DNA from: Circinella minor
Taxonomy: Eukaryota; Mucoromycota; Mucoromycetes; Mucorales; Lichtheimiaceae
Assembly: GCA_016758965.1 (NCBI GenBank)
Contig: JAEPRB010000105.1
Span: 62,001-126,000 of the forward strand
Direction of reading: 5' to 3'
Length of the DNA: 64,000 bases
Part shown: positions 1-64,000 of the stretch, piece after piece
How the letters are laid out: the number at the start of each line of letters is the position of its first letter
Numbering within the stretch: position 1 is the stretch's first letter
Made by a program: the position numbers and the translations under genes
The notes under the pieces: model-generated
The model's database searches: none
Told to the model about the DNA's origin: nothing
What the model saw: only the letters and a program-made list of their open reading frames with translations

Positions 1-1158
1 AAAATTACAAAGATGATATGTTTATGGTACATAGCGGGCGTGAAACCGTAGAAGAAGCTGGGGAAGAAGATAGTACTTATGGTTTGAAACCAATGAATTG
101 TCCTGGCCATTGTTTGATATTTGACAGCACCCCCAAATCTTATAGAGATTTACCCATCCGATTGGCTGATTTTAGTCCTTTACATAGGTAACAATACAAA
201 ATAGATGAAGGGTTATGTTAGTTTTGATGCTAACCATACTGTTATTATTATTATTATATTTATTATTCGGTAAATCACTATATATAGAAACGAAGCTTCT
301 GGCGCACTTTCAGGATTAACTCGTGTACGACGATTTCATCAAGATGATGCTCATATCTTCTGTTCTGAAAATCAAATTTCGTCTGAAATTGCATCTTGCT
401 TATCATTCGTTGATCGTGTTTATACTGCTTTCAAATTCCCTCATTATGACTTAACATTATCAACACGACCTGAAGAAAACTATATCGGTAGTGTTGAGGA
501 ATGGGATCACGCTGAAAATTCATTGAAAGAAGCACTTAACGGTACCGGACGACCCTGGTCAATTAAAGAAGGAGATGGGGCATTTTATGGACCCAAGATT
601 GATATTATGGTGAAGGATTCGAGTGGCCGATCACATCAAACAGCCACTATTCAGTTGGATTTTCAATTACCACAACGTTTTGGATTGAAATATGTCGATG
701 AGAATGATCAAGCTCGTTCACCTGTCATTGTCCACCGAGCCATTCTTGGATCCATTGAACGTATGATGGCCATTTTAATTGAGCATACAGGAGGCAAATG
801 GCCTTTTTGGTTAAGTCCACGACAAGGCATTGTGATTCCCGTAGCAACACAATTTGCGGATTATGCAGAACAAGTTGCCAAAGAATTGTCCCACGGCAAC
901 AACAATGAAGCAGCGACAACAACAACAACAACAGGTGGTCAATATTATGTGGATGTGGATCGTTCACCAAGAGATAGACTTAACAAAATGATTCGACAAG
1001 CACAATTAGAACGATATAATTTTATCTTTGTGGTCGGTCAAAAGGAAGTAGATGCTGGTACAGTCAACGTTCGTACTCGAGATGGCAAGATTTTGGGAAG
1101 CATGCCAATAGACGAAGTGCGAAGTATGTTTGCTGAGCTTAATGAAAAATTAGAATAA
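1..1158 (+). CDS. THS1: Threonyl-tRNA synthetase, 3' part (N-terminus outside window)
   Basis: Charges tRNA-Thr with threonine, most likely in the cytosol. The window starts inside the class II catalytic core. Exons are 1-187 and 288-1158, with an intron at 188-287 that splits an Arg codon and restores the frame. Visible family blocks are a motif 2 region ([16 protein letters not shown]), then [20 protein letters not shown], then the motif 3 Arg region ([21 protein letters not shown]). The C-terminal anticodon-binding domain follows ([12 protein letters not shown] through [20 protein letters not shown]). A short Asn/Thr-rich stretch ([14 protein letters not shown]) sits inside that domain, encoded by an ACA/AAC run near 897-935. 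It is a low-complexity insertion and does not break the frame. Stop at 1156-1158. The family call is secure; cytosolic location is inferred from overall form, since any targeting signal would lie upstream of the window. Confidence 0.95.
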
Positions 1159-1456
1159 AATATACGCAACTACTTTTTTTTCTAGTTACGCCAAGCTTTT
1201 TTTGGTATGTTTTAGCATGCAGATCCAAAGTCGGATTGGAAAAGTGATTCTTATCCAATGGAAATTTCGTGTAATATATTTCTTTTTTTTCTTGCTCGAG
1301 TTCCTGCAAAAATAAAAAAAGTTAGGACCAGGTTCGCTTTTATTTCATTACAACCCCTCCCCACACGCTATAACAACTTTCTGCTTTCTTCCTTCTTTCG
1401 TTTTCCTCTTCAACCCGCACCGCTCTTTTTTCTTCTTCCTATTTTATTTTAAAAAT

Positions 1457-4400
1457 ATGTCATATCTTTCAGCCGAAAAGGCCGAAACTGAACTTACTCA
1501 GAGCATCAAGAAAGCTACTAGCATTGAAGAAACTGCTCCAAAGCAAAAACACGTTCGAAGTAAATGAGAATTAAAATCTGCGAAAAAACAGAAAAAGTCT
1601 AAGCATGATAATAATGAATTATTACCTAAAACTCTTTCATCTTGTATTTTAGAATGTATTGTCTATACATGGGATCATCGTACTTCAGCTGTTGTATGGA
1701 ACATTCTCAAAGTTCAACCATTACTTTCAGACGAAGTTCAGACTTTCAAAGCACTCATTACTGTTCACAAGATCATCAAGGATGGTCATCCTAATGTAAC
1801 ATCTCTAATTTTTTCCCGGATTTCTTTTTACTTTTTAACTATTATGTTTACTCGGATTTTAGTAAAATGAATGTATTAATATTAATATAAATAATAGGTT
1901 ATCAAAGATGCACTTCGTGAAACAGGCTGGCTCGAAGCCTGTGCACGTAGTGTGATGGCTGATGGTGTACGCGGATATGGCACATTAATTCGTAACTATG
2001 TTGATTTATTATCACATAAACTTTCGTATCACCGCAACCACCCCGAGTTTAATGGTAGTTTCGGTTATGAAGAATATATCAGTTTGAAAAATATTGATGA
2101 TCCAAACGAAGGGTATATATAAATGTTGAATTTTTGAACAAATTAGTTCCGTCCAAATTTTTAAAAGTAGTGATTGCTTATTTTATATGCTTTTAAACAG
2201 GTTCGAGACTATTAATGATTTGATGCAGTTACAAGATCATATTGATCGATTTCAAAAGGTTGTCTTTAATAGTTTTCATATGGCCACTAATAATGAATGT
2301 CGTATTGCGTCTTTGGTGCCTCTTGTTGAAGAAAGTTATGGTATATATATCTTTATTACTAGCATGTTACGTGCCATGCATAAGCGTAAGTTCTATATGT
2401 TTTTATTTTTGGTTGGATGTTTGTCTGAGAGGAAAGAGCTTTGTTCATTGATGCTAAATTGAACAAAATAATAACTAACTTGGGGCATGTTTCTTTCTTT
2501 ACATATAAAGGTACTGGCGCCACAGATGCTTTGGCTCCACTTCGCCAACGTTACAATGGTCAGCATTACAACTTGCTTAAATTTTACTTTGAATGCTCGA
2601 ATCTTAAATATCTTACGAGTTTAATCGATGTACCAAAACTTCCAAACGATCCACCATCATTGATCGAAGCTAGTACACCTAAGCTTCCAAAGCGACCTTC
2701 ACCAGCAGAATCCACCCCTCCTGCTCAACCTTCACCAGAACCTGTCATTGACTTTTGGTCTGAACAACAGGCCAAACAACAACGCGAATATGAAGAAGAG
2801 CAAAAAAGATTGGCACAACAACGGGCTGAAGAACAGGAGCGTATGAAACAGTTGCAACTTCAACAACAGCGCGAGTTTGAGGAACAACAACGTTTATTGG
2901 CAGAACGTGAACGACAACAGCAAGAAGAATTGTTGCGTCAACAAATGCATAATCATCAAGCAGGAAGAATCAATGAGTTGGAAATGCAAATGTTAAACTA
3001 TCGTAATCAGTTGGAACGTGATCAAATGCTTTTGGAACAATATGACCGAGTAAGTTTTTTTTTAATTCAATTAATATATGCAAAAAAAATGGGTTCATTG
3101 GTATAATGAAAAGGCTAATCTTGTGGAGTTATATATTTGTCCTTTGTCTGGATATTTTAGAGAGTGAAAGCATTGGAGCAAGAATTACAGCAAGTTAATG
3201 CACATGTTCAACAACGTGATGCATCCAAGGATGAACTTATTCGATCATTACAAAGTAAGACAAAATAATAAAGATGTTTGAAAGCGGGATTTATGAGTAT
3301 TCAAGAATCTTACCAATATGTATAAATAGATGAAATCCAAATGTGGAAAAACAAGTATGAAGCTCTCGCCAAATTGTACAGTCAACTTCGTAAAGAGCAT
3401 ATTGAACTTTTGAACAAGTATAAACAACTTCAAGTCCGGGCCAATTCTGCAAATGAAGCTTCCGAAAAATTGGAACGTATGCAAGCTGATATGCGTGCCA
3501 AGAATATTGAATTGGCAGATTTAATTCGTGAACGTGATCGCGCACGTAATGAATTGGCAAGACTTCAAGGAGTAAGTAATAGAGAGGGAAGAACCAACAA
3601 TTCTTGGCAGCATGGTTATAATTAACTATATATACCTATATATCGCACGTAATATTGATGTTTTTATATAGAACCAGCGTGATGATGTAGACCGTCTTCA
3701 ACGTGAATTGGATGAAGCACGAAATCAAGCTCAAAATGCTGGTAAATCCAAGGGTGCTGAAGTTAGTGCCTTACTGACCAAGTTCAATCGTGAAAAGGCA
3801 GAACTAGAAGCAAGTCTTATGGAAAAGCAAGCCATTATTGATGAATTTTTAAGACAAATGGAAGATCAACAAGGTGATGCTGATCGTATTCGACAGGTAC
3901 TGAGGATAAACAAATATACACGAAGAAAGAATGTAAATAAAGAAACGTACTGATATAGGAAGGATAATATTTAATCTAGGAAAAAGATGAAGAAATTGCT
4001 GTATTGCAAGCTGGTATGGATGAAGTCTTGGCCCAACTTGCCGAATTACAAGGAGTAAGTAGAAAAATAATAGTTATTATTTTTCATGTATGAGAGGAAA
4101 GCTGGGAAAGAACAGAGAAATAAAAAAACTAAGTGACATTTTCTTTTGATTCACTACCTTTTACAGAATGACCGACAAGCAGATTTGCAAGAAGAACTTG
4201 ATCGTTTGGAATCTCAACAAGCCGATAAACTTAACCAAATTTTGGATAGCATTTTGACCACATGTGTCCAAAAAGTCAATGATGGCGTGTATGAACTTGA
4301 AAATCCTGGTAACCACGGTAACGAGAATGCTACTCCTGAATTAACATTATCTATGATCGAGCGAGCAAGTATTATGTCTGTTGAATTCATGTCTGCGTTC

Positions 4401-5584
4401 AGTAAATTCTTGGACGGTAGCAATTCTGGTGATCATACCGAAACCATCACTCGCGCACTCGAATTTGCCGATACTATTCTCGACGTCCTTCTCCACGCCA
4501 AGGGAATCACTCGTCTTGTTATTAATGACGACGACATTGATGAAATTATTAACATGGCTCGCCAATCCGCTGAATCAGTGATTCAATATTTTAGCAGTGT
4601 CATGTCAAATTATCTTAAAATGCTCCCACTCGCACAACGACCAGGTGTTGTTATCCAAGGCAACACACGCGTTCAAGAAGCCCTTACCTCCTTATCTTTA
4701 AAGACAGAAGATTTGATCTTTTCTGGTGCTACTGATATTAACAAATTAGCTGAAGGCGAAATTGGCGATTTGGTTGAACAAGAAATGTCAAATGCGGCAC
4801 GCGCTATTGAAGAAGCCACAGCTAAAATCCAAGCACTTATGCAACGACCCAGCAACCCGGAATTCTCCGCTACAGATTTGCAGGTACACAAGCTCCTTCT
4901 CAATTCCGTTTTGGCATTGACCAATGCTATTGCCAACTTGATTAAATGTGCTACTGCCTCCCAACAAGAAATTGTCGCCCAAGGTCGTGGTACTTCATCC
5001 AAGGCTGCTTTTTACAAAAAGCATAATCGTTGGACCGAAGGTCTTATTTCTGCTGCCAAGGCTGTAGCTGTGGCTACCAATTTGTTGGTGGAGGCTGCTG
5101 ATGGTGTTATTAGCAAGACACATTCTTTGGAACAATTGATTGTCGCATCCAATGAAGTCAGTGCTGCTACTGCTCAATTGGTCGCTGCTTCACGTGTCAA
5201 GTCTACATTTATGTCACGTACACAAGAACGGTTGGAAGTAGCTGCCAAGGGAGTAAAGGATGCCGCAGCTGAACTTGTCAAGCAAGTTCGGAATTTGGTT
5301 GCTCAAAAAGCTGAAAATGATGGTTTGAATATTGATTTCAACAAATTGTCAGTACATGAATTTAAGCGAAGAGAAATGGAGCAACAAGTCAAAATCTTAA
5401 AGTTAGATTCCGAATTGACAAATGCACGTCGTATTTTAGCAGAAATGCGACGAAGCGGATACCACACCGGTAAGTTTTTTTTTCGAGTTTCTTGATATTT
5501 GATAAATTATATATATATATGCGGAATGAATAATTAGACTAAATATATGACTGTAATTATTCGTTAATAGAGGAAACCGATTAA
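1457..5584 (+). CDS. SLA2: Sla2/HIP1R-type endocytic adaptor (ANTH, coiled coil, actin-binding THATCH domain)
   Basis: Links clathrin-coated endocytic sites to actin at the plasma membrane. I read 11 exons: 1457-1559, 1653-1795, 1898-2112, 2201-2385, 2511-3049, 3161-3254, 3330-3571, 3672-3896, 3980-4054, 4167-5469 and 5571-5584, giving about 1045 residues, close to yeast Sla2. The N-terminal ANTH domain binds PtdIns(4,5)P2. Its hallmark KHVRKCIVYTWDHRTSAVVW spans the first splice junction, and FETINDLMQLQDHIDRFQ follows later. The middle (2750-4200) encodes a Gln/Glu-rich coiled coil. The large exon encodes the talin-like I/LWEQ (THATCH) actin-binding module, with LQVHKLLLNSVLALTNAI, the QEIVAQGRGTSS patch and VHEFKRREMEQQVKILKLDSE. 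The last exon holds only four codons plus the stop (EETD). All junctions keep phase, so the gene looks intact. Confidence 0.95.
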
Positions 5585-5881
5585 ACAAACACGCACACAC
5601 ATCATATTTACTCACTCACACAGCCCATTCATTAAAAAAAGGGAATTTTATGATCTACCTTTTGCGAATTTTTTTTTAGCTAGATTATTATATGCATCTT
5701 TTTTTTTATTTGTATGCGTTTTTTTTATACTACTGCGCATCATCATAAAAAACGCATTTATTCAATTAATACGTATCTCATGACTTCTTTTATTAAACTT
5801 TTCTTTTACCATCTACTTTTTATTGGAACTCACGGATAAAGCTATGATATCGTAATCTGTGTTAATTGATTAAGCATTGAT
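5585..5881. other. Intergenic stretch downstream of SLA2
   Basis: AT-rich sequence with T-runs that probably contains the SLA2 3' UTR. No gene seen. Confidence 0.6.
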
Positions 5882-5891
5882 CATATTATCT

Positions 5892-6054
5892 GGACGTGGG
5901 TAATTTTGCAGTACTGCAAATGCAGTACTTTTTTGCAGTAGTAGTCGGACAACACTGGAAAATATCCGCACAACTGACCGGATTTACCGAACATTACTAA
6001 CTATAAAAGGTGCTTTGCGGTACTGCTTGCTGTAGTTTGCTGTACTTTGCTGTA
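5892..6054 (+). repeat. Left terminal inverted repeat
   Basis: Matches the reverse complement of 7211-7372 almost base for base over about 150 bp. A tandem of the 10-mer TTTGCTGTAC follows at about 6037-6070. Confidence 0.85.
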
Positions 6055-7210
6055 CTTTGCTGTACTTTGCAATAGTTGTTTGCAGTACGTAATGATTTCT
6101 ATAAAATTATATATTACACTTGTTTTAGTATAGTATTATTGCAGTATTTTTTTAAATAGTTATGGAATTATAAATTTATGAATAATATACATTTAATAAA
6201 TCAAGAACTTAATATTTAATATCAATCTCTTAAATTTTGATCTTTATCAGTTCAGCAAATACATTGTATATTATGAAGTTACTTTTTTGAAAAATACTAT
6301 TCAGCTATATACTAAAAAAAGAAAGTGACACATAACCACTAAAATTTTTAGAAGTAACCCCGCCTTTTTTTTATACTATTGTGATATGCTCACCAGCTTC
6401 AAGGCTCTTATTATTATCAAATTAATTAGCTTTTAGAAAACATACACACAAATATAGATATATTGAATACATCTACTATGTACTTTTATATTAGATGTAG
6501 ACAAAGTATTTTATTAAGCAAAAAGTTTGTTTTCTTCTTATGTTTTTAGAATTCCATTTATTAAAGAGGAAATATTATTATACAACAAAAGGAGAAACAT
6601 GAGAAAAGAAGTCCGGTGTCAATGATCTGATATAATTAATTAAAGTCAAAGGTTCAAATGGCTTAATAGGTAGAGCTTTTGCATAATTCATTGCCTTATT
6701 GAATAGTTAAATAATTGAATCCAGTAAAAAGAAAGGTTTTGCTTCAAGACTTTGATTTTTTTTTTTGGCGCTTCTTTTGTTTTATGCAACTTTATATATT
6801 GAGATTCTTTTTCATCATATATAGCAACATAATTCTTTATTTAATTAATAATGATATTACTAATGTCAGTATTGTACTGTATACTGTTCAATATATGTAT
6901 TTATGGCAATAATATAGCAATTCTAGAACTAATAACTTGTGAATTAAAATGTATCAAAAGATTAATTTAAATATGTTTTAAAACAAATTGGGAACAACAA
7001 AATAATATATATAATGTACTATTTAAAATCAAGCTATTTTAAACCAAGGCGATAGCAAAGAAACACTCAATATAGTTATTATTGCTGGCCAAAAAGGGTT
7101 CAAATATAATAATCGAAAATGACGAGAAACAGTTGATAGAATTTTTTTTTCTTTTTTTCTTTAGCACATATGTAAACTACCGCAAGAATAGTACTGCAAA
7201 AATGATTTAA

Positions 7211-7372
7211 TACTGCAAAGTACTGCAAACTACCGCAAGCAGTACCGCAAAGCACCTTTTATAGTTAGTAATGTTCGGTAAATCCGGTCAGTTGTGCGGA
7301 TATTTTCCAGTGTTGTCCGACTACTACTGCAAAAAAGTACTGCATTTCCAGTACTGCAAAATTAAAGGTACC
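7211..7372 (-). repeat. Right terminal inverted repeat
   Basis: Inverted copy of the left arm. Compared with it, a few T/G and T/A differences occur in the sub-terminal TTTGC(A/T)GTAC units. Confidence 0.85.
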
Positions 7373-7382
7373 CATATTATCT

Positions 7383-7895
7383 TATGTCCCAAGTGTAACT
7401 ACTAACTTTATTAAAAATCGATGTGGTACTACTTATAACATTCAGTTTTTAATAGGTTGTCGTTGATAATTACAAAGAGTGATAAATACACGAGTTATTA
7501 ATTAAAATACATTTCCAATCAAATTTGTGATCGATGAATCTACCAAAAATTGAATTAATTCATTCAAGAAAAATATAAACTCACTAAACTGGCCTAATAC
7601 GTAATTAAAAACGAATTTATTATTATTAGCAATAAAAATTTTCATTTCCTTTTCTATTATTCAAATAACTATTGACGTACCAAAATATCCTGCTTTTGGC
7701 ATTATGGCTTCTCCCAAGATGTGGGAGGTGTAAAATGTCCATTTTAAGACGAATCTTTCTTCATAGGTTCGATAAAATTCACAATTATGTCCCTAAGAAT
7801 TGTTGTGTTTCAGAAAGATAATAATAATGGCAAATAGATATTTAGGTATTTTTTTGTTATTACATCAATACTAAAAAGTAATATATATAAGTACA
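7383..7895. other. Intergenic stretch
   Basis: AT-rich, no gene or structured repeat seen. It lies between the right end of the inverted-repeat element and the stop codon of the minus-strand RFX gene. Confidence 0.5.
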
Positions 7896-8065
7896 CTAAA
7901 ACATGATGGTAAAGAAAGAACCTACTGTCGGTAGCTGCGTATTCATAAAATGGTCAATATTCTCTTCCATACTTCGTATCCATTGTTGAAGACTAGCGTC
8001 TTTATCATCATAGTGAAATAAAAGATAACTAACATTATTGATAACTATATTATAATAACTCATGT

Positions 8066-8099
<34 letters not shown>

Positions 8100-10026
8100 T
8101 ATAGTAAAATAACAACCAAAAGCAAAATTAATAGTATATACTCATTTGTGTATATACAGAAAAAATATTTACGAATGTCTTTGATTTTTTCAGTATCACC
8201 TTCTTGGGATAAGAAACAAGATCCATTATCAACAATAAAACTGATATCAATAGTCTTCCAAACCTTCTTTGCATACGTCAAAAATTCTATATCTTGATTG
8301 AATGAAGTAGCAACCAGTTCTGCTAGTCGAGTAAGCTTTATATGTTTGTAGATTTTGGAAGAAAAGTCACGCGCGACTAAAGTGGTGATATATAAATGGA
8401 GAGAGGCATTATTTGTTGTCAGTTTACAAAATGTTGTTATTATGGGAAATATAATAATGAAATATTACCTTGTATTTTTCTATCGCGTAATAAGTTAGGA
8501 TATCCTTCTAATGCCTTAATTATATACAGCTTTAATTCTTTTATATACTTTTCAAGAGATGCATTCAGTTCATGATTTATCGCTGGCAAATGAGACATAA
8601 CGGCAAATATGCTTGTTTTCAATGTCTACGTATCATAAATATAATTATTTATAACATCAACTTTCCATTTCCACAAACATTCAAAAATTTTACACATACG
8701 TATACAGTACTCACATTGTAAAATGAAGTATCTAATCGAAATATCAAGTTACTTATTTCTTCGCACTGATCATTGATTAATTGTCGAAATTTTGTGGGTA
8801 ATATTTCCTGGTAAAAGTATACCATGCATTCTTCGATCTAATAAATAGTCGTTGATTTCTTATCAATTTACATATAAGCTACGATATAATGCATTAATAC
8901 GAAGTAATGGTGTCAAAATAACGAAGATTTTACCATATCGAACTTTTTCACTAGGATTAGGTATAAAATGTCGTCACAGTGTCGTTCATACAAACGGGAA
9001 AAATCGACCATCGTATCGTTACTTCTTTGAATGGTCAGAGACTGAGAATTTGTCAATTGTTGTGTGTGAAAGCCACATGCGTTGGAAAGAAATGGTCGTG
9101 TTGGTTGGGCCTGAGCTGTTTCATCTGGTGCTTGGTTTCGAATATGGGATGTCAGTAATAATTCATTATTATCAACGTTCGTTTCGAATATATTTGTATT
9201 ATTTGTGCTCTCAGTGGAAGAGGCCGGTCGAGTCGTTGTTGATAACGAAGAAGATGAAGAGGTAAGAGATAGCACATTTCTAATACTACGTATACAATTT
9301 AAAATAGTAATAAATAAACAGCCGAAGTTAATATCTTTTAAAGTCGAATCCAATTATTATGTTAAAGTGAGAAAGGGAATCCAAACCTGTTATTATAATT
9401 ATTCTCACCATTTCCGTCACCACCAACAAAGTATTTTCCCTGGACGATCTCATCTTTTTTATTGTTCAGTGACAGCACTGATAGGTCATTTTTGTTGTCA
9501 GAAAACAAGTCCATTGTTATTATTTCAGGAGACGTTGAAATAATCGTATCATTATTACTATCATTATCAGATGATGATGGCTGGTAACGTCGGGTGATGT
9601 TGTGATATAGTTGAAAGCCTTTTTTCTTACGAAATTTTGTGCTTACAAAACTGTTGGGAAACTCTTTAATAATAAGTGGTCCGAAACTATTTTTTGCGAC
9701 AGATGATACATTTTTCAAAAGACAACTTGAACAATAACTCTCATATGTTTCAGAAAATATGATCTCGGAACCTTGTAAGGTTTCAAGATTTTGACGGATC
9801 CTAGTTGTAATATAACATTTTTAAGTAAGCAAATAATAATGTATCAACGAAATAATAAGTTTTTTTTATTTGTTAATATATATATATATATTCGCGTCCA
9901 ATTGCTCCAAAGTTAGATATAATAAGAAAAAAAGCAATAGAAAATTTAGATACGTAGACATTACCAGTTACGTGTAAATTCGATATCATTTTCACTTATA
10001 TTGCGTGTTGAACGATGGAAGCTCAT
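7896..10026 (-). CDS. RFX-family winged-helix DNA-binding protein
   Basis: Predicted nuclear transcription factor of the RFX type (family includes yeast Crt1/Rfx1 and fission yeast Sak1). I read seven exons on the minus strand: 10026-9965, 9800-9387, 9279-8934 (or from 9285), 8837-8715, 8625-8469, 8322-8173 and 8044-7896, all in phase, about 466 residues. Residues ~15-90 fit the RFX DNA-binding domain: an opening FTRNWIRQNLE, then SETYESYCSSC, the core SFGPLIIKEFP and KFRKKKGFQLYHNI. These align with the family pattern (W-L-x-x-N, TLYxxYxxxC, SFGKLIRxxFP, TRRLGxRGxSKYHY). The loop and last strand are divergent. A Ser/Asn-rich linker precedes an alpha-helical C-terminal half that may correspond to RFX dimerisation helices. 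One donor (GTTTGG after residue ~158) is non-consensus. The DNA-binding call is fairly firm; targets are unknown. Confidence 0.75.
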
Positions 10027-10798
10027 AATAATGGTCGGATTTGAAGTGAGAAGGAAGGAGGGAAAACAAAGGGAAAGAACGAAAAAAAAAAGAAAAAAAA
10101 ATATTTTTCTTTTTAATATATGCAAGCTTTTTTTTATTAAAGTTGTCAGTAATGGTGCGAATTTTTCTTCTACAAGATATAGACGATCTTGTTATTTGGC
10201 TTCACTATGATAAGCCACGCAATCAGACGAATTCTTCTAATATGAGATTATTTGTGGGACAGAACAACTAGTCTTTTTTGTTAGTATCAGTTCACCGGCA
10301 AAGCAAAGCCTGTTTAAGGCGGAAAGATAAAATAGAACATTGACCACTTCTAGATAAGTTGTCTATAATTAATCTAGCTAGTTTAACAAAAAAAAACAAC
10401 AATAACAACCACTTTTTACGATATAACAATGGCTACACAAAATAATCAATTTAGCAAAGTTATTTGCAATATAACTCGATTTTTTATTTACTATAATAGT
10501 TTTAAGAGTCGTTAACCTTTTTAAGCTATGTTATATTGATGGTGGAGAGATTTTAAGAAATGATTTTCATTTTGCTTGATAACACGATAATGGAATAATC
10601 AGAACATATGAAGATGTGTTTGAGCGAAAGCACAGTGGTGAAAAAACTTACAAATTGGTTTATAATGAGAGTAGATTAGAGTTTTATTATAAGAAAAAAA
10701 TGATCAATGAACGCTTCGTCTAAGTAGGACATATCCGTGTCAGTCTAATTCTGTTAGTGAATAATGAGAGTAAAAGTGCCTGCTTTTGATATTTTTTC
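10027..10798. other. Intergenic stretch between RFX gene and Fanzor relic
   Basis: Contains the promoter side of the RFX gene and AT-rich sequence. I see no open coding block. Confidence 0.45.
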
Positions 10799-11031
10799 AG
10801 CTATAGAGAATGTTTCGAGTTTGCCCTATACGTATGCTAATTGTTATTGATCAGAATACAGTATACTTTGCTTCAACCTATACCAAGCCATCAAGTTTAA
10901 TTGAAAGTTCATATAACGCCGGAAATGTTGATAATTATATATATTTTTTATTGCTGTAGTTAAAACTTCATATGTAAATATATAATGAAAAGTATAGTTG
11001 ACTGCAATGAATTGTGTTTTTTTAGCGTTTC

Positions 11032-13971
11032 ATGCGTCGAATTTTAGAAGAAGATACTATTCTTTGCCGGGATGCGATGAATCTTGAAACGTTACACGTG
11101 CTACGATTTGTTGAAGATCCAGCCAATGTCACTCGCCCTTTATCATTTAACAGATTACAACTTTTTGGAAAACGCTTTCCATTTGGCGATGACACCACCT
11201 GGTGAAAGCTCCTGATCGAGTAAGTTTTGCTTATAGAATTATGGCTTAATTGCCCACATGCCTAACATTAATACGTAACTTATTAACCATATATTGTTTA
11301 GCTGACACCTACCCTGAACTTGATAATATATTTACAAATTACGTTAATCCTTCTCGTGTACAGGATAATGGTCAAGGTAAGCTTTACTTTTGTTTTATGA
11401 ATTACCAAATAGTACGTACATAATTATGTATGTAATGTAATAGGCTCTAATTGAATACTATTAGCTTATTGCGCAGTACTTGTATGAGATCCTGGTTTAC
11501 GATCCAAAGTTAAAAGAAATTTTGCCAAAAAAGCAATGACAAGTAGCTATGTATGTATTATTTAATTTTATCGTTATTCTTGATATTCCATATGTTGTTC
11601 TGTTACGTAAACAGAAATCTAACTCTTTTCATTCATTGTCATTTATAATAGATACCCGTACTAATCACTTGCTTATGAACATTCCTACCTTTTTGAAAAG
11701 AGTGTGGCTATCTTATATTAATGGATTGGTTACAGAGCTTAATATAAACTTACGACAATTACCTAATACTTTGGTTAATGTATCAAATCATACTTAGCTA
11801 TTATAATTTATGATTACTGTTTACATTGGTAATATTGATATAATAACTTACTGTTTTTCTTTTTTTAAACTAACTGCAAATAATATACACAAGCAGGTTG
11901 TGGATCGATTTGATCATCTCCCAGGCAATATTATTTCTAAGTTTCTATCTGCCATAATAAATAGAGTAAATGATTATTACGTGTAAATGTCAGCTTTTTT
12001 TATTACCTAATGCTTTTTACGTACTGTTTGATATATTTCATTTTATTGTTCATGTACTAAAATGTTTATATTTCGTTATTTATTTAAACTTTGATTAAAT
12101 ACGGTTTTAGAGCGGTTGCTACAGTCTTCTAAAAAAGTTGCACTACATCCTCGTGGTCAAGATTTGACAGGATGGCAAGGTGGAATGTATCATCTCTCCA
12201 AAAATCCTCGTCAGGGATTAACTCCACAACGTGACGCTGACTCTCGTTTCGTATTTATCGATCGAAATAATAAAAATGTGTTTATTGTTACATTGCTATT
12301 AATTGTGCTTTACCAAAAAGCAAATGTGTATACCTACTAATACTTGAAAAACTATCTATATTTGTAAAACAAATAGGGATTCGTTCGTTAGTCACTGTTG
12401 TGGACACACTCGATGCGCTGGAAAAAGATGAACATCGTAGACAGCACACAATTAATCTGCATAACGGACAGTATCAGTATGTATTATTTTTATATAGCAA
12501 TTTCAGTAGCTAAAACATTAATTCATTATAATTGGCATACATTAATTATAATATGAATATTTATCATATAATAGAGTGAAGTCTTTATTCAAGTGGTCTC
12601 AATACAGACAGCTTTAAAAACCGACGTCGATACGTCGCTGGAGAAGCATTAGGTGGTCGAGATGCCACCAATTTACATTTGCTTTACCATATAATGGGAT
12701 TTGTACCATCAACAGTGACTACATCTGTAAATTTTATATTATACATTCGTATGATAGATGAATTTCATACAGAGTGAGTAATTGTTTTTTTTTTAAAAAA
12801 AAAAAATCAAAGTCTATATTGCACGCAGCACTTCATAATAGCTAACATTCTTCAATATAGGATATATGAAAACTTTAATTTTCAATACCGCCACGGTGAG
12901 ATGCGTATGCGATATTTCGGAGCACATCATAGTGCCTTGGAAACGTTAGACAGTTTGCTAATTGGTGTGAATGAACACAATGACGTATATATATATCCAC
13001 TTGTATTATTATTAAATTCATTGGTATAAATTGGTGTACGTATTAAATTTTATTTTACAGGGATAACTTCCGCACCTTTTTCAGGTGTTCAAAAAAAGAA
13101 CGTAAAAATCATCGACGAGCAGTTCATCGAGAACGACGAAGACAACCTGGATATGTTACCACCCGTACCTACCATTGTTGTTTATGATGATGTCGGCTTA
13201 GACAAAGTATGAGAGGCTACGAACCTACTCTAATGGAAGTATATGACCATTTATCAACATTAAAGCATCATAGATCATTCAAATTCAAGATTTTAATAAA
13301 TTTTTAAACACTTTTTTCTTTATTATTATAGACATTTCGAGGAGTGTTGGTATGTCGGGTATTGGTTATACTAACTAACGAGTCTTATACAAGTATCATG
13401 TGTTCTGCATACCATAATGGTACTGTATCTTAGTTCATCAAAGTCGGGGCGACCCAGATAGAGATATGTGGATATGTATAAATAATCATCGGTAAGATAA
13501 ATCATTAATTACCTTTCTTTTTATTCATGTGAGAAACTAACTTTATTTTTTTTTAAAATTAGAATACAAAAAATAAGAAGAACTACTGGGAATAACAGAA
13601 AGAAAAGAAAGATGCTTTAGTGCTGCGATGAAGAAAATAATCCATCCACACGTACATCATAATGTCCTGATCGCATGCGTGTTGGTTTGTATCGCTTCCA
13701 ACTTGATAATTTTTAAAAAAAATGACGTTACTATTGAATATTTTAAAAACTATATTTTAATAATAATATATATATAACTAGTTATAGGCGCACTGTATAT
13801 TATCCATATCTCTGGTGTCGACATTGTGAGCGAGAAATTGACGAGAATGGTAAAAATGTATTAGGTCGTGTGATATATCGGGATCTAAACGCTGCAAACA
13901 ACATTGGACGAGTGTTTACTGCCTATATCAACAGCAATGGTGATCCTAATTCGAGACCATTGTGCCCTTGA
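11032..13971 (+). pseudogene. Decayed Fanzor (eukaryotic TnpB-like OMEGA nuclease) gene
   Basis: Plus-strand coding blocks separated by possible introns spell out a Fanzor in order. An upstream block of uncertain kinship (MRRILEEDTILCRDAMNLET) starts at 11032. Near 12110-12270 an exon ends in DADSRFVFID. Near 12375-12480 comes GIRSLVTVVDTLDALEK, fitting RuvC-I. Helical blocks follow at 12615-12985 (FNFQYRHGEMRMRYFGAHHS). At 13140-13205 is PTIVVYDDVGLDK, then RGYEPTLMEVYDHLS in another frame. At 13365-13420 is ILTNESYTSIMCSAYHNG, the NEYxTSxxCxxCH zinc-ribbon block with one Cys altered. At 13813-13827 is WCRHC, and at ~13879-13908 RDLNAANNIG, the RuvC-III D-x-NAA-x-NI block. Frame breaks (for example just after DVGLDK at ~13208), in-frame stops and the lost Cys point to a dead copy. 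Fanzors are RNA-guided DNA nucleases derived from TnpB and often ride in eukaryotic transposons. Confidence 0.75.
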
Positions 13972-15247
13972 CATCCTGCTAATAGAAACCAACATATTCG
14001 TGCACAAATGTAAAAAGAAGAACTTGTTCGAGAAGAAATAGCGAATGAGGAAGAAGAAATATGAGAATGATTACATGAAGGAAAGGGGGCACAAGGTGGC
14101 GTACATATAATAGCCATAAAAGAAACCTAAAACTGTCAATAAAGATGTGCTGGCATTCATGTATTTTACTTGTATCTTTTGTTTCTGATTAACATGATAT
14201 TTCATGCTGTGCACTGATTTCTGTTTTTTTCTTACGTGAATTATAGGTATTTTTTTATGACGTAAATATTTGTGATAAATAAAGTACATCGAAGGTTATT
14301 GTTTTAAGTAATTCATTGAATCATTTCATTGGTTGGGTGTATTAATGGAAAAAGAATAGGCTGTTTTTAAGACCCCGTTCTTGTTTGCTTTGATTAGAAA
14401 CAGCGACTTTTGTTTTTGGGAATTTTTTTTTTTTGTTCGAAAGGGGACTGACTGATCGTCTCGTTTCCATGGAAGTATATAATCTACGGAAACTACTAAT
14501 TCTACCAAATCTATGGAGTAGCAAAATATTATTTGTCGATCACTCTTATTTTTTTTTTTTGAGAAGCGCTTTTAAAGTATGACAAAAAACAAAGTACAAA
14601 AATCTTCCCATATACACTTTTTTATACTGGCACAATAGGTCAAAATGAAAATCTGACACCTAAATACAACAATGGACCAGATCTAATCAGATTGACTTTC
14701 AAAAAAATAAAAGATTGAGTTCAGAAAAAAGAGTAGTTTCACACGCTCCGAATATGGGCAATTGATGTTGGTTAAAAAGTATTTATTTGTATTTTTATTA
14801 CCTGGGAAAATTTATGCTTAGATGATATAAAAATTGCTTATAGTTACTAGCTTTCTATCAAATTTGATGAAATATCTACTATATACCTATATCTAATAAA
14901 CAAACATAATTAAAATAAAATATAAAAAAATTCTTCAATCTCGCTAGAGAATAGACGTATTCGCATACTTTTTTTTTTGTTTCTTCTACTTTCTTCTGAA
15001 CAGAAAGAAAAAAAAGAACCTTACTGCCAAGTGTAAACGAATTAGCTGCAACTGAGTAATTGTTGTGGCTGTTTATAGCTGGGTTATATTTTTTTTTTTA
15101 TTGAGCGGCGGCTCTACCGGAAAAAAAAATAGAATAGTTTCTTTTTTGTTGAGCTGTGATATTATTTATTTATTTATTTCTTCTCTTTCTCTTTTCTTTT
15201 TTCGGTCTTTTCTCTAACAATACTATACCCTGTTATTTAAAGCATTC
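13972..15247. other. Intergenic stretch, permease promoter region
   Basis: AT-rich with A/T runs, then pyrimidine-rich tracts close to the permease start (15180-15215), as is common before fungal start codons. No gene or clear transposon end seen. Confidence 0.5.
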
Positions 15248-18200
15248 ATGTCCGAGAAAATAACTCACCTTGAAGAAGGTACAAAGGCTTCATATTATAA
15301 TGAAGCCGGCGCTCATGGCAGTGAGAAACATGAAGAAGAATTGTACGATCCAACATGCATGTCACAGCACAGCGTCGACCGGGATAGCACACTCCAAGGA
15401 ACAAAGCGAGGTTTGAGTGCACGTCATATTCAAATGATTTCGTTAGGTGGCTGTATTGGGTAAATATTAACAGCATTTATTAAATGATTTGAAACAATAA
15501 CAACAAATTATAGCAAATTATATAATTTATATGTATTAATTGATCGATCAAAAAATTTACTGATGTGCGACGAATTAAAATAATAACAATTTAATAGTAC
15601 TGGTCTCTTTTTGACTTCTGGTCAAAATATCGCTAATGTAAATAAATAGAAAAAAAAAAGACGAACGAAAGACAAATATGAAAAAAAAAATACTATTAAG
15701 AATACAACTAATCGAGATAAATATAATTTGTTAATTATAGGGTGGTCCAGCTGGTGCCTTGATTGGTTATTGTGTTGTTGGCATTATGGTAAAAAAGAAC
15801 AACATAGTTTCTTTTCCAAAAAAAAAACATGAATGTAACATTTGAAAACTAAATTTATATGATGATAATATAATAGGTTTATTGTGTTATGACTTGTTTG
15901 GGAGAAATGGCTACATTTATGCCAGGTAAATTTATTATCATAAACTTTTATTTTACACAGTGAAATTATATTTAATATTTTGAGTAAACATTAACTAAAA
16001 CTACCATTTTTTTTTTCAATTTACAATAACTAAACAAATAGTATCTGGTTCTTTCAACCATTACGCAACTAGATTCATTGACCCAGCTTTAGGTTTCGCT
16101 CTTGGTTGGAATTATTGGTAATTTAATGTTTTTTAATGGAATTCTTTCCTTTTTTAGTTGCATTCTCTGTCCCACACACACTAACACATTATCTATTTGT
16201 TTTATCTTTTTACTATCAATAGGTTTTCGGTAAGTGTTTTTTGTAAACAATATGCACAGAAATTATGCACGTGGAATATACATACATATTATATTATTTT
16301 CTTGAAATGGTAAAATCAGGGACTCATTAATTTTTATCTTTTTTTTTTTTCAATTATTTTGATATACGATCTAGTGGGTAAGTAATATATGAGATGAACG
16401 GAAATTTTTATTTTTATCTTGGCTGTAATATATTACTAACTTATTCATTTATTACCATTCTGAATATATAATTTAGGCTGTACTTATTGCTACTGGTAAT
16501 TATTTTTTTCATATTTTATTTCAACAATCAAAAGCAATTGTATATCATATTTTATACAATGTAGAGAATATTTTAATAAATAACTTTTTGCTATTGCCCT
16601 TTTTTTTCTCATTGTAATATAGAACTTTCTGCAGCAGCAACAATTATTAACTGGTGGAAACCGGTCATGCCTGATGCTGCATGGTCAGCCATTTTCTTGG
16701 TTCTTATCGTTTCTATTAACTTGGTCGGAGTTCGGTAAGTAATATCTCTTTCTCAGGGAGTTAAAAGAACCGTGCGAAATCGATATATCGCGAAAGCCAA
16801 AGTAATGGATTACGGCAGAAAAAAGTCTAACGTGTGTTGTGGATTATATTTATTAGATTATATGGTGAACTTGAGTACTGGTTTGCTCTCGTCAAGATTC
16901 TTATTGTGATTGTATTTATTATTGTTGGTAAGTTATAGAAGAGGACATAGAGGTTACTTTTTTTTTTTTTGGGAAGGGGTTGTGATAATAGGAATAACAG
17001 ATTAAATATTGTTTTTAAAAAACTAATTGATTTATTTATATGATGTGTATATAATTATTTAGCCATTTGTGTATCAGCTGGTCTTGGCGGTGAAGTTATT
17101 GGATTTAAATATTGGACAGATCCTGGTGCCTTTGTTGGTGGTGGTGTAGGTACTGTTAGTGTCTTACTTACTGCTGGTTTCTCTTTCCAAGGCACAGAAA
17201 TTGGTAAGTCATATATTATATTTATATTCTTTTAAAAAGAATAAATACGTAGTAAGTATATAAGAATTGTTCATAATAATCCATTACGCTTTATAACAAA
17301 AAAATAGTTGGTATCACTGCTGGTGAAGCAAAGAACCCAACGAAAACTGTCCCACGAGCAATCCGTAACACATTTTGGCGTATCCTCTTTTTCTATATTG
17401 TCACCATTTTCTTGCTCGGTCTTACTTTACCAAGCAACAATCCTAAATTGTTGAACACTGATGATAGTGCAGGAACAGCTTCTTTTACTCTTGTTTTTGA
17501 AAAAGGTGGTATTGATGCAGGTGCTCATGTTATTAATGCCATTATTCTTACAAGGTAATAAAAAAAGATATCAATAATAATGCAAGATAAAATAACTGCA
17601 TAACACTACGATAAATAATATAAACTGATTATAATATAATCATTCTTTTATATAATAGTGTCTTGTCAGCTGCCAATTCTGGATTATATACATGTTCACG
17701 TACATTGTTAGGTCTTGGTCATGATGGTAATGCTCCAAGCTTCCTTTCACGTACTAACCGTTATGGTTCTCCCTACTGGTAAGTCTTGGATATTCTGCTA
17801 GTAGTTTATATGTAATTTAGTAGAAAAGAACCAAGCAGAGAATAACTTATGGTTTATTGTTTTTTTTAGGGCTGTCTTATTTTCTTCTGTAATTGGTTTC
17901 GCATGTGTATTTGTATCCATCTACAGTGCTTCAACAGCCTTTAATTGGTTTTTGAGTATTACATCCGTAACTGGTTTTATCAGTTGGTGGGGTATTGCAT
18001 TTGTCCAAATTCGTTTCAGACGTGGATACGTAAAGCAAGGCCGTAGTCTTGATGATCTTCCTTACAGAGCTTTCCTTTATCCCATCTCACCCATATTTGC
18101 ATGTGTATTATGTATCTTGATTATTTTGGGGCAAGGATATGGTGCATTCACACCTGAATGGGACACTGAATTATTCTTCACTAATTATGTTGGTATTGCA

Positions 18201-18479
18201 CCTGCTATTATTTGTTATGTTGCATATAAACTTATTCGACGTACACGTATTGTTCCTTTGGATGAAATTGGTGAGTAAACATTTTTATTTTACTATTTTG
18301 TAAAAAAAAAAAAAAAAATGATGAACAAAAAAAAAAAATTAAATAATTCCTTTTTTTTTTTTTTAATAATAGATTTTGATACTGGTCGTGTAACTCGAAT
18401 GGATATTGAACAAGACGCAGAAGAGGATGGTGCTGGTAAAAAAACATGGTATCGCAAGATATTCAACATCATTGCTTAA
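15248..18479 (+). CDS. Amino-acid permease (yeast amino-acid transporter family, APC superfamily)
   Basis: Plasma-membrane amino acid/H+ symporter of the Gap1/Can1 type, about 550 residues, ~12 membrane segments. Fifteen exons: 15248-15459, 15598-15637, 15741-15788, 15877-15925, 16042-16117, 16223-16229, 16375-16377, 16477-16495, 16623-16734, 16857-16927, 17063-17203, 17308-17554, 17659-17778, 17870-18270 and 18373-18479; all phases close. Signatures are LSARHIQMISLGGCIGTGLF (TM1), GEMATFMP, GWNYWFSWAVLIATELSAA (TM3), FSFQGTEIVGITAGEAKNP (TM6 substrate region) and NSGLYTCSRTLLGLGHDG (TM8). The hydrophilic N-terminus is rich in Lys and Glu, as in permeases regulated by ubiquitylation. Exons 6 and 7 are only 7 and 3 nt; they supply F-S and W of the conserved YWFSWA block. 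Substrate specificity cannot be read from the sequence. Confidence 0.93.
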
Positions 18480-19137
18480 TTTGACCGTTTTTTTTTTTTC
18501 ACACCCATTGTATTTTTTATTTTTATTTTTCAACCATTTGTATTTTTATGTTGTATTATAAGTTCCTTTTTCTTTATTTAAAAAGATAAAACAAAACGTT
18601 TATAAAGGTTCAATTTATATACCAATTATATATAAAAACAGAACTTTTTATTTAAAGAACATCTATGGAAAAGATGATGATGTATATAAACAATATAATA
18701 TGTGTTAATATTAAGTGATTCTCTCTATGAAATAGAATATTTAACTGATTAAATTACATATATGTCTTATATAACTATAACAAAATGCTATACCACGGTT
18801 GGGTTAATAATTGGTTCAACATGCTAATACATTTCTAATATCTGACAACTAATACGTTATGTTTACTATAATAATATGATATACTAGAAAAACAAATTTC
18901 TAATTATACAAAAATATTGCTATATTTTATGATGATTTACAATATTGTTGATAAAAAAAAAAAAGAAAAGTAATTAAAAAGTTGTAGGATAGGATTATAT
19001 CCAAATTATTGAGTTCTAGCTGTACGATTTACAACGGGCTAGCGAATTAAATTTGGTTTAAAGGAAAGCGGGATCCGACCAGATTTTATTGGACGACAGT
19101 GTGCTTCCCTGATACAGCCTCTTCCTTTGCTTCCAAA
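18480..19137. other. Intergenic stretch, RPL42 promoter region
   Basis: AT-rich. The last ~130 bp before the eL42 start are less AT-rich, with a CT-rich tract (ccctgatacagcctcttcct) typical of ribosomal-protein gene leaders. Confidence 0.5.
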
Positions 19138-19755
19138 ATGGTATGTATACAGATAGATATAAGATAGATGGATTTTCCAATGAAAGGAAATGGATATAAT
19201 GAAACGAAACGATAAACGAAAATGGATTCGATCGATTATTAGACGGATGGATTAGATGAATAAATATTGGATGGATTTATTGATAATTTTTTGTTATATC
19301 TATTTTTCTTATGGGGGAATAATGATTAGGTGAACATTCCCAAGACCCGCAACACCTACTGCAAGGGCGCCAAGTGCCGCAAGCACACTCCCCACAAGGT
19401 CACCCAGTACAAGACTGGTAAGGCTTCGTTGGCTGCCCAAGGTAAGCGTCGTTACGATCGCAAGCAATCCGGTTATGGTGGTCAAACCAAGCCCGTTTTC
19501 CACAAGAAGGCTAAGACCACCAAGAAGATTGTTCTTCGTCTTGAATGCACTGGTAATTTATTTATTTTCTTTTTAAATTTTAATTGTATATAAATGGTAG
19601 GGGGGAAAAAGAAGAGAATTAAATATTAAATATTTATTTTTATTTTTATTTGTCATTTAGCTTGCAAGTATAAGATGCAACTCCCCATCAAGCGTTGTAA
19701 GCACTTCGAATTGGGTGGTGACAAGAAGACCAAGGGTGCTGCTCTTGTTTTCTAA
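19138..19755 (+). CDS. RPL42: 60S ribosomal protein eL42 (L36a/L44)
   Basis: Large-subunit protein at the tRNA E site. Three exons: the ATG alone (19138-19140), 19330-19552 and 19661-19755, giving 106 residues, the usual family length. The translation is [20 protein letters not shown], then [18 protein letters not shown], and after the second intron [20 protein letters not shown]. Zinc-binding cysteines are present (Cys12, Cys17 and the later CTACKYK and RCKHF pairs). Codon use is visibly more C-ending than in neighbours, as expected for high expression. An intron right after the ATG is a recurrent arrangement in fungal ribosomal-protein genes. Residue 56 is Pro, the form associated in yeasts with cycloheximide sensitivity (Gln56 gives resistance). 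Confidence 0.97.
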
Positions 19756-20040
19756 GCGTGTTCACGTATATATTTTTTTTTCTCTTTCGGATCGAATAAA
19801 AAAAAAAGACAACGACGCCAAAATGTTCAGTTCACATACATACGCAAACGTACACATACAACTTTTTATTTTTATTTTATTTTTGGTGTCAAAAAGAGCA
19901 ACTACGACAAATGTTTTTTTTTCTTGTTAATGTTTGAATGGTTTCAAATAATATTTACTTCATTTGAAAGTTGGGGAACAAGAATAGAAGGTTGAGTTGA
20001 GTAGGATTTGATTTATTTCTGTATCCCCTTCAGTAACAAA
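19756..20040. terminator. RPL42 3' region
   Basis: T- and A-rich sequence after the eL42 stop, probably the 3' UTR and polyadenylation region. No gene seen. Confidence 0.4.
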
Positions 20041-20470
20041 TTATTCATCGTAACTATCTAAAAAGATCGTTATATCTTTATCACTAATTTCAAAATCGAA
20101 AATTTCAGTATTACTTCTAATACGTTCTTTTATGAATTGATTTATAACCGTGGACGGATCTAAAATTTTCAATTCAATTATTTTATTTAAAGAGTGAAAA
20201 TGCTTATATACACGAATGCTCTTTCTTTTTACCTACCATCGAATCAAAACTTGTGCTATACTCTTATTGTATTTCTTTGCAATTTCAACAAGACGTGGTT
20301 CCTCTAATCTTTGACCCATAGTTAATGGAGAATACTACAAAGATAACGATACCATATTATGACTGGGATGTAGTATACTTGACTTTAGAATAACCACTGT
20401 TCCTTTTTATATATTATCTCTTCTTCTAACAGAATACCATGTTCTTTACAAAGAGCTCAGATTTTGGGAC
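20041..20470 (-). pseudogene. Aldo-keto reductase, C-terminal remnant
   Basis: Three minus-strand pieces match the C-terminal third of an NADP-dependent aldo-keto reductase. 20470-20432 reads LCKEHGILLE; 20334-20237 reads [20 protein letters not shown] then [12 protein letters not shown]; 20159-20041 ends in RSNTEIFDFEISDKDITIF and a stop. The first two keep intron-like borders. In the last piece the expected SVDHGY...PKSV stretch is split over two frames (SVHGYKSIHK in one, ERIRSNTE in another), so it is frameshifted. Nothing upstream supplies the catalytic Tyr/Asp/Lys/His half of the barrel. A broken gene fragment rather than a working enzyme. Confidence 0.65.
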
Positions 20471-21332
20471 AGCCGAGAGAATGTATATTATAATATTAGG
20501 AAAGATATTACCCTTGAGGTAATTAGCAAGGAATATGATTTCAGTATTAAGTTGCCTCAACCAAAATCATCAGCTCCATAAGTCCTGTTGGTGATACATA
20601 GTGCGCATACAGTTAAAATGAAGGATAAAAAAAAGAAGCTGCTCCCCAATTTCTTATCACACGGTCAATCTGTTTCTTCAATCAATAATAATAATAATAA
20701 TAAAATCTATAAACACTAAATTCGACGTGTATACTTTGGCATGACATTTTAAAAATCGAAGACGTAATACATTACAGTGATAGAAAGCATGCTAGAGCAT
20801 ACCAGCTTTCTGTCCTCAAATGTAAGAGACTTAATAATGGGTAAAGAGATTAGCAAAAAGACTTTACAAAACAGCAAATCATTAAAAGCTATTTAAAGAC
20901 AGCCTCGAAAGCGACATTTAATCAACTTGTTACGAAGAAGGAAAACAATATAGCAGTGTTTGATGTTGAAGCCTCTTTAGCATTACAGCTAATAAAACAC
21001 TGAATTAGCCTTTATAGTAACTTGGTATGCACGCAGCATACTACTGCCAAACTGAAGAAGTTTCCTGGGAAAGCTATCCACCAAAAGATTAAAGCTCTTG
21101 GAGTTGCAAACGCGCAATACGAACTAAATTTTATTACAGTTTTTGGTGGACTTAAAGATGATAAACCGTAACCACTTATATAAGGTAGCAAGGAGATACT
21201 TGGCTGTACTAGCGAGCTCTCGGGCAGCCTTATTTATACCTAACCAATCAACGTAACAGGTTGGAGCCAAATGCTTTGAAGGAATCTGGTAAATACGCCA
21301 AGTTAGCTTCAGTCAATCTTGAAAAATATATA
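20471..21332. other. Decayed sequence with scattered coding-like blocks
   Basis: Plus-strand blocks such as NNIAVFDVEASLALQLIKH (about 20945-21005) and KKFPGKAIHQKIKALGVA (about 21055-21115) look like worn coding sequence broken by stops. A short ATA/AAT repeat lies at about 20686-20703. I cannot assign a family; an old transposon ORF is plausible. Confidence 0.3.
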
Positions 21333-21630
21333 TAAAAAAAGAACTTGGTTCAGGAAACGTAGAGGCGCACGAGGAACAAGAAGGGGTCGATGATGAGCAG
21401 GAAGAGGACCAGAAGGACCAAGAAGAGGAGGCTAATGAGCAAGAACACGAAAAGAGGGAGCAAGCGACCCATGATATATTTCACCAGCTACGTGCAGTAG
21501 CCAAAAAGATATGGTTTCGGATTTTTGACTTTTCGGTGGTTGGAAAGATTGGAGACAAAACTAAAACAACACGCAACCAACTAGTTACAAAAAGGTATAT
21601 ATTCAAACAGAAAGGGAAGATGCCATAGTA
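21333..21630 (+). pseudogene. Open frame without start, acidic Glu/Gln-rich then basic
   Basis: About 98 codons stay open with no ATG. The first half is acidic (EEQEGVDDEQEEDQKDQEEE) and the second half aromatic and basic (FHQLRAVAKKIWFRIFDFSV). The composition suggests a real, once-translated segment, either an exon of a lost gene or part of a transposon ORF. No family recognised and no flanking exons found. Confidence 0.3.
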
Positions 21631-24499
21631 AGGGAGAGAAGGGTTGGTAGGGAAGTAGTTAAAAAAGAAGATCCTTGATGGTGTCATACCACTTTCCGAG
21701 TCAATACATATACTCAAAAAAAAAAAAAAGGATTACCCTATATTCTGTTAAACAATGCCGCGAAATTATTATGCCAATCAAAAAATGGACCACAAAGACA
21801 TGGGATTAATGAAACTGTGTTTGTCACGCAACATCAATTTTATGATTTGTAATTATAAAGAAAAATATGCAAAAGAGTTCTATATGGCAACATATAAAAA
21901 AAAATTATGAACGAATGTGAAAAAACGTAGGGAACTACCACCAAGTTCAATTACTGTAGAAATGGACAATCTTTTCGACGATCTATTGGAATATCGCTTT
22001 GATAGAAACGCCAATAGAATATTACAATACTTGTACAACCAATAATCTGCCAAAGGAATCTGACGAGGTGATGGGCACTTATTCAGAAAATATGGATCAT
22101 CAACAATTTTGCTGGATGAATGGATATACGTACTATTTGAAGATGAAAACGAGATTGCTATATATATGATGGAGAAACAATTTCTCAAGCTAGTCAATAT
22201 GTGCAAATACTAAATGAAGATGAGGTTGACAGTGGGAAAACGAATGGATAGGTTATCAAAAACAAAGTATAATGAAACAGCCATTGAAGTATGTTCCACA
22301 CCGCTTCAACTGCTATAACGTATGAATTGAAAAACATTTTTATACCAACATCATCATCACTATTATTATTATTACCAGTATTACAGTGTCACAAGCGACC
22401 TTGCTACGTGATCTTATTGGGTCACCCAATGCCCCATTTCTGGCAAAGCAATACCTTATTACTGGCATTGCTAATTAGTATAAATAGCCCACAAATAATT
22501 TCAAATAAAGCAATTCTTTTGTTCTACCTTTACCTAATAACTCTTTTAGTCTCTTAAACTCATTATAAAATTTCTTTTGTGTGAATTCAGGCGTAATATT
22601 CCTGAATATAAGTGCTCCCACAACCCAGATTTCTATCCTTTATGTATTATCCGAATACAACTACATTTAATGTATTATTTCTTCTTTATTTTACATCTTT
22701 ATACAAAGTATTTCAATCACACATTGAACGCTTCACTACAACATGCAGCTGACAACAGAACAAGAACATTGAAATTAACTTTGTAATAGCATACAATGTC
22801 CACGCTATCACCAAGAGAGGGCTTATCATAGAATATATGGACTGGAGAGGACGAACAACACAGGATATACGACACAACTATTTTATTTCCAAAATACGGT
22901 AGATACACATTAAGTTGGTTCTTCCTTGTATATACCAAAACTGTTATTGAAACTAGACAATTTTCGATCAATTTTGAAACCGCTTTAAGTATGGGAAAGA
23001 TAAGAAACAATAAAATACGACTAGCAGCTTTTCAAGAGCAGCGAAAATATAGGACAGTGGATATATCTACGGTGGAATTGACAATAGCCCACCATGATCA
23101 CCGAAACCAATAATAACACCTTTTTTTTTCACGTCCACAAGACCTCATAAAAGAAAAACAATCCACGATTATCACCACAATGAAAGACGAGGAGTAGCCG
23201 TTGCAAAAATCAAAAGAAATGAAATTACTTTTATTAATCAAATAAAGAAGTGGGCATTTTTTTTTAGGATTTAAAGAAGCTGGGCCTCAGATTTACCTTG
23301 TTGAGACGACTTTGTAATATGATTTGTTGTATTGGATTTTAACTTTATCTATTTGACTTGATAAAATTTTATCCTTGGAAAAACTATCAAAACACAAAAG
23401 AGTTATAACTAACCACTCAAAATAAAAATAGTGAGAAGAAGAACCTTTTGTTTTATTTTAACAAGTATTTCTAATTTCTAACTTACTTGTGGGGCACTTT
23501 TCAATAATATGTAGGTTCCTGGATCAGGTTTCAATTCTCTTCTCCGACCATCATTGTAGCATGGTTTGTTGTTCCCAAAAGCTTAACTTGGGAAATCACA
23601 AATGAAACTATATATCATATATAATTTAGGTAGGATGCCAAGATAATAATATTATGTATACTTTCTAATGTATCCCATGATGCTTATATATTTCAATACT
23701 AATCCAGTTTATTTCTAAAGAAGAAGCTTACGTATTCTAATAAACCTTCTCGGCTTTGCGGGGGGGAGGGAAATAATATTGTTGCTCAGCAATCAAGATA
23801 AAATAATCATGAAGACACTTCCTTTCCCACCTTTGTGCGACATGACGTATCGGCCCACGACAAGAAAAAAAAAAAAACTTCTTGGCTTTTTTATTTTTAA
23901 GTAGATCCTTTTATTTCATATATTTTTTTTGGTGAAAATTCTAAAAAAAGAAAAACTTATCCTGCAAAATTTACATTTTTTTTGCTGTCAAAAAAAATGC
24001 GAACCCCACTTATATATTTCAAGGTAAAAAAAAAAAAAAAAGAAAAACGAAAACAAGTTAATAGAAATTCCAGATGATCACACGAAAAAAAAGAACTCTA
24101 AACCCGAACATTTTTTACAAAAGAAAATTCTTATTCTTCTCACCCCACCCAAATCCAAGTTACCTTTTTCTTATATGATAAGAAAAAAAAAATAAGTTAT
24201 AGATTGTATTTATTTTATGCAAGTGATTTTTTTTTTTTTTTGTTAAAAAAAAACATATTTGTTGATATAATTTACAAGATTTTTTTTTTTTTTGAATATT
24301 GAAGAAAAAAAAAGTAGTTTGAGGAGTAATAATAATAATAGTAGTAGTGACAATGATAATAATAATAATAATAAAAGAGGGAAAAAGAAAAGAAAAGAAG
24401 GAAAAAAAAATTGGGGAAAGGGAATATTATATAATAATAATTGTTTCTTGAATTGAGATATATATATATATATTTGTGTGTTTGAGGCAAAAATAATGA
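21631..24499. other. Gene-poor stretch with transposon-like remnants
   Basis: Plus-strand remnants include ITVEMDNLFDDLLEYRFDRN (about 21945-22005) and, near 23135-23225, KTIHDYHHN followed by AVAKIKRNEITFIN. The latter loosely resembles the DYNxxMxGVDxADQ block of piggyBac transposases. From 23850 to 24490 the sequence becomes homopolymer- and trinucleotide-rich (A/T runs, AAT repeats). No intact gene. Confidence 0.35.
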
Positions 24500-25195
24500 T
24501 TAGAAATCACCCATATCACCACCACCACAATCATCATCATCCATGATAGCATCGGCAGCCATATAACCTAACATGCCTGCACCTAAACCAACAGCTGCTG
24601 CTCCTGCCATTCCCATACCACCACCACCTTGACGATGTTGATTTTGCATGGCATATTGAGGTTGACCATAAGGTTGATGTCCATAAGGTTGACCGTAAGG
24701 TTGTTGACCATAAGGTTGTCCATAAGGCTGACCATAAGGTTGTTGTCCATAAGGTTGACCATAAGGTTGTTGACCATAGGGTTGTTGTTGTTGTTGATGA
24801 TGACCTCCTCCAAAGAATCCACGTTGTTGTTGTTGTTGTTGATGTTGTTGTGGTGGAGGTGCACCCATAGGTCTATCTGCAGGATGTTCCCATTGACGAT
24901 GTGCCTGAGGTGTATAAACATAGAACCATCGTTGAGATGAAGGATCATATTGTGTAATCCATCCGTCACCTAAAGGTCGACTATCAGGATTTTGTTCATT
25001 AGGCATTGGAGGAGGTGCATATTGTTGTTGTTGAGGAGCGGTACCTCTTTGTTGTTGTTGTTGTGGCTGTTGAGGTGATGGTTGTTGAGGGGCAGGTGAA
25101 GGTGAACCATTTGCTTGAGTATATGGAGGAGGTGCATCTTGAAATTGTTGAGCAGGTGCACCTGCAGTAGAAGAACGTTTTGAAAAAATACCCAT
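24500..25195 (-). CDS. WW-domain protein with Gln-rich and QPYG tandem repeats
   Basis: Single-exon protein of 231 residues. Order: Pro/Gln-rich N-terminus containing PPPYTQ, a likely PPxY-type motif; a WW domain at ~78-108 (LGDGWITQYDPSSQRWFYVY ending in HP); a Gln-rich linker with FFGGG; about ten QPYG/QQPYG repeats (~140-185); then a Gly/Ala-rich segment (MGMAGAAAVGLGAGMLGYMA) and an acidic end (DDDDCGGGDMGDF). WW domains bind proline-rich ligands. Protein architecture is like fungal low-complexity WW proteins of unknown role. The Gly/Ala segment could be membrane-associating (glycine-zipper-like). A long T-run on the coding strand just upstream marks the 5' UTR. Function not assigned. Confidence 0.85.
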   Translation of the reverse strand: MGIFSKRSSTAGAPAQQFQDAPPPYTQANGSPSPAPQQPSPQQPQQQQQRGTAPQQQQYAPPPMPNEQNPDSRPLGDGWITQYDPSSQRWFYVYTPQAHRQWEHPADRPMGAPPPQQHQQQQQQRGFFGGGHHQQQQQPYGQQPYGQPYGQQPYGQPYGQPYGQQPYGQPYGHQPYGQPQYAMQNQHRQGGGGMGMAGAAAVGLGAGMLGYMAADAIMDDDDCGGGDMGDF

Positions 25196-25672
25196 TTAAC
25201 TTTGTGGTTTTTTTTTTTTTTTTCACAGGTGAGAAAAAAAGTTACAAAAGGTGAAAGAAAGCACTTGGCGATTAAAATAAACTTTATATAAGCAATTCTA
25301 AACAAAAACCTCGGAGTCGGATTGGTTAAGTTTTATGCTAAATTATTAACCACCAATAGAATTTTTAGAAAAAAAGCTTCGAACTTTTCTTTTTTTTTTT
25401 TACGGTATAGCACTTGTTATTTTTAATTAATAATGGATGCAAAAAAAAAAAAAAAAAAAAGGAAAACAGAATGAATTATCTAAGTAAAATAAATTTACGT
25501 TTACAAATGATATTGGAATGAGAAATGCTTTCAAATGACAAATGAACTAAAAAAATTAAAAAATAAAACAACTAGTATCAATATGAATATTTGTATGGGA
25601 TAACAGTATACAAGTGGATGGGAGCGTGGAAAAAAAAATATGAGGTATTTATGCTTTTGTATATGGAATATT
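25196..25672. other. Intergenic stretch
   Basis: AT-rich with poly-A/T runs (20 A at about 25441-25460). It holds the WW-protein promoter and the 3' end of the UPF0014 gene. No gene seen. Confidence 0.5.
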
Positions 25673-26719
25673 TCATTCATGATGACGACGAGTAGTTTGA
25701 GAACAAGATCGTATTAACCATTGAATTCCAAAATATATCTGTCGACATATTATACGTATGAATTCTGGATGTGCTTCAATAATTCTATCTTTTCGTATTG
25801 CATGATGACTATCTACAAGCAAGACCATACATGCCTATATATATATATAATTTTTTGTTTCATCCATTTTAGTATTTATTTTTTCCCTCTCTTTTTTTTT
25901 TTTACACAATGGAGTCCATAAAATATTAAATATCTTGTAGAAAGAAAAAAAAAAAAAAACTTACACAAACAGTCAACAGCACACCGAACCCGCAGCTAGC
26001 TGAAACCATAAACATAATGACTTCTTGATAAATTACAGCTTCTTGAACACGCATACCAGCAAGTATTTGACCTGTCATCATACCTGGAATATTGATCATA
26101 CCCATTACACTTAATTGTGTTAATGCTGGTAACATAGATACACGAATGGCTTGTACTGCTAAAGTTTTAACAGCTTCATATCTTGATGCACCATAAGATA
26201 ATCGTGTTTCTATTACTGGGGCATGAATACTAAATATATTTATTTGAAGTCCCCCACCCCCACCCAAAATTGTGGTCAGTTTGTTTTGTCTCTTCAGCCC
26301 TCACAGAAATATTAACTATAATACGTACAGACATAAAAAAAAAAAAAGTGATAACTTACGTTATAGAATCAACACATACACCTGTTGCCATAGCAATGCT
26401 ACCCATTGAATTACCTAGTAACATACCCATCACGGGGATAAATGTTACGGGTCTCCAAAACGGGGACTCATTTAATGCAAGTGTCACGCCTAAATAACAT
26501 ACCACGCCATTACTGATCAGCAGAACCAAAAAAATAATTGGAAACTGATTTTATAAAATAAGGAACCAGTATGTAATCAGTTGATCATTATTTTTCTCTT
26601 TTTTTAAAAAAAAAATCAAAGTAAAAAAAAAAAAAATATTCACCAATCCTTTAAGTGTTCTTCGTGTACGATGATACACTGTTTCGTAAGATCCAAGAAG
26701 TACTAATGTAACTATTACG

Positions 26720-26750
<31 letters not shown>

Positions 26751-27338
26751 CATTTAATAAAATAATAATATTATTTCTTTTTTAGTGGATATAGATTTAT
26801 TGATCAAAAAAAGACAAAAATTAATGGGGAAGGGAGGGACGAGAACACTATTTGAAAAATTCTGCTTTTTTTTTTTTTTTTTTTTGTTTTACCTGTGATC
26901 AACATTACTGGTTTAATATTATTGACATGTAACACATCATCAAGAACAAAACCCTGTATATTAGATAGGTTGTAATGTTTTTTTTTTTTTCAATTGTTAA
27001 AATACGTGTATATATAAATATTTGTTTATTATACATCAATTATCTTACCATTAATGTAAGTTGTAATACACATCGTATACTGGATATAATTAATGGAAAT
27101 CCTAATCGTAAACCAATAGAATGACTGATCCATGCTACATACGTATGTATATTATCAATTTTGTTATTTTATCATATAATTTATCATCAAATAATTTAGA
27201 GTAAAATAATGATCAATGAAAATAAGAACTAATGCAATTTTTTTTTTTTTTTTTTACCAGTGAAAAAGACAAAAATGGATGCTGTAAAAACATTAAACCA
27301 ATCTAATATGGGTGTTGCTGGTGAACCTCCATCCACCA
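25673..27338 (-). CDS. UPF0014 family membrane protein (FetB / ALS3-STAR2 type ABC permease)
   Basis: Seven exons on the minus strand: 27338-27258, 27134-27049, 26953-26893, 26711-26644, 26545-26360, 26229-25965 and 25738-25673; about 270 residues. The protein is hydrophobic with ~7 membrane segments. Family blocks are LGSYETVYHRTRRTLKGL, then IPVMGMLLGNSMGSIAMATG, and the signature ALTQLSVMGMINIPGMMTGQ followed by AVIYQEVIMFM. The bacterial relative FetB is the permease half of an iron-homeostasis ABC exporter, and plant ALS3/STAR2 acts in aluminium tolerance with a separate ATPase. No ATP-binding partner is present in this window. Substrate and membrane are unknown. The phases fit within a base at two junctions; the assignment to the family is strong, the physiological role is inference. 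Confidence 0.85.
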
Positions 27339-27462
27339 TGACTCTTTATTTTGTTTAATGCACCTTTTTTTTTTTTAAAAAAAAAAAACTTTATTAAAAG
27401 ATAATATAATTCAAAAGGTGTGAAAAAAATAAAAGAAAGGAAGGAAAAGAAGAAGTGAAAGA

Positions 27463-27551
<89 letters not shown>

Positions 27552-28005
27552 AAGAGAGGGGAGGGGGGAAAATGTATAATTTGTCTTTTTTGGATCTGGG
27601 TTTTCCTTTATCAATTAAAGAGAAGGTTAGGTTTACCTTCTCTCTTTCCCCCCTCCCTCTTTCAGGCCAGGTTTCAACCCGCTCTTTGAATTTAGTTGTG
27701 GCAAATCCGTTATGTCCCCGGCTTTTGTTGGAAAGTTATGTGTGTAATGTGTTGTATGCATGCATTAAGAGACAAAAAAAAAACCCAGATTAGAATAAAA
27801 GTGATGGGATGAGCCGCGGCTTTTTATGGTCAATGATGTGGATTATGTGTGGCGCGGTGTAATACTTGTAATATTTCTATTTTTTACATGTTTATGTCCC
27901 GTCAATAGAAACCCAAGAAAAAAAAAAACAACAAACGATGACCTGTGTTACCATAAAAAAATAAAAATAAAGTATTACTTGTTTATTATTAACATTTTAA
28001 CATGA
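27339..28005. other. Intergenic stretch with a long A-tract
   Basis: Contains the promoter side of the UPF0014 gene, an exceptional A-tract (separate entry) and the 3' flank of NUP85. No gene seen. Confidence 0.5.
27466..27549 (+). repeat. 84-bp poly(A) tract interrupted by one G
   Basis: A39-G-A44, flanked by purine-rich sequence on both sides (aaagaaaggaaggaaaag before, gaaagagaggggaggggg after). It lies upstream of the minus-strand UPF0014 gene. No target-site duplication or coding sequence next to it suggests a retrotransposed mRNA. Confidence 0.9.
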
Positions 28006-28489
28006 TTAAACAACAAGAAGAGCATTAGCAAGATTAAATGCTAAAGTTTGTGAAATTTTGGATATAACATCATCATCATTATTGATAATATTGGAATTCG
28101 ACATAGATCGAACACGATTATAACATTGAGTAAATACATTTTCATGCATATCATTACGTGTTTGTTGTAATCGTCGCATTAAGTCCAATGTCTCACTTTC
28201 ATTAAATATGACATGTTTGTTAGTAGATCCTATAATTATAATAAACAAAAAAAAAAAAATTCCGTTAAATATAGTGTTGTTAATAAAAAGATGATGAAAA
28301 GAATAAAGTTTTTTTTTTTATTTTACCTTCAAGAATTGACATACTATCAATTAAAAGAATGACTTGAAATTCCGCAGGTGCATTGATAGAAATTAACATT
28401 TGTTTAATCAGATTTGCACCCTCATCATATTGATTATTCTATAGAAAAAACAAAGAATATATTAATTCACTTATCTTATTTGTCTACAG

Positions 28490-28522
<33 letters not shown>

Positions 28523-31500
28523 TTACCTTGAGAAAACCACATAATTGTTGATATTGAGAAAGAAATTTATAATGTGTACTTTTTTCAATGGTATCCCGAG
28601 TTTCATTTGTTTCTGTAACAATTTCTTCCAATACGCCTAATCATTTATATATAAATAGAGTTAAAAAAAAAAAAAAAAAAGAGAATCTCGTGCATAATAT
28701 GTTTATATTGTACATGAAATGATTTATTTTTTTACCATTATCCAAATATCGTTTTAAAGCTTTATCTGCTAATTTATCAAGTGAAGCGATATCTCTTGCT
28801 CGAGCATAATTAATCGTTGCATCTTGTAGATTATCTTGTTCTTCATATTTTTCTGCCAATATCTTTAATTTAAAAAAATAAGAAAAAATTAGGTTCTCTT
28901 TTTTTACACATGCATAAAGAAAAGCAGGGGGGGGAAGGGGGATATTACTCCTTTTTTTTTTTTTTCTTACCTTGCATAATAATTTCTTTAAAGTTAAAAA
29001 GTGATGATTTTCACAAATTTGAAGCATTTGATCCAAATCACTTGTATTTTGAACGGAATCGATTCGTTCTTTCAATAACTATTATTATTATTATAATAAA
29101 AGAATTGTTTTAGTAACTATTATATATATATATATATATAATTTTATCTATGTATTCTTATTTACCTCTTTAGCCCAAAATTCTCGGTTTGAACTACATG
29201 CAGAAATATAACCCATGGCTTCATCCCACATGTTTTGTTCGTGTGCAATTGATTTTGCATAAGTATTCATGATATGATAAACAGGATTAATGCATGCCTC
29301 ATGATCAATACTTGTCAATACGCCTTCATCACCCTTAGGCATGACACCTGCACAAATTAATGCATGACCAAGATGTGTTTGAAGATAATAATCATCATAT
29401 ATACTTAAAGCACCATCCCAATCACAAAGTAAAATCGAATGACATGTTGCAACAACAATACTTTCTTTTTGTTCTTCGTGTCCTTGTTCTACTGATGATT
29501 GTTGTTGTAAGTCACCAAGTCGTTCAGCAAGCGTAGCTGTCTCTGTACGTGTACGAGAAGGTTCACAATAAATCAACATTCCAACAAAACTTTCCAAAAA
29601 TGTTCCAACTTTGCTAATCACTTTTTCATCACCACATAAAATTTTAAGTAATACATTGATCTCTTTGCGTATACGACGATCATTCAATTCAGGATCTTGT
29701 TGTTCCGTAGTACTGATAGATGATGAAAATCCTTCAAATTCATCACTGACTTGGGTTCGAATCAATGTCCAAGTTTGCCATTGGGTTAAATAGTCATTAT
29801 TGTTATTATGTGGTAAAGGAGGCATGGATTCAGCAAGTTTAATAATACGTCGTAAACATCCTTGATTATCAGAAGAGAATGTATCTATACATGCTTTAAG
29901 CATTTGAATAGCTTCTGAGATGTTGCCTCGTAACAAATTTCTATAAAAATTATACATTTTTACATCAACATTTATTATTTACATCAATCTATAAATTATA
30001 TATATATATATATGATATATTAACCTGCGAATAAGCATCCAATCGACAAAAATTTTCGTTTCTGATGTGGATGATTCATCTTGATCATCATCTCCTGATC
30101 GATTACTGATATCATCATGATCTACTATTACAAGTTCTTCATCATCACTATCAAAACTATGAAATCGTTTTAAATCATTTGTAGAGGCTTCTTCTATAAT
30201 AATGCATCAATGTTTTGTTAATTTATTATTCTTTCTTTCTCCATCCTATCTTTTTTAGTTACCTGATGGCCAATGTAAATTAAGCCAATCCACCAAATCA
30301 GAAACTATGGTATCATCTTCATTTCCTGAAAAATGAAGTCGTTCACACAAATCCCATATCCGTAATATATCGCAAATATAGGCTTTTTCATCTTTATCTC
30401 CATCATTCTATAATGTATCCCATTCATTTCAGTCAATATATATATATATATATATATGTTTGTATTCATAAAGACTCGTACTACTCACCTGATTTAACCA
30501 TTCAAAGTATTGAAAAAGTAAACTGGTATATTCTTTAACATATTTTCCAATATTGGATTTTCGAATCGAACTAATCGAATAAGTGTACGGTAATTGTGTT
30601 ACTTTTTTTTTGTTGTTGAGATGTTCTATTTTTGCAAAAATAGGATACGATCGTTGATAAAGCTATATATAATAATGGTAATTAGCATGAATTTATAATC
30701 AACCGCAGCAAAAAAAAAAAAAAAAAAAAATTACCTCTTTACGTGATCTTGGTGCAGTTTCTCTTAATGCTGAAATTCGTTCATAAATCAATGCTTTATT
30801 CTATTTATTAAGTCAAATGTTTAATATCCATAATAAAAGAAAAAAGGAATCATTAATTAATTTTTTACCTCTTCATCCTCGTTATTCATGTTTTTATTAA
30901 TACTTGATTGCTATATAAAAAAAAATGGTTGTTTTATTATTAATCCATGTATACTTTATTTTTATTTAAAACATACTCTTTCTTTATTTGATCCGTTTCG
31001 TATTTTTTTGTCGCGTGCCTTTTTTTTTTTTTTTACTTATTATTAGCCCTAACTCTCTTTTTTATTATTATTATTATTATAATATAAATATATTTTACCT
31101 GATCAGTTTCTGAATCTGACGACGTTGATTCCTATATTATTATTTTTATGTATATTTAAATAGTGTGAGTTGAATCAGTTAGCACCATTCAATTCAATAT
31201 TTTTTTTTTAATTAATTTTACATTTGATTGTTGAGTGGTTGTTATTGTTTCTGTAGGCGTTTTATTTTCATTTGTAGTTGTATTATGAGTATCAGTAATA
31301 TCAGTAATATCAGTAGTAGTTGTAGTAGTTGTAGTAGTTGTAGTAGTATTAGGAGGTAAAGATTGTTGTTGATTATCGTCCGTACTTGAATCAGTACTAC
31401 CCACTTTAGTCCAGTTAGTTGTATCGTCTGAATTATTGTTATTTTCTACTTGTTCAAACTCTTCACTTGAAGAGGATGGTGCTTGATCAAAAGTTCCAAC

Positions 31501-31566
31501 TGGATTTTGTTTTGAAGGAGGAACAGCATGCGCTTTTGAAGAAGACTTTTTTTTTGATTTACCCAT
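28006..31566 (-). CDS. NUP85: Nucleoporin Nup85 (Y/Nup84 complex)
   Basis: Scaffold subunit of the nuclear-pore Y complex. Fourteen exons: 31566-31222, 31131-31099, 31018-30977, 30910-30869, 30800-30735, 30662-30489, 30407-30263, 30193-30025, 29940-29166, 29078-28971, 28862-28736, 28636-28527, 28438-28327 and 28229-28006; every phase closes, about 823 residues. The first four exons encode a Ser/Thr/Asn-rich, presumably disordered leader (MGKSKKKSSSKAHAV, a Thr run, SDDTTNW). The alpha-solenoid starts near NKALIYERISALRE. Blocks typical of the family are NLLRGNISEAIQMLKACID, LLKILCGDEKVISKVG, SILLCDWDGALSIYDDYYLQ followed by THLGHALICAG, and a C-terminal helical stack (KILAEKYEEQDNLQDATINY). 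Nup84/107 shares the ancestral coatomer element fold, but the WD-GAL...HLGHALICAG block fits Nup85 best. Confidence 0.8.
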
Positions 31567-31982
31567 TTCTTTTTCTTTTTTTTTTTTATGTAGATATAAA
31601 ATGGTTGAAAAGAAAAAAGAGCAAAAAAAAAAATGTCAACTTTAGCTCAGCTTTTTTTTTTTCTTATTGTAAAAAATTTAGCATAATGTTGTGTTGAATA
31701 ATAATTTTATTAAGGTTAAACCGCGTTTTTTCTTCTCCTTTAAAAATGTTATTCTCTTTTAGGGAATTGATAGATTATATTATTAGTCACATAAAAGGTT
31801 TTTGCATGATGCTTTATACTATTATTAAAAACTGAATCATTTTTTACTTCTAGAAGAATATAAAAGATACACTTCTTGGTAAAAAAAAAAAAATATAAAG
31901 TAACTGTTCAGTTCCGACGTTTAATTTTTGTATATTTTGTTTTTTTTTTCTATCAAAACTTTCGAAAAAACTTTCAAATAAA
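31567..31982. promoter_or_regulatory. Divergent promoter region between NUP85 and TRM13
   Basis: A 416-bp head-to-head interval, AT-rich, with a pyrimidine-rich run (tttttttttctatcaaaactttc) just before the TRM13 start. It must serve both directions; no specific factor site recognised. Confidence 0.5.
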
Positions 31983-33789
31983 ATGCCAAAAGAACCTCAT
32001 TTAAAACCTTCTGAAATTGTTCAAAGAAAAAAGAAAAAACAAAAAGTTGAACAACCTATTCCTCCTCCACCTGATAAACCTCAACAATGTAAATATTATT
32101 TAGATTTATAATGGGTGAATGGGGTGAATAATGAATGATCTATCAAAGTATATAACTCAAATAAAATAAATAGGTCATTACTATGTTACTCGAAAACGAC
32201 GTTATTGTAGTTTACCAGCTAAAATGACAAATAAATATTGTGGAGAACATTTAACTCAACAAGAACAAAGTGAAGGTGATCAAGCTAAACGTATACCTTG
32301 TCCCTATGATAATTCTCAGTAAGTTTTTTTTATCATTATAAATAATAAAATAAGGTTCTAATAGATAAACACATTTTATAGTACTGTATATGAAAAAGAT
32401 TTAGAAATTCATATGAAAACTAAATGTAATTCACGTCCAAGAGAACCGGATGTATATCATCATTTAAATATAAATTGTACTATTCCATTATCTATTGAAG
32501 AACTTGAATTTCAAAAAAATATTTATTCACATAAACAAATGCATGCTCAACCATGGATTACTCGAGTTCAATTATCTGAACTTTCTAAACAAGAATTAAC
32601 TACTTTAATTAATAAAGTAAAACATATTCATGTACCAGAAATTGAATTATCCATATTAAAACATCATGTCACTGAAAGTAAAAGGTAAATAAATCATTCA
32701 AATTGTAATCATATTAGAAATCTAATTGATATTATATTTTATATTTTTAATAGACAAAATTTAAAACAAACAAAACATTTGGATCAACAGGTACTAATAA
32801 CAAAAATAATAATGATTATAATAATTTTTATTCATAATGAAAATATATTTAGTCTTCCTTATTAGGTCATATGAAAAAAGAAGGAATGTTAGATAATAAG
32901 GAAGCATGTTTTATTGAATTTGGTGCAGGAAAAGGTGAACTTTCTGGATATCTTAAACCAGCTGTTGAAGAAATAAATGGTGAAGCAGCTTATATACTTG
33001 TTGATCGAAAACTTGTTCGTAATAAAGTGGATAATACTTTATTAGGTCAAGGAAGTATAAGATCCACTGTTCAACGTGTTACTATTGATATTAAAGATTT
33101 AAACTTATCAAAAGTTCAAGCAATTATGAATAAAAATGATAAAAAAAGAAAAATAATTGCATTATCTAAACATTTATGTGGTAGTGCAACAGATATTACA
33201 TTAAAATGTTTAATGAATTATGTTAAACATGAACAAGATAATGGTAATAAGTAAGTATATATATTTATATATATATAAAATCTATTATTATTCTTTATTA
33301 ATCAATTATTCTATTAAATAGATCACCTATTTCTGGTATCATTATTGCATTATGTTGTCATCAATTATGTCGTTATGAAATGTATCCTAATACAACTTAT
33401 CTTGAAGAAAATCAATTTAATAAAGTGGATTTTGCTCGTTTATGTAAAATGAGTAGTTGGGCTATATGTGGTCAAAGACCTCAACAAGAAAATGATCAAG
33501 AAGATGAACATGCTACAATGACACAAGAAGATGAAGATAATGATCAAACAACGTAAGTTTCATATAAATATATTCATCTATTAACAATTTTACTAATTAT
33601 TACTATAGTGGACATTATTCTGGATTAGATCATTTTGATAGAGAAAAGATTGGATATCAATGTAAAAGAGTTATTGATATGGGAAGAGTAAAATATTTAG
33701 AACAATTTGGATTTAATGTAAAATTAGTTTATTATGTTGATTCTGTAACAAGTTTAGAAAATTGTGCATTAATTGCTACACCCAAATAA
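31983..33789 (+). CDS. TRM13: tRNA 2'-O-methyltransferase Trm13
   Basis: S-adenosylmethionine-dependent enzyme that methylates the ribose at position 4 of the acceptor stem of certain tRNAs (family knowledge from yeast). Seven exons: 31983-32088, 32174-32318, 32382-32684, 32754-32790, 32853-33250, 33322-33552 and 33609-33789; about 466 residues. Domains in order: a CCCH-type zinc finger (CHYYVTRKRRYC...YCGEH), a CHHC zinc finger (IPCPYDNSHTVYEKDLEIHM then KTKC), and the TRM13 methyltransferase domain. The last has the SAM-binding motif FIEFGAGKGELSGYL and the family blocks LSKHLCGSATDITLKCL, IIIALCCHQLCRYEMY and REKIGYQCKRVIDMGRVKYL. All motifs look intact. The gene ends 47 bp from the stop of the convergent IWS1 gene. 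Confidence 0.95.
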
Positions 33790-33836
33790 GAATTCACCAA
33801 AATAATAATATTTTTTTTTTTTTTTATTTTTTTTTT
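33790..33836. terminator. 47-bp convergent intergenic spacer
   Basis: TRM13 (plus) and IWS1 (minus) stop codons are separated only by this T-rich spacer, so their 3' UTRs must overlap or be extremely short. T-runs on the plus strand at about 33811-33838. Confidence 0.6.
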
Positions 33837-35473
33837 TTATTTTTTCAATGATCTCATTGTATTTGCAATTCTTTTCATTGTACCCTGTTCCTTGGATTTT
33901 ATCCTACTTGCTTTTTGTACTGTACTTTGTGGAATAATATCATAATCTGGTGCAACAGCTTGTGGAATATTAACATGAATTCTTTGTCTTTCTTCTGGAG
34001 TTGCATTTCTATTATCTTCTGGTCTATATCGTTTACGTCTTGACATACTAGAATAAAAAAAAAAGTTTATTTTTAATAACTTTTTAATAAAAAAAGAAAA
34101 ATAGTAATATATAACTTACACTTCATCACGATTATAATGTTGTGTTTCATGCCTTCGTTCACGATAATTATCACTACGTTTAATAACCAATCGACTCCAT
34201 TTTGCTACAAGTTGTTCAGCTTTTCTTCTAATTCTTGATTCAACTCTTGGTGATTTTTGATAAAAATATACAATTTTACCAACACCACTTTCTCTTAAAT
34301 GACCACTACTCATGGATAACTAATATATATATATATATATATAAGTATATTAGTTGAAATGAATTATATTTCATTATTTTTAAAAACTTACAGTATTCAA
34401 AATATCTAACATTGAATTTTGAATATCTAAACTTGGAAGCGAACGATCTGGTAAAGGTTCTAACCATAATCTAATACCATCAAGTAATTGATTATCCAAG
34501 ATACTATCTTGTGCAGCATCTCTATAATATTTTTTTTAGTAAAACTTTCATATAATAAATTTAAAAAAAAAAAAAAGACTTACAAAGTTAATAATGCATT
34601 CGCTTCTTGAAGTAATTTCAGTTTAGCAATAGCAGGTTTTCTTTCACTATTCGATTGATTATCTTGTTCTGCAGCTACTCTCATTTTTTCACGTAAAGCA
34701 GATAATTCATCATCCATGGCACGTTCTAAATCTTCTTCATCTGCTTTCTTTCTTTTTCTTTTTCCACTTGACATTGCTTTTTCAGCATATTTATCAAAAA
34801 CATCCAATAAAGCTATAAAAATAATAATGTCAGTATTTTTTTTTTCATTTATATATTATTATTCTATTTTTACTCACCTTGTCCAGGATCTAATTCACCA
34901 GGTGTTTGTTGTGAATCTTGACTTTGTTCAGGATGTTCACCATCTAAACCTTGACGTTTCGATCGTAATTCTTCACGCATTCTTGTTAATTCTGGATCGT
35001 CTTCTTCTGTTGAATCACGATTTGCTCTTTTAAATGAAGGAAGTCGTGGTCTTTTTGTTATCGTTTCTTCTTCTTCTTCTTCTTCTTCTTCTTCGTCATA
35101 ATCGTCCTCTTCTCTTCTTTGTTCATGTTCTTCAGTTTGAGTAGGTTCTTCCGTTGTTGCCTTTTCAACTTCATCGGCTGAACCTAATAATAAATAAAGT
35201 GTTAAAAAAAAGAATTTCTATACAACTCAACAGAAGTTGACAATAATAATAATAATAATAAAAGATTTTAAACCTTGATCGCCTTCGAAATCGGATAACT
35301 CTAAATCATCCCCAATCTCACCACCAAATAATTCTTCGTTACCAAGTGCCTAAATATATTGTATAAAAACAATATAAGTTTATGTTATCATTTAACTTGT
35401 TGCATTAAATGCATAAATTGTATTTAGTGTCAATTTGTTATTTTTCTTTTTCTTTTACCAATTCTTGTGACAT
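33837..35473 (-). CDS. IWS1: Transcription elongation factor Iws1/Spn1
   Basis: Nuclear protein that binds Spt6 and elongating RNA polymerase II. Seven exons: 35473-35459, 35349-35274, 35183-34878, 34812-34584, 34521-34392, 34319-34120 and 34047-33837; phases close, about 388 residues. The N-terminal half is acidic and disordered, with a Glu run (GAA repeat, about 35063-35094). The conserved core is a TFIIS N-terminal-like helical domain: LLDGIRLWLEPLPDRSLPSL, LDILNTLSMSSGHLRESGVG, IVYFYQKSPRVESRIRRKAE and LVAKWSRLVIKRSDNYRER. A basic tail ends in KRIANTMRSLKK. The donor of exon 2 reads GTTTAA, a weak site, but the reading frame across it is unambiguous. Confidence 0.92.
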
Positions 35474-38286
35474 GTTGGGAGATAATAAAAAGAGAGACGA
35501 AGTTGTAAAAAAAAAAAAAAAAAAAATCCAAAGTAGTGTTGTTCAATGTGCTGCTTTGTCCGCTGTGACTTTAGTGAAACATGAATTTTTTCTTTTTTTT
35601 TTTGCATGGCGACCATTTCTAATATGTATTTACTATGATGATTTATTTAAGGTCTCCGTTAAAACACACTATCAGGTCTAACATATTTTGTTCGGGACAG
35701 ATTACAAAAAGCATATATAAAAGAAGAAGAAAAAAACACCTTCTTGTTGTTGACACAGGAAGTACTGTGCGTTTGAGAATTTAAGATTCTATTGATATAA
35801 AAGTTTATTTGACCAATATAATTTCAAGATAAACATTGTAAATCATAGGTGATCACTATAGATGGATAGCTAATGATAAAATTGTTAGAGATCAACGCAA
35901 AAAGCCTGAACCGATGGTCATCGATTCATTTTCTGAATAGAAAGAGAAACTGGAATAATATTATCGCTTCCTCACTTATATCTTGATCCAAAAAAACGTT
36001 GTTAAGATCAAGCAACGAACAAAATGAGATACCTCCCCCATAGCTAAAGTACTTTTTATCCCACTTCTTTGTTAACATATTTGTTCACTTAAAGAGACAT
36101 ATTCATAGTAATTTTTGATATCCAAATTTAGTCTATAGATAAAATCTATAGGATGATTTGGGAAGTGGCGGATAACATTGAATGATTTAGGTAACCACAA
36201 AGAATAGTTCATTCGTTGTTACTTTGAACAACAAGCTTTTCTCTAAGCAATCAAATTAATTGCACTATTTTGTAACACAATACATCATAGCTGATTACAA
36301 AGTTAGTAAAGAAAAGTGGACTTTTTAAAGAACCATCACTAAGATAATATCATTGAAACCTTTTTTTTTTTTGTTACTGTTACATCATTATTATTGATCA
36401 TTAATGTTATTTTGTCTATAAATTTAAAGCACTAATATTAGTGTCGTTATTATGATTTTAAAGCATCGTTTTTTTTAATGGTGATTAAAGCATTAACACA
36501 TTATTTGATATATCACACGTTCTTGCCTATAATTAGTTTCATATTATTTCTGGTTTTATCACTCATTTATAGTATCTTTCTTTTTTTAATTGCTGCATAT
36601 ATTAGCCACTGACACGAAATTCAATAATGCTTATATATTGGCCTACATATTACCAATAAGTGTTGTGGATCTCATAAAGCATTTTCTATATAGTATACTA
36701 TGATACAATATAACCAGATCAGTAGTTCCATTTTATGATACTAGTTCATATTTTAAGGCTGCAATAATATCAATTAATTCTACGATGATAGTCATATCAT
36801 AATTTGATGAATTGCATGCTTAATGTGGAGGAAGATGGTTTTTTTCACTTTCACCCACAGTAGTATTGAATTCTGACATTTCCATATCATTACGTACGTT
36901 TAGGAACATTCTGTTTTTTACAATGACATCATACTAAACAACAAGGAAGCAAGATTAATTAATCCAAAAATAAGCGTGAATAAACTTTTTTTTACATTTT
37001 ATTGAGATGTCTCTTTGACATATCCCATTTTATTTGTTATAAAATATGTATACTTAGTATATACAGTATCATACAGATGAAACGTGTCAATTTTTTTTTC
37101 AGAACTGCGTAATTACGTACTTATAAATATGTAGGGGAATATGAAATAATGTATAATACAAATGATTTGTAATAGTATTCACACAAAGATACATATAGAT
37201 AGTATAATATAATACGTTTTAAACTCGATTATTTTATTTAACGTCTCAAATTATGTACGGCGTCGTTGACAGACATACATATTTGCTCGAGATGAGGTAG
37301 TAGTGAAAGTAGAGGAAATGAAAACCCTCTCCGAGTATATAGGGAAAATGTTAAGAGATTGAGGAGAAGTTGCCCAGAAAAAAATAAAGATCAAACTGTT
37401 TTTTTTTCTGTTAGAAAATCGGGGGGGGGGGCTCTGTTGAGATTGTGAGTCGAGAGAACTAAATTACATTGGATGTATATAGTCACTAGGTTTGTGAAGA
37501 GAGAGTAGGAGAAACAAAAATACAAGGAAATAAAAGAAGAAAAAATAGGAAGGCGAAGGTGTATAAATATATTAAAATAATATTCTGAGAAGACTAATAT
37601 TTCGTTACTCGGCGTCCGATGGGGGAAGAGGAGTACATCATCCATTTGATGAGTCCTGTACCTGTGTTTGAATCCTAATGATAAAGTTTTATCAGAGTAA
37701 AAAGGTGCGTATATATATTAACATGTCAAGTACTAAAACGATATATTTGGTGGTAAAGAGTATAAAGAAAATCAATTACCCTTATTCTTTTGAAACTTTA
37801 GGTCGTTTTCGAAGATTATATGCTGTTGTTGATATGTACGTACGGTAGGGGAGGAGACTATGTGGGAAGAATACGATTTGCTTTATCGCTTCCCGCATAA
37901 CTTGAAATTTGTTCCTTAATAAGATTTGGAACTGAAAAAAAAACATTACTACTACTAGAATTCAAATCGTTGCTTCTCTTTTCTACTCTCATTCTATCAT
38001 AAAGTTTTTTTTTTTATAATCTTATTTATTTGTATAAAAGAATGACTGCAAAATGTTTTTTTTAGCAAGCTAATCTGTTTTTTTCAGCTTACACGCCACA
38101 ACTTTTGATCCCCCCCTCCCAATTCTCGGTCCTAGATCTTTTTAGGCACACATTTCAAGCTATGCTCGCTTCCCTGTTTCTTTCTCCCTTCAAAGCAGTC
38201 TTCCATACAATGTTCTAAAAAAAAATTTTCAAAAAAAAAAGAAAACAAAAACAGTTGATATATAATTCTTAATTCATTCGTCCGTT
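35474..38286. other. Gene-poor stretch
   Basis: About 2.8 kb of AT-rich sequence with homopolymer runs (A19 near 35509, a G10 run at 37421) and frequent stops in all frames. I see no exon chain, RNA gene or clear repeat. Confidence 0.5.
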
Positions 38287-39999
38287 TTATATCGAAAATA
38301 AAAATCTTCTTACTTTTAGTTGAATCAAATTTTGCAAGATGGAAGGGAGTAAAGTCATACCTTCAATATTTCGGAAAATTGAGATGTTTGATAATACGAT
38401 TAAAATGTATATTTGAGGATGCTTGAGATAAAGTTTGTAAGTTGACATTTGATACCCTTTTACCAAAATACCGGCCACTACAGGATCTTGTACCCCAGAT
38501 TTTTTTGATCAATTCGTTTAACACATATCGGGTCGACTTTTGCATACCAACTTTTCACATCTCTCGACCCAATTTCACAAGTTCGGACGGATTTACTGAT
38601 GTTTGTACTGTTAGTATTTACGGATGGCTTTATTTCAGACCCACCAATATTGTATTGTCTACTACTTTGGGTGACCAATTACAACAGGGTGTTGTGCCTT
38701 GAAAAAATCTGTTTACCGTCTAAAAACCAACGCATGGTCTTTTGAAAAAAAAAAAAAATTAACAAAAAGAGGTAGTCCCCACTGTTAATGGCTGCTGCTC
38801 CAAAATATTTTTGACACCGTATTCAGAAAGTAGCCAATGAGAGAAGAAATCTCTTTGAAGAACTTTGAGATTTCCTTGCTGCTAAAAAAAGAGATTTTGT
38901 TAAATAAAATAATGTATGTTTTAGTAAGGAATACTCATATCATGACTTTTTATATATATATATATATATTTATATAAATGCATGTTGAGTATCTATATAA
39001 ACTTATAACAATATATTTTTAAAGATAAACTACCTTTAGACATAAAAAATATATATATATATATGAATATTTGTAAAAATTCATGCATTTTATACCGATT
39101 TTTGAAAAGTGCGACTATTCTTACACCGACTCATGAGAATTGCTCCTCACAAATATTTAAAAAATTGAGATTTGATCCATCTCGGTCTTCGTGTCTTACC
39201 AAGCTGACTAGTTGCCCCAAGTTTTTACACACAGTTTATAAATTTTTATTGTTGTTAGAATCATTCACATTTTTGCTTTATATTATGATAACCTACCATT
39301 GAAATCGTAATAGTGGCTCAGACTGAAAAATTGATTCCAGTAAGACACCAACTATCTCGTGTGTATAAGTATCTTCTAATGATACATCCATGATAGCGTT
39401 ATTTGTAAAATTCACTCCTCTAATTGTACGCCTTGTTAGCATACTAAAATTGATTATTTACATTATGTTATATATGCGTATATGTTTACATATAATATGG
39501 TACCAATTTACAATCTATGCAAAATATTTACCGCAACCAACTCATGTTTTATCCTTAGCTGTTGCTGCCAAGACGAGGAAAGAGCCAGTGATGTTTTGGA
39601 TACGTACGAATATAGTCCGCTTGACTCTCTTGAGAAACTTGATCTTCCCAGTTTCTTGACGAGTTTGACTAGTTTTTCAAGCAAATTACTGCTGCATCTC
39701 CTAGTTTTCCACCGCGTTATTTCAAGGCTCCAAGTTCATTTTTGATATTTCTTAAAATAACACGTCCGTTTTCATTAGGATTTTTGTTTTTATACGTAGT
39801 ACTGGAATGCATTAGCAAAGAATCAGTTCTTTGGGTTTGTCTCTCTTTAAAATATGACATGGATCTAGGAGTAATGAAAAAAAAAATGAATTGTGCTGCA
39901 GAATTTGTATGCACTACGAGACTTACCGGCATTTAAAGCGAATCCTTCTTCCAAACGACGGCAGGTACTAAAAGTCGCGCCATCCTGCGGTTGTGCCAT
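38287..39999 (-). pseudogene. Decayed minus-strand gene of unknown family
   Basis: A set of coding-like minus-strand blocks lies in order. It begins at 39999 with MAQPQDGATFSTCRRLEEGF, is frameshifted at a T-run near 39880, and continues with SMSYFKERQTQRTDSLLMHS, a stop after NIKNELGALK, then GGKLGDAAVICLKN. Further blocks are ADYIRTYPKHHWLFPRLG (another stop), NNAIMDVSLEDTYTHEIVGV then ESIFQSEPLLRF, and near 38490-38287 DPVVAGILVKGYQMSTYKLY ending in RRFLFSI. Stops and frame changes make a working gene unlikely. Its relatives may be the large lineage-specific hypothetical families of Mucoromycota, but I cannot name one. Confidence 0.4.
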
Positions 40000-41414
40000 T
40001 CCCGCATGACTGTATTTATTTTATTCCGCTTTGTGTGGTCGTGCGATTTACTACCCTGCACCATTTTTACCAAAGTAATACTTTTGGTTAATGGAAGTAC
40101 CATAAATAACACACACACACACACGCACAATATATATGTTACCTTATACATTGTTACGATTCCAAATATGATTTAGGAAACAGTTTTTCTCTCTTTTTTT
40201 TTAAAAAAAAAAATAGTTATCGTGTCTATTTTCTGGTTTTTAACTACTAATATTTATAATCCAATTTTTGCATTATTTACATATAAACCCTGTTATAATT
40301 CCGCGTACTCTATTAGATGTAATATATAAATGTACGATATTTTTATTTTTAAATTGTCATGTGCTTTTAGTAAGTAGATTAAGTTAATTCATTATCATTA
40401 TACTACTGAACCCAAAACAAAAAACAAATAAGCGCTGTTTTTTCAACGTCATTATATGTTAGAAAATATTATTTATCCAAACGAAGCTTCATTATTACGT
40501 AGTTTCCTGAAAAATTAGAATAACATCAGCTGTATACAATTATAATAATTATCATTTTATCAAGTACGTAGTTATTGGAAATGTATTATCATTTATTTTC
40601 GTTTTAAAATTTACAGTGAATATCTTAAAATTATATTGGACAATAAAACTTTATATTGATGGAACCAAAAAATAGATGACGGTAATCTTTATAAAAAAAA
40701 TGATGGATTAAATCCCCCAAACGCAAAATATTTGAGGTGATGCGTACTCTGTAAAAATATGTTGTACTTTACAGTTATATGACACAATAGTGTTGTTATT
40801 CTAATGTAATACATTTTTCTTATTTCTGATAGGATACGTTATTTTCATTGTTCCCATTTTATTTATACAACACTGCATATATATATATATATATAATTTA
40901 CATATAATGAAAAGAAACGTTTTATATTAAAATAACTACTCCTTTTTCTCTTCAAGTGTTATTGTCTCCTTCTTTATATATACATATTATAACGAAAAAA
41001 AAAATATAAAACTACTAAAAATAGTATATTAATAATATTTTAGTTTGCTAAATATAAGTTATATTCTTATTGTTGTTATAATAATTACTTTATATATTAA
41101 AGAAAAATAGTTGGTCAATTAAAACGAATACATGAAAGAAAAAAAAACAAAGAAACACCTGCATAAATATTACAATTTATATGTATTATTACGTATTAAT
41201 AACAAAATATCATATGTATCAAATATATAACAAAACACAACGTAATTAAATTAAAAATGTTTTTATAGATACAAAGAAATTATATAGGTATAATACGTAA
41301 TTGTTTCAACAAAAGGAAGGAAAAAAAAAAGATATATAAATATATGACATTTCCTTTATCTTTTTATCATTATCATTATTATTTACATATTTTTATCTTA
41401 TCATACGTACTACA

Positions 41415-41454
<40 letters not shown>
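40000..41454. other. Gene-poor stretch and promoter of the crotonase-fold gene
   Basis: Strongly AT-rich with an AC run (about 40112-40124) and AT microsatellites. It ends in an ATT repeat that abuts the next start codon. No gene seen. Confidence 0.5.
41415..41454 (+). repeat. ATT trinucleotide repeat touching the start codon
   Basis: About 13 TAT/ATT units end directly at the ATG at 41455. In one frame they extend the ORF upstream as an Ile run, but the conserved protein starts after the repeat, so it is probably 5' UTR. Confidence 0.85.
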
Positions 41455-41456
<2 letters not shown>

Positions 41457-42336
41457 GGAATCATCTATTTTGACTCTTGATCAACAAGAAAATTTAGTTA
41501 CTACAAATACTAGTACTATTGCAAATCAAGATATACTTTTATCAATCAAGAACAATGTTGCAACGATTACATTCAATCGTCCTAAACGTGGTAATGCTAT
41601 GACTGTTCAAATGGTCGAATTTATACTTGAAACACTTCCAGAACTTGCAAGTGATCCTAATGTACGTGCTTTGGTTCTCACTGGTAACGGTAAAAATTTC
41701 AGTACTGGCATGGATATGGATATGCAAGGTGTTCAATTTCCAGATTTTGTGGAACGTATGCGACATTATTTTGATTTGGGTCAACGATTACTTGAAGCTG
41801 TGAATACTTTTCCAAAACCTGTTATTGCACGTATTAATGGACCTTGTCTTGGATTGGCTTTTGGTCTTGTATTTACATCCGATATTCGTGTTGCTTCTGA
41901 TACTACTTATTTTAAATTACCTGAAGTCAAAGAAGGTCTTATTCTTGTTCTTAGTTCTCCTTATATTTTTACTGAATTAACTAAACTTCAAGCAAAAGAA
42001 TATGCATTGACAGGTCGTGCTATTACTGCTACTGAAGCAGAAGGTGTATTTTTAAATGCTGTAACCAAGCCTTCATTATTGGATAAAAAGATAAATTATT
42101 ATCTTTCAATGTTAATGGATTCAGCCCCTGAAGCAATGACCAAGACAAAAATGTTAATTGATATGATTTCAAGTGGTGGTGATTTTGAACAATTTTCTCG
42201 TATTATGGAAGTTACCAATGATGCTGCAGAAGGCATGTTTTCATCTGAAGAAGCTATTTATGGTGTTCATTCTGTATTTATGCATAAGAAAAAGCCAGAT
42301 TGGAATGAATATCTAAACTTTAAATCAAAATTATAA
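41455..42336 (+). CDS. Peroxisomal enoyl-CoA hydratase/isomerase family protein (ECI-like)
   Basis: Crotonase-fold enzyme of 293 residues, probably a delta3,delta2-enoyl-CoA isomerase or relative acting in fatty-acid beta-oxidation. Motifs: ITFNRPKRGNAMTVQMVEF; the first oxyanion-hole segment GNGKNFSTGMDMDM; the second, INGPCLGLAFGLVFTSDIRV; then FKLPEVKEGLILVLSSPYIF and YALTGRAITATEAE. The protein ends in SKL, a textbook type 1 peroxisomal targeting signal. The region where hydratases have the second catalytic Glu reads EGLILVLSS, so a simple hydratase is less likely than an isomerase. Unlike almost all its neighbours the gene has no intron. An in-frame start at 41344 (TM-like Ile run from the ATT repeat) was rejected; family similarity begins with ILLSIKNNVATITFNRP. 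Confidence 0.88.
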
Positions 42337-42634
42337 TTTTTTTTATTATGTACCTATTATTATTATATACTACAATTTTATTAGAATTTTCTTTTTTTTC
42401 TATAATCAATACTTAGAACTACAAATCTTATAGACTTTTTCTAAACCCCCCCCTCCCTTTTTTTTTTTTTTTACCAATACGTAACTAATACATAATTAAT
42501 AAATAGTTCTAAATTTAATTAATAATTATTGTTTATTTATTATTATTATATACAATTTGATAATGCTGTGTGTATTTGTGTGATGATGTTTTTCTTTATA
42601 CAAGGGGGGGGGAGGGTTAAATTCATTCAATACA

Positions 42635-45600
42635 TTATTGATTAAATAATATCTGATTTACGCGTTCTTTCATAGTTTGAATTTCTTGTGAATTACTAAT
42701 ATTAGAATAATATGAAGTCATTTATAAGCATATAAGAATAATCTATAAACAAAATAAACAAACATTATTATACTTACTTTTGTATCCATTGACGTACATG
42801 AAGAATTGCTTGTTGCATATAAGATGGTGTTTTTTGTTTAATGAATATTTCAGAATGATCATTTGCTCGTAAGTGATGAATAGTATATTTTGGATCATGT
42901 GCTTCATAAATTAAATTTGTAAAACCAATAACCTTTTGATTGTTTTTTTTTTTTTTTTTTTAGAAAATATAATCAATAACTGTTTAGAGATAAAAAAAGA
43001 AAAGGCAAAAGATTTACCTGTCCTTCCAATCCATTCACAGGACGATGAGGTAATTTTAATTTAACTTGACATAAACCTCCACTTGGATCTACTACTAATA
43101 ATGTTTGATACCATAAGGTCCTGCCTTCTTGGGTATGTACTTCTTTATCTGAGCATGTAAAATCTAATTTATTTATTTATTAATTGATTAGTTCTTTTTT
43201 TTTTTTTTTGCTTTGATTTCCATAATCATCACAAAAGATAAAAGATAACTTACGTAAAACCAATACAGCAATATCAATTTCAGAACCTTTTTCAAGTGTA
43301 TCTAATGAACCAGTTGTAGTGATGAAACGGGGTATATAAAGTGTAGATTTCAATTTCTCTTCATCAACATGAGATACATTTTCCCATCGTGTTTTATGTG
43401 TCGTTTTTAAATATAATATCGATGTTGACTTATTATTATTGCTTTTGTCTAATAATGTATACGGCATTGTAAAAAATATTCGATATCTACTCCCTTCATG
43501 AATATCCATATGATTCAATTCATTAGCATTTAATAATAAAAGACTAGCCATTTTTTGTTGAATATTCTTTCCAGAAACTGGTGGAGAATGATAATCACAT
43601 AATTGCATTTTAAAATGGGCCGAAACAATTCGATCTTCTAATTTTAATGGTGAAGTAAATGAAGTAGATGACGAAGAAGACGAGAACGAATTATCATCAC
43701 CAATAAAAGATTTTTCACGACGTTGTAGATTGTTCATTCGCATACCACCATGTTCATGAAATCGTGGTGCCCAACCAGATTGTTCTTCGTCTATCATGGA
43801 TTGATGCATTTCAGTTCCCATACGTTTTCGTATTTCTTCTTCTTCTCGTGCTGTTCGTTTTATCTTCTTTTTACTACCAGGTAAAGTTTCAGTATACATT
43901 AAAGGATATTTACGACATACAATCACATCTAATGCTGTCACTAATCCACCATTCTCATATATAGTTGATAAAGATCGAAAAACAAGTCGATGTTGTTGAT
44001 ATCCTAATTTTGTATCCCAAGATGCTATTCGAGAAGCATTAGTTGTTATTGATAAATAAGTATCATTTGATGATGTACTTAATGGTGATCGTGGTTGTGA
44101 ATCTCCACTCATCTATAAAATATAATATTAAATGAGAAAAAAAAGTGTTTAAAGACAAAAGGGGGGGGGTTATTTCATACCTGAGCTCCGCAAATTGATA
44201 ATTTAGATCCAATTGTCAATTTACCATTCTCAATTGCTCTTTCCATTCTTGGATCTATTACTGCATTAATTTGATACCAGCCATCTGTCAAAATTAACTC
44301 ATATTTTCGAGTACCTAATCAAATATGTATTATTTATAGAGTTTATTAGTTAGAAATATATATATATATAAAAGAAAGATTATATAATTTACCTTGAGAG
44401 ATATCTTGATTATTATGATCTACTTTTTTGATTCCTGCAATAACAAGAACCATATGTTTGGCAGGTGTATCATCATGTTCATAAATTCGTTTTAATACAG
44501 GTCGATGTCCAAGATTAACTTCACGTTCATATCTAAATAATACATATTTACAATTATTTAATTTTAAATTCAAAAACTGGTTACTCTCTTTCTGTGTGTT
44601 ACCTATATAAAAGTTGTTCTACAACTTTATCCAAACACCACCATTCTTTAAATTTTGTTGGATAAGATCGAATCATACATGCAATTTTCCATAATATCCA
44701 ACGATAATGATTTTCTACCCACATCATGGATATAAATTGTTCAGAAGCACCTGCTTTAAGCATTGCTTCACGAGCATCCTTTGGTCCCCGTCCAGAAAAT
44801 TGTACATCAATGGCATTATTAGCTGTTAATTGAAGTATCTCATCATCACTATAAAAATAAAAATAAAATAATACATTCTATTTATATAACTTTTCTTTTT
44901 TTTTTGTGTCCTTTCCATTTTTCTTCTCTAGTCAACATAAACATAATACATTTTTTTTATTAGTCTTGACTTTAATTCTTTAGTAACTTACATTTTCATA
45001 TCTTTCAAATCCATCATACTAAATTGTAGAGGTTTTCCTAATTCTGATAATGAATAACGGGTGGAATTGGCTATTATACATAGGCATTATCAAAATTAAA
45101 AAAAAAAAAAGAAAAGAAATCATAAATAACTTTTGTAATTGTTTGAGGTAATTAGTAATAATATGACTTACCTTTCATTGAAAATACGGTTTTCCCTTTA
45201 CAACGAACTGATGCAGATGATAATTTACCAGAAGCAGCAGCTTTGGTAAGTTCAATATTTGATTGTATCACAGGTGATTTAAATGGTTTCATTTTCAACA
45301 TGGTTGCTTGAGGTCGTCTTTTTAATCTTTTTCGTGGATGTGGAGGAAGAGGAGGTAATCTTTCTGGAGATTTTTGTATAGGTTTAGGTGAAGAAATAGG
45401 TGATGGTGATAAGGAAGATGTTGGTATATTTTCCAATGGAAGAGAATGGGTTTCTCGTAATGGGGATTGTTGTGATTGTCGAAAAGAATCTTCACGTAAT
45501 GGGGATAATGAAAAATCTGCTGTTTGTCGTAATGGGGATTGTTGAAAAGAGTCTTCACGTAATGGTGAAGAAGATTGTGATTGACGTTGAGATGAAGACG

Positions 45601-47399
45601 ATTGTGATGCTTGAGTTAATTCTCTTGTGGTTTCTGAAGAATTAAAAAGTGCCACGGCACGTTGTTTTGCTGCCGTGGATACTGAAATTAATGTTTTACT
45701 ATTAGCTTTCATAAATCCACCGTGGGATGACATTAGATCTTCATATTTGAATTGTAATTGTTCATCTGCATCATCATAATTGATATCTTTGTCGTTTTCG
45801 TAGTGGTTATCTTCTGTAGGTCGTTTCTCGCCACAAATGGGATCCAGAATAGTTATTGATGATTGTTTCTCTTCTTCTTCTTCCTTCTTTGGTATTTTGG
45901 ATCGTTCAACTGGTGATGATTGACTTGACAATAATAATTTTTGTGCTTTTCGAAGAGCATCATCTGATGTAGGAGGAACGGAATGACCTGAAGCTGTCAT
46001 GAATCCACCACCCGAGAAAGTATTGAATGATAATGATACATTATTTTCAGTATTGTTTGCAGTATATTGTCCTTGTTGCGGCTTTTGTGGTTGTTTTTCT
46101 GTTGCCTCATCATTTTGTTGATCAGATGATTGTGAAGCGAGAAGTAATTTTTTCGCTTTGGAAAATGCTTCTTCTGAACTCTGAGGAACATTACGACCAG
46201 AAGCTGTCATAAATCCAGTGAAAACCTTTGGGTCTTGCATTTTTGTTTCCTTGGCATTCACATTCTTTGTAGAACTAGGTATCATGTTTGATGATAATGA
46301 TGGAAAAACTGTGTTTTTACTGTCTTTAATATTAGATACCTTCATTTGCTTATCGTTACTAGATTTATCAGTGGTATTATCTACTGGTTCGTCATAATCA
46401 CTATTTAATAATGCAAGTGCCTTTTGTTGCATTTCACTATTGATATTCAATGCCTTTTTGCTACCAGCAGTCATAAATCCATTAAATTGTTTCAATGTTA
46501 ATTCCATTTGTTCTTTGTTAAAACGTGTATCTATCAATGTTTCGTCCCTTTTTGGTTGTTTATCATCATTAACATTTTCAGATAAAGATTGTTGCTGTTG
46601 TTCCTCTTGTTTATCACCATTATTAGTATTACGTTCCAAATCATTTATCAAGGATGGTAAATCAACATCAAGTTCTAGACCCCACATTTCTTCATCTTCA
46701 TCAATCTCTATCTCGTTTATATCATCATCAGTAACAGATAATTGTCGATCTTCCGTAGCAATGTTAATTGGAGATACTACATCTATTTTTATAGGTGAAG
46801 GTGGATCGATCGTCGTAGTCGTAGTCGTAGTTATTGTCGTGTTAACTACATGATAATATAAAGTGTAAACACATTTTTTTCCCTTTTACTCTTGTCTAAT
46901 ATTAGTCTATTACCTTGCTTAATGGTATTTTCTAATCCTTCTTTTTCAAATTTATTTTGATTATCATTATTATTGGAATTAATGTCATGTTGATTTAAAT
47001 TGATTTCTCGTAGTACTTGATGTTGTTGTTGAGGTGACGCGACGACGCGATCAGTATGGCTCTGCGGATCTCGAAAAACTTGTAAAGATGTACCTGAACG
47101 TCCACGAGGATGGGTATGCATTAATTTACTTGAACGAGACTATATATTAAAATAGTTGGCAAGAAAAAAAAAATGCATAAGTGAGTGGTTCATTAAGAGA
47201 GTTAAAGAAAAGTATAATTATTATTATTATTTTTGTGCTACTATTTTAAATTCTTTATTTATTACTAATGATTATAATTTACGTTTTCATGAATTTGTTC
47301 TACTTGCTTTTCAGCTAAAGCTACATTACGAAAGAGTTGGTCTCTAAAACCAGGTGAACCCCAATCGTCAAAGAATTCATCAGTTTGAGACGAGTCCAT
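42635..47399 (-). CDS. BRH2: BRCA2/Brh2 orthologue (RAD51 mediator with BRC repeats and OB folds)
   Basis: Homologous-recombination mediator that loads Rad51 onto ssDNA. Eleven exons: 47399-47283, 47139-46914, 46845-45172, 45070-44992, 44848-44603, 44532-44393, 44314-44181, 44112-43254, 43163-43018, 42932-42778 and 42695-42635; phases close, about 1278 residues. Exon 3 encodes four BRC repeats: FNGFMTAGSKKALNINSE, FTGFMTASGRNVPQSSEE, GGFMTASGHSVPPTSDD and HGGFMKANSKTLISVS, each with the FxxA Rad51 anchor. SPLREDSF-type repeats follow. The C-terminal DNA-binding half has the helical domain (MMWVENHYRWILWKIACMIR, DKVVEQLLYRYEREV, EHDDTPAKHMVLVI), OB1 (LILTDGWYQINAVIDPRM) and OB2 (SWDTKLGYQQHR, GGLVTALDVIVCRKYPLMY). 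A short charged insertion where BRCA2 has its Tower and an OB3-like tail follow. Diverges from IMA1 across 222 bp. Confidence 0.93.
45480..45580 (-). repeat. SPLREDSF tandem-like repeat inside BRCA2
   Basis: On the minus strand the unit SPLRE/SPLREDSF recurs three to four times (SSPLREDSFQQSPLRQ, LSPLREDSFRQSQQSPLRE). The Ser-Pro sites could be CDK targets, but that is inference. Confidence 0.7.
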
Positions 47400-47621
47400 G
47401 GAGGGATATCTCGTTTATATATATATATGTATGTGTGAGGTTTATGTCAAAAAAAAAAAAAAGAGGAAAGGAACAAGTAGGTGTCGCGCAGTTTAATGCT
47501 TTTTTAGAACTCCCAAAAGTCACAGGTCTTAAGAGAATCCCACTTTTTTTTTTTCTTTTCTTCTTCTTGTAGCATTTTTTTTTTCAAAGTGTTTCCAGGT
47601 GTCTCTGTTTTCTGAATTCAT
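47400..47621. promoter_or_regulatory. 222-bp divergent promoter of BRCA2 and IMA1
   Basis: Head-to-head start codons share this interval. It contains an AT microsatellite, an A14 run, the GC-containing string ggtgtcgcgcagttt near 47481-47495 and a T-run. The TCGCGC core loosely resembles E2F/MBF-type cell-cycle sites; I cannot confirm it. Confidence 0.45.
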
Positions 47622-47846
47622 ATGAGTGACCACGTTACCAGCAGAAGACCACCATGGAGAACAGTAATACTTGGATTTCTTGGAATCACTGATCTTCCAA
47701 TAAAAGTAAACTGCTGGTATTGTAGTCAAGATTCTTATTTACTACCTGGAGGCAAACAAACAGAACACTATTGGCACTGTAATATTTGTGAAAATACCAA
47801 TGTTAAAGACGAGGTAAGAAAAGACAAACAATTTATAAAGAGTAGT

Positions 47847-47877
<31 letters not shown>

Positions 47878-48008
47878 CAGATTAAAAAACTGAACTAAAT
47901 GCACTTTTATTTTTGGAAATAGAATGGGGACATAGTAGATACTTTACCTGTTATGTATGATGCAAAATTAAATCGAACTGGTAAGAAAGAATGAAAATAA
48001 GAATACGT

Positions 48009-48041
<33 letters not shown>

Positions 48042-49829
48042 TTGACAAGTGAAGGGATTTTATTTTTGTGGAATATAATAAACTAATAAACTTGGGGTGA
48101 TAATAATAATAATAATATTAATAGTTACACCTATTCAAGACACTTCAAGAAAATTTCAGACTCGACGTCTATGTGAAGCTTGTGAACGAAATCAAGCACT
48201 AATATACCAAATCATGAGTGATTACATTCGAGACGAAAATGTAAGTTATACATAATATATATCATTACTATTATTACTACTAACATTAAGCTCAACAACT
48301 TCATTTTTTTTTAAAAATTTGGAATTGTATACATTTTTTTTTCTTCCCAGGATCCTGATTATGACTACTATGTCCGAACAGCTGATGATTATAAGGCATC
48401 CTTACACCAAAAGTATCCATTGTGTGACAATTGCCAAGCTATCGTTGATGAGATTGTAACAGAACAAAAGGCAGCATTACGACAACGACGATTCAATGAA
48501 AAATTAACACGAAGTTTAACAACAAAAGCACCGAGAAAACCTTCAAAAACCGAATACCGAATATTAGGATTGTTGTGGTTTTGGCTTCATGGAATGACAT
48601 GGTTCATATGTTTCTATGGTAAAATATCCAATGTCCCAACTTGAGAATAATTTAGGAGGAGAGAAGAAAAACTTTTAATTATATATATATACTGGGAAAG
48701 ATATTTATTTATTGTTTTTAAATTATATATATATATTAGCTCTTTGGTATCCACCGATTCGACGAGAAAATACAGATTTGATGGCAGATATTACACGATT
48801 TTGGGAATCATTATCAACAACGATTGTACTTTCAACAGTTTCTTTCCGTGATACATCTTTAAACTTTACATTTTCACAAGTTGCAAAGAGTGGATTAATG
48901 TTTGTGATACAAACGACTTGGAATATAGCGCAGATTATTCATACTTCGACTCTGTGTCTTGTGGCACCAGAAAAGGAAGAAAGCTGTCAATGGGATATTT
49001 CAAACCACGCCATATTCTTTTCAATTATCTGTTTTATTTCATTTCTATGGATGGATTGGCATCCTAAAGCATCAAAAACTTACTTTGAAGAATCTCGAAT
49101 ACAACGATGGGGAATTTATAAGGTGAAACTTTTTAAATTATAGTATCTATGCATTGTAATATGTATATATAATATACTGATTATAATCGATTTTCGTTTC
49201 ATATGAAAATAGATTGTTCAACGGTTTTTATATTTGTTGCGGTTTGGATTGTTAGGATTGCTTGGTTATGGAAGTGAACAAATGATTAACGTAACCATGG
49301 AGATTGTATTAGTTGGCATGCCACTGGTAAAGTATAAGATATTATAAACTCAAACATTATAGAAATGAAAACATGTTGGTCGGTAATGGATCATTAATCG
49401 CTATTTTTTTTTATACATCAGTTGCTAGTATTTTCTGTATTTATTGTTAAAGTTGCTACGGCCGATTTACGTTTAAGTAAATCTGCAGGCACATTTGAAG
49501 GTCTAAAACGAACATACGCAGAAATCCAACGATTTGCCACAGCCAAAATGACTAAAGTTGGTAAAGAATCGATTGAAGCAGCACGTTATGTACCAGCTTC
49601 TAAATTGAGACAACATGCGATAAGACCGGACGATGGTGATATTGATAATACAGAAGATGAAGATGTAAAAAAAGTAACAGAAGCTATGATGAAAAAACGA
49701 TCTTTGTTTAGACTTCCATTATCAAAAGAACATCAAACAAGTGCAAATCAAGAACATCATGATGAGGATGGTGATATGGAAGGCATTGTCACTGGTATCC
49801 ATAAAATTGCATTTGGGAATAATATATAG
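47622..49829 (+). CDS. IMA1: Inner nuclear membrane protein Ima1 (Samp1/NET5 family)
   Basis: Inner nuclear membrane protein connecting chromatin and cytoskeleton-linked nuclear positioning (family knowledge from fission yeast Ima1 and human Samp1). Seven exons: 47622-47813, 47923-47980, 48125-48240, 48351-48618, 48740-49122, 49213-49326 and 49422-49829; about 512 residues. The N-terminal Ima1_N domain has the CxxC pairs VNCWYCSQDSYLLPG, YWHCNICENTNVKDENGDI, LCEACERNQALIYQIMSDYI and LCDNCQAIVDEI. Hydrophobic segments follow: GLLWFWLHGMTWFICFYALW, the MFVIQTTWNIAQII region, FFSIICFISFLWMDW, FLYLLRFGLLGLLGYG and LVGMPLLLVFSVFIVKVATA. The C-terminal tail is hydrophilic and acidic. Start chosen at the first ATG in frame. 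Confidence 0.9.
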
Positions 49830-50656
49830 TTTAATAAAAACTACATCTTTTTTTTTTTCTTATTCCGTCTTCCCCCCCCCACCTGATTTCATATATATAC
49901 AGACACACATACACACACACACACACACACTTCCCCACATCCCCTACCCTTAACCATATTTTTATTCACTTATACACACATACATAATCAGCACTCAATC
50001 TCTTTACAGTTGTTTTTTCCCTTTACTTATAAATAGCATATTTTTCTTCCCTACCTTACCCTGTAATTTCATAATAGACCTAATAGCATTCCCATTCCAT
50101 CATCCCAAAAAAAAAAATTGTTGTTCCTGTTTTGATCTAATTAATTATTAGAAGTATATATATATATATACAAGATTCAGATATATTCTTTTTTTTTACC
50201 AAGATAAGATTGATTCTTGCTGTATCATATAAGTAACAAACATTGAAAGACAGGGAGGGAAGAGACAGCTAACATTTTGAGCCAACAGCGATCGCTATTT
50301 ACTTATATCAATCAAAATAATCAAAAAGATAATATATACCTACAAATCTTTACATATGCGACCTAGCAAATTAGACACACATCACAATTAACAAAAACAA
50401 AAAGAAGGAACAAATATATATTATAAACATAGATTAGTAATTACAATAAATAAAAAAAAAAAATTAAGAGAACAAAAGGAAAGCAACATTTTTTTTTTTT
50501 TTTACATGTAGCAATTTTTTTTTTGGTTTGAATAATGAGGAATAAATGGTTATAAATTAATAAATGACAAAAGGTGTAGGAGGGAAAAATTATTGAAAAA
50601 TAGGGATCTCTATATTTGTTGTCATCTCTAAATATGTATTTAGATATATAAATACT
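49830..50656. other. Convergent intergenic stretch
   Basis: Between the IMA1 stop and the carrier stop: pyrimidine-rich, with a C9 run, an AC repeat (about 49909-49930) and A/T runs. No gene seen. Confidence 0.5.
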
Positions 50657-52035
50657 TTACGGGCTTTGTTTTTTTGACACAGGGATCAAACTGTATACAT
50701 ATTCAAGAACAAGGAATTGAAGAGAATGAATAGGGAATGCACGTATTAAAGTAACGTTTAAACCACGATATAATCCACGAACACCATCACGTTGAATCAC
50801 ATCCATAGCACATGAACGAATTGTTTTAAATTTAGGATCATCCATCATGACTTGTTTTTGAAGACGACTCTTGATCAAATCAACAGGGAATACAATCAAC
50901 CAACTCAATACACCACACATACCACCTGCCATAAAATGAGTCATTGGACTTGATTTTGCATCAGGTCGATTACCACTCAATGCTCGTTTTACAGTTTCAT
51001 AAGTACCAAAATAAATAGATGTTCCCATGGTTTCACGAATGCTATGACATCTTAATCCACTCCATAAACCAAAAACACCTTTTTTCTGTACGATTTGCTT
51101 GGCTGCATTATAAGATGATGATGAAACAGCAGGTAATCCTCTTTCTTTGGCAATCATCTGTTCCAATTGCCGCTGAATTTTAATTAATTCGAGCGGACAG
51201 CTGAGAATAGCAATAAATGCGCCACTTGATGCACCACTAATGGACGCTAATGCTGTCAATGAACCGAGTGTCTGCCCGTCAAGTCCTGGATAGTGTCTCA
51301 ATCGATGTTTGGTACCTTCATAGATTGAAAAGGATACTGATTTGATGGCACTAACAGTAATTAAAGGAGGTATCATTCCTAAATAATAAATTATGATTTG
51401 TTTTAGTTTTCTTTTTTATCTACATTATCATTTTTTTTAACTTATTGATGCAAATCTCTTTTTTTTTTTTTTTTTTTTTTGCCTGCTTCAATTATTTTTT
51501 ACCTCGAAAAAATCCTCGAGCACCTTCTTCCATGTATGTTATCTTTACACATTCCATCAAAGAATTATAGTGATGTGTTTGCATTCTTGTCTTGACAGAG
51601 TCAAACTAAAATAACAACAGAGAAATAAAGTTAGTATTTATTATTTTTACTTTTGATAAAGATAAAACGATATTTTACCGGGAAACCAGAAAGAACCGAG
51701 GTCACTGCAGCACAAGAAGCGGCCAGCGCTGTCCTGTTTGCTATAATAAATAAACATATATTATAAGTTCGTCTTTCCTACACTATATATAAACATATCA
51801 ACTTAAAACATTTACCAACAACCATATCCCACCACACTGGCGATGAATGTGGTTCAACATTGCTTCGGATATCGAGTAGTGGTGATTCGTTTCTAAAAAA
51901 GAAAAGTTTATTTATTATTTTACATAATCATATATTTACCATCATTCAAAAGTTAATTAATAGTTAAAATATATTAAAAAAAAAAAAAAAAGATTAAATA
52001 AAATTGAGAACCTACCTTAGGTTTTCCAAAGTCAT
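50657..52035 (-). CDS. Mitochondrial carrier (SLC25) family protein
   Basis: Inner-membrane solute carrier of about 327 residues with three ~100-residue repeats. Five exons: 52035-52016, 51892-51816, 51740-51679, 51605-51503 and 51378-50657. Repeat 1 signature is spread over the second intron: SVLSGFP-FDSVKTRMQTHHY, then EEGARGFFRGM. Repeat 2: LSCPLELIKIQRQLEQ, then GVFGLWSGLRCHSIRE. Repeat 3: IVFPVDLIKSRLQKQ, then GVRGLYRGLNVTLIRAFPIH. These are the PxDxxKxRxQ and (D/E)GxxxxxRG signatures. The overall look is nearest the carnitine/basic amino-acid branch, but substrate contact residues cannot be assigned securely. Divergent from the ZCCHC8-like gene with 220 bp between start codons. Confidence 0.93.
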
Positions 52036-52255
52036 ACTCTACAAGTCCTCATTCGAAGTTATACTTTTTTTTAAAAATATAAAGATAAAAAGAAGAGAAA
52101 CAAAAAAAAAAAAAGCAAGGGGTAGAGAAATGAAATAAAGAATATCCCCTCCCCCCCCAACTCGGTCTCTTATTTTTTTAAAAGAAAATCCAGCTCATGT
52201 GGAAAAATCAGCTCGCGCGCTTTCTCATTTTTCGCATACAACATTTGCTTTTCAA
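52036..52255. promoter_or_regulatory. 220-bp divergent promoter of carrier and ZCCHC8-like gene
   Basis: A/T-rich with an A12 and a C8 run. Includes a short upstream ORF for the plus-strand gene (separate entry). Confidence 0.5.
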
Positions 52256-52259
52256 ATGA
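52197..52259 (+). CDS. 20-codon upstream ORF overlapping the main start (ATGA)
   Basis: ATG at 52197 opens 20 codons (MWKNQLARFLIFRIQHLLFK) whose TGA at 52257-52259 overlaps the main ATG at 52256-52258. If the mRNA starts upstream of 52197, translation of the main protein would need leaky scanning or reinitiation at the overlap. The transcription start is not known. Confidence 0.4.
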   Translation: MWKNQLARFLIFRIQHLLFK

Positions 52260-54202
52260 GTTCAGCTGATTTTCGAAATTATGTTATTACGACCATAACA
52301 AATGCATTATTATTTCCTGAATCTTATGGTGATAGATTCTTTGTTCAGATTATTTCCACAGCAGAACGTGGATATATTCCATTAACTTTGTTGCAAGGCA
52401 TGGTAAGAGATTTACAAGACGTGCCACTCAAATACATTGAACACTGTGCAGACAAAGACCCCGATCGATTACAACTTAGTATTGATCGTAGCAAAGTTAG
52501 AATAGCTAAACAATATAGTGAGGATCCAGTGGATGATCCAGAACGCGAAACCGATCCTTATGGAATAATACACCAACAAGAAGAAGAGAGGAAAGAAGAA
52601 GAACAAAATAATTACGATCAACATCAACAAGGCGAGAACAATACAACTATTAATTCATCAAAATCCTCGTCGGTATGTTTATCAGCAGCGAATAATATTG
52701 TACATCAAGAAAACAAACAAAAAGAGAAGCAACAACTATCCAAATATTTTCAACACTATACACCACATTTTGTAACGAAACAATCTATTACTGCGCCAGT
52801 CTATTTCAATAATGGGAAGTTTTATAATGATGAAGAAGAAACAAGTAAAAAAGCTCGACAAGATAGGCCAAGGATGGAAGTACCGCCGTATGATAAATTA
52901 GACATTAGCGCACTAGGTGACCCAAGAAATAAGTAAGTTTATATAATAAGTAGATTATTTATTAACATTTATGTACGCATATTTAGTTTATCATTATTCT
53001 TAGCAAGTTAATACTTACTTCTTTAATCGATAATATATATCATGTGTAGAGAAAGTTTAAATGTATGTTGGAATTGTGGAAGTGAAGATCATAGTTATAA
53101 TGCATGTCCAGAACCAAGAGATGAGGCTATGATTAATGAATATCGAAAAAGAATAAAAAAAACAAATGGTCCCGCTAATACCGGTCGATTCTTTGTCGAG
53201 TTGGCAGTTAAAAATCAGATTGCAATGTTACGTCCAGGGAAACTATCTTTAAAGCTTCAGAAAGCATTAGGAATGGATATTCAACATCCTGAACCGCCTT
53301 ATTATACTAAAATGCGACAATTTGGTTATCCACCAGGGTATTGGACATCTCCCAAAGAAAGAGGTAAAAAAAAAAAAAATAGTGGACTTATCATTTGTCT
53401 TTTCATTTTCGTGTTACAGTAGTGAAATAAAAGATAATGTTATAACAATGTATGTTTATATTTACGATACATTGTTATCATTATTATTATAAAATATATA
53501 GAACATTTATTATCTCAATGGAAAAACCCTGAAGCTTGGTCTGAAGAATTATTTTATAATGATACCAAAGATCTCAGGATTTTTACAGATACTAAATCAT
53601 ATGAAGAAAATGATTCGGATAATCAAGACGGACCAGTGAAACGAGTTGGAACAAATAAGCGTGTCAAATTAGTATACTATCCTGGTTTAGAAACATGGAG
53701 TGATTTAGATAATCGAAGGCAAACAATAACTGAACCTCATTTAGAATTTTCTTATGCTCCTTCTTATCATTTTGCTCACCCTAATATCGCACTAAAAGCA
53801 ACAACAAATGATCATATCGATTCTACTACAAGAACTGCGAATACTATTTTACGAACAGATCCCAAAATAGAATATCCCACAATACAACAACAAACTTTAC
53901 CGTTACCCGGAGTGCATTTTGAACAACAACAACAACAGCAGCAGCAGCAGCAGCAGCAGCAATACCAACAATATTCTTCTTATTACCAGTACGATTATTA
54001 TTCTTACCCACAGTACGATTACTCTTATCAACACCAACAGCAACCACCACCAACACAACCACAACCAGTTCCACAGCAACAGCAACAATGTAATATCCCA
54101 AAAAATTCTGATTTAGCTACTCCTGTTTCTTTTACATCAAACAAAGGCGAAGAATTGGAAGATGGTGAAATTGATATGGATATTTCTGATGACGATGATT
54201 AA
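52256..54202 (+). CDS. ZCCHC8-like protein: CCHC zinc knuckle plus PSP domain, La-like N-terminus
   Basis: Probable nuclear RNA-surveillance or splicing-associated protein, about 563 residues. Exons: 52256-52932, 53050-53363 and 53502-54202. The N-terminal ~85 residues (GDRFFVQIISTAERGYIPLT, then VPLKYIEHCAD and LSIDRSKVRIA) resemble the winged La motif without its YFS signature. A long Gln/Glu-rich disordered region follows. Next comes a CCHC zinc knuckle (CWNCGSEDHSYNACP), then a PSP domain (RPGKLSLKLQKALGM, PPYYTKMRQFGYPPGYW). The CCHC-PSP order matches ZCCHC8, scaffold of the human NEXT complex; Cus1/SF3b145 also has a PSP domain. The tail has a Gln run (~15), Tyr/Gln-rich repeats and an acidic C-terminus (EELEDGEIDMDISDDDD). 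The ATG at 52256 is the only in-frame ATG before the conserved region. Confidence 0.75.
53922..53962 (+). repeat. CAA/CAG repeat encoding polyglutamine
   Basis: Five CAA codons followed by CAG codons, in frame in the ZCCHC8-like gene. Pure CAG stretch at about 53937-53961, likely length-polymorphic. Confidence 0.9.
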
Positions 54203-54397
54203 CGGCCTCGTTCTCTTCACTCACAAGTTAAAAAACAGGAAAATGTTTTCTTCTTTCTGTGATGTTTTTTTGGGTTAAATAGTGTTTTTTTTTCTAATTG
54301 TAAATATATATCCATATATCGGCAACCCTTAAAATTTCGCATAATGTCCCCCCCCAACATCCTTAATCTTAGTATATAGTAAACAACAAACCCACCT

Positions 54398-54437
<40 letters not shown>

Positions 54438-54976
54438 TCATTTATTGATTATTACAACACACGCCGTATACCTGCTATTTTTTAATTTTCATATATCATG
54501 CATTTATTTGCTATACATTAAAAAAAGCTTTGATAGCTTTTAACTTGGTTATCGCACTATAATTAATTATATGCCTTTTCCCATTGATACTTTGACATAT
54601 ATAATACTATATATATGTAGATACTAGTTAAGACATTTAAAATTTATAATCATTATGTACGTAAAAGAAAGCGACTAAGAAAGGAAAGAAAGATATAGAG
54701 ATAGAGACTAGAGTGAATATGATTATTAAACGTCTGGTATATGCTTAATTTTACTACGTATTCATTCATGAAGCCAGTTATTTGACACAACAATTAGCGC
54801 ATGATGAAGAAATACTTTCAATTTTTTTAATGTATTGAACTCCTATAATTTGTCTCTTTCTCATTATTATAGAGAGGTACGTATAAATCAAATTTGATCA
54901 AACTCTTGTCTTTTTTTGTTGTATGTAACAAGGATACCATATTTTGTATATTAGCATGAAAGAATGAGCCAAAATT
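54203..54976. other. Intergenic stretch
   Basis: AT-rich, with a CA/TA microsatellite at about 54400-54437. No gene seen. Confidence 0.5.
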
Positions 54977-55693
54977 CAGAAGAACCCCGTTAATTTCAAA
55001 CTTACATCTCCCATTTTCAGTGTGAAAATAAAGAGGATGTAAAAGTTATCGGGACTAGATATAACCATTTACTTTGAAGGGCAGATTATTAGGAAAGAGA
55101 CAATACATACGGTATATACATACCACTTATAATGCAAATATTATTCAGGAAACGTATAAATACGTAAATAATTTTATTCGTTCCACCTTTATTACCAATG
55201 TAATTTTATATTTTCTTTTCTTTTTCTACTATTCACTAGTCAAATAACAGTGACTAACAAAATAATTTAAAAATATCGAATGATTGGTAAAAGTCAACTC
55301 CAAAACATGTAAAAAATGAAGCAACTGTTAGGTCCATGAAAAAAAAAAATCTTCAGGAACTCAAAATGCCGGAATCTGGCCGAGTTTCATGCTTTATGCG
55401 CTAAACTTCAAAATAAGTTGTTTGGCTGATATATATTTCTTAGATGAGAAAATGCTTATCTGTATACAATTTTCTTTAAAGACTATTAATACAATAAAAT
55501 CAACGTATAATATATATTCATAAGTGCGCATAGTACTCCCGTTAAGGTTTCAACCTCCCTGCTTACATTGAAAGTGAAATAAACGAGAATATGAAAATTT
55601 TTATTATGTCAATTTTTCCATTATTCCCTGAATTTCTGTGAAATTAATGAGGATGTGAAAGTTAACGAACACGAAATTAGCGGGGTTCCTCTG
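54977..55693. mobile_element. Inverted-repeat MITE, pogo/Tc1-like ends (tentative)
   Basis: The left end starts CAGAAGAACCCCGTTAATTTC. The right end, read on the minus strand, starts CAGAGGAACCCCGCTAATTTC, so about 19 of 21 bases pair as terminal inverted repeats. Inside both ends a second shared segment recurs (gaggatgtaaaagttatcgg on the left, gaggatgtgaaagttaacg on the right), so each terminus is itself partly palindromic. The CAGnnGAACC(C/T)CG start is typical of pogo/Tigger-type elements. The right side is followed by TA but the left is preceded by TT, so a TA duplication is not clean. No transposase inside 717 bp. Confidence 0.55.
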
Positions 55694-57336
55694 TATATAT
55701 TATTAGACTGGTTATATGTATTGAAAATTTGATACGATTACTAGTGTAGATATCATTTTACACATTTACAGATACATGTAATGTATGATATACCGTATTT
55801 TGTTTAGATATTTGTTTTCTGTGTGTTTATTGGCGAGATTCTTTTGTGTTATTTAAAGATAGTGCTATAGATCAAGTTTCGATAGTTTCGGTTAAGTTAT
55901 TCTTGGCAAGTTTTATTATATAGATATATATTCCTCGTTGGCAAACATAGTTTGTGTAGAGATAGCACCTTGCTTAAATGAAGCAGCCTTATACATATTT
56001 ACTCATGAACCTAATGTGATCACAATCCTTGATAATAAGTTTTTCCATACGCAATCGAATATCCTTTACCATATATGTAAGAGAACAACATTCAATAACA
56101 CTGGTTCTCAAATACAATGTATTCTCTACATATTTTTATTATATTTCTGTATGATGTATCTGTAATCAATCAATCCAGACGTACATACGGCCTAAACAAC
56201 AGCGCTGATCAAGGTATGAAAAGTGATAACTGTAATATCGTACGTAAGAGTATATTATTAAGATGGATGTCATCATCAGTCCATGTTTTAAATTAAAGAT
56301 CATTATAGAGGGTGAATCAAATGTGAAAGAGATCAGTCATAAAGGCAAACAGAATGAATGGTTTAGCACTATACAAGTCCAAGCTTGGTCATGATGAAAC
56401 GATACATGACTTTGACTCATCTTTAGGTTGCTTATCAGCACTATGTTCATAATATACGTAGCTTGAGCCTAGGAATCTGTTTTTTATTGATCATGTGACA
56501 TCTTGTGTGTAATATGTACAGTATCTTGATTATTATATTCTCATGATGATAATGTCAATAATAAATACTTAATAAAGTGATCAGAAGTGACGTTCTTAGT
56601 TTTGATATATTTGTCATATCGCTTTCCTTTTCTTGATACTTACGATCATTCAATATGTATCATTTGTCAAGAGATATATCTTCATTTGCGTACTGTATTT
56701 ATTTACAGAGTTTTCTCTTTTTACTTTGAAGATATACCCTTTCCTAATAGGATGAAAAGTGAAGATACGTAATAGAGGAATTAAATTACGAGATGAGAAA
56801 AAATATTGTGCAAAAATTTACTTAATTTGTAAAGAATCAACACTTTAGTGTTTTCTGTTGTTGCTTGGTGAGCTACTATAGCAAAGATAAAGTTTTCTTT
56901 TAACTAGGTTAGATTCTTCTTCACTTGGTAAGTAACACAAAAATTAGGGTTTTTCTATTTTGTAAAATAATACTTTTTTTTTTTATTTTGCTGAGAGGAA
57001 ACGTTGTTATAATATAGCAATGACTGAAAGAATTTTTGCAATAGTAATCCATATATTTTGCGCACGTAATATAAAATATATTTTAAAAACACAACTTTTT
57101 GTAAATGACAGATAAGTGATAGGGTAGTTACGAAAAAGTTTATGCACGCCCCGAACATTCGGCCTTTTTCATTGTGAATTATTATTACATTTTTTTACAC
57201 CATAACACAATAATCTCCGCAATGAAACCGACTATCGTTTCTTCTGACGGACGTTTTTTTTTTTTGGCACTTTTAACTCTCTTTCTCTTCTTTCTTTTTT
57301 ACTTCGATTTTTTTTTGAAGAAGAAGAAAAGAAATT
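55694..57336. other. Gene-poor stretch and promoter of the M28 peptidase gene
   Basis: AT-rich, no exon chain recognised. The last ~130 bp are T- and CT-rich (tcttctttcttttttacttcg), a usual fungal leader, ending in a GAAGAAGAAGAA purine run before the ATG. Confidence 0.5.
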
Positions 57337-60335
57337 ATGGCAACAAATTATACGGCGTTGCCACAGGATGATCCTGATCCAGCATCTAATAATAATAACC
57401 AATCAATTCTGGACAAGACTCGACAATGGTGGAATAATAAGAATAACTCAAATGAAAATGCGCCCCTATTGGATCGTAAACGAATGATATTGGAACCTCC
57501 GAAAAAGACTACAACCAAAATCATTTTATGGGTTGTAGGAGCCATTATTGCTTTTTTGGTTCTTGTTGCTGGTCTTGCTATTTGGATTGAAGAAGAAAGT
57601 ACTGGTAATTTATAGTAATAATAGTATTTTTTTTACCATTCAACTTTTATATATTTCATTTTTTAAACGCACACACACACATACGTATAACAAAAACAAT
57701 GTGAAATAGAACCAGTGGAACATATTCTTACAACTGCTGAAAAGTTAATGTTGGATCTTCCTTCAAATGATACCACACGCGAATTTTTAAAAATTTACAG
57801 TTCCGAAGCTCATTTGGCTGGCACTGATGCTGATAAGCGTCAAGCCGAATGGACTCGCGATAAATTTATTGAATTTGGTATCGAAGATTCCAAAATCGAA
57901 ACGTATTATACATTAATCAACTATCCTCTCAAAAGACGCCTTGCATTAATTTCTGGACCAGAAGAACTGCAATATGAAGCTGAACTTCGTGAAGATGTCG
58001 TGGATGAAGATGAGACAAGCAAAAACCCTGATGTGGTTCCCACGTTCCATGGTAAATATATAAACAAATAAATGAAACAAAGTAGAAAAAAAACCTCATT
58101 AAAAGAATATACTTTTTGGAAGGATATAACAATAATAATAGTAACATAACTTGATCATTATTATAGGCTATTCTAAAAATGGTAGTGTGACAGGACCTGT
58201 TGTCTATGCCAATTATGGTCGTCTTGAAGATTTTCAATATTTAGTTGATCAAGGTATTGATTTAAAGGGAACTATTGCTTTGGTTCGATACGGCGGTTCT
58301 TTCCGTGGTCTCAAAGTACGTGCTGCTGAGGTTTATGGTTGTGTTGGTGCCCTTGTTTATTCCGACCCTATCGATGACGGTCCGTTGAACAAAGAAGGCT
58401 ATCCATATACAAACCCTGCAGAAGCTTATCCTGATGGTCCATGGCGTTCTGAAAGTTCCGTGCAACGTGGATCTGTAGAATACTTGTCTTTAATTACAGG
58501 TGATCCTACAACTCCTGGTTATGCTTCTACTAAGGATGCTCCACGGATCAACATGGAAGATTCCCCTGGTTTACCCAAAATCCCTTCTTTACCATTGTCA
58601 TATCGTGATGCTCTACCCTTATTAAAAGCAACTCAAGGTCGTGGTGTTCGTGGTGATAATGATTGGGCAGGTGGATTGAAAGATGTCGATTATTTTTCCG
58701 GCCCTACAGAAGGTGATGTTGTGCTCGAAAATATTTTGGAATATAAGATTACACCTATTTGGGACGTTATTGGTGTTATCAAAGGTTCGCAGGAACCTGA
58801 TAAGGCTATCATTTTGGGTACGTAGTATTCCCGCTGCTATAATTTTCAAATTAAATGAGAAGACTGCAATGCTTTGAAGATATAGAGAGAGAGAAAAATA
58901 CCAGTTTTGAAATATTTCTTGCTGATCGTTCTCCTTTTTTTTTGTCATTGGTACTAGGTAACCATCGTGATGCTTGGGTCTATGGTGCTGTCGATCCATC
59001 ATCCGGTTCTGCCAGTATGGTAAATAAACTATAGTCGCTTTTCTCTAGTGGATGATTATTTTAAATCTCATCACAATACATTTATATATAGCTCGAATTA
59101 GCCCGCGTATTTGGTGAACTTCTCAAGTCTGGATGGCAACCTGCACGTACCATCATATTTGCTTCATGGGATCAAGAAGAATATGGATTGGTAATTATTT
59201 TTGTTAAAAAAAAGAATGTCATAATAATTTAGATATTGGAATGTCACTCATCGGGGAATTCATATATACAATTGGGACAATAATAGGTTGGCTCTACTGA
59301 ATGGGTTGAAGACAACGCTGATTGGCTCAGCAAAGAAGGCACAGTTTACATTAACGTTGACACTGCCGTAAGTGGACCTCACTTTAAAGCAGATGCATCA
59401 CCTTCTTTGAAAAACCTCTTATATGAAGTCGCTAGTAATATACCTGATCCACGTACGAAGAAGACAGTATATGAAGCATGGAGTGAATACACCAATCGTA
59501 CAATATTTCCATCGGCTCAACCTTATGTCGGTCAACTCGGCTCAGGTTCCGACTTTGTTCCCTTTTTGGATCACTTGGGTATTGCCAGTATTAGTCTATC
59601 TTTCGACGGTGATTATGGCGTCTACCATAGCAACTATGATAGCTTCCATTGGATGGAAAAGTATGGTGATCCTGGGTTTTACTATCATCAAACCATGGTT
59701 AAAGTGTGGGGACTTTTAACCCTTCGTTTGGCCGATAGTCCCATTTTACCTTTACATCCTGGCGATTATGCAGATGCCTTGACAGAATATGTTTCTCGTC
59801 TAGCAGTCTATGCTGAAAAGAAAAAGAGCCCATTCCCTGTATTGACTAAAGCCATTGATAAATTATCCAAGACTGCAAATAAATTTGAAAAAAGATTACG
59901 CAACTTGGAAGTTCAAGTTCAAGGTTATGAAAAGTTATCTGATTTACCTTCTCATCTTGCTCGACGCGTTGCCAAGGTGAATGATCATTTGACATTCTTT
60001 GAACGTGGATTGTTGGACCCTGAAGGTATTCAGGATCGTACTTGGTTCAAACATGTTGTGGTAAGTAAAAATTTTCAATTAAATTCCCTTATTTATTTTT
60101 CCTGTGCTACATAGCGTGTAAATAATATATATGCGATAAAGTAAATATATGAATCTCAACGTATTACTTTTGCTTTTTTTTCTAGTATGCTCCTGGTTTG
60201 TGGACTGGTTATTCTTCCCAAGTATTCCCTGCTATTGCCGATGCACTGGATGCAGGTGATGATGCATTGGTAAAACATACTGAGCAAAGGGCCGCTCTCA
60301 GTGTTAATAATGCTAGAAAATCTCTTAAGAATTAA
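57337..60335 (+). CDS. Glutamate carboxypeptidase II-like M28B metallopeptidase (PSMA/transferrin-receptor family)
   Basis: Type II membrane protein of about 781 residues, predicted to cleave C-terminal acidic residues from peptides at a vacuolar or cell-surface site. Seven exons: 57337-57604, 57710-58051, 58167-58817, 58958-59019, 59092-59190, 59287-60060 and 60186-60335. Residues ~61-84 form the single membrane anchor ([20 protein letters not shown]). A protease-associated domain follows ([37 protein letters not shown]). The M28 zinc site is complete: His in [10 protein letters not shown], bridging Asp in AVDPSSGSA, Glu pair in [15 protein letters not shown], Asp in [10 protein letters not shown] and His in [11 protein letters not shown] dimerisation domain ([32 protein letters not shown]) closes the protein. 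Metal ligands are intact, so an active peptidase is expected rather than a receptor-like homologue. Confidence 0.93.
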
Positions 60336-60483
60336 ATATTTATTTTTATTCCTCTTCTGTATCTTAAATCTTTTGAATTATTCATGTAAAATAATTATTA
60401 TTTATTGTTGTGTTATATTGATCAATAACGCCTAAAGGTTTCAGAAATAAATAAAAAAATATTATGGCTATTTATTATTTGAA
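60336..60483. terminator. 148-bp convergent spacer
   Basis: AT-rich sequence separating the stop codons of the M28 peptidase (plus) and the GPCR (minus); presumably both polyadenylation regions. Confidence 0.5.
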
Positions 60484-63400
60484 TTAAAATTGTTGCAAGG
60501 CACGTAGTATCATTATGTCATAATCCCAAGGTTCTTCTCGTACAACAACACGATTCATCCCCTCCTGGTTCCAACTATGGACATAAATAACACGGGTTGC
60601 ACCTGAAGAAAATCCATAAATTGATTCTACTGCCCTATCAATAACACAGCGTTCTTTTTCGGTGGGTTGTGGACGACTGTTGGGTTGCACAAAATGATCC
60701 ATTCCAAAATCATCTAGCATCAACGTTTCAGCTGTAGATGGGTCAAACTGGGTTGCTGATAATTTGACGGTATTCAATGATTGTTTTCCTATGGGCTTTT
60801 TTGCAAGGTGACGTGGTCTTGCATCCAAAGCTTGCGCGTATAATTCGCTATGGCTACTCTCTGGACTTGATGATGGAAATTGAAGCGACTGTGGTGGAGA
60901 CAAATTCTCTGAATTATTTTCTGAGGTGGGTGAAGAGGATGAACCATATCGATTATTCATAGATTTTACAATAGAGGTATCACCTACACGTCCTGCAAAT
61001 TGTTTGGCGATTTTAATGCTTTTGGATGGTGATGAACCTCGACCCCATACATGTTGAAGTAATGATTTATCCTTGGTCCATTGCTGAGGTGACATGTCGG
61101 ATACGCGCCGAAAAATACGCGGTCGATGCTGTTGTTGATTGTTGTTCTCTTTGGTTGGTTTATCTTCAAGATGGATAGGATATACTTCTTGATGTGTAGG
61201 ATCACCCCCAGTGTCAGTAACGGTCACAACGAATTTTTCTGCACTGGTCTGAATACCATCTGCAGATTTAACACTCTTGCGTGAACTATTATCTTTTCCT
61301 GGTAGTATCGAACTAAATGGTGGTTCCCGTTCACGTGTTCGTAGACGTCGCATAATAGGTCGCTTTCCCTTTGGGTCGTCATTTTCGTGGTCAACATTTG
61401 GATGTTGAAATCGCTCTTCATATTGACTGCTTGTGTTGCTAAATGTGCGTAATATGGGTGTAGATCTATTAATATCAGGCTTATCTGTGTTTGACTCTGA
61501 AAAGCTGACGGCCCGAATACTACTCCGTTTAAAAAAGTTATTTGAATCGTCATCATTATCCTCTACACCATTGCCATTTGCTCTTCTATCACCATCTCTT
61601 GATGCTTCTGCCACATTTTGTGCTACTTGTAATTGATGATGTTGATTGTGTAAATATCCATGTTCAATATCTTGTGAGGGTCTCCGCATGATTGGTTCGA
61701 GATGCCCTGGGGCATTTCTTGCTGTAACATCAACTAATTCTATTGAGCGTTCGCTGTCTTGCTGAACCGTTGGCTTTACACGAAATATGTTAACTAATAC
61801 CCAATGAATAAACATGGCAAGTCGAGGGTATGGATAAGGCTCTACCATTTGTACTGACTGTCCCTTCTTTTCTAATTCCCTACTCATTGTATTTCCAAGC
61901 ACTGTATTGAACGCACGGTGGCTTCTTCGACTATTTACACTGGCTCCACGTCGGACTGTGCTGTGTTGTTGAACTGCGTCTAGTGCCCACATTTCATTCA
62001 TGCTCATAGATTCCATAGCAGCGCGTTTTATACCCTGGTCTCCACTGACAAGATGCATTGGCATGGTATATAAAACTTCATCCTTTTTATCTTTTGCAAT
62101 CAAACATGGGAAACATGTTTGGTAGATACGTCTAATAAACGAATAGTAATAATATTTCTCTTCCTCTTCTTCTTCCCTTTTTTCTTCTTCTTGTTCTTCT
62201 TTTCCACCAGTGCCACTAATATCATTACTATCCGAAAGCGTCGAAGTATTTGACGACATAAGTTTAGGAGAATTAATGATTCGACTGACACGTTCGGAAA
62301 TACGACCATGCGGGTCACTAATATCGATATGTGGATGTGTATACCGTCGTCCTGTACTTGCACTACGTACAATTTCTGTTGGGCTATCTATATCTTCTTT
62401 TTCTTTTCGTTTGTCTTTAGCAGTATTATTGGCGATGATCCCGACTGATACTGATGTACGTCCTTGAACGGTTTCTAGAGCTTTTGCTTTTTTTTCTAGT
62501 ATTCTGGTATTTACCCCTGATAATAAATCACTACCGTTGCCATATATGGACGATTCAGGTGATAGCGCTAATGCATGTAATGACATATCAGATCGGGACG
62601 AATGTTTGGAAATAGTAGATACATCGTCTGCACTAAAAAATCGCCGTGGCGTCCAACTTGATAATTGCTCCAAGGAATCATTATGTTTTTGAGCAAAAAG
62701 TGCAGATGATTGTGGTGGACGCTGCTGCTTTCGTAGTGGTTGGGCAGAACAATATTCATCCACATAACGACGCTTCGCTCGCCCAAAGAGTTCACGTATA
62801 ACTGCGAGCACAGGTGGGTCCGTAAAATAAATGCAGCTAATGAAAAACCCTAATTCACCAGCGTTTTCTTTTTTTAAGTACTTTTGTATGAAAAAAAAAA
62901 CAGATTAAAGAAAAAATAATTGCTATATAATGTATATACCTATAAGGTTTGCAAGTAATGCATCAGCAGTAAGGAGTCCAATAGGTATATAGACCACAGC
63001 GATACCCGCTGCCTCAATACCAACACCACACCCTTTACATATCAAAGGTACTATATATATATACATATATATATATATAAGCAACAATGAACAATATCAA
63101 GTAACCTTATATATATGTCTTGTGTAATAATAATAGATTTTTTTAAACTTACTCAATGGGTAACATATACAACGTAAAATCACTTTACGGAAAATGACTG
63201 TAGTTTTTTGTCCTGGCCGAACATGCCTTCGATAATTTGTTATTCCTTCTGTATTACCGAAACGTTCCCCTTTTGAAGCCATGTCCAAAGTTCCTCCAAA
63301 AAGGTCTTGTCGTCTAGCAAACTTGGCAATGATCAATCCACTACATATAGTAGCTAAGACAATTGAAAATATTATGCATCCATAATACCACATCTAAAAA

Positions 63401-64000
63401 TTGTCAAAAACGCAAAAAATAATAGTATTGTTCTCATGTAAGAATTTCTCGAGCTTTCTTGTAGTTTTTTTTTCCTTTTGTGATAATAATAATTTATAAC
63501 CTTTCATGTTAACAACTTGCCCATTTGAATACGCTGGTGACTCGACCCACGAAATAATAGAAGTACCTGAAGAAAGAAAGAGAGAAAAATAAAATGAATA
63601 TATTATCTTGAAAAATAAAATGTTTATTGATAAATAAAAAAGAAAAATATCTAAGGTTCCTTACCAACACATCCGACCCGATGGTGCACTTCCTGAAGTG
63701 TTTGGCGCTAATGGTATCAAAATTCCAAGAAGTGTTACTACAATAATGCAAGCATAATAATACTTTTCCATTTTTGCCGGATGGTTGATTCTGACAATCA
63801 ATATCATGACAAGGTTAACACCTATCATTGCAAGACACATACAACACATGATGTCTGTAGCAATAACAACATAAATAGCTGGACGACAACTGGAACTCGT
63901 ATCCAAGATACTAGTAACTGTCAATTGCATTACATTATAGATACTATTGACCAGACATGCAAATACAATAAGACGTAAAGATATACGATTGGCCATGGAT
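60484..64000 (-). CDS. Seven-transmembrane G-protein-coupled receptor with long cytoplasmic tail (N-terminus outside window)
   Basis: Plasma-membrane receptor; TM1 lies beyond the right edge. Exons (minus): >64000 to ~63665, a small exon near 63567-63510, 63393-63153, 63050-62940 and 62849-60484. Membrane segments: LRLIVFACLVNSIYNVMQL (TM2), AIYVVIATDIMCCMCLAMIG (TM3), YYYACIIVVTLLGILIPLAP (TM4), MWYYGCIIFSIVLATICSGL (TM5), the stretch from VILRCICYPLIPLICKG through GIEAAGIAVVYIPIG (TM6) and ADALLANLIGFFISCIYFTD (TM7). After TM7 comes RELFGRAKRRYVDEYCS and about 750 residues of Ser-rich, basic, apparently disordered tail with a Glu run. The small exon around ECL2 does not splice cleanly: GTAAGG donor use gives a frame that stops before TM5, so a non-consensus donor, a missed exon or a frameshift is involved. 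Subfamily (Git3-like or cAMP-receptor-like) undecided. Confidence 0.7.

Follow-up and report, generated by a model that had tools for sequence, protein, structure and literature searches.

The locus considered here raises two questions: whether a string of broken coding blocks in a mould genome is the remnant of a Fanzor nuclease gene, and what kind of element carries it. The blocks lie in a stretch of 64,000 nucleotides (hereafter the window) from the genome of Circinella minor, and an earlier note, made from the letters alone, had read them as a dying mucoralean copy of a Fanzor. The host belongs to the Mucorales, family Lichtheimiaceae, in keeping with that description. We conclude, with a probability of roughly 0.92, that the window contains a defunct copy of a C. 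minor DNA transposon that carried a Fanzor1 gene.

A degenerate Fanzor1-type gene in Circinella minor

We compared the window, which lies on contig C105, with its own 46.6-Mb genome assembly. The relic is a degenerate Fanzor1-type gene on the forward strand, spanning positions 10916 to 14286 (Table 1). At the DNA level, blastn matched 10916 to 14287 to the other copies of one group, subfamily 1, at 76 to 85% identity. The span given previously, 11032 to 13971, was right in location, but the true extent is larger. One 198-base match among the subfamily-1 alignments is exceptional in being inverted, at 73% identity.

The blocks on which the Fanzor reading had been built are real. FVFID lies at 12248 to 12262, GIRSLVTVVDT begins at 12376, the start of the zinc ribbon, NESYTSIMCSAYH, falls within 13332 to 13430, and both WCRHC and RDLNAANNI fall within 13786 to 13971. 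All of them are on the forward strand and in order, and with own-genome E values down to 9.6e-31, chance likeness is far exceeded.

Table 1. Parts of the relic, in window coordinates.
Feature	Position	Strand	Basis
Whole relic, 5'-truncated, 3' end kept	10916..14286	+	blastn, start 10916 (C153) / 10999 (C8), to 14287
N-terminal coding remnant 1, FMRRILEEDTILCRDAMNLETLHVL..., frame lost near end	11029..11209	+	tblastn P0002, 79% identity, 38 aa
N-terminal coding remnant 2, TYPELDNIFTNYVNPSRVQDNG	11307..11378	+	tblastn P0002 and P0001
N-terminal coding remnant 3, one in-frame stop	11464..11547	+	tblastn P0002, 64% identity
Coding remnant 4, NHLLMNIPTFLKRVWLSYINGLVTELNINLRQ	11651..11797	+	90% identity to C153 copy
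Open stretch KQVVDRFDHLPGN..., similar in other copies; exon status uncertain because intronic in annotated model P0002	11891..11983	+	copy comparison
Exon with RuvC-I Asp (SRFVFID), DRN instead of DPG, without donor	12110..12265	+	sister copies
Exon GIRSLVTVVDT..., after RuvC-I	12376..12477	+	genome search, sister copies
Exon VKSLFKWSQYRQ...NRRRYVAGEAL...IDEFHTE, internal frame change	12576..12774	+	single frame in C8 copy
Exon RIYENFNFQYRHGEMRMRYFGAHHSALETL...	12865..12990	+	middle-exon genome search, sister copies
Exons KKERKNHRRAVHRERRRQPGYV / PTIVVYDDV / MRGYEPTLMEV, frame left and regained, canonical RuvC-II without Glu	13061..13284	+	sister copies
Exon with alternative RuvC-II Glu (NESYTS), second Cys of first knuckle replaced by Tyr	13332..13492	+	sister copies
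Exon RRTTGNNRKKRKML..CPDRMRVG, in-frame stops	13570..13690	+	tblastn P0001
Last exon, with WCRHC as second zinc knuckle, RDLNAANNI as RuvC-III, and the C-terminal tail up to the stop	13786..13971	+	in joined exons matching PF07282
3' non-coding element end, terminus TAAATAAAGTAC (family: GATAAATAAAGAACY); candidate guide-RNA place	13972..14286	+	3'-end alignments

Motif order, spacing and profile matches

Fanzor proteins are marked by DPG in RuvC-I, an alternative Glu, a C4 zinc finger, and an RD after it (PMC10711439 and PMC3627910, each in part), with the alternative Glu placed six residues before the first zinc Cys (PMC10711439, in part). In NESYTSIMC of the window, the Glu stands exactly six residues ahead of the first zinc Cys, a spacing that fits this account and the earlier suggestion that NESYTS supplies the shifted RuvC-II residue. 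Measured on window exons that we joined ourselves, ≈220 residues lie between the RuvC-I Asp and this Glu, and the last Cys is separated from the catalytic Asp by 18. The published Fanzor pattern, D-X(125,275)-[TS][TS]-X-X-[zinc finger]-X(5,50)-RD (PMC3627910, in part), fits the joined exons, with TS two residues before the first Cys and three of the four zinc Cys in place. At the canonical RuvC-II position there is no Glu; sister copies have GDG and the window has DDV.

The same residues can be followed through the other copies. The alternative Glu is present in 9 of the 12 copies read at its exon; of the others, one has a stop codon at that very position and two, being deletion derivatives, lack the codon. 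DPG occurs in six of the eight copies read, and thus the family bears this mark although the window copy, with DRN, does not; C18 also lacks it. The C4 zinc ribbon of the window is down to three of its four Cys (CSAY, CRHC). All seven other subfamily-1 copies read have CxxC at the first knuckle, and the four subfamily-2 copies read have [CY]SY[DN] there. A Fanzor1-type identity is supported by this order and spacing of motifs, from RuvC-I Asp through alternative Glu and zinc ribbon to the RuvC-III RD, and by analogy we infer that the living protein would be an RNA-guided RuvC nuclease.

In profile searches, the TnpB/Cas12f zinc-ribbon model PF07282 was the only Pfam match to the joined C-terminal window exons, at 21.2 bits (E 3.2e-4), below its cut-off of 26.3 and with ~13070 to 13150 in a non-coding frame in the query, as also in the queries of the middle-exon genome search and of one protein search. 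In the Circinella umbellata relative P0001, the model scored 30.6 bits, above the cut-off; it gave 20.5 bits for the C102 copy, 19.9 bits for the C26 copy, and 12.2 bits for the subfamily-2 piece on C147. PF07282 was the best Pfam match wherever it scored. The Pfam scan gave no PF07282 match for the window RuvC-I exons alone or the last exon alone, nor was there one in P0003, a gene model without the zinc knuckles, or in P0002 and P0005, which stop short of the ribbon. In PDB sequence searches no solved Fanzor was matched: P0001 hit none, and a five-row profile and the C102 piece returned chance matches only. An hhalign profile comparison with a further Fanzor-like protein encoded in this genome gave a probability of 7%, the aligned stretch being the Glu and zinc-ribbon start, and an AlphaFold model of P0003, built on four alignment rows, was unusable (mean pLDDT 34.6).

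PF07282 spans TnpB and Cas12f as well as Fanzor (PMC3627910, in part), and on that footing the gene might be a bacterial-type TnpB, or the Fanzor2 of an IS607-type element, recently acquired and decaying. We consider this very unlikely. The many introns fit a eukaryotic Fanzor, as do the alternative Glu and the DPG of sister copies (PMC10711439, in part), the NCBIfam TnpB models reached 11.3 to 11.7 bits against a cut-off of 100, and no recombinase was found in 17 reading frames of the element's 5' half. Moreover, the relatives recovered by protein searches, partly among ~8000 candidates sharing most words, came only from Circinella and Zychaea, with three short unnamed proteins besides; the annotated C. 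minor INT45 proteins P0002, P0004, and P0005 are among them.

Decay of the window copy and selection on the protein

The eukaryotic Fanzor1-type gene in the window is heavily damaged. Relative to the C153 copy, it starts inside the element and lacks the first coding exon, nearly all of the second, and everything upstream; ~0.8 kb is also missing at 12020 to 12022. Its RuvC-I exon ends in FVFIDRNN, where sister copies have ID or FD and then PG and a splice donor, and that donor is absent. Both blocks of the RuvC-I assignment, the FVFID exon and GIRSLVTVVDT after it, hold up, except that the Asp precedes RN and not the PG of Fanzors. The family reading frame is left and then regained between 13060 and 13212, so that the frameshift reported near 13208 exists but is one of at least two there, and another frame change lies inside the exon at 12576 to 12774. 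The stops (within 11464 to 11547 and 13570 to 13690) and the lost zinc Cys (the second, now Tyr; CSAY where CSVC is expected) were also seen as described. As read, this copy cannot encode the full protein, and most likely it now does nothing; the word dying was, on this evidence, well chosen.

Searches of the same genome with the RuvC-I, middle, and last exons of the relic found other loci. Counting the window, there were 12 exon matches to the RuvC-I exons (best other locus, E 1.4e-16), 11 to the middle exons (E 3.1e-29, with part of the query in a non-coding frame), and 14 to the last exon (E 9.6e-31). Subfamily 1 comprises 11 contig places (C105, which is the window, C558, C153, C8, C26, C102, C45, C4, C3, C33, and C21), and up to six places are more distant (C407, C335, C44, C147, C1, and C18). 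C407 and C147, whose 186 overlapping bases are 99.5% identical, may be one place, and insertions may number fewer than places because insertions are split between contigs. The intact sister copies that had been anticipated could not be shown: none of the loci read carries all exon pieces. Young copies broken off at contig ends are suggested all the same. The 3' ends on C102, C45, C166, C159, and C264 are 98 to 100% alike.

We counted dN/dS on exon blocks chosen because they were alignable and pooled it over pairs. Between the window and subfamily 1 it came to 0.35 (863 codon pairs), among the other subfamily-1 copies to 0.36 (801 codon pairs), within subfamily 2 to 0.21 (105 codon pairs), and between the subfamilies to 0.23 (1044 codon pairs, with synonymous sites near saturation). 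Single pairs vary, with 0.93 for the window against C8 over 127 codons. Pooled values of 0.2 to 0.4 indicate that purifying selection acted on the protein through most of its past. In alignments of the 3' third and 3' end, exons are conserved no more than introns, as expected because the copies have since decayed.

A pooled dN/dS below 1 and the many window exons still open might also be read as signs of a host gene, working or domesticated, with sequencing errors or unusual splicing behind its stops and frame changes. We give this reading almost no weight, since one copy accumulates several independent defects (missing exons, the 0.8 kb, DPG, donor, Cys, frames, and stops) and the other copies are broken at places different from those of the window.

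Transposon ends, interiors and target duplications

The decayed copies belong to an element family with fixed ends, GAACK...AATAAAGAACY. A shared 5' end, [C/T]GAACKACCTTAAACAYCAAAARGAATTAAGTCACATCC, occurs at four loci (C102, C153, C45, and C3), and the 3' terminus TAAATAAAGAACY occurs in 10 of the 12 ends read, the window and C8 being variants. The subfamily-2 copies on C44, C147, and C1 have the same 3' motif or nearly so, AATAWAGAACC. Comparing the 5' ends of the four loci with the family 3' end, we find that they are not mutual inverted repeats. The C26 and C335 copies have an extra inverted 3' end; long inverted repeats as the standard ends, first suggested by C26, were rejected because four other loci have one 5' end in common.

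A genome-wide count of the 5' motif, with up to three mismatches allowed, gave 19 places (reversed control, 0); the 3' motif followed by CCA was found at 14 (reversed control, 1). Ten of these 14 places are known copies; at C405, ~23 terminal bases are common, and at the other three only ~15. Nine of the 19 5' ends were read, and after the first ~55 bases they lead into four kinds of interior (C102/C153/C203; C45/C3; C100/C250/C207; C89). C45 and C3 are 1.36-kb derivatives, having 51 bp at the 5' end and 0.96 kb at the 3' end in common with longer copies. By our estimate, a full element would measure ~8 kb. A Myb-like domain, PF13921, is encoded in the 5' half of C153 (29.6 bits with one exon and 33.6 with exons joined, cut-off 22.9), and the C102 and C26 copies have it too. 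No transposase or recombinase was detected in the 5' half, where all 17 reading frames of at least 55 amino acids were scanned and the Myb-like domain was the sole match above cut-off.

Nine 5' flanks were then set against 17 3' flanks in register; of the 153 pairs formed, 4 had the same base in at least 9 of 11 positions. When columns were shuffled, the mean was 0.31, and four such pairs were reached in 2 of 5000 shuffles. The matching pairs are C3 with itself (11), C203 with C264 (11), C153 with C102 (10), and C102 with C166 (9), three of the four joining different contigs. Duplications that match across contig ends suggest young, near-identical copies at which the assembly broke, or alternatively recombination between copies. 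The duplications measure 9 to 11 bp, and four of four begin with CCA. On the 3' side this is partly selected, because four of the 17 3' flanks came from a pattern that requires CCA. On the 5' side, which is free of such selection, CCA occurs at C102, C153, C203, and C3 and TCA at C45, which has no partner; the 5' flanks of C89, C100, C250, and C207 have other letters and are likewise partnerless. CCA may count toward the duplication itself; alternatively, it may belong to the element, at its 3' end and next to a CCA that the target must supply, and the duplication would then be 6 to 8 bp. The empty-site pattern expected at duplicated targets would be CCANNNNNNNN.

Helitron-type insertion was considered and set aside, target duplications being present; Helitron insertion generally leaves none. 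One Helitron2 group with duplications has been reported (PMC3627910, in part).

The Fanzor family is thus carried by a eukaryotic transposable element. With the gene residing in a mobile element, the order and spacing of D, E, Cys, and RD conserved across copies and in two subfamilies, and PF07282 on top wherever it scored, an unrelated zinc-ribbon gene family with a coincidental likeness to RuvC is highly improbable, despite the weak profile comparison (7%) and the unmatched solved structures that speak for it.

The 3' end and a possible role for the Fanzor

A structured, guide-like RNA was looked for at the 3' end, and three approaches gave no signal: folding of the 3' end showed no significant RNA structure (z -0.99), its consensus fold had covariation at 0 of 36 pairs, and an Rfam scan of 10000 to 16000 returned no match. 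A guide RNA is therefore hypothetical for this family. The 3' end itself is kept in both longer and short copies.

Fanzor biochemistry (PMC10432273 and PMC11423790, each in part) suggests how the parts might work together. A guide RNA would arise from the 3' end of the element and run into the flank, the RNA-guided Fanzor would cut empty target sites, and the element would be copied back into them, while a separate transposase would move the element. Building on this, we offer a tentative and, taken whole, rather unlikely scheme: a modular transposon with fixed ends (~55 bp at the 5' end and ~14 bp at the 3' end) whose interiors are exchanged, in which CCA after the 3' GAACY might be the target-adjacent motif of the Fanzor, the short copies might be served in trans, and the Myb-like protein might be the end-binding partner of a trans-acting transposase. 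The hypothesis of CCA as target-adjacent motif draws on four duplications. If the scheme is true, Fanzor cutting at CCA-flanked empty sites would explain the target preference, and the same cutting would explain the spread of short, ghost-like copies that keep the 3' end without an intact gene.

Relation to known Fanzor systems

The window relic is in itself ordinary, a fossil, and Fanzor1 elements in Mucorales were already described in 2013 (PMC3627910, in part). It leads, however, to a Fanzor family in a mould whose ends are exactly defined, whose insertions look recent, and which has a candidate target motif. What a Fanzor does for its transposon can be checked on this specific case, and the CCA-starting duplications together with the short copies yield testable predictions on guide and target motif.

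The nearest described case, compared by description, is MCi-2, a set of Fanzor1 elements from Mucor circinelloides (Bao and Jurka 2013, PMC3627910, in part). As described there, they have in common with the Circinella family a mucoralean host, a Fanzor1 cargo, the lack of recognizable terminal inverted repeats, duplications of ~10 bp in which free positions come after a fixed start, subfamilies that share an end, and the lack of a complete transposase. The same description also sets them apart: MCi-2 duplications are 11 to 12 bp with the pattern ATAATTNNNN(N), whereas those of the Circinella family are 9 to 11 bp with a CCA start; MCi-2A has a partial Crypton transposase, whereas the Circinella 5' half has a Myb-like gene; and MCi-2 copies are 99% alike over 6 kb, whereas Circinella copies are ~76 to 99% alike.

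Among other Mucoromycota elements, the MuDr-like Fanzor1 elements ROr-4, PBl-3, and MCi-4 share with the Circinella family the host group, the Fanzor1 cargo, and the lack of a MuDR transposase, and their 9-bp duplications are similar; they have MuDR-like terminal inverted repeats, which the standard Circinella ends lack (PMC3627910, in part). TnpB and Cas12f resemble the Circinella family in that their zinc ribbon comes after the RuvC Glu and before the last RuvC Asp. TnpB, however, typically has its Glu ~50 residues upstream of the zinc finger, and it has a D-hydrophobic-G motif (PMC10711439, in part). Spu-1 of Spizellomyces punctatus is unlike the Circinella family: it is bounded by inverted repeats, duplicates TA at its target, and has just one open reading frame (PMC3627910, in part). 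For SpuFz1, guide RNA and cleavage have been shown experimentally, whereas the Circinella family is known from sequence; the short derivatives on C45 and C3 resemble the ghost loci of Spizellomyces (PMC10432273, in part).

Zinc site and structure of the Fanzor copies

The second zinc cysteine position is occupied by Asp or Asn in all four copies that were read from subfamily 2, the more distant group of Fanzor elements (C335 L021, C44 L055, C147 L056, and C1 L057), where the first knuckle reads CSYD in two copies, CSYN in one, and YSYD in one. This residue perhaps represents a variant zinc site instead of decay.

The 5' half of the element carries a Myb-like gene, which we located in the C153 copy and which is present in the C102 and C26 copies as well. 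In the Fanzor copies on C26 and C335, the 3' end is present a second time, in inverted orientation, on the 5' side, one case per subfamily.

The C102 copy (C102:33643-37037, L050) matches two other contigs in its surroundings: on its 5' side the flank matches the 3' flank on C166, which holds a near-identical 3' end, and on its 3' side the match is to the 5' flank on C153. The contig may therefore be chimeric at this place, or two insertions may have recombined.

Coordinates of Fanzor-associated and neighboring features
Feature	Location	Note
Myb-like gene, C153 copy	L063 5290-5998	
Extra inverted 3' end, C26 copy	L018 690-839 and 5794-5939	
Extra inverted 3' end, C335 copy	L021 4106-4455 and 6419-6695	
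1.5-kb element	window 5890-7377	
154-bp ends of 1.5-kb element	window 5901-6054 and 7211-7364	
Fanzor-like locus L001	C441:906-1112	PF07282, 42.6 bits
Fanzor-like locus L002	C102:39930-40151	PF07282, 24.5 bits, under cut-off

Other elements and Fanzor-like families

A separate 1.5-kb element lies elsewhere in the window. Contig C298 holds a copy with 95% identity to it, and the inverted ends of that copy match its 154-bp ends. The C298 copy is placed in a further Fanzor element, just within that element's 5' end.

The 14-base 3' motif with CCA also ends three other places (C40:8866, C135:90781, and C4:334096), which, beyond the motif, have little in common with the Fanzor element over the 161 bases read; these are possibly other element families having the same end.

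In the same genome, the TnpB/Cas12f zinc-ribbon model PF07282 matches two more loci, of other Fanzor-like families, one of them under the cut-off. The last exon of the C441 locus weakly matches TnpB-like solved structures.
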